A stretch of DNA of 64,000 nt from Arsenicicoccus dermatophilus (lineage in GTDB: Bacteria; Actinomycetota; Actinomycetes; Actinomycetales; Dermatophilaceae): contig NZ_JAKZHU010000001.1 of NCBI RefSeq assembly GCF_022568795.1, forward strand, positions 2,480,001-2,544,000, read 5' to 3'. The stretch's first letter is position 1; each line of letters starts with the position of its first letter. A program made the translations under genes and the position numbers. Under the pieces are notes generated by a model, which worked only from the letters and a program-made list of their open reading frames with translations, did not search any database and was not told the origin of the DNA. Below, piece after piece: positions 1-64,000 of the stretch.

Positions 1-782
1 TCATCGACCGGGAGCCGGAAGCCGATGAAGAGTCGGTCGCTCGGCACGTCATCGCGCCGCTCGAGGCGGGCCGGCTCGGTCAGGGGCGGCAGCGCCGGCA
101 CCGGGCCGCGAGCCGGAGCCGCGGACGCGGGGAGTCCTCCGAAGTACTTCTCCACCGCCGCGAAGCCGTCTGCCGCGGTCACGGCTCCCGAGAGGGTGAG
201 GGTGGTGTTGTCGGGACCGTAGTACCGGTGGAAGAAGGCATGCACGTCCTCCAGGCTCGCCGCATCCAGGTCGGCCATCGAGCCGATCGTGCTGTGGTGG
301 TACGGATGCCCCTCGGGGAACACGGTGGCGTACACGTCCGCAAGGGCGAAGCCGTACGGCTGGTTGTCGTACCGCTGCCGCTTCTCCTCCTTGACCACGT
401 CGCGCTGGTTGTCGAGGTTCTCCTGCGTCACGGCCTCGAGCAGTCGCCCGTGCCGGTCTGCCTCCAGCCACAGCGCCAGCTCGAGAGCCCCGGTGGGAAC
501 GGTTTCGAAGTAGTTGGTCCGATCGAACCACGTGGTCGCGTTCAGCCGGGCTCCGTGCGCCATCAGCACAGCGAAGTGCTCGCCGCCGGCGACGTTGGCG
601 GACCCCTGGAACATGAGGTGCTCGAAGAGGTGGGCGAATCCCGTACCTCCCGCCACCTCGTGGCGGGAGCCGACACCGACCCAAAGGTTGACGGTCACCG
701 TCGGGACGCGGTGGTCCTCGTTGACGATGACGCGCAGGCCGTTGGCCAAGGTCCGCTCGGAGATCTGATAGCTCAGGGGCAT
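1..782 (-). CDS. M16-family zinc peptidase (insulinase/pitrilysin type), 3'-truncated by window edge
   Basis: The minus-strand frame opens at ATG 782 and runs off the left edge after about 260 codons, so only the N-terminal half of an M16 peptidase is visible. The inverted zinc motif HLFEH (HxxEH) lies about 50 residues in, within the context GGTGFAHLFEHLMFQGS that is typical of the family. About 75 residues further on, the stretch NQRDVVKEEKRQR matches the region that supplies the third zinc ligand, a glutamate. Members are usually 420-450 residues when single-domain, often encoded as two adjacent paralogues (active and inactive); the missing part and any partner lie to the left. No strong Shine-Dalgarno is seen before the ATG. 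It sits downstream of the rRNA operon, separated from it by a strong hairpin. The substrate cannot be inferred. Confidence 0.9.
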   Translation of the reverse strand, partial: MPLSYQISERTLANGLRVIVNEDHRVPTVTVNLWVGVGSRHEVAGGTGFAHLFEHLMFQGSANVAGGEHFAVLMAHGARLNATTWFDRTNYFETVPTGALELALWLEADRHGRLLEAVTQENLDNQRDVVKEEKRQRYDNQPYGFALADVYATVFPEGHPYHHSTIGSMADLDAASLEDVHAFFHRYYGPDNTTLTLSGAVTAADGFAAVEKYFGGLPASAAPARGPVPALPPLTEPARLERRDDVPSDRLFIGFRLPVD

Positions 783-832
783 AGGAGAACCCTAGGGCAC
801 GAAGCCTTCAGCGAGCCATGGGTCCAGAAATG

Positions 833-867
833 CGTGTAGCCCCCAACCTGTGGTTGGGGGCTACACG
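833..867 (-). terminator. Hairpin terminator of the rRNA operon
   Basis: A perfect 15-bp stem (834-848 with 852-866) closed by a 3-base loop, extendable by one C-G pair, lies just beyond the 5S 3' end on the transcribed strand. No U-tract follows, as is common in high-GC actinobacteria. It also separates the operon from the M16 peptidase, transcribed in the same direction. Confidence 0.85.
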
Positions 868-875
868 TGAATGAT

Positions 876-993
876 TGTCCGGCGGCGTCCTACTCTCCCA
901 CACCGTCACCAGTGCAGTACCATCGGCGCTGTAAGGCTTAGCTTCCGGGTTCGGAATGAGACCGGGCGTTTCCCTTACGCTATGACCGCCGTA
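876..993 (-). rRNA. rrf: 5S ribosomal RNA
   Basis: On the minus strand the segment begins TTACGGCGGTCATAGCG and contains the conserved loop block CCGAACCCGGAAGCTAAGC and the 3' block GGGAGAGTAGGACGCCGCC. The terminal halves are complementary, forming helix I. Length is about 118 nt, as expected for 5S. It is the last gene of the 16S-23S-5S operon, about 75 bases after the 23S. Ends are placed by homology and may be off by a few bases. Confidence 0.97.
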
Positions 994-1067
994 ACTCTAT
1001 CGACTTGTCAACAAACCAGGAAGGTTTGTGTGTCGGGAGCTACACAGTGGACGCGAGCAATCTTCGG

Positions 1068-6037
<4,970 letters not shown>

Positions 6038-6216
6038 ATTTGTACAATCCCAGCAAACAGAACAACAACCTGACGTTGCTGTCCGTCTACCAAAGGAACC
6101 TCAAACGAGGTAAAAAATTGGCATCAAACTTAGGCACGCTGTTGAGTTCTCAAACATCGGACGCTTGCAGTGCTCCCGAGCGCTTTTCGCGCTGTTCGCT
6201 CTGCAGCAACTCTTTA

Positions 6217-6246
6217 AACTTACTTCGTTTCGCCTCGGCGTGTCAA
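6217..6246 (-). promoter_or_regulatory. rRNA promoter P2 (downstream)
   Basis: In transcript sense the -35 is TTGACA (6246-6241), followed by an 18-base spacer and the -10 TAAGTT (6222-6217). It has the same hexamers as P1 90 bases upstream. The leader below it includes the sequence TTTGAGAACTCAACAG, a block found before actinobacterial 16S genes. Confidence 0.85.
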
Positions 6247-6306
6247 CTTGCCGTCTTGGTCGATGTGACCTAGACAAACTCGCGACCCGCTTTGGGCAAC
6301 TCGTCC

Positions 6307-6335
6307 AACTTAACTCATGCTCGGCTCGGTGTCAA
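6307..6335 (-). promoter_or_regulatory. rRNA promoter P1 (upstream)
   Basis: In transcript sense there is a consensus -35 TTGACA (6335-6330), a 17-base spacer and -10 TAAGTT (6312-6307). Tandem promoters of this kind are the norm for rrn operons. Between this promoter and the hairpin at 6584 (about 250 bases) I see no gene or further clear element. Confidence 0.85.
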
Positions 6336-6583
6336 CCCACTCTCTCGCCGTCCTGTTGGACGTTCGAGGGAGGAGTTGCGCTCCGTGTCCGGGGCACGAG
6401 GAGAGACAGTACACAGCAGGTGGCGGCTGAGCAAAATCGGGGTGAATCGGGCGGGCGTGGTGCACTCCGCGAGCCGAGACGCTCGCAGCCCCAGACGTCC
6501 GGCGGCCGCCACGGTTTACGGCACCCCGGCCCTGGCACCATGACGCGCCGCTCTCCGCTCGGACCGGCACCGGCCCACGGACG

Positions 6584-6623
6584 ACGACGAAGGCCCGGAC
6601 CATCTGGTCCGGGCCTTCGTCGT
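6584..6623 (-). terminator. Hairpin terminator after initiator tRNA
   Basis: Perfect 18-bp stem (6585-6602 with 6605-6622), extendable by one A-T pair, lying 15 bases after the tRNA 3' end. It separates the tRNA transcript from the rRNA promoters. Confidence 0.8.
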
Positions 6624-6638
6624 TGCTCACGCGATTCG

Positions 6639-6712
6639 TAGCGGGGGCAGGATTTGAACCTGCGACCTCCGGGTTATGAGCCCGGCGAGCTACCGAGCTG
6701 CTCCACCCCGCG
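6639..6712 (-). tRNA. Initiator tRNA-Met (anticodon CAT)
   Basis: The minus strand folds as a tRNA of 74 nt with anticodon CAT. It begins CGCGGGG and ends CCCCGCTA, so position 1 does not pair with position 72, and three G-C pairs close the anticodon stem (CGGGCTCATAACCCG). Both are hallmarks of initiator tRNA-fMet rather than the elongator. The 3' CCA is not encoded (CGA follows). Confidence 0.95.
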
Positions 6713-6725
6713 TCGGTATGGTCCG

Positions 6726-6755
6726 AGGCTACGGGACGGTGGCCGCCTCACGCAA
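6726..6755 (-). promoter_or_regulatory. Possible tRNA promoter
   Basis: TTGCGT (6755-6750), an 18-base spacer and TAGCCT (6731-6726) sit about 14 bases before the tRNA. The hexamers are near consensus but unproven; the only other source of transcription would be read-through from the UPF0182 gene. Confidence 0.4.
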
Positions 6756-6823
6756 ATCCGTCACCCCGGAAGCGAGCTCGGGGTGGTGCCGGGTGCCCCG
6801 GCGGAGGGCGTGGGGGAAGGGGG

Positions 6824-9800
6824 CTACGCCGTCGGTGCGGGTGCGGTGGCCAGCGGCGGCGGGGTCGGCGGCACCACGGTCGTCTGACCCGGTCGCTGGG
6901 CCGCGGCGGCCGCCTCGATCGCGGCGCGGAGCCGGCGCTGGGCCTCGCCGTACGCCGTGAAGTCGCGAGCCGCGAGCGCCTTGTCCGCGTCAGCCATCGC
7001 CTGCTGGGCGAGCGCCAGCTGGCGGGCGACCTCCGCCGATCCCGTGGTCGGAGCCTGAGGCGTCTCACCCCCGGGGGAGGCTGTCGCCCCGGAGCTCCCG
7101 CCGAAGAGACCGTCCAGCGCTCCGTCGAGGGTGTCGGACCAGGCGAGCTTGTCTCCGAAGCTCGCGACGATGGCCTTGGACTGCGGGTAGGCCGAGGTGC
7201 CGGCCGACGCCTGCACGTAGATCGGCTGCACGTAGAGCACTCCCCCACCGACGGGCAACGTAAGGAGGTTGCCCTTGGCCACCTTGGATCCCCCGGAGGA
7301 CCCGCTGTTGAGGAACTGCCCCAGCGTGAGGGCGAACCGCGGCGACGAGGCCGCGCTCGAGGAGATCTCGTTCGCCACCTGCTGCGGCCCCTGCACCTGG
7401 GCGTCCTTGGGCAGCTCGAGCAGGCGCAGCGTGCCGTAGCCCTCCCGGGGTCGACCCGGCTGGTCCCCGGCGTCCGCGTCTGCGGACAGGAAGGCCGACA
7501 GGACCGTGCGGTTCTCCGGCGTGAAGGTCGACGTGAGCGAGTACGTCGGGGCGCTCTGGCCCGGCACCTGCACCGACAGGTAGTAGGGCGGCTGGCTCGG
7601 CGTCTCGACGGTCGCCCGCTGCGCCGGATCGGACGGGACCTTCCAGAAGTCCTGGCCACCGAAGAAGCTGGCCGGATCGGTCACGTGGTAGCGACCGAGC
7701 ATGGAGCGTTGCACCTTGAACAGGTCCTGCGGGTAGCGCAGGTGCGACATGAGGGCCCCGCTGATCGCCGAGCGCGGCTCGACCACCCCCGGGAAGGCAC
7801 GCATCCACGACCGCAGGATCGGATCCTGCTCGTCCCAGGAGTACAGGTGCACGGTCCCGTCATACGCATCCACCGTCGCCTTCACCGAGTTGCGCACGTA
7901 GTTGACCCGCGCCGGCGCCTGGGCGGTGCGGTTGCGCGAGGTCTGCGTCAGGGCATCCGTCGTCACGTCCTGCAGCTCGGTGAGCTGGGAGCCGGGATAG
8001 CTCGAGCTCGTGGTGTAGCCGTCGACGATCCACTGGATCCGTCCGGAGACGACCGCCGGGTAAGGATCGCCGTCCAGGGTGAGCCAGGGCGCGACCTTGC
8101 CTATCCGCTCCCGCGGGGACCGGACATCCAGCAGGCGCGACTCGGCGTTGACGGTGCTCGACAGCAGGATGTTGGGCTCGCGGTAGGTGATGGCGTAGGC
8201 CAGCCGGCGCGGCAAGGATCCGATGGGCACCCCACCGGACCCCCGATAGGTGGTGCGCCGCTCGCCCCCCGCCGACGCGTCGGGGTGGTCGAGCTCCGCG
8301 TCGCCGCTGCCGGGCGGCGCGCCGACGATCGAATAGGTCGGCGACTCCTCGCCGAAGTAGATGCGCGGCTCGTAGGGACCGAGCCTCCCGGTGGTGGGGA
8401 TGTTCTGCTCGAAGAACACCGGCTGCCCGTCCGGCCCGCGCCGGTTGCCGTAGGCCGCCGCGAGGCCGTAGCCGTGGGTGTAGAAGGTGTGGTCGTTGAC
8501 CCAGTTCCGCCGGGCGGGATCCAGGTCGGCCAGCCGCAGCTCTCGCGCCCCGACGACCGCGTCCACCGAGCGCCCGTCCACGACATACCGGTCGACGTCC
8601 AGGGCGGTCGGGAAGGAGTAGAAGGCCTTGACCGACTGGAGCGCCTCGAAGGTCTTGCCCACGACGGCAGGATCGACGATCCGGATGCCCGGGATGGTCT
8701 GCGCGTCCCCCCGCAGCTGCCCGGGCGCGGCCGTCGCCTCCGCGGCGTACGGCGTCTGCACGACCTTGTCCAGGCCGAAGGCCGCCCGCGTCGCGTCGAT
8801 GTTGCGCCGGATGTAGGGCTGCTCCAGGGTCCGCTCGCTCGGCCGCACCTTGAGGCTCTGCACGAGCATCGGGTAGATCGTGCCCACCACGAGACCGGTC
8901 ACGGCGAGCAGGGCCACCCCCACGACCGGCAGCCGCCACGATCCCGTCCGGATCGACGCCAGGAAGAACAGCGCGCACAGCACCGCCGCGGCGGCGAGGA
9001 TCGAGCGCCCCGGCAGGACGGCGTGGTCGGCGGCATAGGTGACACCCGTGATCCGGGGACCCTCCGCGAGCGCCAGGTCGTACCGACCCAACCAGTAGCT
9101 CAGCCCCTGCACCAGCGCCAGGGCGGCGAACAGGCAGGACAGGTGGACGACGGCGGCGCGGCTCGACCGGCCCCCCGCACCCGGGGGGCGGAGCCCGCCG
9201 TACACGTAGTGGGTCAGGCCGGCCACGATCGCGGCCAGCACCAAGGACATCAGCGTGAAGTCCACCAGGAAGCGCAGCCACGGCAGCGTGAAGACGAAGA
9301 ACCCCACGTCCATCCCGAACTGGGCGTCCTTGCGGCCGAAGGGAACCTGGTAGCGCCACAGGAGGAAGGTCTGCCACTGGCTCGCGAGCGCCGTGCCCGA
9401 CAGGATCCCCAGCACCCCGGGGACCACCCAGGTCGCCAGCCGGCGCAAGGGATCCAGCACGGTCCGGTAGCGGTCCAGCGCCACCTGCTCCTGCGTGACC
9501 GGTGCGTAGACCGGACGGAGCCGGTGGCCCAGCACGATGCTCGACAAGGTCAGCCCGCCCACGGTCACCGCGCCGACCAGGAAGAGCAGGGTCCGGGTCG
9601 TCAGCTCGGTGGTGAGCACCCCCTGCCGGCCGAGGGAGGCGAACCACAGCACCTCGGTCCACAGACCCGCCAGGGCGCCGAGGGCCAGGGCCACCATCGC
9701 CAGGATCGTGACGAGCGGTCCCGTCACCCCGCGCCGACGACGGCGGCCGCCCGGCAACGTCACGTGTCCCGCTCCGGCCGGCCCCCCGTCCTGCCCGTCC

Positions 9801-9829
9801 CGGGGGCGCGGGGCCTCGTCGTCGCTCAC
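6824..9829 (-). CDS. UPF0182 family large membrane protein
   Basis: A protein of about 1,001 residues. The N-terminal third has about seven hydrophobic segments (for example around residues 35-60, 75-100, 125-145, 190-215, 225-250, 275-295 and 305-325), followed by a large hydrophilic, probably extracytoplasmic domain and a disordered Pro/Ala/Thr tail. This matches UPF0182, conserved in Actinobacteria and Cyanobacteria and of unknown function. The GTG at 9829 is chosen because AGGAGG lies 8 bases upstream; an in-frame GTG at 9847 would put that ribosome site inside the gene. It diverges from the PPA1309-like gene. In M. tuberculosis the counterpart (Rv3193c, from memory) also lies next to the Lon-like protease, which here is one gene away, supporting the assignment. 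Confidence 0.88.
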   Translation of the reverse strand: MSDDEAPRPRDGQDGGPAGAGHVTLPGGRRRRRGVTGPLVTILAMVALALGALAGLWTEVLWFASLGRQGVLTTELTTRTLLFLVGAVTVGGLTLSSIVLGHRLRPVYAPVTQEQVALDRYRTVLDPLRRLATWVVPGVLGILSGTALASQWQTFLLWRYQVPFGRKDAQFGMDVGFFVFTLPWLRFLVDFTLMSLVLAAIVAGLTHYVYGGLRPPGAGGRSSRAAVVHLSCLFAALALVQGLSYWLGRYDLALAEGPRITGVTYAADHAVLPGRSILAAAAVLCALFFLASIRTGSWRLPVVGVALLAVTGLVVGTIYPMLVQSLKVRPSERTLEQPYIRRNIDATRAAFGLDKVVQTPYAAEATAAPGQLRGDAQTIPGIRIVDPAVVGKTFEALQSVKAFYSFPTALDVDRYVVDGRSVDAVVGARELRLADLDPARRNWVNDHTFYTHGYGLAAAYGNRRGPDGQPVFFEQNIPTTGRLGPYEPRIYFGEESPTYSIVGAPPGSGDAELDHPDASAGGERRTTYRGSGGVPIGSLPRRLAYAITYREPNILLSSTVNAESRLLDVRSPRERIGKVAPWLTLDGDPYPAVVSGRIQWIVDGYTTSSSYPGSQLTELQDVTTDALTQTSRNRTAQAPARVNYVRNSVKATVDAYDGTVHLYSWDEQDPILRSWMRAFPGVVEPRSAISGALMSHLRYPQDLFKVQRSMLGRYHVTDPASFFGGQDFWKVPSDPAQRATVETPSQPPYYLSVQVPGQSAPTYSLTSTFTPENRTVLSAFLSADADAGDQPGRPREGYGTLRLLELPKDAQVQGPQQVANEISSSAASSPRFALTLGQFLNSGSSGGSKVAKGNLLTLPVGGGVLYVQPIYVQASAGTSAYPQSKAIVASFGDKLAWSDTLDGALDGLFGGSSGATASPGGETPQAPTTGSAEVARQLALAQQAMADADKALAARDFTAYGEAQRRLRAAIEAAAAAQRPGQTTVVPPTPPPLATAPAPTA

Positions 9830-9913
9830 GCTCGGGTCCTCCTGCACGGGTCGTCACCGGCCGGACAGCCAGGAACGGTCTTCGCGGACAACCTACCCCG
9901 CAGGGCTGGAAGA

Positions 9914-10453
9914 ATGGCGACCGTGACCCAGACGCCCCGCATCGTGCCCACCCCGCTCATCACCTGCGCCGTCGACACGGAGCGGCACGTATCCCGCTCC
10001 GGCTGGGACCAGCCCACGCGACTGTTCGCGCTCGTGCGCACCGGCGACCTGCTCGCCGCCGAGCCGCAGCTGAGCCCGCGGCTCGCCGAGGAAGACCCCG
10101 ACGGCCTCACCGCCATCGAGCAGGAGGACCTGCCCGAGGCCGAGGGGCTCGAGGAGCTCCTCGCCCAGATCGTGTGGCCCGAGGAGGTCGCCGGCACGGC
10201 CATCAGCGTCGAGCGGATCGTGGTGCCCCCGGCGGCCGAGAGCGGTATGCCGCAGGACCCCGAGGCGGCGACGGCCTACCTCGCCGCCCACCCCGACCGG
10301 CAGGACGTGCGGCTGCTCGTGGCCGTGGAGCGCGGCGGCGAGCAGGTCACCCTCCTGCGCCAGCGCGCCCACGACAGCGACGACGCCGTCGCGATGGGGG
10401 CGGACATCGCGCCGGGCCTGGTCGAGGCGCTGCGCGGGACCCTCACGGACTGA
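9914..10453 (+). CDS. PPA1309-family conserved hypothetical protein
   Basis: A soluble acidic protein of 179 residues with no signal peptide or membrane segment. It resembles the actinobacterial PPA1309 family: an N-terminal segment mentioning a WDQPTRLFALV-like motif, a central Glu/Leu-rich stretch, and a C-terminal block ending DIAPGLVEALRGTL. No catalytic motif is visible and the function is unknown. It lies between divergent UPF0182 and convergent Lon-like genes. The ATG at 9914 is taken; a GTG nine bases downstream is an alternative, as neither has a clear ribosome site. Confidence 0.75.
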   Translation: MATVTQTPRIVPTPLITCAVDTERHVSRSGWDQPTRLFALVRTGDLLAAEPQLSPRLAEEDPDGLTAIEQEDLPEAEGLEELLAQIVWPEEVAGTAISVERIVVPPAAESGMPQDPEAATAYLAAHPDRQDVRLLVAVERGGEQVTLLRQRAHDSDDAVAMGADIAPGLVEALRGTLTD

Positions 10454-10582
10454 CCGGCAGCCCACGAGGCGGCGCAGGACGAGACCGGCCCGGCGGGCGT
10501 GGCGACGGCGGGTGCCCGGCCGGACCGTCACCCTGCCCGCGCCGGACCTCCTGCGGACCGGTCCCAGGTCACCCGCAGCAGG

Positions 10583-11668
10583 TCACCCGCAGCGGGGCAG
10601 GCCGTCGGCACGGCCCGCCGCAATGGCCTGCACGCCGGCGAGGGCCTGCGCGAAGGTCTCCACCTTGACGACGCGGATGCCGTCGGGCACGTCCCGGGTG
10701 ACCTCCGGGCAGTTGGCGGCGGGGGCGAGGAACCACTCCGCCCCGGCACCCCGGGCCCCCACGACCTTCTGGTGGATCCCGCCGATCGGGCCGACCTGCC
10801 CGCCCGGCGAGATGGTCCCGGTGCCCGCGATGCGCCGCCCGCCCGTGAGGTCGCCGGGAGTCAGCCGGTCGTAGACGCCCAGCGAGAACATGAGCCCGCC
10901 CGACGGGCCTCCGACCTGACCGGGATCGATGGTGACCGGCACGGGCAGGGTGTAGTCGACGGAGAGGCCGATGCCCACGACCTTGCGACCGTCCTTGAGG
11001 TGCACCGGCAGCGTCACCGTGCGCTGCGCCCCCTTGCGCAGCACCCGGACCGCGACGGCAGAGCCGTCGGCATACCCCTGGATCTGCTGTCGGAGCTGCT
11101 CGCTGGTGGTCACCGGGCGGCCCCCGACCGCCAGGATCCGGTCACCCACCTGGAGCCGTCCCGCAGCACTCGAGCCCTCGGGGATCTGACCGACCGCGAC
11201 CGTCTCCCCGACCTGCAGACCGAGCGCGCGCTCGGCGACCACCACGGCGTCCTCCTGCGAGTGGGACATCTCCGCCTGGCCGGCCTTCTTGACCTGCTCG
11301 CCCGTCGAGCCCTTGGGGTAGACCACCTCCTCGGGCAGGATCTCCCGGTCTCCCGCCACCCAGGCTGCGACCAGGTCGTAGGCGTTGAGCAGCCGGCCCG
11401 GCCCACCGCGGACCGACACGGCCGTCAGGCTGAGCGCCCCGCCCGCGGGGTGGTCCTTGTCCTTGGGCACGGTGATGAGCGGGTGGCCCTCCTCGTTGGT
11501 GCCGAGGGTGTTGATGGCGGGCCCCGGCGAGAGGATGACGTAGGGCAGCCGGACGAAGGCGAGCGCCACCGCGGCCAGCGTCGTCACCGCGAGCACCACG
11601 AGCGGCCGGTGCGAACCGCGAGCCCGCCCCGCAGCTCGCACCCGCGAGGCCCCGGACCGCTCCCTCAC
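10583..11668 (-). CDS. PDZ-domain Lon-like serine protease (YlbL type), membrane-anchored
   Basis: About 361 residues: a basic N-terminus, one membrane segment near residues 23-43, a PDZ domain near 145-225 and a C-terminal Lon-type (S16) protease domain. The catalytic serine is in GGPSGGLMFSL and the catalytic lysine in GGIHQKVVGA, the normal Ser-Lys dyad. It therefore should be an extracytoplasmic, membrane-tethered protease. B. subtilis YlbL and Rv3194c share this architecture. The GTG at 11668 overlaps the moaE stop (GTGA), implying translational coupling; an in-frame GTG at 11683 is possible. The stop codon falls in a tandem 14-bp duplication (10565-10592), so the reading frame ends at one of two identical TGA copies. 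Confidence 0.88.
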   Translation of the reverse strand: MRERSGASRVRAAGRARGSHRPLVVLAVTTLAAVALAFVRLPYVILSPGPAINTLGTNEEGHPLITVPKDKDHPAGGALSLTAVSVRGGPGRLLNAYDLVAAWVAGDREILPEEVVYPKGSTGEQVKKAGQAEMSHSQEDAVVVAERALGLQVGETVAVGQIPEGSSAAGRLQVGDRILAVGGRPVTTSEQLRQQIQGYADGSAVAVRVLRKGAQRTVTLPVHLKDGRKVVGIGLSVDYTLPVPVTIDPGQVGGPSGGLMFSLGVYDRLTPGDLTGGRRIAGTGTISPGGQVGPIGGIHQKVVGARGAGAEWFLAPAANCPEVTRDVPDGIRVVKVETFAQALAGVQAIAAGRADGLPRCG

Positions 11669-12099
11669 GGCAGTCCCACCCACTCGTCGGAGCCGTCCGC
11701 GAAGACCTGGTGCTTCCAGATCGGCACGGTCGACTTGAGGGTGTCGACCAGGTCGCGGCAGGCGTCGAAGGCCGCTCCCCGGTGCGCGGCCGCGACGGCG
11801 CAGACCACCGCCAGGTCCCCGACCACCAGCTCGCCGACCCGGTGCACCGCGGCCACGGCGAGGACCTCGTGGCGCGTGGCGACGTCCTGCGCGACCTCCC
11901 GCAGCCGGTCGGCCGCCGACGGGTGCGCGGAGTAGCCCAGCCCGGTCACGGCGCCGCCTGCGTCGTGGTCCCGCACCACGCCCACGAAGGGGACGACCCC
12001 ACCGGCGCGTGGGTCCGTCACCGCGTCGAGCACCTCGGCGACGGACAGGGCCGAGTCACGGATGGCGATGAGCCGGACCGGTGCAGGGGACTGGGACAC
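11665..12099 (-). CDS. moaE: Molybdopterin synthase catalytic subunit MoaE
   Basis: 144 residues, the usual MoaE length. MoaE with the thiocarboxylated MoaD converts cyclic pyranopterin monophosphate to molybdopterin. Diagnostic blocks are present: FVGVVRDHDAG near the N-terminus, HRVGELVVGD, the AAHRGAAFDACRDLVD helix, and the substrate-binding lysine segment LKSTVPIWKHQ near the C-terminus. No moaD is adjacent; the sulfurtransferase that would load it (moeZ) is 20 kb away in this window. The stop overlaps the start of the Lon-like protease gene by four bases. Confidence 0.95.
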   Translation of the reverse strand: MSQSPAPVRLIAIRDSALSVAEVLDAVTDPRAGGVVPFVGVVRDHDAGGAVTGLGYSAHPSAADRLREVAQDVATRHEVLAVAAVHRVGELVVGDLAVVCAVAAAHRGAAFDACRDLVDTLKSTVPIWKHQVFADGSDEWVGLP

Positions 12100-12224
12100 G
12101 GGGAACCTTCCGGAGCGCTGATATCTCGCCGAAGACTAGCCGGGGTGACGGGAAGGTGACGGAACGTCCACGCACCTCCTAGCGTTGGACGAAGCACCAG
12201 GACCCCCACCGCGAGGAGCGAGCC

Positions 12225-13718
12225 GTGAGCATCCCCCCGAACCCCGGAGCCGGCAAGGACCCCGACGAGGACGACCTCGCCCGGATGCTCGGCGAGATGC
12301 TCGGCGATCCCTCGCTCGCCGCCGACCCGCAGCTGCGCGAGATGCTGGGCCGGCTCGGTGCCCAGGGGCTCGACCCGACCCAGCTGGCGATGGTGCAGCA
12401 GCAGGTGCGGGCGATGTTCACCGGTCCGGCGCCGGACGGTCCCGTCGACGAGTCGCTGGCCCTCGACCTGGCCCGCAAGCGCGCCGCGAGCACGGGCGAC
12501 CAGGTCGTCTCCGAGAACGAGCGGCGGACCGGAACCGACGCCATCCGGGTCGCCCAGATGTGGCTGGACCAGGTCACCGAGCTCGAGGCGCCCGCCACGG
12601 CGGACGCCGTGTGGAGCCGGGCCGAGTGGGTCGAGGCGACCCTGCCCACCTGGGTGCGCCTGGTCGGGCCCGTCGCCGACGGGGTCACCGGAGCCATGAC
12701 CGGCACCATGCGCTCCCAGCTCGACGAGCTCGGCCGGCACGGCGGTCTGGAGGCGCTCGGCGGCATACCGGGAATGCCCCCGCTGCCGACCGGGATGGAC
12801 GCCACGGCCCTCATGGCCCAGATGGGACCGATGGTGCAGCGGATGGGAGCCGCGATGTTCGCGGCCCAGATCGGCGAGGCGGTCGGCGGGCTCGCCGGCG
12901 AGGTCGTGTCCGGCACCGAGGTCGGCCTGCCCCTCGTCCCCGACCACGCCGTCGCCCTGCTGCCCGCCGGGGTCGCGGCCTTCGGCGAGGGCCTGGAGAT
13001 CGACCCCGCGCAGGTGCGGCTCTACCTCGCCGCCCGCGAGGCCGCCCGCTCGCGGCTCTTCGCCGGTCGGCCCTGGCTCGGGGCGGCGCTCACGTCCGCC
13101 GTGACGACCTACGCCCGGGACATCAGCATCGACGTCGAGGGCATCCAGTCGCGGATGGCGACCATCGACCCCACCGACCCCGAGACGCTCCAGGCCGCGG
13201 TGGGTCAGGACCTGTTCACCCCCGAGCCGTCCGAGGCCCAGCGCCGGGCCCTCGCCTCGCTCGAGACCCTCCTCGCGCTGGTCGAGGGCTGGGTCGACGT
13301 CGTCACCGACCGCGCCACCCGGGCCCACCTGCCGGAGGCCGCCGCCCTGGGCGAGGCCGTGCGGCGACGCCGTGCCACCGGAGGACCCGCCGAGCGCACC
13401 CTCGCGCAGCTGGTCGGCCTGGAGCTGCGACCCCGACGGCTGCGGGACGCCGCCAACCTCTTCGCCGCGCTCGAGGAGGCCGGGGGTCCGCAGCTGCGCG
13501 ACGACGCCTGGGCCCACCCCGACCTCTCCCCCACCGGCGCCGACCTGGACGACGTGCTGGGGTATGTCGAGCGGGTGCGGGCCGGGGGCGGCGACGACCT
13601 GGATGCCGAGCTCGACCGGCTGCTCGCCGGCGACGGGACGCGTGACGGCACCGGTGAGGACTCGGGCGACGACACCGGCCACGGCGCCGGACCCACCTCG
13701 CCCGGGTCGCCGGCGTGA
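12225..13718 (+). CDS. DUF2342 / zincin-like protein, putative zinc ligands replaced
   Basis: 497 residues, similar over its length to the DUF2342 family (annotated as zinc-dependent metalloprotease, also F420-biosynthesis-associated). Typical blocks are visible: an N-terminal segment rich in LGEMLGDPS, ALDLARK near residue 80, VRVAQMWLD-like and PTWVRLVGPVADGV blocks, FAAQIGEAVGGLAGEV, GLPLVPDHAVALLP and GVAAFGEGLEI. No HExxH exists anywhere. In relatives I recall an REAAH..RLF.H.PWL motif; here it reads REAARSRLFAGRPWL, losing both histidines, so this copy may not bind zinc. The GTG start has GAGGAG eight bases upstream. It overlaps the Nudix gene by four bases. The syntenic mycobacterial gene is Rv3195. 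Confidence 0.82.
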   Translation: MSIPPNPGAGKDPDEDDLARMLGEMLGDPSLAADPQLREMLGRLGAQGLDPTQLAMVQQQVRAMFTGPAPDGPVDESLALDLARKRAASTGDQVVSENERRTGTDAIRVAQMWLDQVTELEAPATADAVWSRAEWVEATLPTWVRLVGPVADGVTGAMTGTMRSQLDELGRHGGLEALGGIPGMPPLPTGMDATALMAQMGPMVQRMGAAMFAAQIGEAVGGLAGEVVSGTEVGLPLVPDHAVALLPAGVAAFGEGLEIDPAQVRLYLAAREAARSRLFAGRPWLGAALTSAVTTYARDISIDVEGIQSRMATIDPTDPETLQAAVGQDLFTPEPSEAQRRALASLETLLALVEGWVDVVTDRATRAHLPEAAALGEAVRRRRATGGPAERTLAQLVGLELRPRRLRDAANLFAALEEAGGPQLRDDAWAHPDLSPTGADLDDVLGYVERVRAGGGDDLDAELDRLLAGDGTRDGTGEDSGDDTGHGAGPTSPGSPA

Positions 13719-14296
13719 GGGACCCGGCAGCAGGGCTCCCGGACGAGACCTGGCTCGCCGCGCTGCACGCGGACGCCATACGGCTGCTGACGGACCTGGA
13801 GCCCGTCGACGACCGGGAGGCGCAGGTGCGCTCGCAGATGCTCGCCCACCTCGCAGAGCACCAGGACGCCTGGTCCCGGGAAGGACCGCCCGAGCACTTC
13901 ACGGCCAGCGTGCTGGTGGTGACCGAGGACTGGAGCCAGGTGCTGCTGACGCACCACCGCAAGGCCCGCACCTGGCTGCAGCTCGGCGGTCACGCCGACC
14001 CCGGCGACGAGAGCGTCCTCGCGGCCGCCCGGCGCGAGGGGCGGGAGGAGTCGGGCCTGGCGCAGCTGCAGGTGCGTCCGGTGCTCGTCGACGTCGACCG
14101 GCACGAGCTGGTGGGGAGCTTCGGACGGTGCCGGGAGCACCTGGACCTGCGCTGCGTCGCCGTGGTCCCGCCGGCGGCCCCCACCGTCAGCGCGGAGTCC
14201 CTCGACGTGGCCTGGTGGCCGGTCACCGCCCTCCCGCAGCCGCACGGGGAGGACCTGCCCAGGCTCCTCGCCAACGCCCGACGCCGGGCCGGCTGA
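13715..14296 (+). CDS. Nudix hydrolase
   Basis: 193 residues with a Nudix box in the middle: GGHADPGDESVLAAARREG continuing into REESGL, near residues 88-112. The RExxEE core that binds magnesium is intact, although the leading glycine spacing is one residue longer than the textbook pattern, as in many actinobacterial ADP-ribose-type members. The substrate is not predictable. GTG start overlaps the preceding stop (GTGA), so it is translationally coupled to the DUF2342 gene and probably co-transcribed. It converges on the YgjP-type peptidase with three bases between stops. Confidence 0.88.
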   Translation: MRDPAAGLPDETWLAALHADAIRLLTDLEPVDDREAQVRSQMLAHLAEHQDAWSREGPPEHFTASVLVVTEDWSQVLLTHHRKARTWLQLGGHADPGDESVLAAARREGREESGLAQLQVRPVLVDVDRHELVGSFGRCREHLDLRCVAVVPPAAPTVSAESLDVAWWPVTALPQPHGEDLPRLLANARRRAG

Positions 14297-14299
14297 CGC

Positions 14300-14848
14300 T
14301 CAGGCCCCCAGGCAGTCCTCGTCGAGGGGGCCGAGCTCCCCGTCCGGCGCGGGCTCGGCCTGGCGGGCGCGGGCATAGCCCTCGAGATAGCCCTTGGCCC
14401 GCTCCAGCTTGGGGTAGGAGCGCAGCAGCGTCCAGAAGTCCGGTCCGTGACCAGGCTGCAGGAGGTGCGCCAGCTCGTGCAGGATCACGTAGTCCTGCAC
14501 CCACAGGGGCAGCGCCGCCACCCGGTCGGAGATCCGGATCGTGCCGTCCGCCGGGGTGCACGATCCCCACCGGCGGCGCTGGTTGGTGACCCACACGATG
14601 CTGGCCGGCTTGGCCAGCCCGCCGAGATAGGCCGCGGACAGGTCGGCCGCGCGGGCTCGGAGCTGCTCGTCACCGGCGGGCCCCCGCGGGGTGCGGGACT
14701 CCACCTTGGCGACCATCTGCTCGATCCAGCGCTGCTCCTGGGTGCGGGAGTGACCGGCCGGGATGAGCACGACGATGCGCCCGCCCTCGCGGTAGGCGCT
14801 GATCGTCCGGCGGCGCCGGGCGCTGCGGCGGACCTCGACGTCGCTCAT
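14300..14848 (-). CDS. YgjP-like (M48/DUF45) metallopeptidase
   Basis: 182 residues of the YgjP/DUF45 family. Visible landmarks are the basic N-terminus, the substrate-side block RRRWGSC and the zinc motif HELAHLLQPGHGPDFW (HExxH with a third histidine six residues on). No signal peptide, so it is cytosolic. The family is small and its physiological substrate is poorly known. The ATG at 14848 is chosen over an upstream GTG-type start (14938) because a -10 hexamer TAGGGT ends seven bases before it, indicating a leaderless mRNA. The C-terminus carries a short acidic tail. Confidence 0.88.
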   Translation of the reverse strand: MSDVEVRRSARRRRTISAYREGGRIVVLIPAGHSRTQEQRWIEQMVAKVESRTPRGPAGDEQLRARAADLSAAYLGGLAKPASIVWVTNQRRRWGSCTPADGTIRISDRVAALPLWVQDYVILHELAHLLQPGHGPDFWTLLRSYPKLERAKGYLEGYARARQAEPAPDGELGPLDEDCLGA

Positions 14849-14855
14849 GCGCCGC

Positions 14856-14861
14856 ACCCTA
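14856..14861 (-). promoter_or_regulatory. -10 element of leaderless YgjP-like gene
   Basis: TAGGGT in transcript sense, separated by exactly seven bases from ATG 14848, with no Shine-Dalgarno between. This spacing places transcription start at the initiation codon. Confidence 0.55.
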
Positions 14862-14965
14862 GCCGCGCGCCGGGGCACCGGCCCGGGGGCGCGCCGCAGC
14901 ACGGGCGCGGAGCGTGTCAGGGCGAGCGCGGAGGGCAACCGACGCGGGACGTGCCCCGAGGTCGG

Positions 14966-15793
14966 TCAGCGGCCGGTGAAGCGCGGCGCGCGCCGCTCCC
15001 CCGCCACCGCGATGCCCTCGTGGACGTCGTCCGTAGCCATGGTCGTGGCCTGGGCCAGCGCCTCCCACTGCAGCGCGGCGTCCCGGGACGGGTGCCCGCC
15101 GTCACGCAGCGCCATCAGCGTCAACCTCGTCGCCACGGGGGCCGCACCCGCGATCCGGTCGGCCGCCGCGAGCGCCAGAGGAAGGACCTCGTCCGCGGGG
15201 GCCGCGGCGGACGCCATGCCGAGGGAGAGGGCTTCGGCCCCACCGACGACACGACCGGTGAGGAGCAGGTCCGCGGCAGCGCCCTCGCCGACCAGACGAG
15301 GCAGTGCCCAGGTGGTCGCCATGCCCGGGTGCAGGCCCAGGGAGGTGAACGGGACCGAGAGCTTGGCCGTCTCCGCGACGTACCGGACATCGCAGGCCAG
15401 GGCCAGGGCCAGGCCGGCCCCGACGGCGTGGCCGTTGACCGCGGCGACCACGGGGACCTCCAGGGTCGTCATGGACAGCCAGGTGCGGTAGAACGCCAGC
15501 ATCCGCGCCCGCAGGTCGGCCACCGCGGCGTCCGGCTCGGAGACCAGCCAGGACAGGTCGCCGCCGGAGCAGAAGGCGCTGCCCGCGCCGGTGACGACCA
15601 CGCACGCGAGCCGCGTGTCGTGCCGCAACAGCTCGACGAGCCGCCCCCAGGAGGCGGTCATCTCCTCGCTCATGGCGTTGCGCCGCTGCGGCAGGTCCAG
15701 GGTGACGACGGCGGTATGCCGGTCGCCGTGCTCGCGGCGAGCGACGGTGAGGTCGGCGAATTCCTGCTCCCACCAATCGAACTGGTCAGACAT
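14966..15793 (-). CDS. Enoyl-CoA hydratase/isomerase (crotonase) family protein
   Basis: 275 residues with the crotonase fold signatures: NAMSEEM near residue 40, oxyanion-hole loop FCSGGDLSWL, and the second oxyanion loop NGHAVGAGLALALACDVR. The usual catalytic glutamate positions in the following block are replaced (LGLHPGMATTWALPRLVG), closer to isomerase-like or divergent members than to classical 2-enoyl-CoA hydratase, so the reaction is uncertain. The C-terminus is normal length. The ATG at 15793 is the first sensible start. It is monocistronic, divergent from the small zinc-ribbon gene at 16022. A second crotonase lies at 62662. Confidence 0.85.
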   Translation of the reverse strand: MSDQFDWWEQEFADLTVARREHGDRHTAVVTLDLPQRRNAMSEEMTASWGRLVELLRHDTRLACVVVTGAGSAFCSGGDLSWLVSEPDAAVADLRARMLAFYRTWLSMTTLEVPVVAAVNGHAVGAGLALALACDVRYVAETAKLSVPFTSLGLHPGMATTWALPRLVGEGAAADLLLTGRVVGGAEALSLGMASAAAPADEVLPLALAAADRIAGAAPVATRLTLMALRDGGHPSRDAALQWEALAQATTMATDDVHEGIAVAGERRAPRFTGR

Positions 15794-16021
15794 CGGGCCC
15801 TCCGCACGGTCGTGGTCGGCGCGACCGGCGAACCGCGGCCGCGCGTGCTCCCGAGAGTAGCGATCGGCGGCGGCCGCAGCAGCACGGCACAGCAGGCGTC
15901 CGTGCTGCGGACCGTACTCGCATCGCAACGGGACGTCATCCCCAAAAGGACACTCTCCGTGCTCTATGGTGACGGCAGTCCGGATGCCGCACCGGCGGCA
16001 CGATCGACAAGGAGACAGATC

Positions 16022-16177
16022 ATGGCCGACACCTACAAGGGCGAGTTCTACTGCGTGAAGTGCAAGGCCAAGCGTGAGGCCGAGGGCGACGTCGTGGAGA
16101 CCAACGGCCGTCGCATGGCCAAGGGCAAGTGCCCCGAGTGCGGCACCAACCTCAACCGCATCCTCGGCAAGGCCTGA
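16022..16177 (+). CDS. Small zinc-ribbon protein, DUF5679 type
   Basis: 51 residues, too short for most gene callers. It has two CxxC knuckles, CVKC near residue 11 and CPEC near residue 39, giving a four-cysteine zinc ribbon, with an abundance of lysine and arginine. It matches the actinobacterial DUF5679 pattern; its function is unknown, possibly nucleic-acid or ribosome related. A strong AAGGAG lies ten bases before the ATG and a terminator hairpin follows directly, so this is a genuine stand-alone gene. Confidence 0.85.
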   Translation: MADTYKGEFYCVKCKAKREAEGDVVETNGRRMAKGKCPECGTNLNRILGKA

Positions 16178-16189
16178 GCCGCGCCACCC

Positions 16190-16233
16190 GCGAGCGGGGC
16201 GGTACCGACGATGATCGGTACCGCCCCGCTCGC
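16190..16233 (+). terminator. Hairpin terminator after DUF5679 gene
   Basis: A perfect 19-bp stem (16190-16208 with 16215-16233) and six-base loop, 12 bases after the stop codon. Confidence 0.85.
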
Positions 16234-16242
16234 GTCCCCAGG

Positions 16243-16305
16243 TTATCCACAGGTGAGACCTATGCATGCGTTTGCGTGCGTTTGCGTGCGTCAAACTCAG
16301 TTTGA
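16243..16305. promoter_or_regulatory. DnaA-box-like site, 10-bp tandem repeat and palindrome upstream of cyclodehydratase-like gene
   Basis: Three elements lie in 63 bases: a consensus-type DnaA box TTATCCACA (16243-16251), an exact tandem repeat of TTTGCGTGCG (16271-16290), and a 7-1-7 palindrome with arms TCAAACT and AGTTTGA (16291-16305), ending 25 bases before the next start codon. The region is AT-richer than its surroundings. A promoter/operator role is inference. Confidence 0.5.
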
Positions 16306-16329
16306 GTCCCCACGACCTAAGGAGAAACC

Positions 16330-17229
16330 ATGACCCGCCCCGACCTCCCCGCGCTGATCCCGGCCCGCTTGCTGGACCGTGGGAACGGGGAGATGCAGCT
16401 CGGCGCCCATCACGCCACCGCCGTCGTCGTCGCCGGCCTGTCCGCGGCCGACCGCGAGGTCCTGCCCCGGCTGGACGGCACCCGCACCCGGCAGGAGCTC
16501 GGCGCGGCCTATCTGCACCACGGCGAGGACCCGGCCCGGATCGACGACCTGCTCCAGACCCTGGCCGAGCACGGCCTGCTGCGGCCCACCGCCCCGCACC
16601 GAGGCCTCTGGCCCCGCCCCCAGCCCCCCGCCCCGACCGTGCTGGTCGCCGGCCGGGGCGACCTCGCCGACGAGCTCGCCCGGCAGCTCGCCCGAGCCGG
16701 TTCCACCGTGCACACCCAGCACGACCTCGCCCCTACGCGCTTCCCCCAGGCCGGACGTCGCCGCCGCACCTCGGCACCCGAGGGACTGGTCGTCCTGGTC
16801 GCCGACGGAGCCGTCGACCCCATGGTCGCCCGTCGGTGGGCGCCCTGGGCCCGGGTGCTCCCCGTCGTGGTGACCGAGGGCGCGATCACGGTCGGCCCGC
16901 TGTGGAGCGACCTGGCCGACCCCTGCCCGCTGTGCCTGGACCTCTACCGCTCCGACCGCGACCCGGCCTGGCCCCGGGTCCTCGCCCAGCTGGTCGACCC
17001 CGAGAACCGGGCGCCCCGCGCCGCGGTCGGGGACCCCGCCACGACGGCCCTCGCCTGCGGCGTCGCGCTCCGCCTCGCCGCCGGGACCGGCGCCAGGGCC
17101 GGGCAGGCGACCACGGCCGGGATCACCGTCGAGATCGACCCCGCGAGCGGCGAGCTCGTCCGCCGCGCGTGGCAGGTCCACCCCCGCTGCGACGCCCATC
17201 TGCCCGCGCAGGAGGTCCTCGCGGGGTGA
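16330..17229 (+). CDS. Orphan cyclodehydratase / TOMM leader-binding-like (ThiF-like) protein
   Basis: 299 residues. Residues 1-75 look like a small winged-helix (PqqD/RRE-like) module: a predicted beta hairpin then helices, ending in LLQTLAEHGLLR. A central Rossmann-like portion begins TVLVAGRGDLADEL. A zinc site is suggested by CPLC (about 199) and HPRC (about 284). The block CPLCLDLYRSDRDPAWP is typical of actinobacterial proteins annotated as TOMM precursor leader-peptide-binding or bacteriocin cyclodehydratase-domain proteins. No precursor peptide, YcaO or dehydrogenase is nearby, so a housekeeping role is more likely than RiPP synthesis. AAGGAG precedes the ATG. The next gene, an ABC1 kinase, starts 10 bases after the stop, a pairing also seen as Rv3196-Rv3197. 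Confidence 0.72.
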   Translation: MTRPDLPALIPARLLDRGNGEMQLGAHHATAVVVAGLSAADREVLPRLDGTRTRQELGAAYLHHGEDPARIDDLLQTLAEHGLLRPTAPHRGLWPRPQPPAPTVLVAGRGDLADELARQLARAGSTVHTQHDLAPTRFPQAGRRRRTSAPEGLVVLVADGAVDPMVARRWAPWARVLPVVVTEGAITVGPLWSDLADPCPLCLDLYRSDRDPAWPRVLAQLVDPENRAPRAAVGDPATTALACGVALRLAAGTGARAGQATTAGITVEIDPASGELVRRAWQVHPRCDAHLPAQEVLAG

Positions 17230-17239
17230 CAATCGAGAC

Positions 17240-18577
17240 GTGAGCGACATCCCCCGCCGGTCGGCCGGCCGCGCCATACGCCTCGCCGCCCTCCCGCTCG
17301 GGCACGCCGGTCGCACCGCCGCCGGGCTCGGACGCCTGCTCGGCGGCGCCCCCGCGGAGGCGGTGGCCGCGCAGGTCGCCGCCCGGACCGCGGACCAGCT
17401 CTTCAGCGTGCTGGGGCAGCTCAAGGGCGGCGCCATGAAGGTCGGCCAGGCGATGTCGATCTTCGAGTCCGCGCTTCCCGACGAGATCGCCGGACCCTAC
17501 CGGTCGGCGCTCACCGCCCTGCAGGACGCCGCCCCCGCCATGCCCGCCACGACCGTGCACCGCGTCCTCGCAGCCGAGCTGGGGCCCGACTGGCGGTCAT
17601 CGTTCGCGGACTTCGACGACACCCCGGCCGCCTCCGCGTCGATCGGCCAGGTCCACCGGGCCACCTGGGCGGACGGGCGCGCCGTCGCCGTCAAGGTGCA
17701 GTACCCCGGCGCCGGCGAGGCGCTCATGTCCGACCTGCGCCAGCTCTCCCGCGTCGCGCGGCTGTCGGGCGGGCTCGGCCCCCTCGGGGCGATGGGGACC
17801 GGCATCGACCTGCGGGCCGTCACCCAGGAGCTGCAGGACCGGATGAGCGAGGAGCTCGACTGCACCCTCGAGGCCGACGCCCAGCGGCGCTTCGCGGCGG
17901 CCTTCGCCGACAGCGAGCACTTCGCGATCCCCCAGGTCCTCGCCGGGACCGGACGCGTGGTCGTCATGGAGTGGCTGGACGGGATGCCGCTGTCCCACAT
18001 CGTCCGGGACGGCACCCAGGAGCAGCGTGATCACGTCGGGTCGGCCTACCTGGACTTCCTGCTCGCCGGCCCCGACCACGTAGGCCTGCTCCACGCCGAC
18101 CCCCACCCCGGCAACTTCCGGCTCACCGCGGACGGGCGGCTCGGGATCCTCGACTTCGGTGCCGTCAACCACCTCCCAGGCGGCATCCCCCCAGCCGTCG
18201 GGCGACTCCTCGGACTCGCCCTGACCGGGGACGACACGGCACAGGCCGTGCTCGCCGGTCTCGTCGACGAGGGCTGGGTCCACGCGGACGCGGACGTCGA
18301 CGCGCAAGAGCTGGCGGAGTTCATCGCGCCCTTCCTCGAGCCCGCCCGCCACGACCGGTTCAGGTTCGCCCGGGGCTGGCTGCGCGAGTGCTTCGCCCAC
18401 GTCACCGAGCCCCGCTGGCAGCCGGTCCTCGCCGTCCTCGACCTGCCGCCGGACTACCTGCTCATCCACCGGGTGTGGGCCGGTGGGATCGGGGTGCTCT
18501 GCCAGCTCGGAGCCGAGGTCGAGACCCGCGCCATCCTCACCCACTGGCTGGACGAGCTGGAGCTCCCTCCCACCTGA
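17240..18577 (+). CDS. ABC1/AarF (UbiB-like) atypical kinase
   Basis: 445 residues with family hallmarks in order: the inhibitory KxGQ motif (MKVGQAMS) near residue 70, the alanine-rich nucleotide loop AASIGQVHRA, the VAIK-type lysine (VAVKVQYPG) near 152, the catalytic HADPHPGNFR near 290 and DFGAV. UbiB/ADCK proteins are ATPases or kinases of lipid and quinone metabolism; in mycobacteria the counterpart (Rv3197) was linked to macrolide resistance alongside WhiB7. No membrane segment is obvious. GTG start; a GACAAT hexamer ends six bases before it, so it may have its own leaderless promoter inside the end of the upstream gene. It converges with a small zinc-ribbon gene. Confidence 0.9.
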   Translation: MSDIPRRSAGRAIRLAALPLGHAGRTAAGLGRLLGGAPAEAVAAQVAARTADQLFSVLGQLKGGAMKVGQAMSIFESALPDEIAGPYRSALTALQDAAPAMPATTVHRVLAAELGPDWRSSFADFDDTPAASASIGQVHRATWADGRAVAVKVQYPGAGEALMSDLRQLSRVARLSGGLGPLGAMGTGIDLRAVTQELQDRMSEELDCTLEADAQRRFAAAFADSEHFAIPQVLAGTGRVVVMEWLDGMPLSHIVRDGTQEQRDHVGSAYLDFLLAGPDHVGLLHADPHPGNFRLTADGRLGILDFGAVNHLPGGIPPAVGRLLGLALTGDDTAQAVLAGLVDEGWVHADADVDAQELAEFIAPFLEPARHDRFRFARGWLRECFAHVTEPRWQPVLAVLDLPPDYLLIHRVWAGGIGVLCQLGAEVETRAILTHWLDELELPPT

Positions 18578-18586
18578 GAGCCCGGC

Positions 18587-18766
18587 CTACCACCACTGCG
18601 AGTCGAGCCTGCCCTCGATCGAGCGGGCATACCATCTGCTGCACGCGTCGCAGGTCCACACCGTGCGCCCCCGCTCGACCCCGAAGCTCCACCGCACCTG
18701 TGCCTGCTCCGCCTCCGCGCCCAGCACCTGGCGGCCGCAGGTGCCACACGTCATCGCCTCGTCCAT
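18587..18766 (-). CDS. Small CxxC/CxxC zinc-ribbon hypothetical protein
   Basis: 59 residues, with CGTC at about residue 7 and CDAC at about 40, a four-cysteine zinc-ribbon pattern, and a Trp-rich C-terminus ending SQWW. I do not recognise a named family. Start ATG 18766 follows a terminator hairpin at 18793-18827 and the stop lies 9 bases from the convergent ABC1 kinase stop. Codon use is like its neighbours. Confidence 0.7.
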   Translation of the reverse strand: MDEAMTCGTCGRQVLGAEAEQAQVRWSFGVERGRTVWTCDACSRWYARSIEGRLDSQWW

Positions 18767-18792
18767 GAGGCCACCGTATGCCGGAGCACGGC

Positions 18793-18827
18793 GAAGCGGG
18801 CGGGACCGCTGCGATCCCGCCCGCTTC
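18793..18827 (-). terminator. Hairpin terminator after whiB7 and the 39-codon gene
   Basis: A perfect 13-bp stem (18793-18805 with 18815-18827), nine-base loop, about 40 bases beyond the stop of the short gene at 18870. Confidence 0.7.
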
Positions 18828-18869
18828 ATCGGGCCGTTCGTTCGTGGGTGGTGCGGGCAGAGGGTGGCC

Positions 18870-18989
18870 TCAGCGACGGCGGCGGCGCGCCACCGCCATA
18901 CGCACCTCGTGAGCACTGCGGGGACGGGCCTGGACGCGGGCCTGCTCGGCGCGCACCCGGACGATCTCGTGGCTGACGTGGGCAAACAC
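18870..18989 (-). CDS. 39-residue basic peptide downstream of whiB7
   Basis: A GTG-initiated frame of 39 codons with AAGGAG seven bases before the start. The product begins MFAHVSHEIVRV and ends in a run of arginines after MAVA; net charge is strongly positive. Position is 40 bases after whiB7 and before a terminator, so it would be on the whiB7 transcript. I do not recognise a family. The strong ribosome site is the main evidence, so it remains a prediction. Confidence 0.55.
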   Translation of the reverse strand: MFAHVSHEIVRVRAEQARVQARPRSAHEVRMAVARRRRR

Positions 18990-19029
18990 GATGGTTCTCC
19001 TTCGGGTGGTCGGTGCGGGAGGGTCACGG

Positions 19030-19317
19030 TCAGGCCGCGACCTCGGTCTTGCGGGGGCGGCCCCGGGGCCGCTTGCGGGGGACGACGGCGCCGGCGAGGA
19101 CGAGCTCGCCGCCCCAGACCCCCCACGGCTCGCGCCGGTCGAGGGCGCCGGCCAGGCACTCCTCCCGGACGGGACAGGTGCCGCAGAGGGCCTTGGCGAA
19201 CTCCACCCCCTCCGGGGTCTGCGCGAACCACAGCTCCGCGTCGTTGTCCTGGCACGGGATCGCGCTGTCGGCAGCAGCGCCGGCGACTCTGTGGTCGATC
19301 AGCTCCGCGAGTGTCAT
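19030..19317 (-). CDS. whiB7: WhiB7/WblC-type iron-sulfur transcriptional regulator
   Basis: 95 residues. WhiB signature: first Cys in PCQDNDAELWF, then CGTCPVREEC, giving the four cysteines that bind [4Fe-4S], followed by the turn EPWGVWGGE and a C-terminal AT-hook KRPRGRPRK. The AT-hook separates WhiB7 from other WhiB proteins. WhiB7 binds region 4 of the main sigma factor and activates antibiotic-resistance genes, including itself, at promoters with an AT-rich patch next to the -35. AGGAGG lies five bases before ATG 19317. The 585-base leader holds a WhiB7-type promoter, an upstream ORF and a hairpin. Location beside uvrD2 matches mycobacteria. Confidence 0.93.
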   Translation of the reverse strand: MTLAELIDHRVAGAAADSAIPCQDNDAELWFAQTPEGVEFAKALCGTCPVREECLAGALDRREPWGVWGGELVLAGAVVPRKRPRGRPRKTEVAA

Positions 19318-19438
19318 CTCGTCCTCCTGGTGATGTCGCCCCGAGATGAGGGGCGTCGGGCGGCCCGGGTGCGGGCCCTGGTGGGTGGTGGTCGTATGGC
19401 GGGTGGTGTGGCGCGTGGCGCGAGAGGTGCCGGACACG

Positions 19439-19483
19439 CACGAAGGCCGCGGATCCCGGATGTCGGGTTCCGCGGCCTTCGTG
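19439..19483 (-). terminator. Attenuator-like hairpin in the whiB7 leader
   Basis: A perfect 15-bp stem (19439-19453 with 19469-19483); its loop holds a further CCCG/CGGG pair. It starts 19 bases after the stop of the leader ORF and lies about 120 bases before whiB7. A second short stem (19337-19342 with 19350-19355) lies just before the whiB7 ribosome site. The placement fits ribosome-controlled attenuation as described for whiB7 in mycobacteria and wblC in Streptomyces. Confidence 0.7.
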
Positions 19484-19502
19484 AGGAGGACCAGGTCTGG
19501 GT

Positions 19503-19829
19503 CTAGACCGGTGGCCCCCCGAAGGACGGGACGACATCGTGGGAACGGGACGGGACACGGACGTCGGCACCCGGACGCGTGGCGCTGCGCTTGACGACGA
19601 GATCGACAGCGGTGCCCTCGAAGCGACCGAGCAGACCGGTGCCGTAGGACAGGACGGACGCGTCGCCGACAGCGCCACCGGTGGTGGTGCCGTGGCCCGA
19701 CATGCTGCTGCCGCGCAGGGCAGTGCCACGCAGACCGGTGCCCGGCCGACCGGCGCCGAGGGTCCAGGCGCGCGTGGGCAGCACGAGGCCGACGACGTCG
19801 GTCATCCTCACGATCGTGGTGCTCTCCAT
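19503..19829 (-). CDS. Leader ORF upstream of whiB7 (108 codons)
   Basis: A frame of 108 codons begins at ATG 19829 with GAGGAGG seven bases upstream, one of the strongest ribosome sites in the window. The product starts MESTTIVRMTDVVGLVLPTR, is low in complexity (Gly/Thr/Ser rich) and ends SFGGPPV. No domain is recognised. It lies wholly in the whiB7 leader, and its stop is 19 bases before a strong hairpin. I infer a regulatory leader ORF whose translation senses ribosome-targeting antibiotics. It is longer than most reported whiB7 leader ORFs, and a peptide with its own function cannot be excluded. Confidence 0.6.
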   Translation of the reverse strand: MESTTIVRMTDVVGLVLPTRAWTLGAGRPGTGLRGTALRGSSMSGHGTTTGGAVGDASVLSYGTGLLGRFEGTAVDLVVKRSATRPGADVRVPSRSHDVVPSFGGPPV

Positions 19830-19908
19830 GGCGGGACCCTCCTCTCGGGCATCGATGGCGCTCGCGCGCCGGCGTGGGACACGGCTCGCACCGCGTCGGG
19901 ACATCCGG

Positions 19909-19947
19909 ACTGTATCCGGGGCCTCGCGAAGGGGGCAACGGAATTAA
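19909..19947 (-). promoter_or_regulatory. WhiB7-type autoregulated promoter
   Basis: In transcript sense: AT patch TTAATT (19947-19942), three bases, -35 TTGCCC (19938-19933), 18-base spacer, -10 TACAGT (19914-19909). An AT-rich patch just upstream of the -35 is the feature through which the WhiB7 AT-hook recognises its promoters. Start of transcription would be near 19902, about 70 bases before the leader ORF. Confidence 0.65.
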
Positions 19948-19998
19948 CGGCAGGTCCCCCTCACGGAGCGACAAGGACTCCGGAAGGACCAGGAATCA

Positions 19999-22131
19999 TC
20001 ATGTCGCAGAAAGGATCTCGTCAGGCTCCGCGCCGCCGAGCAGGGCCAGCACCGACGCGCCGTAGAGGTCGAGCTTGCGCGCGCCCACCCCGGACACCTG
20101 GGCCAGCTGCGCGAGGTCCTCAGGACGCCGCTCCGCGATCGCCGTGAGCGTCGCGTCGGTGAACACGACGTAGGCCGGGACGCTCGCCGCCGCGGCCGCC
20201 CCACGACGCCACTCCCGCAGCCGCTCGAAGGTCGCCTCGTCGTAGGTCGGCGGGCAGTCGGCACAACGACCGGTCTTGCGCTCCGCCGCGGTCCCGAGCT
20301 CGGTGCCGCAGGTGCGGCAATGCGCGACGCGGGCGATCTTGGGGCCGGCAGCGCGCGAGCCACCACGGCCGCCCGCGCGCGGCGTCGAGCGCGCCCCCTC
20401 GCCGAGCACCGACGCGGCGTCGTCGAGGAAACGGCTCGGCCGGCGCCCGCCACGACCCCCGACCGTGCGAGAGGCCGCCCAGGACAGGGCCAGCTCCTTG
20501 CGGGCGCGGGTCAGACCGACATACAGCAGCCGTCGCTCCTCCTCGATCGCCTCCCAGCCCTCGGCCATGGAGATCGGCATCAGCCCGTCGCTGCAGCCGA
20601 CGAGGTGCACCACGTCCCACTCCAGACCCTTGGCGCTGTGCAACGACGCCAGCGTGACGCCCTGGACGGTGGGCGCGTGCTGCGCCTGGTCGCGCTCGGT
20701 CAGGTCCGCCACCAGATCGCTCAGCCGGGACTCGGGCCGGGCGGCGACCAGGTCGTCGGCCAGAGCCACCAGAGCCTGCAAGGACTCCCAGCGCTCGCGG
20801 ACGGCACCCCCGCCGGCCGGCGGCGTGGCCCCCCACCCCACACCGACGAGGACCTCCCGCACCAGCTCACCCAACGGCAGCGAGCCGTCGTCGGTGCGCG
20901 CCTGGCCGCGCAGCAGCAGCATCGCGTCGCGGACCTCCCGGCGGGAGAAGAACCGCTCCCCGCCGCGCACGAGATAGGGCACCTGCTCCTCCGACAGCGC
21001 CGTCTCGATCGCCTCGCTCTGCCCGTTGGTGCGGAACAGCACCGCGATCTGCGCCGGCGGGGTGCCCGCATCGATCCGAGCCTTGATCGCCGCCGCCACC
21101 CCACGGGCCTCCGCCTGGTCGTCGTCGTAGGCCGTCAGGGTCGGCGGCGCGCCGTCCACGGCCTGGGCCTGCAGCTGGACGAGGGCGTGGGCAGCCCCGC
21201 TGCGGCTCGCCCGGGCCTGCGCGCGGAGCATGACATTGGCCAGACCGACGATCTGCGGAGTCGAGCGGTAGTTGCGGACCAGCTTGACCACCGCCGCGTC
21301 GGGATAGCGCGCCGCGAAGCCCAGCAGGTGCGCGGGCGAGGCCCCGGTGAAGGAGTAGATCGTCTGGGCCGCGTCGCCCACCACGCAGATGTCCTGGCGG
21401 TCGCCGATCCACAGGTCGAGCAGGCGCTGCTGCAGGGCGTTGACGTCCTGGTACTCGTCCACGACGAAGTGGCGGTACTGCCCCTGGACCTCGCGCGCGA
21501 TCGCCGGGTGCTGGTCCAGGATCCCCGCCATGATCAGCAGCACGTCCTCGAAGTCGATGACCCCGCGCTCGCCCTTGACCTCCTCGTAGGCCTGCAGCAG
21601 CCGCGCCATCGCCGTGTGGTCCAGCCCCGCCAGGTCCCGGCGGGCGTGCCGCGCCGCCGCGGGATAGCTCTCCGGGGTCAGCAGGCTCACCTTGGCCCAC
21701 TCCACCTCGGCGGCGAGATCACGGATGGCGGGCCGGTCCAGCTGCAGGTGCAACCGCGCCCCGGCCTCGGCGACGGCCCCGGCCTTGTGCGCCATCACCT
21801 CCGGCGCCGCACCCCCGATCGCCCGCGGCCAGAAGTAGTGCAGCTGGCGCAACGCCGCAGCATGGAAGGTGCGCGCCTGCACCCCCGCGGCACCCAGGTC
21901 GCGCAGGCGGGTGCGCATCTCACCCGCGGCGCGCGCCGTGAACGTCACCGCCAGCACCCGCTGCGGAACGTAGACCCCGGACCGGACGCCGTAGGCGATG
22001 CGGTGGGTGATCGCCCGGGTCTTGCCGGTGCCCGCGCCCGCGAGGACGCACATCGGCCCGAGCGGCCGCTCGGCGACCGCCCGCTGCTCGGGGTCGAGGG
22101 CGGCCAGGATCTGGTCAGGTGAGGCAGACAT
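19999..22131 (-). CDS. uvrD2: ATP-dependent 3'-5' DNA helicase UvrD2
   Basis: 710 residues of superfamily 1A. Walker A AGAGTGKT at residues 31-38, Walker B/motif II DEYQD near 223, motif V-type block SAKGLEWDVVHLVG and motif VI VGLTRARKELALS. After the motor come a tetracysteine module (CRTC and CADC, about residues 608 and 631) and a C-terminal HRDC domain ending near DLYGASVLALLGG. This order is diagnostic of actinobacterial UvrD2, in which the cysteine module is needed for unwinding. It lies upstream of whiB7 in the same direction, as in mycobacteria, with nudC 45 bases upstream. The whiB7 promoter begins inside the 50 bases after its stop. Confidence 0.95.
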   Translation of the reverse strand: MSASPDQILAALDPEQRAVAERPLGPMCVLAGAGTGKTRAITHRIAYGVRSGVYVPQRVLAVTFTARAAGEMRTRLRDLGAAGVQARTFHAAALRQLHYFWPRAIGGAAPEVMAHKAGAVAEAGARLHLQLDRPAIRDLAAEVEWAKVSLLTPESYPAAARHARRDLAGLDHTAMARLLQAYEEVKGERGVIDFEDVLLIMAGILDQHPAIAREVQGQYRHFVVDEYQDVNALQQRLLDLWIGDRQDICVVGDAAQTIYSFTGASPAHLLGFAARYPDAAVVKLVRNYRSTPQIVGLANVMLRAQARASRSGAAHALVQLQAQAVDGAPPTLTAYDDDQAEARGVAAAIKARIDAGTPPAQIAVLFRTNGQSEAIETALSEEQVPYLVRGGERFFSRREVRDAMLLLRGQARTDDGSLPLGELVREVLVGVGWGATPPAGGGAVRERWESLQALVALADDLVAARPESRLSDLVADLTERDQAQHAPTVQGVTLASLHSAKGLEWDVVHLVGCSDGLMPISMAEGWEAIEEERRLLYVGLTRARKELALSWAASRTVGGRGGRRPSRFLDDAASVLGEGARSTPRAGGRGGSRAAGPKIARVAHCRTCGTELGTAAERKTGRCADCPPTYDEATFERLREWRRGAAAAASVPAYVVFTDATLTAIAERRPEDLAQLAQVSGVGARKLDLYGASVLALLGGAEPDEILSAT

Positions 22132-22176
22132 CGGGGTGAAGTGTCCCAGACCGCACCGACATACCCCCGCCTCGGC

Positions 22177-23100
22177 TCACGGGCGCAGACCGGCCAAGGG
22201 CTCGCCCAGCCAGCTCTCGATCAGATGGTAGGCGATGGACAGCGGACTGCCGCCGGACAGCACGGCCCCGGCACGCACCTGCTCCCGTAGCTCCTCCCGC
22301 GTGAACCACCGGGCCTCGACGATCTCCCCGTCCCGGAAGGTGAACCCTCCCGCATCGGCCCGCGCTCGGAAGCCGACCATCAACGACGCCGGGAAGGGCC
22401 AGGGCTGGTTGCCGGCGTAGGTGACGTCGCGGACGGTCAGACCGACCTCCTCGTCGACCTCCCGCGCCACGGCCGCCTCGAGCGACTCCCCCGGCTCGAC
22501 GAAGCCGGCGAGCACCGACCTCCGGCCCGGAGCCCAGGACGCGTTGCGCGCCAGCAGGAGCCGGTCGTCCTCGTCGGTCACGGCCACGATCACCGCCGGG
22601 GAGGTCGCCGGGAAGGACTCGTGGCCCTCGGCGCAGCGACGCACCCACCCCGCCTTGACGACGGACGTGGGCCGCCCGCAGCGGGCGCACCAGCCGTGGG
22701 CGCGGTGCCAGTGAGCCATCCCGACGAGGGCGGTCGCGACGGCCACGTCGGTGTCCTCCAGCGTGAGCCCGATCGCCCGCAGCCCGTGCCAGCCCGGACC
22801 CGGGTCCTCGGCCGCCGGGCGGACCACCCCGACCAGCCGGGGGCCGTCCGACTGCCGTCCGAGATGGATCAGCAGCTCCCCGCCGGCCGGCCCCGCCGCG
22901 ACCTCACCGACCCCCCGTCGCACGAGGGTGGACAGGTCGGCGGACGTCTCGAGCAGGTCTCCGCGGACCTCCACCACGCGGGTCTCGGGATCGGCCAGGG
23001 CCTGGTCCAGCAGGCCGGGCACGTCGCGCTGCCAGCCCAGACGGTCGAGCCCTGGGCGAGCCAGGGCGAGTTCGGGGAGCAATTGCGCCGGATCGGTCAC
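22177..23100 (-). CDS. nudC: NAD(+) diphosphatase NudC
   Basis: 307 residues. N-terminal NUDIX-like domain, central zinc ribbon with CARC and a second, reduced half (RRCAEGH), then the Nudix box GFVEPGESLEAAVAREVDEEVG near residue 195, followed by the NudC-specific downstream block QPWPFPASLM. NudC hydrolyses NADH to NMNH and AMP and removes NAD caps from RNA. GTG start at 23100 with TACGCT ending seven bases upstream and no ribosome site, so the mRNA is probably leaderless. The promoter is back-to-back with the phosphotransferase gene. Order with uvrD2 matches Rv3198c-Rv3199c. Confidence 0.93.
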   Translation of the reverse strand: MTDPAQLLPELALARPGLDRLGWQRDVPGLLDQALADPETRVVEVRGDLLETSADLSTLVRRGVGEVAAGPAGGELLIHLGRQSDGPRLVGVVRPAAEDPGPGWHGLRAIGLTLEDTDVAVATALVGMAHWHRAHGWCARCGRPTSVVKAGWVRRCAEGHESFPATSPAVIVAVTDEDDRLLLARNASWAPGRRSVLAGFVEPGESLEAAVAREVDEEVGLTVRDVTYAGNQPWPFPASLMVGFRARADAGGFTFRDGEIVEARWFTREELREQVRAGAVLSGGSPLSIAYHLIESWLGEPLAGLRP

Positions 23101-23107
23101 GCCTCAC

Positions 23108-23135
23108 AGCGTAGACGGCAAGGCTCGCCTAGGTT
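23108..23135. promoter_or_regulatory. Divergent leaderless promoters of nudC and phosphotransferase
   Basis: Only 41 bases separate the two starts. On the minus strand TACGCT (23113-23108) ends seven bases before the nudC GTG; on the plus strand TAGGTT (23130-23135) ends six bases before the GTG at 23142. The -35 zones must overlap, so the two promoters may exclude each other. Confidence 0.6.
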
Positions 23136-23141
23136 GGGGCC

Positions 23142-24319
23142 GTGACAGAGCCCCGCCGAACTCCTCTCCAGCTCTCAGCCCTTGCCAGCGCCGCCGTCAA
23201 GGGCCTGGATCCGGTGGGCGTGCAGCTGGTGCTCGGGGAGGACGACCGGTGCGACGTGGCCTGGATCGAGGACACCAAGGCCCGCCGCTGGACCATCCGC
23301 GTCCCCCGCACGGCGGCCGACGCGGCGCAGATGGAGTCGGCGGCCTTCCTGCTGCCCCACCTCGACAAGCGGCTGCCCTTCGCGGTGCCGGTGGAGGCGG
23401 GCAGCGTCCCGCTGCGGGACAGCGGGCGGGCGATGGTCTATCCCCACCTCGAGGGGCGCAACCTCGACTTCGCCCGGCTGCCCGCGGGTCCCGGGATCGC
23501 CGCCGCGCTGGGCCGGGCGCTGGCGCACATCCACAACCTCGACCCGCTGCTGTACGACGAGAGCGGCGTCCCGACCTATGACGCCGACGCCTGCCGCTCA
23601 CGCCACCTCGTCGAGCTCGACCGGGTCGGTGCGAGCGGGCACATCCCCTCGGCGCTGATGAGCCGGTGGGAGCGCGCCCTGGAGAACGTCGCCTGCTGGC
23701 GGTTCGCCTCGGTCCCGCTGCACGGCCGGCTGTCGGGCGAGCTGGTGGTCGCCGACTTCGCCGCCGAGTCGGACTCGGCGACGGGCCGGATCGTCGCCGT
23801 CACCGGCTGGGACCAGGCCCGGGTGGCCGACCCCGCGGAGGACTTCGCCCAGCTGTGGGGGGAGGCTTCCACGGAGGCCTTCGACACCGTCCTCGAGGCC
23901 TACTCCGCAGCCCGGCAGGAGCGACCCGACCGAGCCCTGGAGATGCGGGCCCAGCTGCTCTCCGAGCTGCGGCTGGTGCGCGAGCTGAGCCACGCCATGG
24001 CGGCCGACGACGAGGAGGCGGTCAGGGCCCGGGCCCGCGACCTGCAGGAGCTGTCCTCCCGGGTGGGCCGGGAGGTGCTGCGACCGCATGCCCCGGTGAC
24101 CACCCGACCGGGACCGGTGGGGTCGGGGAGGAGCTCCCCGGCGAGACGGACCCGGGGTACGACCAGGCCGAGCTGCCGTTCGTGGCGGAGGACGCCGCCT
24201 CCCGGCGCCCGACGCGCCTGTCCGACCCCCTGGCTGCCCAGGGGGATCGGTCCGAGGAGCCGGTGGCCGACTCCCCGACGAGGACGACGAGCGGCTCCCC
24301 CTCGCCCGACGAGACCTGA
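23142..24319 (+). CDS. Aminoglycoside/macrolide phosphotransferase-like kinase, apparent frameshift near the C-terminus
   Basis: The first about 320 residues look like an APH-fold kinase: LRLPR-type strand (WTIRVPR), MVYPHLEGRNLDF hinge, ALGRALAHIHNL, then LHGRLSGELVVADF in place of the usual HGD catalytic loop and VTGWDQARVADPAEDF in place of the DFG-type motif. It is thus divergent, and the aspartate of HxD is replaced by RLS. From about 24105 the opening frame turns Arg/Pro-rich and would run to 24662 through the convergent adnB gene. Shifting one base gives a natural acidic tail (ELPGETDPGYDQAELPF) ending at 24319, just before the adnB stop. I take the shifted end as original; the cause is an indel or a sequencing error. 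Leaderless GTG start. Confidence 0.65.
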
Positions 24320-24347
24320 GCACCGCAGCCGCGGCGCGCGAGGGGGC

Positions 24348-27300
24348 TCAACCGGTCACGATGCCGGCGCCTCGGGAGTACAGCTCGGTGACGAGCGCCT
24401 CCAGCTCGGCCTGGTCCGGCAGCGCCGGCCGGACGGTCTCGCCGGTGGCGGCGTAGTAGAACGCGGCGTCGACCTGGTCGGGGTCCAGGCCTCGCAGGCG
24501 GGCCAGGGCAAGGCGGTAGACCGCGAGCTGCACCTGCCGGACCTGCGCGCGACGTCCCGTGGGACGGGCACCGGTCTTCCAGTCCACCACGGTCAGCCCC
24601 CCGTCGGGCCGGGCGAAGACCGCGTCGATGCGACCGCGGATGCTCACCCCCGCCACCTGTGACTCGACGGCCAGCTCCACCTCGACCGGCGTGCGCTGCG
24701 CCCACTCGCTGGCGAGGAAGTGCTCGCGCATCATCGCCAGCTCGGCCTCCTCGCCCGCGCCCTCGTCGGCGCTGCCCGGCAGCTCGTCCAGGTCGACGAT
24801 CGCCGCCTCGCCGTAGTGCCGTTCGATCCAGGCGTGGAAGGCGGTGCCCCGTCTGGCCTCGGTCGCAGGGCGGGCGGGCATGGGCCGCCGCAGCCCGATC
24901 AGGAAGGCGTCGGGGTCGTCGGCCAGGGCCACGAGGGCCGAGGTCGACAGGTGGGCGGGCATGGTGACGACGGCGGCTCGCTCCCGCCCGCCCCGGGCGC
25001 GCTCGGCGAGCAGCACGGCCAGCTCGCGGTCCAGCTCGGCCCAGGAGCGGTCGGGGACGCGGCCGTATGCCGGAGCCGGTCCCTCGCCTCCCCCAGCCGG
25101 GGCCTCGGGGTCGTCGCTCCTGCGCGCCGCGGCGGCCTCGATCTCGGTCACCGCGCGCCGCAGTGCCGGGTCGACCGGGTGGTCCGGCGGCCACACGACG
25201 CTCCGGTCGACCGCCGCGAGCGGGTTGGTCGGCTCGTCCGCCGGGTCGGGCATCGGCTCCCAGCAGGTGCGGACGGCCTGGCCCGCGGCGAGGATCTCCT
25301 CGAGGAATCGTGAGGTCACCCTCGGACGGGTCTGGGGGCCCCAGACCGCGCAGGAGAGCAGGAGCTCGTGCCGGGCGCGGGTGAGCGCGACGTAGGCGAG
25401 TCGGCGTTCCTCCATGACCGCGTGCGCCCCGCACTCCACGACGAAGGTGCCGATCCGGGCGCTGACGTCGACCAGGTCGGCGGCCCCGCGCCACGACAGG
25501 ACCGGCAGCCCGCTGCGGTCGCCGCGCAGGTCGAAGGGCACCGTGTCGAGGCCGGCGAGCCAGGTCTTGTCCGTCGGGTCGGGGACGACGTAGCGCCCGT
25601 CGTCGCTCTCGCGCGTGCGGGCGTCGTGGGCGGGGAAGGTGCCCTCGTCCAGGCCCGGGACGACGACGAGGTCCCACTCCAGCCCCTTGGAGGCGTGCAC
25701 GGTGAGGACCTGGACCGCGCCGGGGATCGGGGGGACCTGGCCGGGAGCGAGCCCGCGCTCGCGGTCCTCGGCGGCGCCCAGCCAGTCGAGCAGGGCTCCC
25801 AGCGTGGGACGGTCGGCGCCGGCAGCGAACTGGGCGGCCACGTCGGCGAAGGCCTCGAGGTGGACCCGCGCCTCGGCGATCGGACGGGTGGGCCGGGCGA
25901 GGACCTCGAGGTCGAGGCCCAGGACCCGCTCGGCCTCGGCGACGACCTCCGGGAGCGTGGCGCTGAGCAGGTCACGCACCCGCCGCACCCGGTCACGCAG
26001 GTCCAGCAGCCGCTGCCTGCCGAGGGGTGTCAGCGAGCGCCCGCGACCGGACACCCACCCGGGCGGCGGCAGGTGGTCCACGGCCTCGACGAGGCCCACC
26101 TGGTCCTCGTCGGCGTCCACCCGCGCCCCCAGCGCGCGGGACCAGTCGTGCAGCGCCGCGAGGTCGCTCGGGCCGAGGCGCACCGACGGCCCGGTGAGGA
26201 GGCGGGCGAGGTGGTCGCCGCGGGCGGGGTCGTCGACGACGTGCAGGAAGGCCACCAGGTCGATGACCTCGGGCATGGCGAGCAGTCCCCCGAGGCCGAC
26301 CACCTCGCACGGCACCCCGCGGGCCTCAAGGGCCTCCAGGACGACGGGGAACTGCGAGCGCTTGCGGCACAGGACCGCCGCCGTGGGCCGGCGCCCGGCC
26401 GGCCACGGCCCTGAGCCGTCGGCGGTGCCGTCGTCCCCGGAGGTCGGGTCCTCGGCCAGGCCGAGACGACCGGCCAGCCAGTCGGCGGCGTGCTCCGCCT
26501 CGGCGACGTGGGTGATCAGCCGGGCGGCCTCGACCCGCCCGGGCCCGGCCCCCGGACGAGGCGACAGCCGGGACACCTCCACCGGGCAGGCCGCGGTCAG
26601 GGGTGCGGCCACGGTGTTGGCGACGGCCAGGACGGCCTCGTCGTTGCGCCAGGAGGTGGACAGCGGCAGGGTCCGCGAGGGTCCGGTCTGGGTGGGGAAG
26701 TGCCGCGGGAAGGACGTCAGCGTGGTCGCGGAGGCTCCGCGCCAGCCGTAGATCGACTGGTGCGGGTCGCCGACCGCCATGACCGGGACGCCGTCGGTGG
26801 GGTGGGCGAAGAGCTCGCGCAGGAGCACCAGCTGGGCCTCGCTCGTGTCCTGGAACTCGTCGAGCAGCACCGCCCGGTGCCGGCGTCGCTCCCCCCACCC
26901 GACGTCGGGGAAGGTCCGCGCGATCCGGGCGGCCAGGGACACCTGGTCGGCGAAGTCCAGGCACTCACGCTCGCGCTTGGCCTGCTGGTAGGCGGGCAGC
27001 AGCGGGACCATGGCCTCGCGCACCCGGAGCACCCCGAGCGCCTCGGCGGCGGGGGCGACGGCCTTCTTGGTGCCGGCCCCCGGCGGCAGGGCGGACCACT
27101 CCTCCGCGACGGCGCGGAGCAGGTCGCCCAGGTCCTGCGGGCCGCGCAGGTGCTCGGCGAGCTGACCGGACAGGGTGAGCACGGCGTCGACGACCGTCGA
27201 CACGGCGGGCACCGGGCGACCCGCGTCGCGGGCGACCTGGTCCAGCGGCCCGGTGTAGGCCGAGACGACCTCGTGGGCCAGCTGCCAGGCGGAGGCCTCC

Positions 27301-27713
27301 GACAGCAGCCGGGCGCCGGGCTCGTAGCCCAGGCGCAGGCCGTGCTCGGCGACCAGACGCCCGGCATAGGCGTGATAGGTCGAGACGACGGGCGCCAAGT
27401 CGCCCTCGTCGAGGTCCGAGCCCGCCCACAGCCCGGCGGCGGCGAGCTGACGCAGCCGGCGGCCGATGCGCTCGGCGAGCTCGCCGGCGGCCTTGCGGGT
27501 GAAGGTCAGCCCGAGGACCTCCTGCGGTGCGACGAGGTCGTTGGCGACGAGCCACACCACCCGCGCCGACATGGTCTCGGTCTTGCCCGAGCCGGCGCCG
27601 GCGACGACGAGCAGGGACGTGCCGGGCGCCTCGATGACGGCCTGCTGCTCGGGCGTGGGGGGTGGCTGACCGAGGGCGTCCGCGATGTCCAGCGCGCTGT
27701 GCCGCGGGGTCAC
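24348..27713 (-). CDS. adnB: AdnB-type helicase-nuclease subunit
   Basis: 1,121 residues. A functional UvrD-like motor: Walker A AGAGSGKT at 38-45, DEFQDTSEAQ, SKGLEWDLVVVPG and VALTRARHELLLS. A C-terminal RecB-family nuclease domain has GRIDAVFARPDG and VVDWKTG (about 1020-1045), the catalytic D...DxK core. With AdnA it forms the actinobacterial AdnAB complex that resects double-strand breaks. The GTG start overlaps the AdnA stop by four bases (GTGA), so the subunits are coupled one-to-one. A longer upstream reading frame on this strand is an artefact of running through adnA out of frame. The mycobacterial counterpart is Rv3201c. Confidence 0.92.
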   Translation of the reverse strand: MTPRHSALDIADALGQPPPTPEQQAVIEAPGTSLLVVAGAGSGKTETMSARVVWLVANDLVAPQEVLGLTFTRKAAGELAERIGRRLRQLAAAGLWAGSDLDEGDLAPVVSTYHAYAGRLVAEHGLRLGYEPGARLLSEASAWQLAHEVVSAYTGPLDQVARDAGRPVPAVSTVVDAVLTLSGQLAEHLRGPQDLGDLLRAVAEEWSALPPGAGTKKAVAPAAEALGVLRVREAMVPLLPAYQQAKRERECLDFADQVSLAARIARTFPDVGWGERRRHRAVLLDEFQDTSEAQLVLLRELFAHPTDGVPVMAVGDPHQSIYGWRGASATTLTSFPRHFPTQTGPSRTLPLSTSWRNDEAVLAVANTVAAPLTAACPVEVSRLSPRPGAGPGRVEAARLITHVAEAEHAADWLAGRLGLAEDPTSGDDGTADGSGPWPAGRRPTAAVLCRKRSQFPVVLEALEARGVPCEVVGLGGLLAMPEVIDLVAFLHVVDDPARGDHLARLLTGPSVRLGPSDLAALHDWSRALGARVDADEDQVGLVEAVDHLPPPGWVSGRGRSLTPLGRQRLLDLRDRVRRVRDLLSATLPEVVAEAERVLGLDLEVLARPTRPIAEARVHLEAFADVAAQFAAGADRPTLGALLDWLGAAEDRERGLAPGQVPPIPGAVQVLTVHASKGLEWDLVVVPGLDEGTFPAHDARTRESDDGRYVVPDPTDKTWLAGLDTVPFDLRGDRSGLPVLSWRGAADLVDVSARIGTFVVECGAHAVMEERRLAYVALTRARHELLLSCAVWGPQTRPRVTSRFLEEILAAGQAVRTCWEPMPDPADEPTNPLAAVDRSVVWPPDHPVDPALRRAVTEIEAAAARRSDDPEAPAGGGEGPAPAYGRVPDRSWAELDRELAVLLAERARGGRERAAVVTMPAHLSTSALVALADDPDAFLIGLRRPMPARPATEARRGTAFHAWIERHYGEAAIVDLDELPGSADEGAGEEAELAMMREHFLASEWAQRTPVEVELAVESQVAGVSIRGRIDAVFARPDGGLTVVDWKTGARPTGRRAQVRQVQLAVYRLALARLRGLDPDQVDAAFYYAATGETVRPALPDQAELEALVTELYSRGAGIVTG

Positions 27714-30700
27714 AGCTGCCGGCCCTCGGGCCGGGCGGGGCAGGACCTGCTCACCGGGCAGGAGGAGCAGTGGTCGCCGGGCATGGCCCGGAAGCTCCTG
27801 GAGGCCATGCCCTCGGCGCTCTCCGCGACGAGCCGGCGGGCCCAGGTGGGATCGTCGGCGTCGGACGTGGCGGCCTGCGGCTGGAGACGGTGCCGGGCCG
27901 CGTCGCCACCGAGCTGCACCAGGGCGGCCCCCGCGCTGACGGACGACTCCGGGAAGGCGCCCGCCTCGACGGCCGCCTGGTAGGCCGCGAGCTGGGGGTG
28001 CTCGCCGATCTCGGCCCTGGTCGGCGCGCGGTTGCCGGTCTTGAGGTCGAGGACGCGCAGTCGTCCGTCCGCGTCCCGCTCGAGCCGGTCCACACGGCCG
28101 GTGAGCAGCGCCGGGCCGATCTCCGCCCGGGCCTCCCGCTCCACCCCGACGACCTGCCAGCCCTCGTCGCGGGACTCGCGGGCGAACGACGCGAGCCGGT
28201 CCAGCATCCGCGCCGCCCGCTCGTGGTCGTGCCGACCGCGCCAGCTGTCGGGCACCTCGAGCTCGGGCCACCGTCGGTCGAGCTCGGCACGCAGGGCGCG
28301 CTCGTCGGTCAGGTCGAGGTCGGGGTCGGCGGCGATGTCGTGGACGAGGGTGCCGAGGTCGGCCGCGGAACGATCTCCGCCCTCGCCGCCGTGGCTGCGC
28401 AGGAACCACAGCAGCTGGCAGCGTCGGAAGCTCTCGATGCGCGACGGCGACACCGGGACCGGGCCGTCGCCAGCGTGGACGGGGGCGTCGTCGGTGCTCT
28501 CCCGCAGCCCCCACCACTGGTCGGGAGCCGCGCCCGGGACGCCCGCGGCCGCCAGCGCGGCGAGTCGCTCGGCCGCCGCCGCCCGCTCCTGCGGGTCCTC
28601 GCTCAGCACGCGTCGCCGCAGCTCGGCCACGACGCCGGTGAGCGTCATCGCGCGAGCGACCGGGGTCAGCTCCCGAGCTCCGTCCCCCGGGGGGTCGATC
28701 AGGTCGAGGTAGGGCGAGACCTGCTCGTCCTCGGAGCTCACGGCGGTGGCGACCAGGGTCCGGCGAGCCCGGCTGACCGCGACGGTGAGCAGGCGGGCCT
28801 CGTCGGAGCGGACCGCGGCCAGCGCCTCGCGGGGGCCGTGCCCGCGACCGGCCATGAGGTCGACGAGATGCTCGGAGCCGAGGAGGGATCCACGCAGCCG
28901 GAGGTCCGGCCAGACCCCCTCCTGCAGCTGGGCGACCACGACCAGGTCCCAGGACAGACCCGCGGCGCTCTGCGGGGTCAGCACCCGGACGACCTCCTCC
29001 AGCGGCGCCTGCGGGACGAGCGAGTCGGCGGCGACCTCCTGCCCCAGGGTCTGGTCGAGGAAGGCCTCGGGGCCGGCCCCGGGCAGCCGCTCGGCGAAGC
29101 TCGTCGCGGCGCCGAAGAGGGCCACGACCGCGTCCAGGTGTCGGTCGAAGCGGGCCGCGGCCAGACCACCTGCCAACGCCGCCGAGCGCCAGCCCTCGGC
29201 GAGCCCGAGCGCGGACCACAGCTGCCACAGGAGCAGCTCGGCGGTGACGCCCGGCTGCCAGCGACCACGCTCGTCGAGCCGGGCGGCGTCCACCGCGGCC
29301 GCGAGCGCCCGGCAGATCCGCCGGGCTCCTGCGGACTCGGCCGCGGGGACCTCGGAGAGCAGCTCGGGCGCGAGCAGGGCCTGGGCCACGAGCAGGTCGC
29401 CGCGGGTGCTGCCTCCCGCGGCCCGGTCGGCCTGGCGCAGCGAGCGGCGCAGCCGGCGCACGGTGACGGGATCGCTGGCGCCGAGCGGCGACTGGAGGAG
29501 CTCGGTGGCCAGGTCCGGCTCGATCGGTCGCTCGTCGCCGCGGGCCACGCGCACCACGACCTCGAGGAGGGCGAGCAGGGCCCGGGCCGCCGGCTCGTCG
29601 CGGACGGGCAGGTCGGTCATCGAGCTCGCCACCGGCACTCCCGCCCCGGCGAGGGCTCGCCGGAGCGCCGCGCTTCCGGAGCGCCCGCGGACCAGGACGG
29701 CCATCTGCGACCAGGGCACGCCGTCGAGCAGGTGCGCCCGGCGCAGCCGACCGGCGATGTAGGCGGCCTCCTGGGCGACCGTGGGCAGGACCGCGGTCTC
29801 CACCGTGCCGTGCCCGGTCGCCGGATCCGCGCCGGGCGGCGCGGGGCCCGGGTCCACCGGGGCGCAGACAGCCCCCTCATCCGCTCGCGCAGCGGCTCGG
29901 TCGTCGGGCTCGGACCCGGTGGCGGACGCGACCACCCGCCGGTGGGCAACCACTCCCACGGACCCGACCTGGCCCGCCACCCGTGCCGTCAGGGCGGCGA
30001 GTCGGGGCGGCTGACGGTGGGACCCGGCCAGCACGAAGGCCTCGCCCAGGGTGAGCAGGTCGTCGCCGCCGAACCAGCGCTCCCACTCGTGCGCGAAGAG
30101 CCGGGGATCGGCGCCCCGGAAGGTCTGCACCGCGAGGTCGGGATCACCGATGAGCACGAGCTGGGTATCGGGCGCTCGGACGACCGAGAGCAGCCGGGCC
30201 GCGGACCAGGTGAGCTCCTGCGCGTCGTCGACGACGATCAGCCCGAAGCGCTCGCGGGCGCGCGCCAGCCGCTCGGGCGACTCCTCGATCAGGTCGGCCG
30301 TGGCCGAGAGCACCCAGGCCGGGTCATAGGCCCCGGGCCGGGAGAAGGCCGTGACCTGGTCGTACTCCTGCAGGACGGCGGCGGCCGCCCGCCACTCCGG
30401 ACGGCCCTCGCGGTCGGCGAGCTCCACGAGGTCCTCGGGCACCAGGCCGCGCTCCACGGCGCGCATCAGCAGGTCGCGCAGCTCGGCTCGGAAACCCCTG
30501 GTGGGCAGGGCCTCCCGGACGGCGGCGGGCCAGTCGGGGCCGGGGACGAGGCCGGCGGCGTGGCCGTCGAGCAGCTCCTTGAGGATCGCGTCCTGCTCGG
30601 CCCCGGACAGCAGCCGCGGTGTCGGGTCGCCGGCGAGCGCGGCCTCGGCCCGCAGCAGCCCGAAGCCGAGCGACTGGTGGGTGCGCGCCAGCGGGGTCGT

Positions 30701-30970
30701 GGTGGTCACCCCGAGCCGGGCGGTGACCTGGTCCCGCAGCGCGGCCGCCGCCACCCGGGAGGAGGTGAGCAGCAGAGCGCGGTCGGGCTCGACGAGTCCC
30801 CGGCGCACCCGGTCGACCACGAGCTCGACGGCGAGCGTGGACTTGCCGGACCCGGGCGCGCCGACCACCTGCACCAGCGGGGCCGTCGCCGCGAGCACGG
30901 CGCGCTGGCCGTCGTCGAGCTCGGGTGGCTCGGCGGCGACCGGTGCGGGCGCGCGGGTCAGCAGGACCAT
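27710..30970 (-). CDS. adnA: AdnA-type helicase-nuclease subunit
   Basis: 1,086 residues. The N-terminal UvrD-like motor is degenerate: GAPGSGKST Walker A (about 39-47) and VVDDAQE in place of DExQD. The C-terminal half has a nuclease domain GRVDRLERDADGRL/LDLKTG and an iron-sulfur cysteine set: RRCQLLW before the nuclease core and CSSCPVSRSC near the end. This is the lead partner of AdnB and matches Rv3202c. It starts at ATG 30970, 67 bases downstream of the ATL gene stop in the same direction. AdnAB replaces RecBCD or AddAB in these bacteria for end resection at breaks. Confidence 0.92.
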   Translation of the reverse strand: MVLLTRAPAPVAAEPPELDDGQRAVLAATAPLVQVVGAPGSGKSTLAVELVVDRVRRGLVEPDRALLLTSSRVAAAALRDQVTARLGVTTTTPLARTHQSLGFGLLRAEAALAGDPTPRLLSGAEQDAILKELLDGHAAGLVPGPDWPAAVREALPTRGFRAELRDLLMRAVERGLVPEDLVELADREGRPEWRAAAAVLQEYDQVTAFSRPGAYDPAWVLSATADLIEESPERLARARERFGLIVVDDAQELTWSAARLLSVVRAPDTQLVLIGDPDLAVQTFRGADPRLFAHEWERWFGGDDLLTLGEAFVLAGSHRQPPRLAALTARVAGQVGSVGVVAHRRVVASATGSEPDDRAAARADEGAVCAPVDPGPAPPGADPATGHGTVETAVLPTVAQEAAYIAGRLRRAHLLDGVPWSQMAVLVRGRSGSAALRRALAGAGVPVASSMTDLPVRDEPAARALLALLEVVVRVARGDERPIEPDLATELLQSPLGASDPVTVRRLRRSLRQADRAAGGSTRGDLLVAQALLAPELLSEVPAAESAGARRICRALAAAVDAARLDERGRWQPGVTAELLLWQLWSALGLAEGWRSAALAGGLAAARFDRHLDAVVALFGAATSFAERLPGAGPEAFLDQTLGQEVAADSLVPQAPLEEVVRVLTPQSAAGLSWDLVVVAQLQEGVWPDLRLRGSLLGSEHLVDLMAGRGHGPREALAAVRSDEARLLTVAVSRARRTLVATAVSSEDEQVSPYLDLIDPPGDGARELTPVARAMTLTGVVAELRRRVLSEDPQERAAAAERLAALAAAGVPGAAPDQWWGLRESTDDAPVHAGDGPVPVSPSRIESFRRCQLLWFLRSHGGEGGDRSAADLGTLVHDIAADPDLDLTDERALRAELDRRWPELEVPDSWRGRHDHERAARMLDRLASFARESRDEGWQVVGVEREARAEIGPALLTGRVDRLERDADGRLRVLDLKTGNRAPTRAEIGEHPQLAAYQAAVEAGAFPESSVSAGAALVQLGGDAARHRLQPQAATSDADDPTWARRLVAESAEGMASRSFRAMPGDHCSSCPVSRSCPARPEGRQL

Positions 30971-31037
30971 GAGGTGATCCCATCATCGAGCACCGACATA
31001 CCCCTGCGGGACGCACCCGGATCGACGCAGCAGCGGC

Positions 31038-31385
31038 TCACCCCGGGTCGCGGGGGATGCGGGCGCCCAGCCCGTCCCAGCGGGCCCGCGCCAGGTCCGG
31101 ACGTATGCCGTCGGCTGCGGCCACCACCGGGGTCCCCTCGCGCCGCCACCGCTGCCGGGCCCGGCCGAGGAGCACCGCGGGCAGCGACCCGTCGGCGCGC
31201 ACGACCCGCCACCAGGGCACGTCGACGCCGTGCCGGGCCATGACCCGGCCGACCGCGATCGGGGCACCGGCCTGCAGGAGCCGGGCCACGTCGCCATACG
31301 TCAGGACCTGCCCTGGGGGCACCTGCTCGACGAGCTCCAGCACGTCCTGGGCGAACGCACCGGGCGCGGGGAGGGGACGGTCCAC
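31038..31385 (-). CDS. Alkyltransferase-like (ATL) DNA-repair protein, MGMT family
   Basis: 115 residues covering only the C-terminal DNA-binding half of O6-methylguanine methyltransferase. PPGQVLTYGDVARL and the arginine-finger zone GRVMARHG are present, but the PCHR active-site motif reads VPWWRVVR, so the alkyl-accepting cysteine is replaced by tryptophan. That is the definition of ATL proteins, which flag O6-alkylguanine for nucleotide excision repair. GTG at 31385 is taken as start. It sits between moeZ (17 bases upstream) and adnA in one direction, likely a repair-themed operon; the syntenic gene is Rv3204. Confidence 0.85.
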   Translation of the reverse strand: MDRPLPAPGAFAQDVLELVEQVPPGQVLTYGDVARLLQAGAPIAVGRVMARHGVDVPWWRVVRADGSLPAVLLGRARQRWRREGTPVVAAADGIRPDLARARWDGLGARIPRDPG

Positions 31386-31402
31386 GGGCCGGGGCCGCCT
31401 GC

Positions 31403-32593
31403 TCAGTAGGTCGGCAGCGAGGGGTCCACGTCGTGCGCCCAGGCGAGGACGCCGCCCTCGAGGTGGCGCACCCGGGTGTGGCCGGTCGCGGTGAGGGCGC
31501 GCAGGGCGGTGGCCGACCGGACGCCGGACCGACAGTGGATGACGACCTCCTCGTCGGGCTCGAAGGCCGACGCGGCCCGCCCGCTGAGGAACTCGTCGAG
31601 GTGGATCGCCTCCGCACCGGGGATCGACACGATGGCGCGCTCGTCCTCGCCGCGCACGTCGACGAGCCGGAAGGTCCCGGGCCGGTCGCGCAGCATGGCG
31701 GCGAGCTCGGTGGCGGTCACGGTGGGGGCGTCGGGCTGGTCGGGCTGCATGGCGTCCTCCTGGGTGGGCAGGCCGCACAGCTCCTGCCCTTCGCTGGGTG
31801 CGGTGATGGTGGGGTGGTCCCCGCACAGGGGGCAGTCGGGGTTGCGCTCGACGCGCAGGGTGTCCCAGCGCTGCGCCAGGGCGTCGTGCAGGAGCAGCCG
31901 GCCGACGACGGGCTCGCCCGCGCCGACGACGAGCTTGATCGCCTCGGTGACCTGGACGGACGCGACGACGGCGCACAGGATCCCCAGCACGCCTGCCTCG
32001 GCGCACGAGGGCACCGACCCGGCGGGCGGCGGGGTCGGGAAGACGCAGCGGTAGCACGGCCCGTGGCCGCGCCACCAGACGCTCGCCTGGCCCTGGAAGC
32101 GCAGCACCGAGCCCCACACGTGCGGGATCCCGAGCAGGGCGCAGGTGTCGTCCACGAGGTAGCGGGTGGCGAAGTTGTCGGCCCCGTCCAGGACGAGGTC
32201 GTAGCCGCCGACCAGGTCGAGGGCTTGGGTCGCGTCCAGGCGCACCGGGTGCCGGACCACCTGGACCAGCGGGTTGACCGCCGCCACCGCGTCGGCCGCG
32301 GAGTCGACCTTGAGGCGTCCGACGTCGGCCTGGCCGTGGATCACCTGCCGCTGCAGGTTGGTCTCGTCGACGACGTCGGGATCGACGACGCCGATCGTGC
32401 CCACCCCGGCGGCCGCGAGGTAGAGCAGCGCCGGCGAGCCCAGCCCGCCCGCCCCGACCAGGAGGACCCGGGCCGCGCCGAGCCGACGCTGACCGACCCG
32501 TCCGACCTCGGGCAGCAGCAGGTGCCGCGCGTAGCGGCGCACCTCCTCGGGCGTGAGGTCGCGCCCGGGCTCGACGAGCGGCGGCAGGGGCAT
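31403..32593 (-). CDS. moeZ: MoeZ/MoeB-type adenylyltransferase-sulfurtransferase
   Basis: 396 residues: an E1-like ThiF/MoeB domain (RYARHLLLPEVG, GAGGLGSPALLYLAAAGVG at about 40-58, DNFATRYLVDD, zinc cysteines CYRC and CPLC) and a C-terminal rhodanese domain with the active-site loop VIHCRSGVRSA. It adenylates and thiolates MoaD-type and CysO-type sulfur carriers, so it serves molybdopterin and possibly cysteine or thiamine synthesis. TATCCT ends six bases before ATG 32593, indicating a leaderless mRNA. It diverges from a TetR gene across a palindromic site. Matches moeB1 (Rv3206c) in mycobacteria. Confidence 0.93.
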   Translation of the reverse strand: MPLPPLVEPGRDLTPEEVRRYARHLLLPEVGRVGQRRLGAARVLLVGAGGLGSPALLYLAAAGVGTIGVVDPDVVDETNLQRQVIHGQADVGRLKVDSAADAVAAVNPLVQVVRHPVRLDATQALDLVGGYDLVLDGADNFATRYLVDDTCALLGIPHVWGSVLRFQGQASVWWRGHGPCYRCVFPTPPPAGSVPSCAEAGVLGILCAVVASVQVTEAIKLVVGAGEPVVGRLLLHDALAQRWDTLRVERNPDCPLCGDHPTITAPSEGQELCGLPTQEDAMQPDQPDAPTVTATELAAMLRDRPGTFRLVDVRGEDERAIVSIPGAEAIHLDEFLSGRAASAFEPDEEVVIHCRSGVRSATALRALTATGHTRVRHLEGGVLAWAHDVDPSLPTY

Positions 32594-32599
32594 GCGGGG

Positions 32600-32605
32600 A
32601 GGATA
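32600..32605 (-). promoter_or_regulatory. -10 element of leaderless moeZ
   Basis: TATCCT in transcript sense, six bases before ATG 32593; no ribosome site intervenes. Confidence 0.55.
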
Positions 32606-32683
32606 CCGGCCGGGCGGCGCGCCGCGGTGGCTACGTCGCTGACTGCGCAGGGTTGCGTCATCTGCACTGCCCCGGAAGCGCTC

Positions 32684-32698
32684 CGTATGCGGCATACG
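32684..32698. promoter_or_regulatory. 7-1-7 palindrome, candidate TetR operator
   Basis: Perfect arms CGTATGC and GCATACG around one base, in the moeZ-tetR divergent region about 90 bases from either start. TetR-family regulators often bind such sites in their own divergent promoters. The arms also match the heptamer GTATGCC over-represented in this window, which weakens the case for a specific operator. Confidence 0.45.
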
Positions 32699-32785
32699 TC
32701 TTCCTGTGTCCCATAGCACCCGGACTGGTGAGTACCATGACGAGAGCCGCGGCGGCCCTCGCCCCCGGTGGCCGAAAGGACCTCG

Positions 32786-33427
32786 ATGACGCCCTTCACC
32801 GATTCCCACGACCAGGACGTGCTGCGCCACGGCCGGATGCCCCGCTCCGAGCGCCGCGCCCAGCTGCTGCAGGCGGCCCAGGACGTCTTCGTCGAGTCGG
32901 GCTACCACTCGGCCGCGATGGACGCCATCGCCGAGCGCGCCGGTGTCTCCAAGCCGGTGCTCTACCAGCACTTCCCGAGCAAGAAGGAGCTCTACCTCAC
33001 GCTCCTCGACGTCCACTGCGACGCGATCGTCGACCTGGTCAAGGCCGCCCTGGCCTCCACCGACGACAACCGCCAGCGGGTCGCCGCCACGATGGGGGCC
33101 TACTACGAGTTCTTCGACCGCGAGGGCGCGCCCTTCCGGCTCGTCTTCGAGTCGGACCTGACCGGCGAGCCGGCGGTCCGCGACCGGCTGGACGGGGTCG
33201 AGCTGCGGTGCGCCGAGGCCATCGCCGACGTCATCTCCGAGGATGCGGCGATGCCGCGCGAGCATGCGCTGATCCTCGGCATGGCGCTCGCCGGCGCCGC
33301 CCAGAACTCCGCCCGTCACTGGGTCGCGCAGGCGCACGCGGCCGGGGTGGAACGCCCCGACGCGGCCGCCCTGGTCGCGGCGCTGGCCTGGCGCGGCATC
33401 GGCGGCTTCCCCAAGCAGACCGCCTGA
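32786..33427 (+). CDS. TetR/AcrR-family transcriptional regulator
   Basis: 213 residues. An N-terminal helix-turn-helix (residues about 17-60) with RRAQLLQAAQDVFVESGYHSAAMDAIAERAGVSKPVLYQHFPSK split over the usual three helices, then an all-helical ligand/dimer domain with FESDLTGEP. AAAGGA lies five bases before the ATG, which is preferred to the in-frame start at 32768. Counterpart of Rv3208 by position and sequence; in that lineage the TetR gene lies beside the DUF3107 gene, as here. The ligand is unknown. Confidence 0.92.
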   Translation: MTPFTDSHDQDVLRHGRMPRSERRAQLLQAAQDVFVESGYHSAAMDAIAERAGVSKPVLYQHFPSKKELYLTLLDVHCDAIVDLVKAALASTDDNRQRVAATMGAYYEFFDREGAPFRLVFESDLTGEPAVRDRLDGVELRCAEAIADVISEDAAMPREHALILGMALAGAAQNSARHWVAQAHAAGVERPDAAALVAALAWRGIGGFPKQTA

Positions 33428-33577
33428 GCCCGATACGCCTCCTCGCACGGCGGCCGCCCACAGGCCGCCCCGGGGAACACCCGCGCCAGCCCCCCGGTTG
33501 ACCCGACGGGGAGCGTCGTCGGCCGGTCCGGCGATCCACCCCCACCAGCACGTCCGCCCGAGCGAAAGGACCCTCCT

Positions 33578-33802
33578 GTGGAGGTCAAGATCGGCGTCCA
33601 GCACGTCGCCCGCGAGATCAGCTTCGAGTCCGACCAGTCCCCGGAGGAGATCACCCGCGCCGTCGCGGCCGCGGTCGCCGACGGGAGTACCCTCACTCTC
33701 CGTGATGAGAAGGGACGCACCATCATCGTTCCTGGTGACCACCTGGGTTATGTCGAGATCGGCGAGTCCACCAAGTCTCGGGTCGGTTTCGGCAACCTGT
33801 GA
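33578..33802 (+). CDS. DUF3107 family small protein
   Basis: 74 residues. Starts VEVKIGVQHVAREISFES and ends ESTKSRVGFGN, an all-beta-looking sequence that matches DUF3107 (Rv3208A/TB9.4 in mycobacteria). Function unknown. GTG start; an AAAGGA box lies nine bases upstream. A terminator follows at 33827. It probably has its own promoter in the 150 bases after the TetR gene. Confidence 0.9.
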   Translation: MEVKIGVQHVAREISFESDQSPEEITRAVAAAVADGSTLTLRDEKGRTIIVPGDHLGYVEIGESTKSRVGFGNL

Positions 33803-33826
33803 GCGGCCTGAACTGCTGATCGATCA

Positions 33827-33868
33827 AAGCGGCCTGGCAGGGGGGCAATGTCCCCCACCAGGCCGCTT
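33827..33868 (+). terminator. Hairpin terminator after DUF3107 gene
   Basis: An 11-bp stem (33827-33837 with 33858-33868) enclosing a second G-run/C-run stem. It begins 25 bases after the stop codon. Confidence 0.8.
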
Positions 33869-33988
33869 GCGTTCGTGACCCACTTGTGATGCAAAAGTGC
33901 GCTTGGCATCCGGGGGTCTCGGGTAACCATTGGAGTGACAGCGCGTAGCCGCAAGGCTCGCGATCCCCACCGTCAAGGAGATCTCTCC

Positions 33989-34261
33989 ATGCTCACCACG
34001 ATCATCACCGCCATCGTCATCGGCGCCATCATCGGCGGCCTCGCCCGCCTGGTGATGCCGGGCCACCAAAACGTCTCGATCCTGATGACGATCGTCCTCG
34101 GCATCCTCGGCTCGGCCATCGGCTCCTGGCTGGTCGCCCAGTTCGGCTACAAGAACGCCTCCGGCGGCATCGCCTGGGTCGCCGTCCTGGCCGGCGTCCT
34201 CGTCGCCGCCGCCCTGATCGCGATCTACCTGAACGTCACCAAGGGCCGCAGCCGCATCTGA
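33989..34261 (+). CDS. GlsB/YeaQ/YmgE-family stress-response membrane protein
   Basis: 90 residues with three hydrophobic segments (about 2-20, 30-52, 60-82) and glycine-rich signatures GAIIGGLARLVMPG and GILGSAIGSWL, as in the transglycosylase-associated/YeaQ family. A small inner-membrane protein of unknown mechanism often induced under stress. AAGGAG is eight bases before the ATG. Monocistronic, with terminators on both sides. In the upstream spacer a GGGTAA box at about 33928 could be a stress-sigma -10, but the match is weak. Confidence 0.88.
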   Translation: MLTTIITAIVIGAIIGGLARLVMPGHQNVSILMTIVLGILGSAIGSWLVAQFGYKNASGGIAWVAVLAGVLVAAALIAIYLNVTKGRSRI

Positions 34262-34296
34262 CGTCTCCCGCGTCGACGCCTGGCGTCCTGCAGGTC

Positions 34297-34335
34297 CCGA
34301 GAGGGCCGGCACCCGGTGGGTGCCGGCCCTCTCGG
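34297..34335. terminator. Bidirectional hairpin terminator
   Basis: A perfect 18-bp stem with a three-base loop between the GlsB-like gene (plus) and the ferritin-like gene (minus), whose stops converge here. Confidence 0.85.
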
Positions 34336-34353
34336 CGTGTCGACCCGGGCGGG

Positions 34354-34998
34354 TCAGGGACGGGCGGCGACGAGTCGCTCGGCGTGCCCGTCGGCGAGCC
34401 GCCCCAGGAAGGCGCTCAGCCCGGCCACGTCGTCCGAGCCCACCACCGTGGCCACCAGGTGCGGGTGGTCCACCCCGGTGCGCTGCCCCTGCGACATGGC
34501 TTCCCCCAGGACCCGTCGACCCCACAGGGCGAGCCGGCCGGCGGCCATCGGCTCCGCGGTCAGGGCCTCGGCGAGCAGCGGCGCCACGACGCCGTCGGAG
34601 CGTGACCGGTCCAGCACCTTCTCCAGCAGGACGTGGTCCGTGTCGTCGAGCCGCGCCGCGAGCTGGGCCAGCAGGTCGCCGGCCAGGCCGTCGATCACGG
34701 CGGTCTTGACCAGCCGCTCGGCCCAGGTGTGCGGGGAGGTCCGGACGTGGAACTGGTCGACGGCAGCCACGAACGGTGCCATGGCCGCCCGAGGCTCGGC
34801 GCCGAGCTCGTGGATCCGGTCGGCGAGCATCTGGTGGTGCTGCAGCTCGCGGGCGGCCAGGCCGGCCAGCTCGATGCGGGCGGTCAGCGTGGGGGCCGTG
34901 TCGCTGTCGGAGGCCAGGCGGGAGAAGGCGGTCAGCTCGGCGTAGGCGAGCGCGGCGAACAGCTCGACGACGCCGGTGTCGTGCGCGGAGGGGGTCAT
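34354..34998 (-). CDS. Ferritin-like-fold protein (MiaE-like/Rv3210c type)
   Basis: 214 residues, mostly helical, with iron-ligand-like positions spaced as in ferritin-like di-iron proteins: E in AYAELTAF, ExxH in AARELQHHQML, then E in TWAERLVK and the D/H positions further on. It resembles the hydroxylase-like domain seen in actinobacterial proteins next to the RhlE helicase (Rv3210c-Rv3211). The substrate is unknown. ATG 34998 lies eight bases after a TACTGT hexamer, so it too may be nearly leaderless. It diverges from rhlE. Confidence 0.78.
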   Translation of the reverse strand: MTPSAHDTGVVELFAALAYAELTAFSRLASDSDTAPTLTARIELAGLAARELQHHQMLADRIHELGAEPRAAMAPFVAAVDQFHVRTSPHTWAERLVKTAVIDGLAGDLLAQLAARLDDTDHVLLEKVLDRSRSDGVVAPLLAEALTAEPMAAGRLALWGRRVLGEAMSQGQRTGVDHPHLVATVVGSDDVAGLSAFLGRLADGHAERLVAARP

Positions 34999-35223
34999 GT
35001 GCACCCACAGTAGTGGGCGCGCCGCTAGACTGCCCTGGACCCCGGTGCCCGGTCGGCCCGACTCATGCTGGACGCGACGTCCACGCCGCAGCCCCGTGCT
35101 GCACGCAGACCTCCGATCGGCTCCGACACCACCCGTGAGTCGCGCTGCGCGCGGACCGCGAGACAGGCCCCGGCCTCGTCCGCGCGTCACCAGCCCTGGC
35201 TCACCTGCCGACAGGACAGCCGT

Positions 35224-36813
35224 ATGACGAACCCCACCACCGAGCCCACGGACCTGCCGGTCGAGGACGACGCGTCCCCCGCGACTCCCCCGGCCCCCGA
35301 GCTCACCTTCGCCGACTTCGACGTCCACCCGGACATCGTCGCGTCGCTCGCCGACATCGGCATCGTGCACCCCTTCCCCATCCAGGCCATGACCCTGCCG
35401 GTGGCCCTCGGCGGCCACGACATCATCGGGCAGGCCAAGACGGGCACTGGCAAGACGCTGGGCTTCGGCATCCCGATGCTCAACCGTGTGGTCTCCCCGA
35501 CCGACGAGGGATGGGCGACCTTCCGCCACCAGGGCAAGCCGCAAGCCCTGGCCGTGGCTCCGACCCGCGAGCTGGCCGTGCAGGTGGCCGCGGACCTCGA
35601 GCGCGCGGGCCGCAAGCGTGGCGTCCGGATCGCGACGATCTACGGCGGCCGGGCCTTCGAGCCGCAGGTCGAGCAGCTGCAGCGCGGGGTCGAGGTCGTC
35701 GTCGGCACCCCCGGTCGGCTCCTCGACCTGGCCAAGCAGGGCCACCTGGACCTGTCCCACGCGTCGATCGTCGTGCTGGACGAGGCCGACGAGATGCTCG
35801 ACCTGGGCTTCCTGCCCGACGTGGAGAAGCTCCTGGCCCAGACCGCCCCGACCCGCCAGATGATGCTCTTCTCCGCGACGATGCCGGGCGCGGTCGTGGC
35901 GCTGGCACGCCGCTACATGGGTCAGCCCACGCACATCCGAGCGATGGGCGACGAGACGGAGAACAAGCACACCGTCAAGGCGACGACGCAGTACGTCTAC
36001 CGCGCGCACGCCCTGGACAAGGTGGAGATGCTCGCCCGGATCCTGCAGGCTCGGGACCGGGGTCTGACGATCATCTTCAGCCGCACCAAGCGCACGGCGG
36101 CCAAGGTCGCCGACGAGCTCATCGACCGCGGCTTCGCGGCGGGCGCCATCCACGGCGACCTCGGCCAGGGCGCTCGTGAGCAGGCGCTGCGGGCCTTCCG
36201 CAACGGCAAGATCGACATCCTGGTGGCCACCGACGTCGCGGCCCGCGGCATCGACGTCGAGAACGTCACCCACGTCGTCAACTACCAGTGCCCGGAGGAC
36301 GAGAAGACCTACGTCCACCGGATCGGCCGCACCGGCCGGGCCGGGCACACCGGCACCGCGGTCACCTTCGTCGACTGGGACGACTCTCCTCGTTGGGGCC
36401 TGATCAACAAGATGCTCGACCTGGGCATCCCGGAGCCGATCGAGACCTACTCCTCCTCCCCGCACCTGTTCACCGACCTGGACATCCCCGAGGGGACCAA
36501 GGGTCGCCTGCCGCGCGACCAGCGCACCCGCGCCGGCCTCGCGGCCGAGGAGCTCGAGGACCTGGGCGAGACCGGCCAGCGGGCCGGCAAGGGTCGTGAC
36601 GGAGGTCGCGGTGGCCGTGACGGCGGCCGGGGTGGCCGGGGTCGCTCCGGCGGCAGCCGTTCCGAGGGTGGCCGGTCCCAGGCCCGCTCGGACTCCGAGC
36701 GCAGCACCGACGCGGGTCGGGACGGCGACACGCCGCGCCCGGCCCGCAGCCGCTCGCGCCGTCGCACCCGCGGTGGCCGCCCGGCCGAGGGTGGCGCCCC
36801 GAGCACCGAGTGA
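35224..36813 (+). CDS. rhlE: DEAD-box RNA helicase RhlE
   Basis: 529 residues. Q motif (LADIGIVHPFPIQ), AKTGTGKT Walker A near 70, PTRELAVQ, TPGRLLDL, DEAD box LDEADEML, SAT, and motif VI HRIGRTGRAG. The C-terminal about 110 residues are a disordered Arg/Gly tail with repeated GGRGGRDGGRGGRG-type units, suited to RNA binding or condensate formation. The frame is open 53 codons further upstream, but that stretch lacks coding character and the ATG at 35224 precedes the first acidic, helicase-like residues. RhlE unwinds RNA in ribosome assembly or degradation. Beside the ferritin-like gene as in mycobacteria. Confidence 0.93.
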   Translation: MTNPTTEPTDLPVEDDASPATPPAPELTFADFDVHPDIVASLADIGIVHPFPIQAMTLPVALGGHDIIGQAKTGTGKTLGFGIPMLNRVVSPTDEGWATFRHQGKPQALAVAPTRELAVQVAADLERAGRKRGVRIATIYGGRAFEPQVEQLQRGVEVVVGTPGRLLDLAKQGHLDLSHASIVVLDEADEMLDLGFLPDVEKLLAQTAPTRQMMLFSATMPGAVVALARRYMGQPTHIRAMGDETENKHTVKATTQYVYRAHALDKVEMLARILQARDRGLTIIFSRTKRTAAKVADELIDRGFAAGAIHGDLGQGAREQALRAFRNGKIDILVATDVAARGIDVENVTHVVNYQCPEDEKTYVHRIGRTGRAGHTGTAVTFVDWDDSPRWGLINKMLDLGIPEPIETYSSSPHLFTDLDIPEGTKGRLPRDQRTRAGLAAEELEDLGETGQRAGKGRDGGRGGRDGGRGGRGRSGGSRSEGGRSQARSDSERSTDAGRDGDTPRPARSRSRRRTRGGRPAEGGAPSTE

Positions 36814-36827
36814 TTCGTCCGGCCGCA

Positions 36828-36867
36828 CCCGCCTTCCCCGAGAGGCGACCGTCTCTCCCGGGGCGGG
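36828..36867 (+). terminator. Imperfect hairpin terminator after rhlE
   Basis: CCCGCC and CCCCGAGAG pair with CTCTC and GGGGCGGG across a bulge, starting 15 bases after the rhlE stop. A second short stem (36898-36905 with 36917-36924) follows in the 235-base gap before the transporter; the rest of that gap shows nothing clear. Confidence 0.6.
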
Positions 36868-37048
36868 CGTGGCGGCATACGGGCCGGCACCGATGATGGG
36901 CACCTTCCGCGGAGGGAGGTGCCCGTCGCCGTTCCACGAGCTTGCCCCCCAAAGGTCAGACCAGGCAGAGTGCCGGGTCGTCCTGGACATCCCCAACGAC
37001 GACCGCAGCGCTCGGGGGAGCGCGCGGTCGAGCTAGGAGTAATCCCCT

Positions 37049-38914
37049 GTGACCGAACGCCCCGACCCAGCGCCCACCGTTGCCGCACCGTCCGGCGCCT
37101 CGCCGTACGCCGCCCCACCGCACGGGGCCCCGCCCACCGACACGTCGTCGCCCGGCCCGGACCACGAGCTCCTCGCCGGCCTCGCCACCCCGGTGCCGGA
37201 GTCGCGCCCGCGCAGGCCCGGGATCGACCGGGTGACCTTCGGGGTGACCGCCGCGCTGGCCGTCGCCTTCGTGGCCTGGGGCTTCCTCGGGACGGCCTCG
37301 CTCGCCGCCGCGTCCGGCGCGGCCCTGTCCTGGGTGATGACGAGCACGGGGTGGGCCTTCGTGCTGCTGGCCTCGGCGTTCGTCGTCTTCGTGCTGTGGC
37401 TGGCGAGCAGCAGGTTCGGTCACATCCCGCTGGGCGGCGACCGGGAGGAGCCGGAGTTCTCCACGCGGTCCTGGATCGCCATGATGTTCAGCGCCGGCAT
37501 GGGGATCGGTCTGATGTTCTACGGCACCGCCGAGCCGCTCTACCACTACGTCGCGCCGCCACCGCGCACCGGGGCGGAGCCGCAGTCCCCGGAGGCGCTG
37601 CAGACGGCGATGGCGACCACGCTGTTCCACTGGACCCTGCACCCCTGGGCGATCTACGCCACCGTGGGGCTGGCCATCGCCTACTCGACCTTCCGCAAGG
37701 GCCGCAGCCAGCTGATCTCCTCGGTCTTCGCACCCCTGCTCGGCCGGCACGCGGGCGGGCCCATCGGTCGGCTCATCGACATCCTGGCGATCTTCGCGAC
37801 CCTCTTCGGCTCCGCGGCCTCGCTGGGCGTGGGGGCCCTGCAGATCGGTGCGGGCCTCGAGGAGAACGGGTGGGTGGGCCACGTCGGCACGCCCGTCCTC
37901 GTCGTGATCATCGTGGCGCTGACCATCTGCTTCATCGCCTCGGCCGTGTCGGGCATCTCGCGCGGCGTGGAGCTGCTGTCCAACGTCAACATGGTGCTGG
38001 CCGTGCTGCTCGCGGTCTTCGTCCTCGTGGTCGGCCCCACGCTCTTCGTGCTCAACCTGCTGCCTGCGGCGCTGGGGACCTATGTCGACCAGCTGGCCCG
38101 GATGGCCTCGCGCTCCGACGCCAGCGGGCTGGCCCCCATGCACGACTGGCTGTCCTCGTGGACGGTGTTCTACTGGGCCTGGTGGATCTCCTGGACGCCC
38201 TTCGTGGGGATGTTCATCGCCCGGATCTCGCGCGGCCGCACGATCCGGCAGTTCGTCACCGGTGTGCTGGTCGTCCCGAGCGCCGTCTCCCTGGTGTGGT
38301 TCGCGATCTTCGGCGGCGCGGGCATCGACGCCCAGCAGCGCTGGCACGACCTGGCCACCGTCAAGGACGGCGTGGCCTCGGTCAGCTTCGACGGGGCGCT
38401 GTTCCAGCTGCTCGCGCACTACCCTGCTGCGAGCATCACCACGGTGCTGGTCATGGTGCTGGTGGCGATCTTCTTCGTCTCGGGCGCGGACGCGGCCTCC
38501 ATCGTCATGGGCACCCTGTCCGAGCACGGCGCGATCGAGCCCTCGCGGTGGACGGTGGCCTTCTGGGGTGCGGCGACCGGTGCCGTGGCCGCGGTGATGC
38601 TGCTGGCCGGGTCCGCCAGCGGTGACGCCCAGTCGGCCCTCGACGGGCTGAAGAACATCACCATCGTCTCGGCCCTGCCCTTCGCCGTGGTGATGGCCCT
38701 GATGTGCGTGGCGCTGGTGCTCGACCTGCGCACCGACCCGGTGGTGCGGCGCGCCGACCTGGCCGAGCGACTCGTCCACGACGCCGTGGTCCGCGGCATC
38801 ACCGAGCACGGGGCGGACAACATCGAGATCGTGGTGCGCGCCGAGGACGCCCCCGCCGCCGAGCCCCGGCCGCGGGTGTGGGACCGGTTGGTGGGGACCT
38901 ACCGGCGGCAGTAG
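37049..38914 (+). CDS. BCCT-family transporter (betaine/choline/carnitine type)
   Basis: 621 residues with about 12 membrane segments between residues 65 and 560. Family signatures: MGIGLMFYGTAEP near 152, the tryptophan-rich segment WAWWISWTPFVGMFIARISRG near 375, and GADAAS in a later helix. BCCT carriers import quaternary ammonium compatible solutes, driven by Na+ or H+. The 60-residue N-terminal extension is Pro-rich and disordered; the C-terminal tail is short and charged, as in osmo-sensing members. GTG start with TAGGAG nine bases upstream. Monocistronic. Confidence 0.93.
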   Translation: MTERPDPAPTVAAPSGASPYAAPPHGAPPTDTSSPGPDHELLAGLATPVPESRPRRPGIDRVTFGVTAALAVAFVAWGFLGTASLAAASGAALSWVMTSTGWAFVLLASAFVVFVLWLASSRFGHIPLGGDREEPEFSTRSWIAMMFSAGMGIGLMFYGTAEPLYHYVAPPPRTGAEPQSPEALQTAMATTLFHWTLHPWAIYATVGLAIAYSTFRKGRSQLISSVFAPLLGRHAGGPIGRLIDILAIFATLFGSAASLGVGALQIGAGLEENGWVGHVGTPVLVVIIVALTICFIASAVSGISRGVELLSNVNMVLAVLLAVFVLVVGPTLFVLNLLPAALGTYVDQLARMASRSDASGLAPMHDWLSSWTVFYWAWWISWTPFVGMFIARISRGRTIRQFVTGVLVVPSAVSLVWFAIFGGAGIDAQQRWHDLATVKDGVASVSFDGALFQLLAHYPAASITTVLVMVLVAIFFVSGADAASIVMGTLSEHGAIEPSRWTVAFWGAATGAVAAVMLLAGSASGDAQSALDGLKNITIVSALPFAVVMALMCVALVLDLRTDPVVRRADLAERLVHDAVVRGITEHGADNIEIVVRAEDAPAAEPRPRVWDRLVGTYRRQ

Positions 38915-38929
38915 CCGAGCCGGCCGCGG

Positions 38930-38965
38930 CCTGAGCACCGGGGGCCACGGCCCCAGGTGCTCAGG
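38930..38965. terminator. Bidirectional hairpin terminator
   Basis: A 10-bp stem (38930-38939 with 38956-38965) enclosing a G-run/C-run helix, between the convergent BCCT and RecB-like genes. Confidence 0.75.
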
Positions 38966-39011
38966 TGGCTGTCGCCCGGCCAGGCGCACCGGCCCAGGCG
39001 CCGGGGGCCGC

Positions 39012-39875
39012 TCAGGTGTCTGGCTCGAGCGCGGCCCAGGGTGCCTTCTCCGGGGCGTGCGCCTGCCCCTCGGGGCAGTGGGCCCGGACGTCGCACCACC
39101 CGCACAGCGGCGACACCTGCGGCGGGAACAGCGGCGACTCCACCCCGCGCTCGGCGAAGTCCGCGTCCACCCGCCGCAGGTCCGCGGCGATCGACTCGGC
39201 CTCGGCGACCTTGCGCTCCAGGGACTGCGGCGTATGCCGGTGGCGGACCACGGTGCCGCTCGGGACGTGGTGGAGCTCGACGTCGACGCAGGGGCGGCGG
39301 AACATCGCGCCGACGGCGACGGCATACAGCGCCATCGGCAGCGAGGTGCGCAGCTCCTCCTCGGTGGAGGGTCGCCGGGAGGTCTTGTAGTCCACCACGA
39401 CGAGGGCGCGGCCACCGTCCTCGGTGGGTCGGTCGTCGAGCCGGTCGACGCGGCCCTGGACGGCCATGGTGGCGGTGCGCATCGACACCGTGCGCTCGAT
39501 GCCGATGGGTCGGTGGTGCGGCGACAGCCCCCGCAGGTAGTCCACGACGTGCTGCTGGGAGCGCTCCAGCCAGCGCCGGGACATGGCGGCGTCGCGGAAG
39601 CCGATGTCCACCCAGGAGGTGCGCACCAGGTCCGCGGCGCGCGCCGCGGACCACTCGCCCACGGGCACCTCCCACCAGTCGCGCAGCGCGTTGTGCACGG
39701 CGATGCCGAGGGAGGTGTGGGCGCGCTGCGGCGCGGCGGCGGGCCTGGGGCGGTGGAGGTACTGCAGGCGGTAGCGCCGCGGGCAGTCCACGAAGGCGAG
39801 CAGGCGGGAGGGGCTGGCGGCATACAACCGCTGGGGCATCCCGTCGAACATCCCCTGACCGCTGTGCTCGCTCAT
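39012..39875 (-). CDS. RecB-family PD-(D/E)XK exonuclease with iron-sulfur cysteines
   Basis: 287 residues. SPSRLLAFVDCPRRYRLQYL at the N-terminus supplies the first cluster cysteine; the nuclease core follows (LGIAVHNAL, GRVDRLDDRP, VVVDYKTSR), and CGWCDVRAHC supplies three cysteines near the C-terminus. This is a stand-alone Cas4/AddB-like nuclease domain, common in Actinobacteria. A DNA-repair role is likely; no Cas genes are near. TAGGGT ends six bases before ATG 39875, so the mRNA is probably leaderless. Confidence 0.9.
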   Translation of the reverse strand: MSEHSGQGMFDGMPQRLYAASPSRLLAFVDCPRRYRLQYLHRPRPAAAPQRAHTSLGIAVHNALRDWWEVPVGEWSAARAADLVRTSWVDIGFRDAAMSRRWLERSQQHVVDYLRGLSPHHRPIGIERTVSMRTATMAVQGRVDRLDDRPTEDGGRALVVVDYKTSRRPSTEEELRTSLPMALYAVAVGAMFRRPCVDVELHHVPSGTVVRHRHTPQSLERKVAEAESIAADLRRVDADFAERGVESPLFPPQVSPLCGWCDVRAHCPEGQAHAPEKAPWAALEPDT

Positions 39876-39881
39876 GCGCCG

Positions 39882-39887
39882 ACCCTA
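39882..39887 (-). promoter_or_regulatory. -10 element of leaderless RecB-like gene
   Basis: TAGGGT in transcript sense, six bases before ATG 39875. Confidence 0.55.
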
Positions 39888-39982
39888 GACGGCGGCGCGC
39901 GTCACGCACAGCGCCGGACCCCGCCTGTGGACACCGGGGTCCGCGCCGCGGCGGCCTGTGGACGGGTGCGTCCAGGATCGCG

Positions 39983-40831
39983 TCACGGCCGCAGCAGGGG
40001 CGTGCCGGTCGCCTGCTCCTCGATCCGGGCGAGCACGTCCGGGCTGGTGGTGTGCTCGCCGAGCCGGTTGAGCTTGCCGTCGCCGTGGTAGTCGCTGGAC
40101 CCGGTCCGGACGATCCCGAGCGCGCGGGTGAGCTCGGCCGCGTGGGCCCGCTGCCGCTCGTCGTGGTCGCGGTGGTCGACCTCCAGGCCCGCGAGCCCCG
40201 CCTCGGCCATCGCCTCGACGACGGCGTCCTCGACGACGCGTCCCCGCCTGGCGGCGAAGGGGTGCGCCATCACCGGCACTCCCCCGGCCGCCCGCACCAG
40301 GCGCACCGCGTCGACCGGGTCCGGCGCGTAGTAGCTGACGTAGTACGGCGATCCGTCGTGCAGGTAGTCCCGGAAGATCGCGCCTCGGTCGCGCCGGATC
40401 CCCAGGGCGACCATGGCGTCGGCGATGTGCGGCCGGCCGATGGTGGCGTCGTCGCGTGTCTGCGCCAGCACGGCGTCGTAGGTCAGCTCCGGGAAGTCCA
40501 CGGCCAGCCGCTCGACGATCCGCCGCGCCCGGGACTGCCGCGACTCCCGCGCCCGCTCCAGCTCGGCGAGCAGCGCGGCGTCGGCCGGGTCGTGCAGATA
40601 GCTGAGCAGGTGGATGCTGATCCCCCGGTGCGAGCAGGACATCTCCATGCCCCGCACCAGCGCCACCCCGGTCTCCTCGACCGCGGCCGCCGCCTCGTCC
40701 CACCCGCTCGTCGTGTCGTGGTCGGTGAGGGCGACGACGTCCAGCCCGGCCGCGCGCGCCGAGCGCACCACGTCGGCGGGATGCTGGGTGCCGTCGCTCG
40801 CGGCCGAGTGGGTGTGCAGGTCGATGCGCAT
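39983..40831 (-). CDS. PHP-domain phosphoesterase (YciV/RNase AM-like)
   Basis: 282 residues. The PHP metal motifs are present: HTHSAASDG near residue 6, LTDHDTTSGW near 35, GMEMSCSH near 61, HPFAARRG near 190 and SSDYHGDGK near 245. This set fits the 3',5'-nucleoside bisphosphate phosphatase/RNase AM (YciV/TrpH) branch, cytosolic, with three metals. TAGGGT ends six bases before the ATG, so it is probably leaderless. It is separated from the RecB-like gene by about 107 bases and reads the same way. Confidence 0.9.
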   Translation of the reverse strand: MRIDLHTHSAASDGTQHPADVVRSARAAGLDVVALTDHDTTSGWDEAAAAVEETGVALVRGMEMSCSHRGISIHLLSYLHDPADAALLAELERARESRQSRARRIVERLAVDFPELTYDAVLAQTRDDATIGRPHIADAMVALGIRRDRGAIFRDYLHDGSPYYVSYYAPDPVDAVRLVRAAGGVPVMAHPFAARRGRVVEDAVVEAMAEAGLAGLEVDHRDHDERQRAHAAELTRALGIVRTGSSDYHGDGKLNRLGEHTTSPDVLARIEEQATGTPLLRP

Positions 40832-40837
40832 GGGCTC

Positions 40838-40843
40838 ACCCTA
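40838..40843 (-). promoter_or_regulatory. -10 element of leaderless PHP gene
   Basis: TAGGGT in transcript sense, six bases before ATG 40831. Confidence 0.55.
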
Positions 40844-40941
40844 GGCAGCGCGCTCCGGGGCGGCGATGCGGGCGTATGCCGCCGCCTGCGGCGCGATATA
40901 CGCCGCCGATCCGCCTGGGCCGCACCGATGCCGGGCGCCCA

Positions 40942-40970
40942 GGCAACCTTTGCCGGGGTCGGCCCGTAGA
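40942..40970 (+). promoter_or_regulatory. Candidate ECF autoregulatory promoter
   Basis: GGCAACC (40942-40948), a 16-base spacer and CGTAGA (40965-40970), about 30 bases before the sigma gene start. An AAC-containing -35 and CGT-containing -10 are typical of ECF sigma targets. Confidence 0.55.
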
Positions 40971-40998
40971 GACAGGTGACCCGACGGAAGGAGGCGAG

Positions 40999-41544
40999 AT
41001 GCTCCGCAGCAGGCGCGAGCGCGACCAGGCGTTCACGAGGTTCGTGCAGGAGGCCACCCCCTCGCTCACCCGCACGGCCTGGCTCCTCACCGGATCCCGG
41101 GACGACGCGGTGGACCTCGTGCAGGCGGCGTTCGTCAAGACCTATGCCTCCTGGAGCCGGGTGCGCGACGACGACGCGCTCGCCTACACCCGCCGGGTAC
41201 TCGCCAACGAGCACGTGGATCGGTGGCGCCGACGCCACGGCGAGGTCGCGGTGGCCGAGGTGCACGACCGGCCCGGGCGCGGCGACACCACCGTCGACGA
41301 CCGCGACGAGGTCGTGCGGCTCCTCGCCACCCTGCCCGCCCAGCAGCGCACCGTCGTGGTGCTGCGCTACTACAACGACCTGTCCGAGGCAGCCGTCGCC
41401 GAGCACCTGGGCATCTCGGTCGGCAGCGTGAAGTCGGCCGCCTCCCGGGGTCTGGCCGCGCTGCGGACCGCCTACGCGGACAACGCATCCCACCCGCCCC
41501 TCGTCGCCAGTCCTTCCTCGACACCCGCAGGAGGTGTGTCATGA
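40999..41544 (+). CDS. SigE-family ECF RNA polymerase sigma factor
   Basis: 181 residues. Region 2 has LTRTAWLLTGSRDDAVDLVQAAFVKTY, the hallmark of the group annotated as SigE-family (distinct from mycobacterial SigE). Region 4 has LPAQQRTVVVLRYYNDLSEAAVAEHLGIS and VGSVKSAASRGL, a helix-turn-helix for the -35. AAGGAGG lies four bases before the ATG. The stop overlaps the start of the next gene (ATGA), a single-pass membrane protein that is probably its regulator. A likely self-promoter lies at 40942. Confidence 0.92.
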   Translation: MLRSRRERDQAFTRFVQEATPSLTRTAWLLTGSRDDAVDLVQAAFVKTYASWSRVRDDDALAYTRRVLANEHVDRWRRRHGEVAVAEVHDRPGRGDTTVDDRDEVVRLLATLPAQQRTVVVLRYYNDLSEAAVAEHLGISVGSVKSAASRGLAALRTAYADNASHPPLVASPSSTPAGGVS

Positions 41545-42668
41545 CCGATTTCGAGCAGCTCCTCCGGCAGGACCTGGACCGGTCCGCCGAGGCCCATCCC
41601 GTCGCCCTGTCCTCCGCCGACGTCCTCGCCGCCGGGCAGGCGCACGTGCGCCGGCGCACCACGCGACGGGCCGCGGCCGGGCTCTGCCTGGCCCTCGCCG
41701 TGGGTGGCGGCGGCGTCGGCCTGAGCCGGATGCCGGACCGCGCGCCCCTGGTGGCCGCCTTCCCCACCCCGCTGCGCACCGGCGTCGGCACCGCCACGCT
41801 CCAGCTCGCCGGCATCGTCGAGGGTCGCGCCTACCAGGGGTGGCAGGTCGAGGTGGACCGCGCGGCCGTCGACGCCGCCGCACCCGCCCCCACAGGCGTC
41901 GGGACCCTGCGCTTCGCCGCGGTCGACGAGCAGGGTCGCGCGCTCGTCCAGGTGGCCGGCGACGTGCACGGGGTGGAGCACTCCGGCGCCGTCGTCGTCC
42001 GCGGCGCCGGAGCGGCCAGGAGTCACCTGCTCGGAGTGGTCGCCGCCCCCGCCGTCACCTTCCTGAGACTGGTGACCGACCAGCCGGAGACCGCCGGGAG
42101 CACCCAGGGCGTGCAGCAGCAGGTCTCGGGCACCGACCTGACGGCCTTCGTCGACCGCTCGGACAGCTCCGACGCCGACCTCGCCCGGACCCGCGTCCGG
42201 GGCCTGCTCTGGGGGACGCCCGACGGGCAGGTGCGCGCGAGCGACGGGACGCGCCGGCTGCCGGTCCACTCGGTGGCGCTGACCACCGACGACGGTCCGA
42301 CCACGGTCTACGTCAGCGACGACCTGCACCTCCTGGGCGCCCACGGCCGGCTCGGGGACTACGCGGTGGACACGAGGGGCAGGACGCACCCGCCCGTGGT
42401 CGGCGGCACCACCCAGGTGAGCCCGCAGGCCCGGGGCATGACCGTGGGGCTGCTTCCCGCGGGCGCCCACGACATCCGGCTGGACCACCCCCTGCCCCGG
42501 CCGACGCAGATCCCCGTGACGACCCGGACCCTGCCCGACGGCCGGGTGGTCTGGGCCTCGGCGGGCCCGGTGCCCGAGCAGCTGACCTCCGGGGCGGGCG
42601 AGCTCTCCTCGCAGGTGACCTGGACCGATGCCCAGGGGATGCGGCACACCTTCGACCCGGCTCGGTGA
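41541..42668 (+). CDS. Single-pass membrane protein coupled to the ECF sigma factor (putative anti-sigma)
   Basis: 375 residues. The first about 40 residues are cytosolic (FEQLLRQDLDRSAEAHPV), one membrane segment follows (about 42-62, GLCLALAVGGGGVGL), and about 310 residues are outside, without cysteines or a recognised domain. Four-base overlap with the sigma gene and GGAGG before the start imply equal production. This topology suits an anti-sigma factor, but the N-terminus has no zinc anti-sigma HxxxCxxC motif, so the role is inference. The nearby GC-rich tandem 14-bp repeats (about 42660-42695) lie just past the stop. Confidence 0.65.
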   Translation: MTDFEQLLRQDLDRSAEAHPVALSSADVLAAGQAHVRRRTTRRAAAGLCLALAVGGGGVGLSRMPDRAPLVAAFPTPLRTGVGTATLQLAGIVEGRAYQGWQVEVDRAAVDAAAPAPTGVGTLRFAAVDEQGRALVQVAGDVHGVEHSGAVVVRGAGAARSHLLGVVAAPAVTFLRLVTDQPETAGSTQGVQQQVSGTDLTAFVDRSDSSDADLARTRVRGLLWGTPDGQVRASDGTRRLPVHSVALTTDDGPTTVYVSDDLHLLGAHGRLGDYAVDTRGRTHPPVVGGTTQVSPQARGMTVGLLPAGAHDIRLDHPLPRPTQIPVTTRTLPDGRVVWASAGPVPEQLTSGAGELSSQVTWTDAQGMRHTFDPAR

Positions 42669-42720
42669 CCCGGGCTCGGTGACCCGGGCTCGGGGCCCGG
42701 CAGGGCGAGGCGGGGCGGCT

Positions 42721-42750
42721 GTGTGCCGCCGGCCCCTGCCGCCGGCACAC
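42721..42750. terminator. Bidirectional hairpin terminator
   Basis: A 12-bp stem with one mismatch (42721-42732 with 42739-42750) between convergent genes. Confidence 0.65.
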
Positions 42751-42762
42751 GGCGCAAGATCC

Positions 42763-43818
42763 TCAGCGGCGCGGCAGCAGCACGGTGCAGTCCAGGTCGA
42801 GGACCACGAACGGCAGGTAGCGGCCGTCCTCGCCCTTCAGCGGGAAGTCCGCGCAGGGATGGTCCTTGGCCGCGACGGTGCGGACCCGCAGGGCGCCCAC
42901 GTCCTTGCGGCCGGGCAGCTCGATCCGCTCCAGGACCTCGGTCCAGGCATAGATCGTGTCGCCCGCGAAGGTCGGGTTGGCGTGGGTGCCGCCGTTGAGG
43001 GCGGCGACGGACTGGGCGTTGCCGAGCCCGTTGAAGCTCAGCGCCCGCGCCAGCGAGATCACGTGCCCGCCGTAGATCAGCCGCCGCCCGGCCGTGGACC
43101 GCGCCTGCGCGTGCTGGTCGAAGTGCACCCTCGCGGTGTTCTGGTAGAGCCGGGTCGCCAGCATGTGGTCGGACTCCTCGATGGTGACCCCGTCGACGTG
43201 GTCGATGCGCTCCCCGACCTCGTAGTCGTCCCACAGGTGCTCGGAGCCGGCCACCGCGGTGTCGTAGCCGCCGACGACGCGCCACGGCGCCACCAGGTCC
43301 TCGGCCGGGACGGCGCCGGGCAGCTCGGGGATCGTCGCCTCGCCGAGCGCGTCCGGGGAGACGGGCTCGCGGCGCCGGACCATCACCCAGCGCACGTAGT
43401 CCAGGACCGTCTCGTCGTGCTGGTTGCGCCCCACCGTGCGGACGTAGACGTTGCCGGTGGTGCCGTTGGAGTTGGGCTTGAGGCCGATCACCGTGGAGGT
43501 CGCGGTGAGGGTGTCGCCGACGTAGACGGGCACCCCCCACACGCCCCCGGCATAGCCGAGGTTGGCGACGGCGTTGAGCGAGATCTCCGGCACCGACTTG
43601 CCGAAGACCACGTGGAAGACCAGCAGCGAGTCCACGGGCATCCGCTCCAGGCCCAGGCCCTTGGCGAAGGTCTCCCCGGACGTCATCGCGAACCGCGAGC
43701 CGTAGAGCCCGCCGTACAGCGCCAGGTCGCCCTCGGTCAGCGTGCGGGGCGTCGCGTGGACGATCTCCTGCCCGATGGCGAAGTCCTCGAAGAAGTTGCC
43801 GGCAAAGGTCTTGGACAT
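42763..43818 (-). CDS. MaoC-family dehydratase (mesaconyl/methylmalyl-CoA type)
   Basis: 351 residues with two hot-dog-fold halves. The N-terminal half opens with NFFEDFAIGQEI.HATPRTLTEGD and the second half contains IEESDHMLATRLYQNTARVHFD, near the place where the MaoC Asp/His dyad lies; YGGHVISLARALSFNGLGN follows. These blocks resemble bacterial 2-methylfumaryl (mesaconyl)-CoA hydratases that act on beta-methylmalyl-CoA. Relation to the ethylmalonyl-CoA pathway or to a related C5 acid route is inference. Start ATG 43818 with GAGGTG upstream. Monocistronic here. Confidence 0.82.
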   Translation of the reverse strand: MSKTFAGNFFEDFAIGQEIVHATPRTLTEGDLALYGGLYGSRFAMTSGETFAKGLGLERMPVDSLLVFHVVFGKSVPEISLNAVANLGYAGGVWGVPVYVGDTLTATSTVIGLKPNSNGTTGNVYVRTVGRNQHDETVLDYVRWVMVRRREPVSPDALGEATIPELPGAVPAEDLVAPWRVVGGYDTAVAGSEHLWDDYEVGERIDHVDGVTIEESDHMLATRLYQNTARVHFDQHAQARSTAGRRLIYGGHVISLARALSFNGLGNAQSVAALNGGTHANPTFAGDTIYAWTEVLERIELPGRKDVGALRVRTVAAKDHPCADFPLKGEDGRYLPFVVLDLDCTVLLPRR

Positions 43819-43959
43819 GGGTGCACCTCGTCGTGTCGGTCTCGGCTCGCCGCCCATGCTGCCGCAGCCCGCGAGCGACCGGCACCCCGTCCTGGCGTGC
43901 CCTTGCTCACGTCGGCGGTCGTATGCCGGAAGGGTCCTCGCCCGCGCTCCCGGCCGCCG

Positions 43960-45537
43960 TCAGACCTGCTCCCGGCGGCCCTGCTCCCGCGGCGGGTCGG
44001 TCACGGTGGGCAGGGCACCCGTCGTGGCCTCCTCGGCCCGCGCCGTGGTCGCCCGCGCCTCCGGACTGTCGTTGTGCACCGCCTTGTCCGCGGTCGAGCC
44101 CTCGCCGCGAGGCGCCGCGTGCCGCAGGTTCGTGGCGCGGGGCCGGGACAGGTAGGTCCCGAGGGAGGCTCCCGCCGCGAGCGCCATACCCACGCCTGCC
44201 GCCGTGATCAGGGTGAGCGGTCCGCCCCCGAAGCTCTCGGTGCGTCCGACCTGGACCATGATCTCCAGGATCCCGCGGTAGACCATGGTCCCGGGCATGA
44301 GGGGCACGAGGGCGGCGGTGATCAGGGCCAGGGAGGGCACCTGCAGCCGTCGGCCGACAGGCATGGCGAGCAGCGACGGGAGGAAGGCACCGAGGGCGCT
44401 GGCGGAGACGGGTCCGAGCCCGGCCGCGGTGCCGAGCAGGTGGCCCACCCAGCCGAGCACGCCCGCCACCGCGCACAGGACGACGGTGCGCGGCCCGGCA
44501 TAGGTGCTGATCGCGAAGAACGCGGAGATGAGCAGGGCGCCCAGCAGCTGCTGCGGCAGGCTGCCCACCGCGGGCGCCTCCCCGGAGAGCACCACGGGGA
44601 CGCCGAGCCGCCAGGCGAGCTGCAGCGAGGCGAGGATCCCGACGACGATGCCGAGGGTCATCACGACGACCTCGTAGGTGCGGGCGCCCGCGGTGATGTA
44701 GTAGCCGTCGATGGCGTCCTGGGCGGCACCGACGACGGACAGCCCGGACAGCATCACCACGATGCCGCCGGTGACGATCAGCTCGGGACGGACGCCGCCC
44801 AGACCGGGCAGGTGCGCGTGATGGATCAGCGCGATGATCCCCGCGGCGGCCAGGGTGGGGATGGACGCGCCGAGCGCCTGCATGAAGAACGGCGGCACCT
44901 GGCGGCGCGACAGCCGGCCGATGAGCAGGTCGATCAGCCCGGAGGTGACGAAGGCGACCACGGTGATGATGACGGTGGCGTTGAGCAGCACGCACACGCC
45001 GGCGGCGATCCCGGCGTTGGCGACGGTGATCACCCAGCGGCGGTAGGGGTGCGGTGCGCGCACGACCGCGGCGAAGACGTCGTAGGCCTCGTCCACGTCC
45101 AGCCCGCCCTCGATCCTGTTGACCAGGCCCTGGACGCGCTGGAGGCGGGTGTAGTCGATGGAGCGGGCCCGCACGACGCGGAAGGTCGTCAGCGGCTCCC
45201 GGTCGTGGCCCCGGTAGTACGACACCTGGATGGAGGTGTAGGTGACGTCGACGTGAACGGCCTTGAGGTCGTAGGCCTTGGTGATCCGCAGCAGCGTCAC
45301 GGTGACGTCGTTGGCGGAGGCCCCGTGGCTGAGCATCATCTCCGCGACCCGCATGGCCAGGTCGACGACCTTGCGCGCGACCGCCGGGTCGACCTCGTCC
45401 GGGTGCAGCTGGAGCACCCCGGTCCCGTCGCTGGGACGCAGGGCCCGCATCGCATGGGCGTAGGCCGTGCGGCGCAGGGCGCCCGCAGCCGTGGCCCGAG
45501 GTCGAGGGGCCCGGCCCCCCGTGGTACGAGTCGTCAC
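43960..45537 (-). CDS. Threonine/serine exporter ThrE-family membrane protein
   Basis: About 525 residues. The N-terminal about 170 residues form the cytosolic ThrE domain (LHPDEVDPAVARKVVDLAMRVAEMMLSHGAS; IDYTRLQRVQGLV), followed by about ten membrane segments between 175 and 470, including MPGTMVYRGILEIM, and a hydrophilic C-terminal tail. Corynebacterium ThrE exports Thr and Ser; this is the fused form (DUF1212 + DUF3815). GTG 45537 is preferred; an in-frame GTG at 45591 is possible. Divergent from the aminopeptidase gene across about 80 bases. Confidence 0.85.
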   Translation of the reverse strand: MTTRTTGGRAPRPRATAAGALRRTAYAHAMRALRPSDGTGVLQLHPDEVDPAVARKVVDLAMRVAEMMLSHGASANDVTVTLLRITKAYDLKAVHVDVTYTSIQVSYYRGHDREPLTTFRVVRARSIDYTRLQRVQGLVNRIEGGLDVDEAYDVFAAVVRAPHPYRRWVITVANAGIAAGVCVLLNATVIITVVAFVTSGLIDLLIGRLSRRQVPPFFMQALGASIPTLAAAGIIALIHHAHLPGLGGVRPELIVTGGIVVMLSGLSVVGAAQDAIDGYYITAGARTYEVVVMTLGIVVGILASLQLAWRLGVPVVLSGEAPAVGSLPQQLLGALLISAFFAISTYAGPRTVVLCAVAGVLGWVGHLLGTAAGLGPVSASALGAFLPSLLAMPVGRRLQVPSLALITAALVPLMPGTMVYRGILEIMVQVGRTESFGGGPLTLITAAGVGMALAAGASLGTYLSRPRATNLRHAAPRGEGSTADKAVHNDSPEARATTARAEEATTGALPTVTDPPREQGRREQV

Positions 45538-45620
45538 AGCGAGTAGCCTTCCGGTCGGAGGGGCATCTGCGCAAGCGACCGGCCGGGGCACGATCGACGC
45601 ACCGTGGCACGATGGCCGGT

Positions 45621-47120
45621 ATGACGAGCGAAGAGCAGCCGAAGGCCGAGCACCGCAGCCGCCCCACCAGCGCCGAGTTCCGCGAGTTCGTCGCCTCGGG
45701 ATGGGCCCCCCGGGCGTCCGAGCCCACCCCGCGGGCCGAGGTCGCCGACGTCACCGAGCCGCGCCGCGCCGCCGTGAGCGAGCGGTTCGCCGGGGAGCGG
45801 CTCGTCATCCCCGCCGGCGGTCTGAAGGTCCGCTCCAACGACTGCGACTACGTGTTCCGCCCGCACACGGCCTTTGCCTGGCTGACCGGCCTCGGCGCCG
45901 ACCGCGAGCCGGATGCCGTCCTGGTGCTCGACCCGGTCGAGGGCGGCGGTCACGAGGCCACGCTGTTCTTCCGGCCGTTGGCCCCGCGCGACTCCGAGGA
46001 GTTCTTCGCCGACAGCCGGTACGGCGAGTTCTGGGTGGGCGCCCGGCCGACCGTCGCCGACGTCGAGTCCGAGCTGGGCATCCGGGCCCGCCACATCGAC
46101 GAGATGAAGGACGTGCTCGCCAAGGACGCGGGCACCGTGCAGCTGCGGGTCCTGCGCGAGGCCGACGCGGCCGTCAGCGCGCTCGTCGACCAGGTGCGGC
46201 AGGAGGCCGGGGTCACCGAGTCCCAGGAGCAGCTCGACGCCGAGCTCGCCCGCGACCTGTCCACGCGCCGGATGGTCAAGGACGCGTGGGAGGTCGGTGA
46301 GATGCGCAAGGCCGTCGCCGCCACCCACAAGGGCTTCGAGGGGGTCATCGCCGACCTGCCCGAGGCGGTCCGCCGGGGCCGCGGGGAGCGCTGGGTCGAG
46401 GGGATGTTCGGGCTCTACGCCCGCCACGAGGGCAACGGCGTGGGCTACGACTCGATCTGCGCCAGCGGCGACCACGCCAACACCCTCCACTGGATCAAGA
46501 ACACCGGCGACGTGCGCGAGGGCGACCTGATCCTCGTCGACGCGGGAGTCGAGGTCGACTCGTTGTTCACCGCCGACGTGACCCGCACCCTGCCGGTGTC
46601 GGGCCGGTTCAGCGAGCCGCAGCGCCGGGTCTACCAGGCCGTGCTGGACGCCCAGGAGGCCGGTCTCGCCGCGGTGCGTCCCGGCGCGAAGTTCTCCGAC
46701 GTGCACGCCGCCGCGATCCGGGTCATCGCCGAGCGGCTCCACGAGTGGGGCCTGCTGCCCGAGGGCGTCGACGTCGAGCAGACCCTCGACCCCGAGCACG
46801 GCCAGTACCACCGTCGTTGGATGGTCCACGGCACCTCCCACCACCTCGGCATGGACGTCCACGACTGCCAGCAGGCGCTGCGCGAGGACTACATGGACGC
46901 CGAGCTCGTCCCCGGGATGATCTTGACGGTCGAACCTGGGCTCTACTTCAAGGCCGACGACGAGCTGGTGCCCGACGAGCTGCGCGGCATCGGCGTGCGC
47001 ATCGAGGACGACGTGCTGGTGACCGAGGACGGCTGCGACAACCTCTCCGCCGCGATGCCCCGCACGATCGAGGACGTCGAGCGGTGGATCGCGCAGGTGC
47101 AGGAGCGCGGCCGCCCCTGA
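45621..47120 (+). CDS. Xaa-Pro aminopeptidase (aminopeptidase P, M24B)
   Basis: About 499 residues. N-terminal creatinase-like domain (FRPHTAFAWLTGL; VLDPVEGGG) then the pita-bread catalytic domain with the five metal ligands: D in LVDAGVEVDS, D in FTADVTRTLPVSG, H in GTSHHLGMDVHD, E in LTVEPGLYF and E in IGVRIEDDVLVT. It removes the residue before proline. Of two nearby ATGs (45612 and 45621), the second follows a CACGAT hexamer by exactly seven bases, favouring a leaderless start; there is no ribosome site. Terminator hairpin at 47152. Confidence 0.93.
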   Translation: MTSEEQPKAEHRSRPTSAEFREFVASGWAPRASEPTPRAEVADVTEPRRAAVSERFAGERLVIPAGGLKVRSNDCDYVFRPHTAFAWLTGLGADREPDAVLVLDPVEGGGHEATLFFRPLAPRDSEEFFADSRYGEFWVGARPTVADVESELGIRARHIDEMKDVLAKDAGTVQLRVLREADAAVSALVDQVRQEAGVTESQEQLDAELARDLSTRRMVKDAWEVGEMRKAVAATHKGFEGVIADLPEAVRRGRGERWVEGMFGLYARHEGNGVGYDSICASGDHANTLHWIKNTGDVREGDLILVDAGVEVDSLFTADVTRTLPVSGRFSEPQRRVYQAVLDAQEAGLAAVRPGAKFSDVHAAAIRVIAERLHEWGLLPEGVDVEQTLDPEHGQYHRRWMVHGTSHHLGMDVHDCQQALREDYMDAELVPGMILTVEPGLYFKADDELVPDELRGIGVRIEDDVLVTEDGCDNLSAAMPRTIEDVERWIAQVQERGRP

Positions 47121-47151
47121 GCCCGACCAGGCCGCGGGCCTGACGACCGCC

Positions 47152-47186
47152 GTGGAGCCGCGCCCCGTCCGGGAGCGCGGCTCCAC
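47152..47186 (+). terminator. Hairpin terminator after aminopeptidase P
   Basis: A perfect 12-bp stem (47152-47163 with 47175-47186), 11-base loop, 32 bases after the stop. Part of the right arm (GCGCGGCTC) recurs at about 47211. Confidence 0.75.
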
Positions 47187-47581
47187 ACGTCTGTCCTGCA
47201 GGCTCCGGAAGCGCGGCTCACCCGGGCGTGCGACCAGGTATGCAGGCGGCCGGCCCGCGGGTCGCCAGCACCACCAGCCCGGCGGCGCCGAGCAGGCACA
47301 GCACGCCCGCCACACCCCAGCGACAGCACATCAGATCTGCACCGCGACTGACGAGGATCGAGCTGCTCCCCCTACGTCTGCGAACGTGCGGGAACCCATG
47401 CGGCCCCTCTGCGAGCCGGCGAGCGTTCGGCAGCGAAAGTGCAGTCACAACAGTGACATGGCGTGACTCCAGGCAGGTGAGGTGCCCCTGGTGGCCACGA
47501 GGTATGACGGGCTCCATCTCGGCCCCGGACCCCGGACCCCGGCCGACGGCTGGTCGGCGGGGCCCGGCGTCTCGGTGCGGA
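47187..47581. other. Gap with at most one short membrane-like frame
   Basis: About 395 bases between the terminator and the sortase stop. The only candidate is a minus-strand frame at 47218-47331 (37 codons, starting MCCRWGVAGVLCLLGAAGLV), which would encode a single membrane segment but has no good ribosome site. I see no tRNA, inverted repeat or longer gene. Confidence 0.35.
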
Positions 47582-48187
47582 TCAGGCCGGCGTCAGCCGC
47601 ACGATGTCGTTGAGCACGTTGCTCGTGGTCGTGCAGGTGATGAGCGCCAGCGAGCGCGTGCCGGTGCGTGCGGTGACCCACGTCGGCAGGTCGTACTTGT
47701 CCGCCTTGGGCAGCACCTCGGCGACCTTCCAGGTGCGGCCGCCCACGGTGACCTGGTCACCGGGGTGCAGCTGGGCGATGCGCTCCAGGGCACCGACGCT
47801 CTTCTGGCTGCGCGTCGAGTGCCCCACGATCACCGAGGTCCCCTGCGCCGCCTCGAGATCCATGCCACCGGTCCACAGGCAGGTGGCCCGGACGTCGGCA
47901 GGCGGCTCGACGACGCCCTTCTCCGTCCCGCAGGACAGGACGGGGGCGTCGACCCCCAGCGAGGGTATGGCGAGCCGGCCGTTGCCGGCCGCGGCCTTCT
48001 GGGCGGCCGCCGCGGGCGAGGCGGCCGAGGTCGCCCAGCGCGGCAGGCTCGAGGGCCCCGACGTGGGCGTGGCCGAGGTGGTCGTCGCTCCGGCCCCGGC
48101 CCCCGGGCCCGAGCCGGAGCACGCGGTGAGGGCTGCGGCCAGGACCGCGGCGCCGGCGAGGGACCGCAGGGTGCGCGTGGTCCTCAT
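47582..48187 (-). CDS. Class F sortase-like lipoprotein
   Basis: 201 residues. A lipoprotein signal with lipobox LTAC near residue 23, a Ser/Thr/Ala/Pro-rich spacer, then a sortase core with catalytic His in VGHSTRSQK and Cys in LALITCTT, and an arginine in the closing strand. Class F sortases are common in Actinobacteria and their substrates are poorly known. It starts at ATG 48187, overlapping the upstream stop by four bases, so it is translated together with the Thr/Pro-rich secreted protein, suggesting that the pair acts jointly. Secretion with a lipid anchor is unusual for sortases, which mostly use a membrane helix. Confidence 0.82.
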   Translation of the reverse strand: MRTTRTLRSLAGAAVLAAALTACSGSGPGAGAGATTTSATPTSGPSSLPRWATSAASPAAAAQKAAAGNGRLAIPSLGVDAPVLSCGTEKGVVEPPADVRATCLWTGGMDLEAAQGTSVIVGHSTRSQKSVGALERIAQLHPGDQVTVGGRTWKVAEVLPKADKYDLPTWVTARTGTRSLALITCTTTSNVLNDIVRLTPA

Positions 48188-49008
48188 CGGCCGGAGTTGA
48201 AGACGGGCGCGCCGTGGGCACCCTTGCGGCCGGGCTGCACCGTCGGCCGCTTGAGGGGGGCGTGGCCGGCGTCGCAGACCTGGTCGATCGGTCCGCCGTC
48301 GATGAAGCTGATGCCGTTGCCGTCGGAGGCCACGACCACGAGCTCGCTGCGCGTCGTGGTGACCTTGACGGTGGCGCCGGGTGCGAGGGCCACGATGCCG
48401 TCGAGGTCTGCCTCGTCCGGGCCGCCGTAGGCGACCCCCACCAGCGGGTTGCCCGCGGGGTTGGTGATCGTCAGCGAGCGGCACCCGGGCACCAGGCGCA
48501 GGCCGCGCTTCAGCGGGGTGACGGGCAGGTCGCCGAGACCGGGGATCCCCTCGACGGGGACCTCCCCGTCCCATTGGCTCGGATTGCCGGAGGCGCTCGC
48601 GCTCGCGCTGGGCGAGGCGGTCGGGGTGGTCGGCGAGGTCCCCGTCGGCGTGGACGTGGGGGCCGGGCTCGCGGTGCCGGTCGCCGTCGGGTGCTCCGTG
48701 GGGCTCCCGGTGGGGGTGACCGTGGGGGTCGGCGAGGCGGTGGCGGTCGGGGTGCCGGTGGGCTGCTCGGGCACGGTCGTCGGCGCCGGGGTCGTGGTCG
48801 CCGTCGGGGTGGCGCTGTCCGAGCTCGACGGTGCAGGTGTCGTGGTGGCACCGGGCACGGAGGTCTCGACCGGAGCCGTCGGGGTGGGGGTGGGGGTCGC
48901 CGTCGGGTCGGGGTCGGCGAGGGCCGAGGGGGCGAGCGGGAGCGACAGGCAGGCGATCGTCAGAGCCGCGGACGCGACACGACGACCCAGGAGCGTGGTG
49001 GTCATCAT
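48184..49008 (-). CDS. Secreted Thr/Pro/Ser-rich protein, partner of the sortase
   Basis: 274 residues. Signal peptide (residues 1 to about 31, cleavage after ALA), then about 110 residues of Thr/Pro/Ala/Ser low-complexity sequence with PT-rich units, and a C-terminal domain of about 120 residues (GCRSLTITNPAGNPLVGVAYGG...). No LPxTG motif or C-terminal anchor is present, so it is not an evident sortase substrate. The Thr/Pro region may be glycosylated or act as a wall spacer. AAGGCTC precedes two adjacent ATGs. Overlap with the sortase start (ATGA) implies an operon. Divergent from the thiC leader. Confidence 0.72.
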   Translation of the reverse strand: MMTTTLLGRRVASAALTIACLSLPLAPSALADPDPTATPTPTPTAPVETSVPGATTTPAPSSSDSATPTATTTPAPTTVPEQPTGTPTATASPTPTVTPTGSPTEHPTATGTASPAPTSTPTGTSPTTPTASPSASASASGNPSQWDGEVPVEGIPGLGDLPVTPLKRGLRLVPGCRSLTITNPAGNPLVGVAYGGPDEADLDGIVALAPGATVKVTTTRSELVVVASDGNGISFIDGGPIDQVCDAGHAPLKRPTVQPGRKGAHGAPVFNSGR

Positions 49009-49171
49009 GAGCCTTCTGGTCGGCCTCGTGGGCCAGGGTGGAGTGCAGGGGGATGGCGCCTGCTCGACCACCCTAGGAGACACTCGACACGCCGTTCCAT
49101 AGCCCGAGATGACCACTTCATCACGATTGTCCGCCCTGCGGTTCCTGGCTCGCTTTGCTACGGTGGCGGCG

Positions 49172-51116
<1,945 letters not shown>

Positions 51117-51118
51117 CC

Positions 51119-51916
51119 TCAGCGGCGGGTGGCGCCGCCCTGCTCGTCGCTCCAGGCGACCTCGTCGGATCGGTCGGGGTCGACGGGCGGGGCCGGCACC
51201 TGCTGGGTCGGTGCCTGCTGGGCCTGGGACCGGTGCACCGGCATCCCCATGGTGGAGTCCACCTGCTGCGCGTGGGGGGGCTGCACCGGCATGCCCATCG
51301 TCGACCCCACCTGCTGCGGGGGCTGCGGGGCCTGCCAGGTCTGGGGCTCGGCGGGCGCCGCCGGGGCCTGCCGGACGGGCGCCGCGGGCTGACCCGGGGA
51401 GGACGATCCGAGCACCGGGTCACCCATCAGGCCGGCCTCGCGCAGCATCGTCCGTGCCTGCTGCTGCAGCTGCCGCTCCACCAGCACCTCGTAGCGCGTC
51501 GCCACGACCTGCGTGACCGAGGTGAAGTCGCGCCGACCCCGAGTCAGGGAGTAGCCGATCAGCGCCCACACCAGCCCGAAGAGGGCCCCGACGAGCAGCG
51601 GCGTCACCATCGCCCGGGGCCCCTGGCCGTCGAGCGTCATGAACAGGATCCCGACGAAGAGCCCCATCCACAGACCGGACGCCATCCCGCCGAGGGCGAC
51701 CTTGGTCTGGGTGAGCCGTCCGGTGACCCGCTCCACCTGGCGCAGGTCGGTGCCGACGATCATGCACTGCTCGACGGGGAACTCGTGGTCGGCCAGGTGG
51801 TCCACCGCTCGCTGGGCCTCGGCATACCGCTCGAAGACACCGACGGACGAGGGGAGCTCGAGCTGCAGGTGCTCGGCCGTGAGCGCGGACGTGGGCGAGA
51901 TCTGGGGCTGCGGCAT
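51119..51916 (-). CDS. General-stress membrane protein (YflT/GS17M-like) with Gln/Pro-rich tail
   Basis: 265 residues. The N-terminal about 60 residues match the heat-induced stress protein domain (VGVFERYAEAQRAVDHLADHEFP). Two membrane segments follow (about 75-95 and 102-122). The C-terminal about 100 residues are Pro/Gln-rich, with a 16-residue unit repeated twice (VGSTMGMPVQPPHAQQ and VDSTMGMPVHRSQAQQ), possibly protein-binding. Its stop is three bases from the thiC stop, with no terminator visible between. Function unknown. Confidence 0.78.
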   Translation of the reverse strand: MPQPQISPTSALTAEHLQLELPSSVGVFERYAEAQRAVDHLADHEFPVEQCMIVGTDLRQVERVTGRLTQTKVALGGMASGLWMGLFVGILFMTLDGQGPRAMVTPLLVGALFGLVWALIGYSLTRGRRDFTSVTQVVATRYEVLVERQLQQQARTMLREAGLMGDPVLGSSSPGQPAAPVRQAPAAPAEPQTWQAPQPPQQVGSTMGMPVQPPHAQQVDSTMGMPVHRSQAQQAPTQQVPAPPVDPDRSDEVAWSDEQGGATRR

Positions 51917-52039
51917 GGCTCGATCATCCCACCTCCGGCAGGTCGTCGGCTGGATGCCGCCTGGGCACGACGACGGCCCGCCGGTCCCCCTGGCGGAGGC
52001 TCGACGGGCCGGTCGTATGCCGACGAGAAGCTGCGGGGC

Positions 52040-53236
52040 TCAGCGCTTCCCGTAGTCCTTGAGCAGGCGCCGCCCGATGATCATCTTCTGGATCTCCGCG
52101 GTGCCCTCGCCGATGAGCAGCATGGGTGCCTCGCGGTAGAGCCGCTCGATCTCGTACTCCTTGGAGTAGCCGTAGCCGCCGTGGATGCGGAAGGACTGCT
52201 CGACCACGTCGGCGCAGTACTCCGCGGCGAGGTACTTCGCCATGCCGGCCTCGAGGTCGTTGCGCTCACCCTTGTCCTTGAGCCGGGCGGCCTTGACCAT
52301 CATCTGGTGGGCGGCCTCGCACTTGGTGGCCATGTCGGCCAGGCGGAACAGGATCGCCTGGTGGTCGATGATCTTCTTGCCGAAGGTCTCCCGCTCCTGG
52401 GCGTAGCCGATGCCGAGCTCGAAGGCGCGCTGGGCGACGCCGCACGCGCGGGCGGCGACGTTGACGCGGCCGACCTCGACGCCGTCCATCATCTGGTAGA
52501 AGCCCTTGCCGGGCTCGCCACCGAGGATCTGCGCTGACGTGGTCCGGTAACCCGTGAGCACCAGCTCGGTGGTGTCGACGCCCTTGTAGCCCATCTTCTC
52601 GATCTTGCCGGGCACCGTGACGCCGGGCGCGACCTCACCGAAGCCGGGCTCCTTCTCGACCAGGAAGGTCGTCATGTTCTTGTAGACCGAGTCGGCGCCG
52701 GTGTCGGTCTTGACCAGCACCGCGACGAGCGTCGACGAGCCGCCGTTGGTCAGCCACATCTTCTGCGCGTCGATGGTCCAACCGTCGCCCTCGCCGGGAA
52801 CGGCCTTGCTCGTGATCGCCGAAACGTCGGAGCCGCAGCCGGGCTCGGACATCGAGAACGCACCGCGGATCTCGCCGGTCGCCATCTTGGGCAGGTACTT
52901 CTGCTTCTGCTCCTCGGTGCCGTGCTGCAGCAGCATGTAGGCCACGATGAAGTGGGTGTTGATGATGCCGCTGACGCTCATCCAGCCGCGGGCGATCTCC
53001 TCCACGGTGAGCGCATAGGTGAGCAGGGACTCGCCGAGCCCGCCGTACTCCTCGGGGATCATCAGGCCGAAGATCCCCATCTCCTTCATGCCCTCCACGA
53101 TCTGCGTGGGGTACTCGTCGCGGTGCTCGAGCTCGGTGGTGACCGGGATGATCTGCTCGTCGACGAACTCCCGGACGAGCTTGATCAGCTCCTGCTGCTC
53201 CTCGGTGAGGCCGTCGGTGGTCTGGATGCGTCCCAT
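52040..53236 (-). CDS. Acyl-CoA dehydrogenase family protein
   Basis: 398 residues of ACAD fold: FAD contact block FSMSEPGCGSDVSAI near 130, MWLTNGG near 158, and the C-terminal domain with AQRAFELGIGYAQERETFG and SFRIHGGYGYSKEYEIERLYREAPMLLIGEGTAEIQ, which includes the catalytic base glutamate. Chain-length specificity cannot be told; resemblance to short-branched or methylsuccinyl-CoA enzymes is possible, and a MaoC dehydratase lies 8 kb away. Monocistronic. Confidence 0.93.
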   Translation of the reverse strand: MGRIQTTDGLTEEQQELIKLVREFVDEQIIPVTTELEHRDEYPTQIVEGMKEMGIFGLMIPEEYGGLGESLLTYALTVEEIARGWMSVSGIINTHFIVAYMLLQHGTEEQKQKYLPKMATGEIRGAFSMSEPGCGSDVSAITSKAVPGEGDGWTIDAQKMWLTNGGSSTLVAVLVKTDTGADSVYKNMTTFLVEKEPGFGEVAPGVTVPGKIEKMGYKGVDTTELVLTGYRTTSAQILGGEPGKGFYQMMDGVEVGRVNVAARACGVAQRAFELGIGYAQERETFGKKIIDHQAILFRLADMATKCEAAHQMMVKAARLKDKGERNDLEAGMAKYLAAEYCADVVEQSFRIHGGYGYSKEYEIERLYREAPMLLIGEGTAEIQKMIIGRRLLKDYGKR

Positions 53237-53351
53237 GGGGTTACTCCGCCTTGGTCGGGGCTGCTCTGACTACCTCGGAGTATGCCGAGCAGCGCCGGGC
53301 CACGACACCTGAACCGTCCGTGACCCTCACCACGCGACCGCCCTCCCCTGC

Positions 53352-53705
53352 TCACCAGGCGCGCCGCAGCAGCCCGATCGCCTCGGCGAGGTCGAGCCCG
53401 TGGCGCTGGGCGGTGCGGGCGAGCAGCGTCGCCGCGGCCTGGGTCTCGTCGCCGGCGCCGTCGCGGACGTGCCCGAGCACGACGGTGCCGCCGCGGCCGC
53501 GGGTGGCCACGTGCCCCTCGGCCTCGAGCTGCTTGTACGCCTTGGCGACGGTGTTGACCGCGAGCCCCAGGTCGCCGGCCAGCTGGCGGACGGTCGGCAG
53601 CCGGGATCCGGTCGCCAGTGCGCCCGACGCGATCGCCGCGGTGACCTGCGTCACGATCTGCTCGTACGGCGCGGCCGGGCTGGCCTCGTCGATCGTGACG
53701 ATCAC
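53352..53705 (-). CDS. GntR-family regulator, YtrA type
   Basis: 117 residues. A winged-helix domain (YEQIVTQVTAAIASGALATGSRLPTVRQLAGDLGLAVNTVAKAYKQLEAEG) and a short helical tail, as in YtrA-type GntR regulators that govern membrane-transport operons. GTG start overlaps the upstream membrane-protein stop (GTGA) and follows GGAGG. It is the last gene of a three-gene operon. A palindrome in the operon promoter is its likely operator. Confidence 0.9.
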   Translation of the reverse strand: MIVTIDEASPAAPYEQIVTQVTAAIASGALATGSRLPTVRQLAGDLGLAVNTVAKAYKQLEAEGHVATRGRGGTVVLGHVRDGAGDETQAAATLLARTAQRHGLDLAEAIGLLRRAW

Positions 53706-54592
53706 GTCAGCACCTCCCGGCCCGCGTGCGCCCGGAACCACCGCAGGTCGCCGTCCCCAGAGACGGCGTGGACGTAGATCGCGAACACCCCGGCCGCCAC
53801 CAGCAGCACCACGCCACCCGCCCAGGTGGCCGGGTCGGCCACCCGCGGGCCCGCGGTCGACCCCGACTGGTGGAGCAGCAGGAAGGCCGTCGGGAGGGCA
53901 GCCGCGGTCCAGGCGACGAAGGGCTGCAGGCTGACCAGGTCGCGCAGCGCGATCGCCCGGAGGAGCTCGGCCCACAGCAGATCCTGCCGGTCCTGGGCGG
54001 GTGCGGGAGCAGCGAGCAGCCGCCGGGCGAGCACCGAGGCCACGAGGTGGACGACCAGCGCGCCGAGCCCGCCCGCCACCGCCCACCGGGCCTGCTCCGG
54101 CGACCGGCCCAGCGCCAGGCAGCCGAGGCCCGCGCTCAGGCACAGGACGTCGAGGACGAGGCCTCCGTGGGCGGCCCGCAGCTCCAGCGGCGGGAGATAG
54201 TGCTCGGGCTCCCGGGCCTGCAGGGTGGCGGCGCGGACCCGGCCGGGCACGACGACCGGCACCCTGAGCTGACCGATCGCGGCGCCGATCGACGCGGCAC
54301 CGGCAACGGCGAGGCCGATCCACGCCTGTTGGTCCGACTGACCCAGGGCCCACCTCACCAGGAACAGGACGGTCACCCCGAGCACGGCGCCCCGCAGCCG
54401 TCCCCGGCGGCGGGCGACGAATCGCTCCAGGACGGGCGGGGGCGCAGCGACGTCAGGGGGCAGGCCCATGCGGGCCACCCAGGGCCGGGCATCGCGGGCC
54501 GCCCCCCGTCGGAGGTTCAGGTGGCCACCGATCACGAAGACGGTGAGCAGCACCGCCCAGAAGGTGCCCTCGGCCGACCAGCCGCCCGTCAT
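53702..54592 (-). CDS. Multispan membrane protein of GntR operon
   Basis: 296 residues. Hydrophobic segments at about 8-25, 65-85, 90-108, 150-170, 175-195, 225-245 and 265-285 suggest six to seven membrane spans; charged loops include ARRRGRLRG. No motif identifies a substrate. GGAGGT lies six bases before ATG 54592. Overlaps GntR by four bases and is overlapped upstream by a 36-codon membrane peptide gene. An exporter or sensor role governed by GntR is inference. Confidence 0.72.
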   Translation of the reverse strand: MTGGWSAEGTFWAVLLTVFVIGGHLNLRRGAARDARPWVARMGLPPDVAAPPPVLERFVARRRGRLRGAVLGVTVLFLVRWALGQSDQQAWIGLAVAGAASIGAAIGQLRVPVVVPGRVRAATLQAREPEHYLPPLELRAAHGGLVLDVLCLSAGLGCLALGRSPEQARWAVAGGLGALVVHLVASVLARRLLAAPAPAQDRQDLLWAELLRAIALRDLVSLQPFVAWTAAALPTAFLLLHQSGSTAGPRVADPATWAGGVVLLVAAGVFAIYVHAVSGDGDLRWFRAHAGREVLT

Positions 54593-54699
54593 GCCCGCAC
54601 CTCCCGGCGGGCGACCGGCGGCGTCGAGCGCCACGAGAGCACCGCGAACGTCGCGACCCCGGCCGCCCAGATCGCGATCAGGGCCGTTGTCCGCACCAT
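54589..54699 (-). CDS. 36-residue membrane peptide, first gene of GntR operon
   Basis: ATG 54699 opens a 36-codon frame, MVRTTALIAIWAAGVATFAV onward, a single hydrophobic span with a basic tail. The stop overlaps the next ATG by four bases (ATGA). It starts eight bases after a TAAAAG box, with no ribosome site, consistent with a leaderless first gene. Likely a small partner of the multispan protein. Confidence 0.65.
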   Translation of the reverse strand: MVRTTALIAIWAAGVATFAVLSWRSTPPVARREVRA

Positions 54700-54707
54700 C
54701 GGATCCA

Positions 54708-54736
54708 CTTTTATGTCCCATCTTGTCGTGCGACAA
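54708..54736 (-). promoter_or_regulatory. Operon promoter with GntR-type palindrome
   Basis: In transcript sense TTGTCG (54736-54731), a 17-base spacer and TAAAAG (54713-54708). The -35 lies within a palindrome, TTGTCG and CGACAA around two bases (54723-54736), the expected position for autorepression by the YtrA-type regulator. The region is markedly AT-richer than its surroundings. Confidence 0.6.
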
Positions 54737-54884
54737 AATTACGCCCTCCCCCGGCACCCCGCAAGCCCCCGTCGGAGCGCGCCTGCCGAAAAGCGATTGC
54801 CGGCGCCGCAGGCCGCGCGCGAGGCTGGGCCGCAGGCCCCGGCATACCGCCGGCGCCGCAGGCTTTGCCGAAGGAGGTGGCGAC

Positions 54885-54953
54885 ATGACTGCTCGCACCC
54901 GACGCCACGACGACCGTCACCCCACCTCCCGGATGGAGAGCACCACCCCATGA
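54885..54953 (+). CDS. 22-residue leader peptide before the RIO-like kinase
   Basis: ATG 54885 has AAGGAGG seven bases upstream and opens 22 codons (MTARTRRHDDRHPTSRMEST...). Its TGA overlaps the kinase start (ATGA at 54950). The kinase start itself lacks a ribosome site, so translation most likely passes from the peptide to the kinase by coupling. Confidence 0.6.
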   Translation: MTARTRRHDDRHPTSRMESTTP

Positions 54954-55819
54954 CTTCCCCTGCACCGCAGGACCTCTCGACGCACGACCCGTTCCCTGAC
55001 GACCGCGACCCGGCACGCCTGCGGCTGCCCGACGGCCTCCCCGAGGGCGACCGCTGGTCGACCTGGGACACCGCCACCCACGGCCCCGAGCCCCGCCCCG
55101 ACTGGGTGATCACCGCCCTCGGCGCCGTCGACGAGGACCTCGGTGTCCTCAAGACCGGCAAGGAGGCGGACGTGCACGTCGTGCGCCGCCGAGTGCCCGA
55201 CACCGACCAGTCGATCTCCCTGGCCGCCAAGCGCTTCCGCAGCCGCGAGCACCGCCGGTTCCACCGCGACAGCAGCTATCTGGAGGGGCGCCGGGTCCGC
55301 AGGAGCCGGGAGATGCGGGCGATGGCCCGGCGCACGGGTTTCGGCAAGGAGATGATCGCCGGGCTGTGGGCCGGCGCCGAGTTCGCCGCGCTCGGCCGGC
55401 TCTGGGAGCTGGACCTGCCGGTGCCCTACCCGGTCTCGCTCGACGACACCGAGATGCTCATGGAGCTGGTCGGCAGCACCGAGGGGCCCACCCCCGTCGC
55501 GGCGCCCCGGCTCGCCCAGACCCGCCCGGCACCCGACCTGCTCGCGGACTTGTGGCACCAGCTCCGGTCCGCGCTCCTGCGCCTGGCCGCCGAGGGCTGG
55601 ACCCACGGCGACCTCTCGCCGTACAACGTGCTCCTGGACGGCGAGCGCCTGGTGATCATCGACTGGCCCCAGATCGTCGACGTGATCGGCAACCCGCACG
55701 GCTTCGCGATCCTGGAGCGGGACGCGAGCACGATGGCGACGTGGTTCGCGCGCCGCGGGCTCGAGGTGGACGCCGGGGAGCTGGTCGCGGAGCTGATCGG
55801 CGCGGCCACCTCCCGCTGA
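54950..55819 (+). CDS. RIO1-like serine/threonine protein kinase
   Basis: 289 residues. Nucleotide-binding loop LKTGKEADVHVV with lysine in LAAKRFR, RIO-specific block RRSREMRAMARRTGFGKEMIAGLWAGAEFAALGRL, hinge MLMELVG, catalytic HGDLSPYNVLL, and metal aspartate in IIDWPQIVD. This is the RIO fold of actinobacterial members, of unknown cellular role. The start overlaps a 22-codon leader. Upstream, a 14-bp unit CCGGCGCCGCAGGC occurs twice (54800-54813, 54850-54863). Ends at a strong bidirectional terminator. Confidence 0.92.
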   Translation: MTSPAPQDLSTHDPFPDDRDPARLRLPDGLPEGDRWSTWDTATHGPEPRPDWVITALGAVDEDLGVLKTGKEADVHVVRRRVPDTDQSISLAAKRFRSREHRRFHRDSSYLEGRRVRRSREMRAMARRTGFGKEMIAGLWAGAEFAALGRLWELDLPVPYPVSLDDTEMLMELVGSTEGPTPVAAPRLAQTRPAPDLLADLWHQLRSALLRLAAEGWTHGDLSPYNVLLDGERLVIIDWPQIVDVIGNPHGFAILERDASTMATWFARRGLEVDAGELVAELIGAATSR

Positions 55820-55831
55820 CCTCGGCGGGAA

Positions 55832-55902
55832 AGACCTGCCGCCGGTCGTCGGACCGGCCCGGGCCACGGGGCCCGGCGGATCCGACGACCGGCGGCAGGT
55901 CT
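55832..55902. terminator. Long bidirectional hairpin terminator
   Basis: A perfect 22-bp stem (55832-55853 with 55881-55902) with an inner G/C helix in the loop, between convergent RIO-kinase and L,D-transpeptidase genes. Confidence 0.85.
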
Positions 55903-55921
55903 GACGGTTCGGGAGATCGGG

Positions 55922-56665
55922 TCAGTAGACCGTGACCTGACCCTTGAGGTAGATCGCACGGGTCGCCCGCAGCTCGTCCATGTTGCCGTTGTGGATGCGC
56001 ACGCAGCCGTGGCTGCTCGGGTAGGCACCCACGTCGAACTTGCTGCCGTGCACCGCGATGCCCTTGTTGAAGTACATCGGGCGGTACATGTCGCCCAGGG
56101 CGCCGTGCTGCCAGCCGGCACCGCCGCGGTACTGCGTCCAGAACCGGAAGGTGCCGGAGGGGGTCACCGCGACCCCGCGCTTGCCGTGCTCGCGGAAGGG
56201 CTTGCCGGTGCCGGTGGACACGTTGTAGATCGTGCTGACCCGTCCGCCGTCGACGACGAGCAGGACCTGGCGAGCCTTGTCGACCTCGATCACGTGCCCG
56301 CGCGTGGTGCGGGCCTTGGGGCGGACGCCCGTCGCGAGCGCCTTCGCGGTGCGGGGGCCGAGCACGCCGGTGCGCGGCAGGCCCGCGACCTTCTGCAGGG
56401 CCATGACGGCCTGGCGCGTGCGCGGACCGTAGGTGCCGTTGGGCGCGCCGAGGCTGTAGCCCAGCTGGTTCAGCCGCTTCTGGGCGGCGAGGACCTCCGG
56501 TCCGCGCGAGCCGGTGTGCAGGGTGGACGACGCGGCCACGGCGGCGACCGGTGCGGCGGTGTTCGGCGTCGCGGCGGCCGTGGCGCCCCCGAGCCCTGCC
56601 CCCCCGAGCAGGACCGCGGACAGACCGACGACGGCTGTGCGACGACTGAAGACCTTGGTTCTCAT
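55922..56665 (-). CDS. L,D-transpeptidase (YkuD) with peptidoglycan-binding domain
   Basis: 247 residues. Signal peptide (1 to about 32), PG_binding_1 domain (SRGPEVLAAQKRLNQLGYS through GVLGPRTAKALATG), then a YkuD domain with the catalytic triad motif IAVHGS and SSHGCVRI. It forms or remodels 3-3 or protein cross-links outside the membrane. AAGGA precedes ATG 56665. The arrangement of PG-binding then LDT suits a secreted wall enzyme. Confidence 0.93.
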   Translation of the reverse strand: MRTKVFSRRTAVVGLSAVLLGGAGLGGATAAATPNTAAPVAAVAASSTLHTGSRGPEVLAAQKRLNQLGYSLGAPNGTYGPRTRQAVMALQKVAGLPRTGVLGPRTAKALATGVRPKARTTRGHVIEVDKARQVLLVVDGGRVSTIYNVSTGTGKPFREHGKRGVAVTPSGTFRFWTQYRGGAGWQHGALGDMYRPMYFNKGIAVHGSKFDVGAYPSSHGCVRIHNGNMDELRATRAIYLKGQVTVY

Positions 56666-56784
56666 GATTCCTTCTCTCTCTCCCCGGTGCGGGCCCCGAC
56701 GGCCTCGCTCACAGCTGGACGACGCCCCGGCACCCCGAGGGGTTGCACGCTGCCGAGAGTGACGTGGAGCACCCCTGCCCCGAG

Positions 56785-56790
56785 TAGGCT
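56785..56790 (+). promoter_or_regulatory. -10 element of leaderless MgtE-N gene
   Basis: TAGGCT, six bases before GTG 56797, without a ribosome site. Confidence 0.55.
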
Positions 56791-56796
56791 GCGCCC

Positions 56797-58071
56797 GTGA
56801 GCCTCCGTCGTGTCTTCGTCGCCCGTCTCGCCGGGCTCGCGGTCTTCGACCCGCTCGGCGACCAGGTGGGACGGGTGCGCGACGTGGTGGTCAGCTTCAG
56901 CGCGACGAGGCGCAAGCCGCGCGTCCTGGGCCTGGTGGTCGAGGTGCCGGGCCGGCGTCGCGTCTTCGTCCCCATCACCCGCGTCACGAGCATCGACGCC
57001 GGGCAGGTCATCACCACCGGCCTGGTCAACATGCGGCGCTTCGAGCAGCGCCCGACCGAGTCGCTGGTGCTGGCCGAGCTGTTCGACCGCGAGGTGACGG
57101 TCCGGCAGGCGGGCGACGAGCCCTTCCGGGCGACCGTCGAGGACCTCGCCATCGAGCAGGAGCGGCCGCGCGAGTGGTCCGTGGGCAAGGTCTTCGTCCG
57201 CCGCGGTCAGGCCGCCTCCACGCTGCGGCGCATCGCCGGGCGGCGCGGCGAGACGCTGCTCGTGGACATCCTGGAGACGCAGGGCCTGGCGGTGCGCACC
57301 GAGGGTCAGAGCGCGGCGCGTCTGCTCGAGACGTATGACGACCTCAAGCCCGCGGACCTCGCCGAGGTGATCCACGACCTCACGCCCGAGCGCCGGGTGG
57401 AGGTCGCCGGCGCCCTGGACGACGAGAAGCTCGCCGACGTCATCGAGGAGCTCCCCGCCGACGACCAGATCGAGATCCTCACGCACCTGGAGGACGAGCG
57501 CGCCGCGGACGTGCTGGAGCTCATGGAGCCCGACGACGCCGCCGACCTGCTGTCCGAGCTGCCCGAGGCCACCCAGGAGCACTACCTGCAGCACATGGAG
57601 CCGGACGAGGCGGCCCCGCTGCGCCGGCTGATGGCCTACGACGACAACACCGCCGGTGGTCTGATGACCCCCGAGCCGCTGGTGCTGGGTCCCGACGCGA
57701 CGATCGCCGAGGCGCTGGCCTGGGTGCGCCGCGAGGAGCTCTCCCCCGCCCTCGCCTCGCTGGTCTGCGTGTGCCGTCCGCCGCTGGAGACCCCCACGGG
57801 GCGCTACCTCGGGACGGTGCACATCCAGCGGCTGCTGCGCGAGCCGCCGCACAGCGCGCTCGGCTCGATCCTGGACAAGGAGCTCGAGCCCCTCGACCCG
57901 GCGGACAGCCTCGGGACCGTCACCCGCGTGCTCGCGAACTACAACCTGACCGCCGCGCCCGTGGTGGACGAGGACGGCCACCTGCTGGGCGCGGTCACCG
58001 TCGACGACGTGCTGGACCACATCCTCCCGGACGACTGGCGCGAGGAGAGGCACGAGGTGACCGATGACTGA
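56797..58071 (+). CDS. PRC-barrel/MgtE-N/CBS-domain protein without membrane part
   Basis: 424 residues. N-terminal PRC-barrel-like segment (GLAVFDPLGDQVGRVRDVVV), then an MgtE N-domain (LAEVIHDLTPERRVEVAGALDDEKLADVIEELP and helical repeats to about 285), then two CBS motifs (GLMTPEPLVLGPDATIAEAL near 290 and APVVDEDGHLLGAVTVDDVLDHI near 385). It lacks the MgtE transmembrane domain, so it is a cytosolic Mg2+/nucleotide sensor rather than a channel. Rv1232c has the same make-up. The 3' end overlaps the DUF1003 gene. Confidence 0.88.
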   Translation: MSLRRVFVARLAGLAVFDPLGDQVGRVRDVVVSFSATRRKPRVLGLVVEVPGRRRVFVPITRVTSIDAGQVITTGLVNMRRFEQRPTESLVLAELFDREVTVRQAGDEPFRATVEDLAIEQERPREWSVGKVFVRRGQAASTLRRIAGRRGETLLVDILETQGLAVRTEGQSAARLLETYDDLKPADLAEVIHDLTPERRVEVAGALDDEKLADVIEELPADDQIEILTHLEDERAADVLELMEPDDAADLLSELPEATQEHYLQHMEPDEAAPLRRLMAYDDNTAGGLMTPEPLVLGPDATIAEALAWVRREELSPALASLVCVCRPPLETPTGRYLGTVHIQRLLREPPHSALGSILDKELEPLDPADSLGTVTRVLANYNLTAAPVVDEDGHLLGAVTVDDVLDHILPDDWREERHEVTDD

Positions 58072-58846
58072 GCGGATCCGCGAGCGCGTCGCCGACCGCG
58101 CCTCCGAGCGGTCCCGGGACCGCACCGGCGACCGGGGCCGCGAGCGCCGCGCCGCCCGCGGGCGCGACCGGGACCGGCTGGACCAGCCGCGCGAGGCCGG
58201 TCTGCGCATCGACAAGCCCCGGCTCTTCGACGCCGAGCGCTTCGGCCGAGCCTCAGAGGCCTTCGCCCGCTGGATGGGCACTGCCCAGTTCCTCATCTAC
58301 ATGACGGTCTTCGTCGCCGCGTGGCTGGCGTGGAACACCTTCATGCCCGAGGCCGCGCAGTTCGACCCGCGCAGCCTCAACTACACCCTGCTGACGCTGA
58401 TCCTGTCCCTGCAGGCGTCGTATGCCGCGCCCCTGATCCTCCTCGCCCAGAACCGCCAGGACGACCGCGACCGGGTCGGCCTGGAGCAGGACCGCGCCCG
58501 CGACGAGCGCAACCTCGCCGACACCGAGTTCCTCACCCGCGAGGTCGCCGCGCTGCGGATCGCCATGCGGGACATGGCCACCCGCGACTATCTGCGCTCC
58601 GAGCTGCGTGACCTCCTGGAGGAGCTGGAGAATCGCGGGGTGGTGCCCGCCGCCGAGCCCGAGCGGCAGGCGCAGCCCACCGGCAAGGTCAAGAAGGCCA
58701 AGAAGAAGCGCCCGGTCCCTGCGGCCGGGCAGGCTCCGGCCACGACCCCCGAGGACGCAGCCCCGCCGGAGGCCGAGCCGGTCGACCTGCTGTCCACCCC
58801 CCTCCCCTCGGGCACCACGGCGATCCGCCCGGACGCCGACGCGTGA
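58064..58846 (+). CDS. DUF1003-family membrane protein
   Basis: 260 residues. A highly charged Arg/Asp/Glu N-terminal 55 residues, then two membrane segments (about 70-90, 103-125) with the DUF1003 signature WNTFMP...FDPRSLNYTLLTLILSLQASYAAPLILLAQNRQ, a helical region, and a Lys/Ala/Pro tail. Function unknown; often encoded next to the MgtE-N protein (Rv1231c-Rv1232c), and here it overlaps it by eight bases. Translational coupling is likely. Confidence 0.9.
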   Translation: MTERIRERVADRASERSRDRTGDRGRERRAARGRDRDRLDQPREAGLRIDKPRLFDAERFGRASEAFARWMGTAQFLIYMTVFVAAWLAWNTFMPEAAQFDPRSLNYTLLTLILSLQASYAAPLILLAQNRQDDRDRVGLEQDRARDERNLADTEFLTREVAALRIAMRDMATRDYLRSELRDLLEELENRGVVPAAEPERQAQPTGKVKKAKKKRPVPAAGQAPATTPEDAAPPEAEPVDLLSTPLPSGTTAIRPDADA

Positions 58847-58867
58847 GGTGAGGGCTGCCGCCCGGCA

Positions 58868-58873
58868 TACGAT
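58868..58873 (+). promoter_or_regulatory. -10 element of leaderless mrp
   Basis: TACGAT followed by exactly seven bases and ATG 58881. It overlaps a copy of the GGCATAC heptamer. Confidence 0.6.
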
Positions 58874-58880
58874 GGGAGGC

Positions 58881-60014
58881 ATGTCTGCCCCCACCCCCGA
58901 CCAGATCCACGACGCGCTCGCGACGGTCGACGATCCCGAGATCCGCCGGCCCATCACCGAGCTCGGCATGGTCCAGTCCGCCGAGGTGGACGCCGCCGGC
59001 ATCGTGCACGTGGTGCTGCTGCTGACCGTCGCCGGGTGCCCCATGAAGGACACGCTGCGCCGCTCGGTGACCGAGGCCCTCGCCCCGCTCGAGGGCGTCA
59101 ACGGCGTCGACCTGCAGCTCGGCGTGATGAGCGACGAGCAGCGCCAGGCCCTGCGCGACCAGCTCCGTGGTGGCCAGGCAGAGCGCGAGATCCCCTTCGC
59201 CAAGCCGGGATCCATGACCCGCGTCTACTGCGTGGCGTCCGGCAAGGGTGGCGTCGGCAAGTCCTCCGTCACCGTCAACCTCGCTGCCGCCCTGGCCCGT
59301 CAGGGTCTGAAGGTGGGCGTGGTCGACGCGGACATCTACGGCTTCTCCGTGCCCCGCATGCTCGGGGTCGAGCAGCAGCCCACCCAGGTCGACGACATGA
59401 TCCTGCCGCCGGTCGCCCACGACGTGAAGGTCATCTCCGTGGGCATGTTCGTCGCCGGCAACCAACCGGTCGTCTGGCGCGGCCCCATGCTCCACCGCGC
59501 GCTGCAGCAGTTCCTCGCCGACGTCTTCTGGGGTGACCTGGACGTGCTCCTGCTCGACCTGCCGCCCGGCACCGGCGACGTCGCGATCTCGGTCGCGCAG
59601 CTCGTCCCCGGCTCGGAGATCCTGGTCGTGACCACGCCGCAGCAGGCCGCGGCCGAGGTGGCCGAGCGGGCCGGCTCCATCGCCGTGCAGACCCACCAGC
59701 GCGTGGTCGGCGTGGTCGAGAACATGTCCTGGCTGGAGCAGCCGGACGGCTCGCGCCTGGAGCTCTTCGGCTCCGGCGGCGGCCAGGCCGTGGCCGAGTC
59801 GCTCACCCGCCTCGTCGGGGCGCCCGTGCCGCTACTCGGCCAGATCCCTCTGGACACCCGCCTGCGCGAGGGCGGCGACACCGGCACGCCCGTCGTCGTC
59901 GGCGCTCCCGAGTCGGCGGCCGGCGCGGCGCTCAACGGCATCGCCCGCCAGCTCGGCACCCGCGCCCGCGGCCTCGCCGGCCGGGGACTGGGTCTGACCC
60001 CCAAGGGACGCTGA
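58881..60014 (+). CDS. mrp: Mrp/NBP35-family iron-sulfur cluster carrier ATPase
   Basis: 377 residues. N-terminal MIP18/DUF59 domain (HDALATVDDPEIRRPITELGMV; AGCPMKDTLRRSV), then a P-loop domain with the deviant Walker A GKGGVGKSS near 120, DADIYGFSVPRMLG, and LDLPPGTGDVAIS. It assembles or transfers Fe-S clusters. The classic C-terminal CxxC is absent; such forms exist. Start at 58881 follows from the -10 spacing; ATG 58872 lies inside the promoter. Confidence 0.9.
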   Translation: MSAPTPDQIHDALATVDDPEIRRPITELGMVQSAEVDAAGIVHVVLLLTVAGCPMKDTLRRSVTEALAPLEGVNGVDLQLGVMSDEQRQALRDQLRGGQAEREIPFAKPGSMTRVYCVASGKGGVGKSSVTVNLAAALARQGLKVGVVDADIYGFSVPRMLGVEQQPTQVDDMILPPVAHDVKVISVGMFVAGNQPVVWRGPMLHRALQQFLADVFWGDLDVLLLDLPPGTGDVAISVAQLVPGSEILVVTTPQQAAAEVAERAGSIAVQTHQRVVGVVENMSWLEQPDGSRLELFGSGGGQAVAESLTRLVGAPVPLLGQIPLDTRLREGGDTGTPVVVGAPESAAGAALNGIARQLGTRARGLAGRGLGLTPKGR

Positions 60015-60044
60015 CCCCGGGCTGCCGGCCTCGGGCCGCCACCT

Positions 60045-60086
60045 GCAGATCGGGTGCCCCCGCCACGGCGGGGGCACCCGATCTGC
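60045..60086. terminator. Bidirectional hairpin terminator
   Basis: A 20-bp perfect stem (60045-60064 with 60067-60086) between convergent mrp and tatB. Confidence 0.85.
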
Positions 60087-60138
60087 GTCTCCAGCAGCCG
60101 AGGGGGCAGGGCGCCTCAGGGCGACGTCGCCGCATCGC

Positions 60139-60525
60139 TCAGGTCGCCTCGATGTCGAAGGGCGTGTAGCTCTCGTCGAAGCGGTGCCCGGGGCGACGCG
60201 GCGGCTCCAGGGAGGTCCCGTCGGCCCCATAGCTCGCGAGCGTGGCGCCGCCCGCGGCCGCCGGCGCGATCGGGTCCTCCAGCAGCGCCTCGCGCACGAT
60301 CCGCCGGGGGTCGTACTGGCGCGGGTCGTACTGCCGCCAGTCGATCTCGTCGAACTCCGGGCCCATCTGCTCGCGCAGCGTGACCTTGGCGCCCTCGGCA
60401 TAGCCGCGCACGTTGCGGACCAGCTCGCGCAGCTTCGCGGCATACTCCGGCAGTCGCTCGGGCCCCAGCACCACGATCGCGACGATGATCAGGAGCAGGA
60501 ACTCCCCGCCGTTGATGTCGAACAT
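60139..60525 (-). CDS. tatB: Sec-independent translocase subunit TatB
   Basis: 128 residues: a membrane helix at 7-24 with the TatA/B hinge GPERLPEYAAKL, an amphipathic helix, and a hydrophilic tail containing the directly repeated unit QYDPR (QYDPRQYDPR). TatB recruits twin-arginine substrates. TAGCCT ends six bases before the ATG, indicating a leaderless mRNA. In M. tuberculosis tatB follows the sigE cluster; here the intervening anti-sigma and HtrA genes are missing. Confidence 0.9.
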   Translation of the reverse strand: MFDINGGEFLLLIIVAIVVLGPERLPEYAAKLRELVRNVRGYAEGAKVTLREQMGPEFDEIDWRQYDPRQYDPRRIVREALLEDPIAPAAAGGATLASYGADGTSLEPPRRPGHRFDESYTPFDIEAT

Positions 60526-60531
60526 GAAGGC

Positions 60532-60537
60532 AGGCTA
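60532..60537 (-). promoter_or_regulatory. -10 element of leaderless tatB
   Basis: TAGCCT in transcript sense, six bases before ATG 60525. Confidence 0.55.
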
Positions 60538-60718
60538 CCCGCGCCGCCCCGGTCGGCGCCGCCCGCTCGGGGCACGGCCCACCCCTGGCAGGTGAACGTC
60601 CGGCAACCCGCCGGTGAGGACCCGGGCCCGGGCACCTCGCACGATCGGGCTCGGGTGCCGGGCGAGGCCGATCGGGAGCGCCGCTCGCGGGCGTCCAGCA
60701 CCCCCGGCCCTGCGGCCG

Positions 60719-61369
60719 TCAGGCGCCGACGGCTCCCAGCCGAGGCGCCCGCAGCGCCGGACGGCGGCGCGCACCCTGCACCAGCTGCGGCTCGGGCTGC
60801 TCGCCCCGCAGCGCCGGGTCGCGGTGGGCGAGCGCGGTGCGCAGCTGGGCGCGACCCCGGTGGATGCGCGAGCGCACGGTGCCGAGCTTGATGTCGAGGA
60901 CGTCCGCGACCTCCTCGTAGGTCAGCCCCTCGATGTCGCACAGCACCACGGCGGCGCGGAACTCGGGCTTGAGCGCGTCCAGGGCGTGCTGCACGTCGTC
61001 GTCGAAGGTCGCGTCGGCCAGCGTCTGCTCGGGCCCCCGCTCGCGCGAGGGGAGCCGGGCGGCGCGCTCGTCGCTCAGCGCGTCGAACCTGATCCGCTGG
61101 CGTCGGCGCATGCGGTCGAGGAAGACGTTGGTCGTGATCCGGTGCAGCCAGCCCTCGAAGGTGCCGGGCTGGTAGCGGTCCAGGGAGCGGAAGACCCGGA
61201 CGAAGACGTCGTGGGTGAGGTCCTCGGCGTCGTGCTGGTTGCCGGTCAACCGGTAGGCCAGGCGGTAGACGCGGGCGGAGTGCTCCTGCACGACCTCGTC
61301 CCAGGTCGGGGGCGCCCACCCGGCGGCGGGCTCGGCGGCGGGAGGAGCTGAGGGGGCCGGTACGGTCAT
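60719..61369 (-). CDS. sigE: ECF sigma factor of SigE (envelope stress) type
   Basis: 216 residues. Region 2: [56 protein letters not shown]; region 4: [45 protein letters not shown]. The [11 protein letters not shown] block and its neighbours tatB, mrp and O-methyltransferase fit mycobacterial SigE. ATG 61369 is preferred to a frame start at 61522 because GAGGTCC precedes it. No anti-sigma gene follows: only 190 bases without a gene lie before tatB. Confidence 0.9.
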
Positions 61370-61507
61370 GGCGGACCTCGCGGGAGCTCGGGAGCAGGAC
61401 ACCGGGTGGACCGGGTTCGCACCATCCAACCCCGGATGCCTGCAAGACCACTGGGAATCCGCCGAGACCTCACTGCCTGTCACCAGAGCTCGCTGATAAC
61501 AGATCGG

Positions 61508-61513
61508 TACAAT
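61508..61513 (+). promoter_or_regulatory. -10 element of leaderless O-methyltransferase
   Basis: TACAAT followed by exactly seven bases and ATG 61521; the best match in the window to a leaderless promoter. Confidence 0.65.
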
Positions 61514-61520
61514 TCGGGCC

Positions 61521-62153
61521 ATGAGCGCACAGAAGTCGGCCAGCTGGGCCTATGCCGAGGAGTTCGTCCCCGAGAGCGACGTCGCGGACCGCGCTCGAGC
61601 CCGCGGCCAGCAGCTGGGGTGCGCCCCCATGGCGTCCGGCGCGGCTGCGGTGCTGCGCCTGCTGGCGGCGAGCGTCCAGGCCAGGACGGTCGTCGAGGTG
61701 GGCACCGGCTCCGGCGTCTCCGGCCTCTGGCTGCTCGAGGGTATGGCGCCGGACGGCATCCTCACCTCCATCGACGTCGAGCCCGCCCACCAGCGGGCCG
61801 CTCGCGAGTCGTTCACCGACGCGGGGATCCCCCACCAGCGGTTCCGGCTGATCACCGGGCGGGCCCTCGACGTGCTCCCCCGCCTCACCGACGAGGCCTA
61901 CGACATGGTCGTCGTCGACGCCGACAAGGAGTCCTACCCGGCCTACGTCGAGCAGGCGATGCGACTGCTGCGCCCGGGCGGGGTCCTGGTCCTCGACGAC
62001 ATGCTGTGGAACGACCAGGTGGCCGACCCGGCCGCACGGGACGCCACCACCGGGCTGCTGCGCGACCTCGGCAAGCAGGTCCGCGAGCGCGACGACCTCA
62101 CGCCGGTGCTGCTTGCCGCCGGCGGCGGGGTGCTGGCCGCCGTCAAGCACTGA
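61521..62153 (+). CDS. SAM-dependent O-methyltransferase (family 3)
   Basis: 210 residues. [11 protein letters not shown], motif [17 protein letters not shown] near 60, motif with DVEPAHQ, motif [34 protein letters not shown] with the metal aspartates. Relatives are catechol/caffeoyl-CoA O-methyltransferases; the counterpart Rv1220c also neighbours sigE divergently. Substrate unknown. Confidence 0.92.
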
Positions 62154-62200
62154 CCGCCGGCCCACCCTGCGCCACGCAGCACGACCCCCTCGACGCAGCA

Positions 62201-62235
62201 CGACGGCGTCCGACCTGGGCGGTCGGACGCCGTCG
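62201..62235. terminator. Bidirectional hairpin terminator
   Basis: A 15-bp perfect stem (62201-62215 with 62221-62235) between the convergent O-methyltransferase and DUF3117 genes. Confidence 0.85.
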
Positions 62236-62266
62236 AGCGAGCGGTGGCGTGCTCCGGGCGTCGGGC

Positions 62267-62434
62267 TCAGCCGGTGACGCCCTTGATCGCTTCGCCGAGC
62301 GCCGCGATCTCGTCCGGCGTCATCTCGACGACGAGGCGCCCGCCGCCCTCGAGGGGCATGCGCAGGACGATGCCGCGGCCCTCCTTGGTGACCTCCAGCG
62401 GGCCGTCCCCGGTCCTAGGCTTCATCGCCGCCAT
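62267..62434 (-). CDS. DUF3117 small conserved protein
   Basis: 55 residues: MAAMKPRTGDGPLEVTKEG leading into VLRMPLEGGGRLVVEM and a helical end. It matches DUF3117, nearly invariant in Actinobacteria (Rv1211 in the same neighbourhood) and of unknown function. GAGG lies six bases before the ATG. Not long enough for most callers. Confidence 0.9.
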   Translation of the reverse strand: MAAMKPRTGDGPLEVTKEGRGIVLRMPLEGGGRLVVEMTPDEIAALGEAIKGVTG

Positions 62435-62661
62435 GGCTTACCTCGTCTCCTATCCGGTGCGACTGTGCCCCGGCATCACCGATGCCCGGACAGTCACAGA
62501 CTTGTCACCATTATCCCAAGTACCTCCCGGACCTCCTAATCGCCGTCCACAGGGCCGGACCCACGAGTAGCCCCCGCCGACCGGCACGCCGCCGGCACCG
62601 ACGGGCGGGCACCCCGACCCGTCGCTAGATTGAGGCCGACCGCACACCTGGAGGAGATCCC

Positions 62662-63459
62662 GTGAGCACTGCCGCAGACCAGCCCGTCCTCGTCACCGTC
62701 GAGGACGGGGTCGGGGTCGTGACCTTCAACCGACCCGACGCCCTGAACTCCCTGGACCTGCCCACCAAGGAGGGCCTCCTCGCCGCGCTGCGCCAGGTGG
62801 CCGACGACCCCGAGGTGCGTGCCGTGGTGCTGACCGGGTCCGGCCGGGCCTTCTGCGTCGGTCAGGACCTCAAGTCCCACGTCCAGCTGCTCCAGGCCCA
62901 GGATCCCGCGCTGTGGCGCACCGTGCCCGAGCACTACAACCCCGCGGTGACGCTCGTCGCGACGATGCGCAAGCCGGTCATCGCGGCGATCAACGGCGTG
63001 GCCGCGGGGGCAGGAGCGTCGTTCACCTTCGCCTGCGACTACCGCTTCATGACCGACGGCGGCGGCTACAACTTCGCCTTCACCACCATCGCGCTGTCCT
63101 GCGACACCGGCGCCTCCTGGACCCTTCCCCGCCTGGTCGGCACGGCCCGGGCCAAGGAGCTGCTGATGTTCCCGCGCACCATCAGCGCGCAGGAGGCCAA
63201 GGAGCTGGGCCTGGTCAACGAGGTGGTCGAGGGTGACGTCCTGCCCCCGGCCATGGCCCTGGCCCGGCGGATGGCGGCCGGACCGACCCTGGCGTATGCC
63301 GCGATCCGCGACGTGGTGCACTACTCCGCCGAGCACTCCTTCGCCGAGTCGCTCGCCCACGAGGGCGAGCTCATGGACGCCACGGGCTCCTCGCAGGACC
63401 ACGCGGCCGCGGTCGCGGCCTTCCTCGCCAAGGAGCGGCCGACCTTCGCCGGGCGCTGA
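62662..63459 (+). CDS. Enoyl-CoA hydratase/isomerase (PaaG/crotonase) family
   Basis: 265 residues. Oxyanion-hole loops FCVGQDLKSH and NGVAAGAGASFTFACDYR, and LVGTARAKELLMFP. At the second catalytic position the block is FTTIALSCDTGASWTLPRLVG; the Asp in CDTGASW aligns with the active-site acid of PaaG-type isomerases. GGAGGAG is five bases before the GTG. A TAGATT -10 lies about 30 bases upstream, so this gene is leadered. Confidence 0.88.
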   Translation: MSTAADQPVLVTVEDGVGVVTFNRPDALNSLDLPTKEGLLAALRQVADDPEVRAVVLTGSGRAFCVGQDLKSHVQLLQAQDPALWRTVPEHYNPAVTLVATMRKPVIAAINGVAAGAGASFTFACDYRFMTDGGGYNFAFTTIALSCDTGASWTLPRLVGTARAKELLMFPRTISAQEAKELGLVNEVVEGDVLPPAMALARRMAAGPTLAYAAIRDVVHYSAEHSFAESLAHEGELMDATGSSQDHAAAVAAFLAKERPTFAGR

Positions 63460-63497
63460 CGACACGACGCTGACGACGCGGCGCCCCGCCCCCGGAT

Positions 63498-64000
63498 CAC
63501 GGGGGGTGTCCCTATGGGGTTCGTCAAGCCGCGGCGGCCGTCGGGGCTTGGTAGGTGGTGCCGTCTCTGAGCATGGCGTAGAGAACGTCGCAGCGTCGGC
63601 GGGCCAGGCAGATGAGGGCGGCGTTGTGCTTCTTGCCTTGGGCTCGTTTGCGGTCGTAGTAGGCGCGGCTGGTGGGGTCGGACAGGGCTGCGAAGGCGGA
63701 CAGGAACAGCGCGCGTTTGAGGTTCTTGTTGCCTGACCTGGAGGGGTGCTCGCCGCGGATGCTGGACCCGGATCGACGTGTGACGGGGGCGAGGCCTGCG
63801 TAGGCGGCGAGGTGCCCGGCTGTGGGGAAGGCGCTGCCGTCGCCGACCTCGAGCAAGATCCTTGCGGCGGTCCTGACACCGACGCCGGGCATCGAGGTCA
63901 GGACCGGGGCAAGAGGGTGGGCATCAAGGATCTCCTCGACCTGCGCCGCGACGGTCGCGCGTTGCTCGAGCAGGTCGGCGAGCTGGGAAGCCAGCTTCGG
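63498..64000 (-). mobile_element. IS110-family insertion sequence, truncated by window edge
   Basis: The transposase part begins at 63524 and the window ends inside the element. The outer left boundary is set near 63498 by the sequence GGGGGGTGTCCCTATGGGG just after the crotonase gene. IS110 elements lack terminal inverted repeats, so the boundary cannot be defined exactly. Confidence 0.55.
63524..64000 (-). CDS. IS110-family transposase, C-terminal part
   Basis: The frame is open from the right edge to TGA 63524 (158 codons seen). It includes a coiled-coil-like segment (LADLLEQRATVAAQVEEIL), then the Transposase_20 block MPGVGVRTAARILLEVGD, SAFPTAGHLAAYAGLAPVTRRSG, the conserved GNKNLKRALFLSAFAAL and the tail. 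The N-terminal RuvC-like DEDD domain lies outside the window. GC content is slightly lower than in the neighbours, as expected for a mobile gene. Confidence 0.9.
   Translation of the reverse strand, partial: PKLASQLADLLEQRATVAAQVEEILDAHPLAPVLTSMPGVGVRTAARILLEVGDGSAFPTAGHLAAYAGLAPVTRRSGSSIRGEHPSRSGNKNLKRALFLSAFAALSDPTSRAYYDRKRAQGKKHNAALICLARRRCDVLYAMLRDGTTYQAPTAAAA

Follow-up and report, generated by a model that had tools for sequence, protein, structure and literature searches.

Organization and conservation of the whiB7 leader

The analyzed window, a stretch of 64,000 nucleotides from Arsenicicoccus dermatophilus, contains a whiB7 locus that reads on the minus strand in the order UvrD-like helicase gene, WhiB7-type promoter, Shine-Dalgarno site of an upstream open reading frame (uORF), uORF of 108 codons, hairpin, and whiB7 (Table 1). 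The whiB7 product matches the Pfam family Whib (PF02467) with 58.2 bits against a cut-off of 23.6, and no NCBIfam model matched it at an E value of 0.001. Its translation contains a GVWGG turn and a C-terminal AT-hook RGRP (in KRPRGRPRK), the combination of a G(V/I)WGG turn with such an AT-hook being what we take to be the hallmark of WhiB7. Among the 170 loci of our first comparison set, a uvrD-like match was present in 155 and an ABC1-like match in 62, the flanks of many others being too short to show one. The ABC1-family neighbour in the window also matches NCBIfam NF050082 (macrolide-binding ATPase MABP-1) with 445 bits, below the cut-off of 800. Directly after whiB7, a basic ORF of 39 amino acids with its own Shine-Dalgarno-like site lies at 18870-18989 on the minus strand; tblastn detected relatives of it in three of the four genus mates (L002, L003, and L004) and nothing convincing in the other loci, and Pfam gave no match to it. 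Elsewhere in the window are a TPP riboswitch at 49168-49279 on the plus strand (55.8 bits; gathering score 54.3), an rRNA operon (16S, 23S, and 5S) at 877-6035 on the minus strand, and a tRNA at 6639-6712.

Table 1. Features of the whiB7 locus, in window coordinates and ordered as read on the minus strand
Feature	Position	Strand	Basis or remark
UvrD-like helicase with HRDC domain, upstream	19999..22131	-	Pfam; synteny
AT patch TTAATT	19942..19947	-	3 nt above -35; WhiB7 site by position
-35 TTGCCC (19938-19933), 18-nt spacer, -10 TACAGT (19914-19909)	19909..19938	-	sequence, relatives
uORF Shine-Dalgarno GAGGAGG	19838..19844	-	sequence
uORF, 108 codons, ATG at 19829, ends GGPPV, TAG 19505-19503	19503..19829	-	frame conserved, peptide nearly neutral
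Internal element GGCACCGGTCTG, first copy, putatively pause-like	19731..19742	-	sequence
Internal element GGCACCGGTCTG, second copy	19632..19643	-	sequence
Predicted antiterminator 5' arm, last uORF codons	19505..19531	-	fold; covariation of segment
Predicted antiterminator 3' arm, overlaps terminator 5' arm	19469..19498	-	fold
Terminator-like hairpin, 15 bp, arms CACGAAGGCCGCGGA/TCCGCGGCCTTCGTG, poor U-tract	19439..19483	-	sequence, fold; conserved
whiB7, 95 aa, ATG at 19317	19030..19317	-	C-x2-C-x5-C cluster and further Cys upstream, GVWGG, RGRP
ABC1-family protein, convergent with whiB7	17240..18577	+	Pfam; synteny

Two sets of leaders were compared. Removal of 5 duplicate leaders reduced the first set of 170 loci to 165, of which 21 lacked the promoter pattern and 144 had both promoter and uORF. 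The second set of 159 loci was reduced to 152 by removal of 7 duplicates; one lacked the promoter and one the uORF, and the remaining 150 carry promoter, uORF, and hairpin. Some genera occur in both sets, so the second set repeats the comparison on different genomes but is not phylogenetically independent of the first. Within these sets, we take genus g105 to be Streptomyces and genus g90 to be mycobacteria.

An earlier note on this DNA had read a TTAATT three bases above the -35, a uORF with a GAGGAGG site, and a 15-bp hairpin separated from the uORF stop by 19 nt, all of which we recovered base for base, and had placed whiB7 about 120 bases beyond the hairpin, the distance being 121 nt. Considering the promoter layout (TTAATT-3 nt-TTGCCC-18 nt-TACAGT), a transcription start near 19902 is a reasonable prediction. 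In the first set, the gap between AT patch and -35 was 3 nt in 123 of the 144 leaders, a count obtained with a promoter script that favours 3-nt gaps wherever a choice exists, and the spacer was 18 nt in 131. In the window and in its relatives, whiB7's own promoter carries the AT-rich site 3 bp upstream of its -35, the position given for the WblC motif in the accessible part of a published study (PMC7157823). Hairpins were counted by pattern because a fold-based finder merged neighbouring helices; they were found in 136 of the 144 first-set leaders and in the 150 second-set leaders. No Rfam family reached its gathering score within 19300-19960, where just two miRNA models appeared, far below their gathering scores. 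Its anatomy places the leader of the window among the published whiB7/wblC uORF attenuators. This conserved anatomy supports the proposal of the earlier note that a WhiB7-type promoter and uORF-dependent attenuation precede whiB7, and attenuation via uORF, terminator, and antiterminator is in print for Streptomyces and mycobacteria, as far as the accessible parts of the papers go (PMC11550727, PMC10727445, PMC7157823, PMC13393426).

Alternative pairing at the end of the uORF

The extended hairpin of the window leader has a folding energy of -37.0 kcal/mol and a poor U-tract, with 2 T in the 12 nt that follow it, which speaks against a strong intrinsic terminator. Window RNA up to the 3' arm of the terminator folds as an antiterminator (-33.9 kcal/mol), the 3' side of which uses the first bases of the terminator 5' arm, and the rest of the RNA, with the antiterminator hairpin covered, folds as the terminator (-40.6 kcal/mol). 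In the minimum free energy structure of the full RNA, the terminator is retained next to a shortened antiterminator, so that mutual exclusion would depend on kinetics and the stem's foot.

The covariation test drew on 129 of the 144 and 147 of the 150 leaders, condensed to 45 and 27 representatives, respectively. On average, uORF ends bound their own downstream strand with -21.36 kcal/mol and those of other clades with -16.94 kcal/mol (z -9.3, 45 representatives), the second set gave a z of -6.5 (27 representatives), and 0 of 20000 permutations in each set were as strong as own pairing. The own partner was among the five strongest in only 21 of 45 and 18 of 27 representatives, and compared with shuffled partners its mean z was -1.41, with 12 of 32 below -2. 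When 32 of 46 selected antiterminator regions were placed in one multiple alignment, the terminator arm was invariant; as this alignment is not structure-aware, the claim of covariation rests on the permutation test. Fold and covariation together describe an antiterminator made from the uORF end and the terminator arm.

Since the last uORF codons, PPV included, form this covarying arm, GGPPV looks like an RNA constraint, with CCACCGGTCT as the antiterminator arm. Rare codons also cluster at the uORF end, as would follow if this segment were governed by pairing instead of codon choice: AGA/AGG accounted for 56 of 126 Arg codons in the last eight uORF codons vs 7 of 585 in the body (first set), and CCA for 73 of 232 Pro codons vs 4 of 474. 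The low AGA/AGG share of first-set bodies, compared with 260 of 8363 Arg codons in neighbouring genes, hinted at avoidance of rare codons as selected speed, an idea that we dropped because uORF bodies of the combined 267 leaders match neighbouring genes (about 0.04 in both). The uORF bodies of these 267 leaders do differ from neighbouring genes in the share of CGT (0.32 vs 0.07), GGT (0.26 vs 0.11), and GAT (0.38 vs 0.10) among the codons of their amino acid, perhaps through avoidance of RNA structure.

The earlier note had pointed to GGPPV as a Pro-Pro sequence that could slow ribosomes and had proposed to look for it, together with the hairpin, in aligned leaders. The hairpin is conserved, and so is the uORF frame, but a PPV end occurs in just 48 of the 144 uORFs (PPI in 6, PPG in 3, and PPA in 2), and in other clades the uORF closes with EPWRDPA or VDRGHT and has no Pro-Pro there. 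Leader peptides of erm genes offer a precedent for a drug- or sequence-specific arrest peptide, for which GGPPV at the stop would be the stall site, and the PPV ends and a somewhat lower pN/pS in the last 12 codons (0.73, CI 0.51-1.02) would agree with such a role. However, GGPPV belongs to an RNA arm whose sequence covaries with that of its partner and which holds rare codons, the Pro-Pro end is missing in other clades, and the conserved peptide sequence expected of a specific arrest-peptide uORF was not found, the pN/pS of the uORF being 1.05 (CI 0.93-1.19) and its body neutral. Considering pN/pS, rare codons, and covariation, we reject arrest at GGPPV as the main role of the uORF and regard this explanation as highly improbable; nor does GGPPV appear to be kept chiefly as a ribosome-slowing Pro-Pro pair, although a local slow-down at PP-V-stop may occur in the clade of the window.

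Evolution and amino acid content of the uORF

An open frame of 107 codons is expected by chance with P about 0.21 at the composition of the window and is by itself weak evidence for a uORF; we take the uORF as real because its anatomy is conserved in relatives, and not because the frame is open. First-set uORFs had a median of 79.5 codons (quartiles 69 and 92, n=144), the shortest having 36 and the longest 178, and those of g105 had 88 to 115 (29 tested), so that 108 codons, which the earlier note had found far longer than the short ORFs of mycobacteria, lies within the range of relatives and is not exceptional. The uORFs of g90 had a median of 61 codons (30 tested) and those of seven named Mycobacterium loci 41-52 codons; in this comparison, the short mycobacterial uORFs are one branch among relatives. 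These short uORFs are Ala-rich, with a mean Ala fraction of 0.31 in g90 (loci L199-L228) and of 0.28-0.41 in six named Mycobacterium uORFs vs a mean of 0.14 in the rest, which is in line with the alanine-starvation response reportedly described by Poulton in 2024.

Across 33 independent pairs from the 144 leaders, pN/pS was 1.05 in the uORF and 0.19 (CI 0.14-0.24) in whiB7. Indel lengths were a multiple of three in 46 of 64 cases in the uORF vs 34 of 163 in the remaining leader, 26 of the 33 pairs being wholly in frame and 7 not, and the third codon position was the most G+C-rich in 98 of 99 uORFs. Frame conservation and third-position G+C are sequence-based indications that favour translation of the uORF, and together with a pN/pS of about 1 they lead us to conclude that its frame is kept while its peptide is nearly free. 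A pairwise run with loose gap costs (49 pairs; indels in multiples of three in 150 of 448 cases in the uORF vs 112 of 550 outside; pN/pS 0.96 in the uORF body and 0.33 in whiB7) was set aside because it over-aligned unrelated uORFs, and the stricter alignment of 33 pairs was used instead. Synonymous sites were less variable in the uORF than in whiB7 (pS 0.163 vs 0.252, a comparison biased by the choice of the pairs for uORF similarity), which suggests some constraint at the nucleotide level.

The conserved frame and start region might also be expected of a functional small protein whose ORF happens to precede whiB7. Yet pN/pS is about 1, neither Pfam nor NCBIfam matched the 108-codon product, and in close relatives with 81% identical DNA the uORF proteins are only 65-67% identical (L003/L004 and L005/L031); on the basis of pN/pS and the absent matches we reject this explanation and give it next to no weight.

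Amino acid coverage was tested in 133 of the 144 first-set leaders (those without a patterned hairpin or with more than 125 codons removed) and in 134 of the 150 second-set leaders (more than 125 codons removed), and the 267 combined leaders were used for pooled amino acid, codon, and element counts; shared descent was handled by clustering and a turnover test only. First-set uORFs contained 18.21 different amino acids vs 17.27 when residues were shuffled among uORFs (sd 0.09), and second-set uORFs 18.62 vs 17.71 (z 10.6), with a z of 3.9 to 7.1 in each of six groups. The excess was essentially confined to the uORF reading frame: in the first set, z was 10.6 in the coding frame, 1.9 and 1.7 in the other frames, -0.1, 2.6, and -0.6 in antisense, and 0.7, -0.7, and -1.1 in the noncoding leader, and in the second set frames +1 and +2 gave 0.0 and 2.2, frame +2 being slightly above the shuffles (3 of 300), like the first-set antisense frame with a z of 2.6. 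It persisted after clustering below 42% identity (z 8.5, 59 representatives) and after both uORF ends were dropped (z 6.6). In the turnover test, which used 63 pairs of relatives, missing amino acids were refilled at changed sites more often than with shuffled residues (18.23 vs 17.42, 0 of 2000), as with Cys, Tyr, and His at the exchanged sites of L005/L031, and the second set agreed (z 7.6, 61 pairs). Shuffles within groups gave 18.42 observed vs 17.31 for the 267 uORFs and 18.03 vs 16.99 for the 70 of the window's family and order (0 of 1000 each), and all twenty amino acids were present in 97 of the 267 (21.1 expected, maximum 35). Exactly one Tyr was found in 93 of 133 uORFs (47.9 expected) and exactly one Cys in 80 of 133 (47.8 expected).

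This excess bears on the conventional attenuator, in which a sufficiently long uORF serves as a neutral spacer, its amino acid content has no role, and drugs act by stopping any translation. Such a spacer would account for the neutrality of the peptide and for exceptions to the coverage: the window uORF has 17 amino acids (no C, N, or Q; 18.5 expected for its length), the four genus mates have 16, 15, 19, and 18, and E and Q break the rule in both sets. In the first set, no deficit of absences was found for W (57 vs 57.1 expected), E (24 vs 23.7), or Q (18 vs 20.0), and in the second set E was absent more often than expected (28 vs 16.0), W less often (15 vs 35.7), and Q no better than chance (13 vs 10.1). 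Against a neutral spacer speaks the excess itself, which appears in both sets, essentially in frame only, and again in the turnover test, while length-matched windows of neighbouring real proteins had none (z -0.8 to -4.1, 10 draws). We hold the neutral spacer to be possible but unlikely; the comparison suggests that the length of the uORF and its near-complete amino acid use matter, and not the protein it spells.

The window uORF also carries two full copies of an internal nucleotide element. Matches to GGSACCRSTSTG (at least 11/12) were present in 90 of the 267 uORF bodies, whereas codon-shuffled bodies gave 3.6 on average and reverse complements 2. All 90 were in frame, and their median distance from the uORF start was 99 nt. 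They occurred in 27 of 29 uORFs of g105, 33 of 70 of the window's family and order, 18 of 63 of the named genome records, 6 of 24 of the class draw, 3 of 14 of f36, 3 of 24 of f35, and in none of g90 (30) or f38 (13). The third-codon T of the element is 91% conserved although the encoded amino acid varies, so that nucleotides are what is constrained. The spacing of G-10, Y-1, and G+1 agrees with the elemental RNA-polymerase pause signal as given in the accessible part of PMC12288461, and the element thus resembles an RNA-polymerase pause site, at which a pause could let the ribosome catch up. Pairing of the element with the downstream strand of the antiterminator was not convincing (median fractional rank 0.28 among uORF windows; own partner -14.84 vs others -14.39).

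A proposed generic elongation test and its relation to known attenuators

It is very likely, in our view, that the leader is a ribosome-mediated transcription attenuator of the intrinsic-resistance regulator WhiB7, in which the uORF body would serve as a generic elongation test, its frame kept and its peptide drifting. For the organism of the window, we infer transcription start, ribosome occupancy, termination, and induction as follows. The promoter, which WhiB7 itself could activate, would be transcribed into the leader by RNA polymerase while a ribosome loads at GAGGAGG. If all 108 codons are finished in time, the ribosome at the stop would cover the antiterminator 5' arm, the terminator would fold, and the transcript would end. 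If elongation fails anywhere in the uORF (a drug, a missing charged tRNA), the last uORF codons would pair with the downstream strand and remove the foot of the terminator 5' arm, and whiB7 would be transcribed; whiB7 is probably switched on, then, when ribosomes cannot finish the uORF. With such a generic test, any elongation inhibitor or a shortage of almost any charged tRNA would free the antiterminator, and general sensing of elongation probably explains a long uORF without a conserved peptide.

With more reserve, we lean towards a broader reading in which the whiB7/wblC uORF is an all-amino-acid probe. Selection would keep it open and long and would retain one or more codons for nearly every amino acid, with the peptide and the residue positions left to drift, and the internal element may delay RNA polymerase and so synchronize the start of the race. 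As the ribosome would finish the uORF only if nearly every charged tRNA and elongation step works, one attenuator could report general translation competence. WhiB7 would then respond to failing translation in general instead of serving primarily as an antibiotic sensor, and the mycobacteria, whose uORFs are short and Ala-rich, would be a specialised branch. A peptide-neutral, nearly amino-acid-complete uORF would explain without drug recognition how one attenuator answers chemically unrelated ribosome drugs as well as starvation, would account for long leaders, and it predicts that loss of the only Tyr or Cys codon blinds the switch to that one amino acid.

The whiB7/wblC uORF attenuator of Streptomyces and mycobacteria was reportedly described by Lee in 2022 and Burian in 2018. 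Attenuation and its induction by drugs and amino acid starvation are in print, in the accessible parts of PMC11550727, PMC12421871, PMC13236596, PMC4128351, PMC10727445, PMC7157823, PMC13393426, PMC12121999, PMC10287673, and PMC4974804. A peptide-neutral, nearly amino-acid-complete uORF also fits the observation in M. abscessus that whiB7 became the most induced transcript under a toxin which inactivates one serine tRNA, along with a fraction of the initiator tRNA (PMC10287673), and the presence of tRNA-synthetase, tRNA, or amino acid genes in WhiB7/WblC regulons (PMC10727445, PMC7157823), both as given in the accessible parts of these papers. Drug-induced stalling inside the whiB7 uORF is stated to be untested in the part of a 2025 paper available to us (PMC12121999). 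While anatomy and mechanism of the attenuator were already known, the covarying antiterminator at the uORF end, the near-neutral peptide, the amino acid excess, and the internal element are added here, amino acid completeness across the class being the part that would surprise; the accessible parts of the literature searched hold no mention of amino acid coverage in the whiB7/wblC uORF, which the primary papers may state.

As far as the accessible parts of the sources describe them, the window and the whiB7/wblC attenuator have in common a promoter with an AT-rich site, a uORF, a hairpin like a Rho-independent terminator, an antiterminator, and whiB7 downstream (Dinan 2014, PMC4128351; PMC11550727; PMC10727445). 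The uORF of the window is about twice as long as those of the named Mycobacterium loci and resembles those of g105 in length. The toiL uORF of E. coli topAI-yjhQ, a different system, is similar in that one uORF answers several classes of ribosome-targeting antibiotics, according to the accessible part of PMC12121999. The ilvB1 attenuator of M. tuberculosis shares the choice between terminator and antiterminator by a translated uORF; however, amino acid operon attenuators of this kind carry regulatory codons of one amino acid group in the part of PMC13236596 available to us, whereas the whiB7 uORFs, taken together, cover nearly all amino acids.
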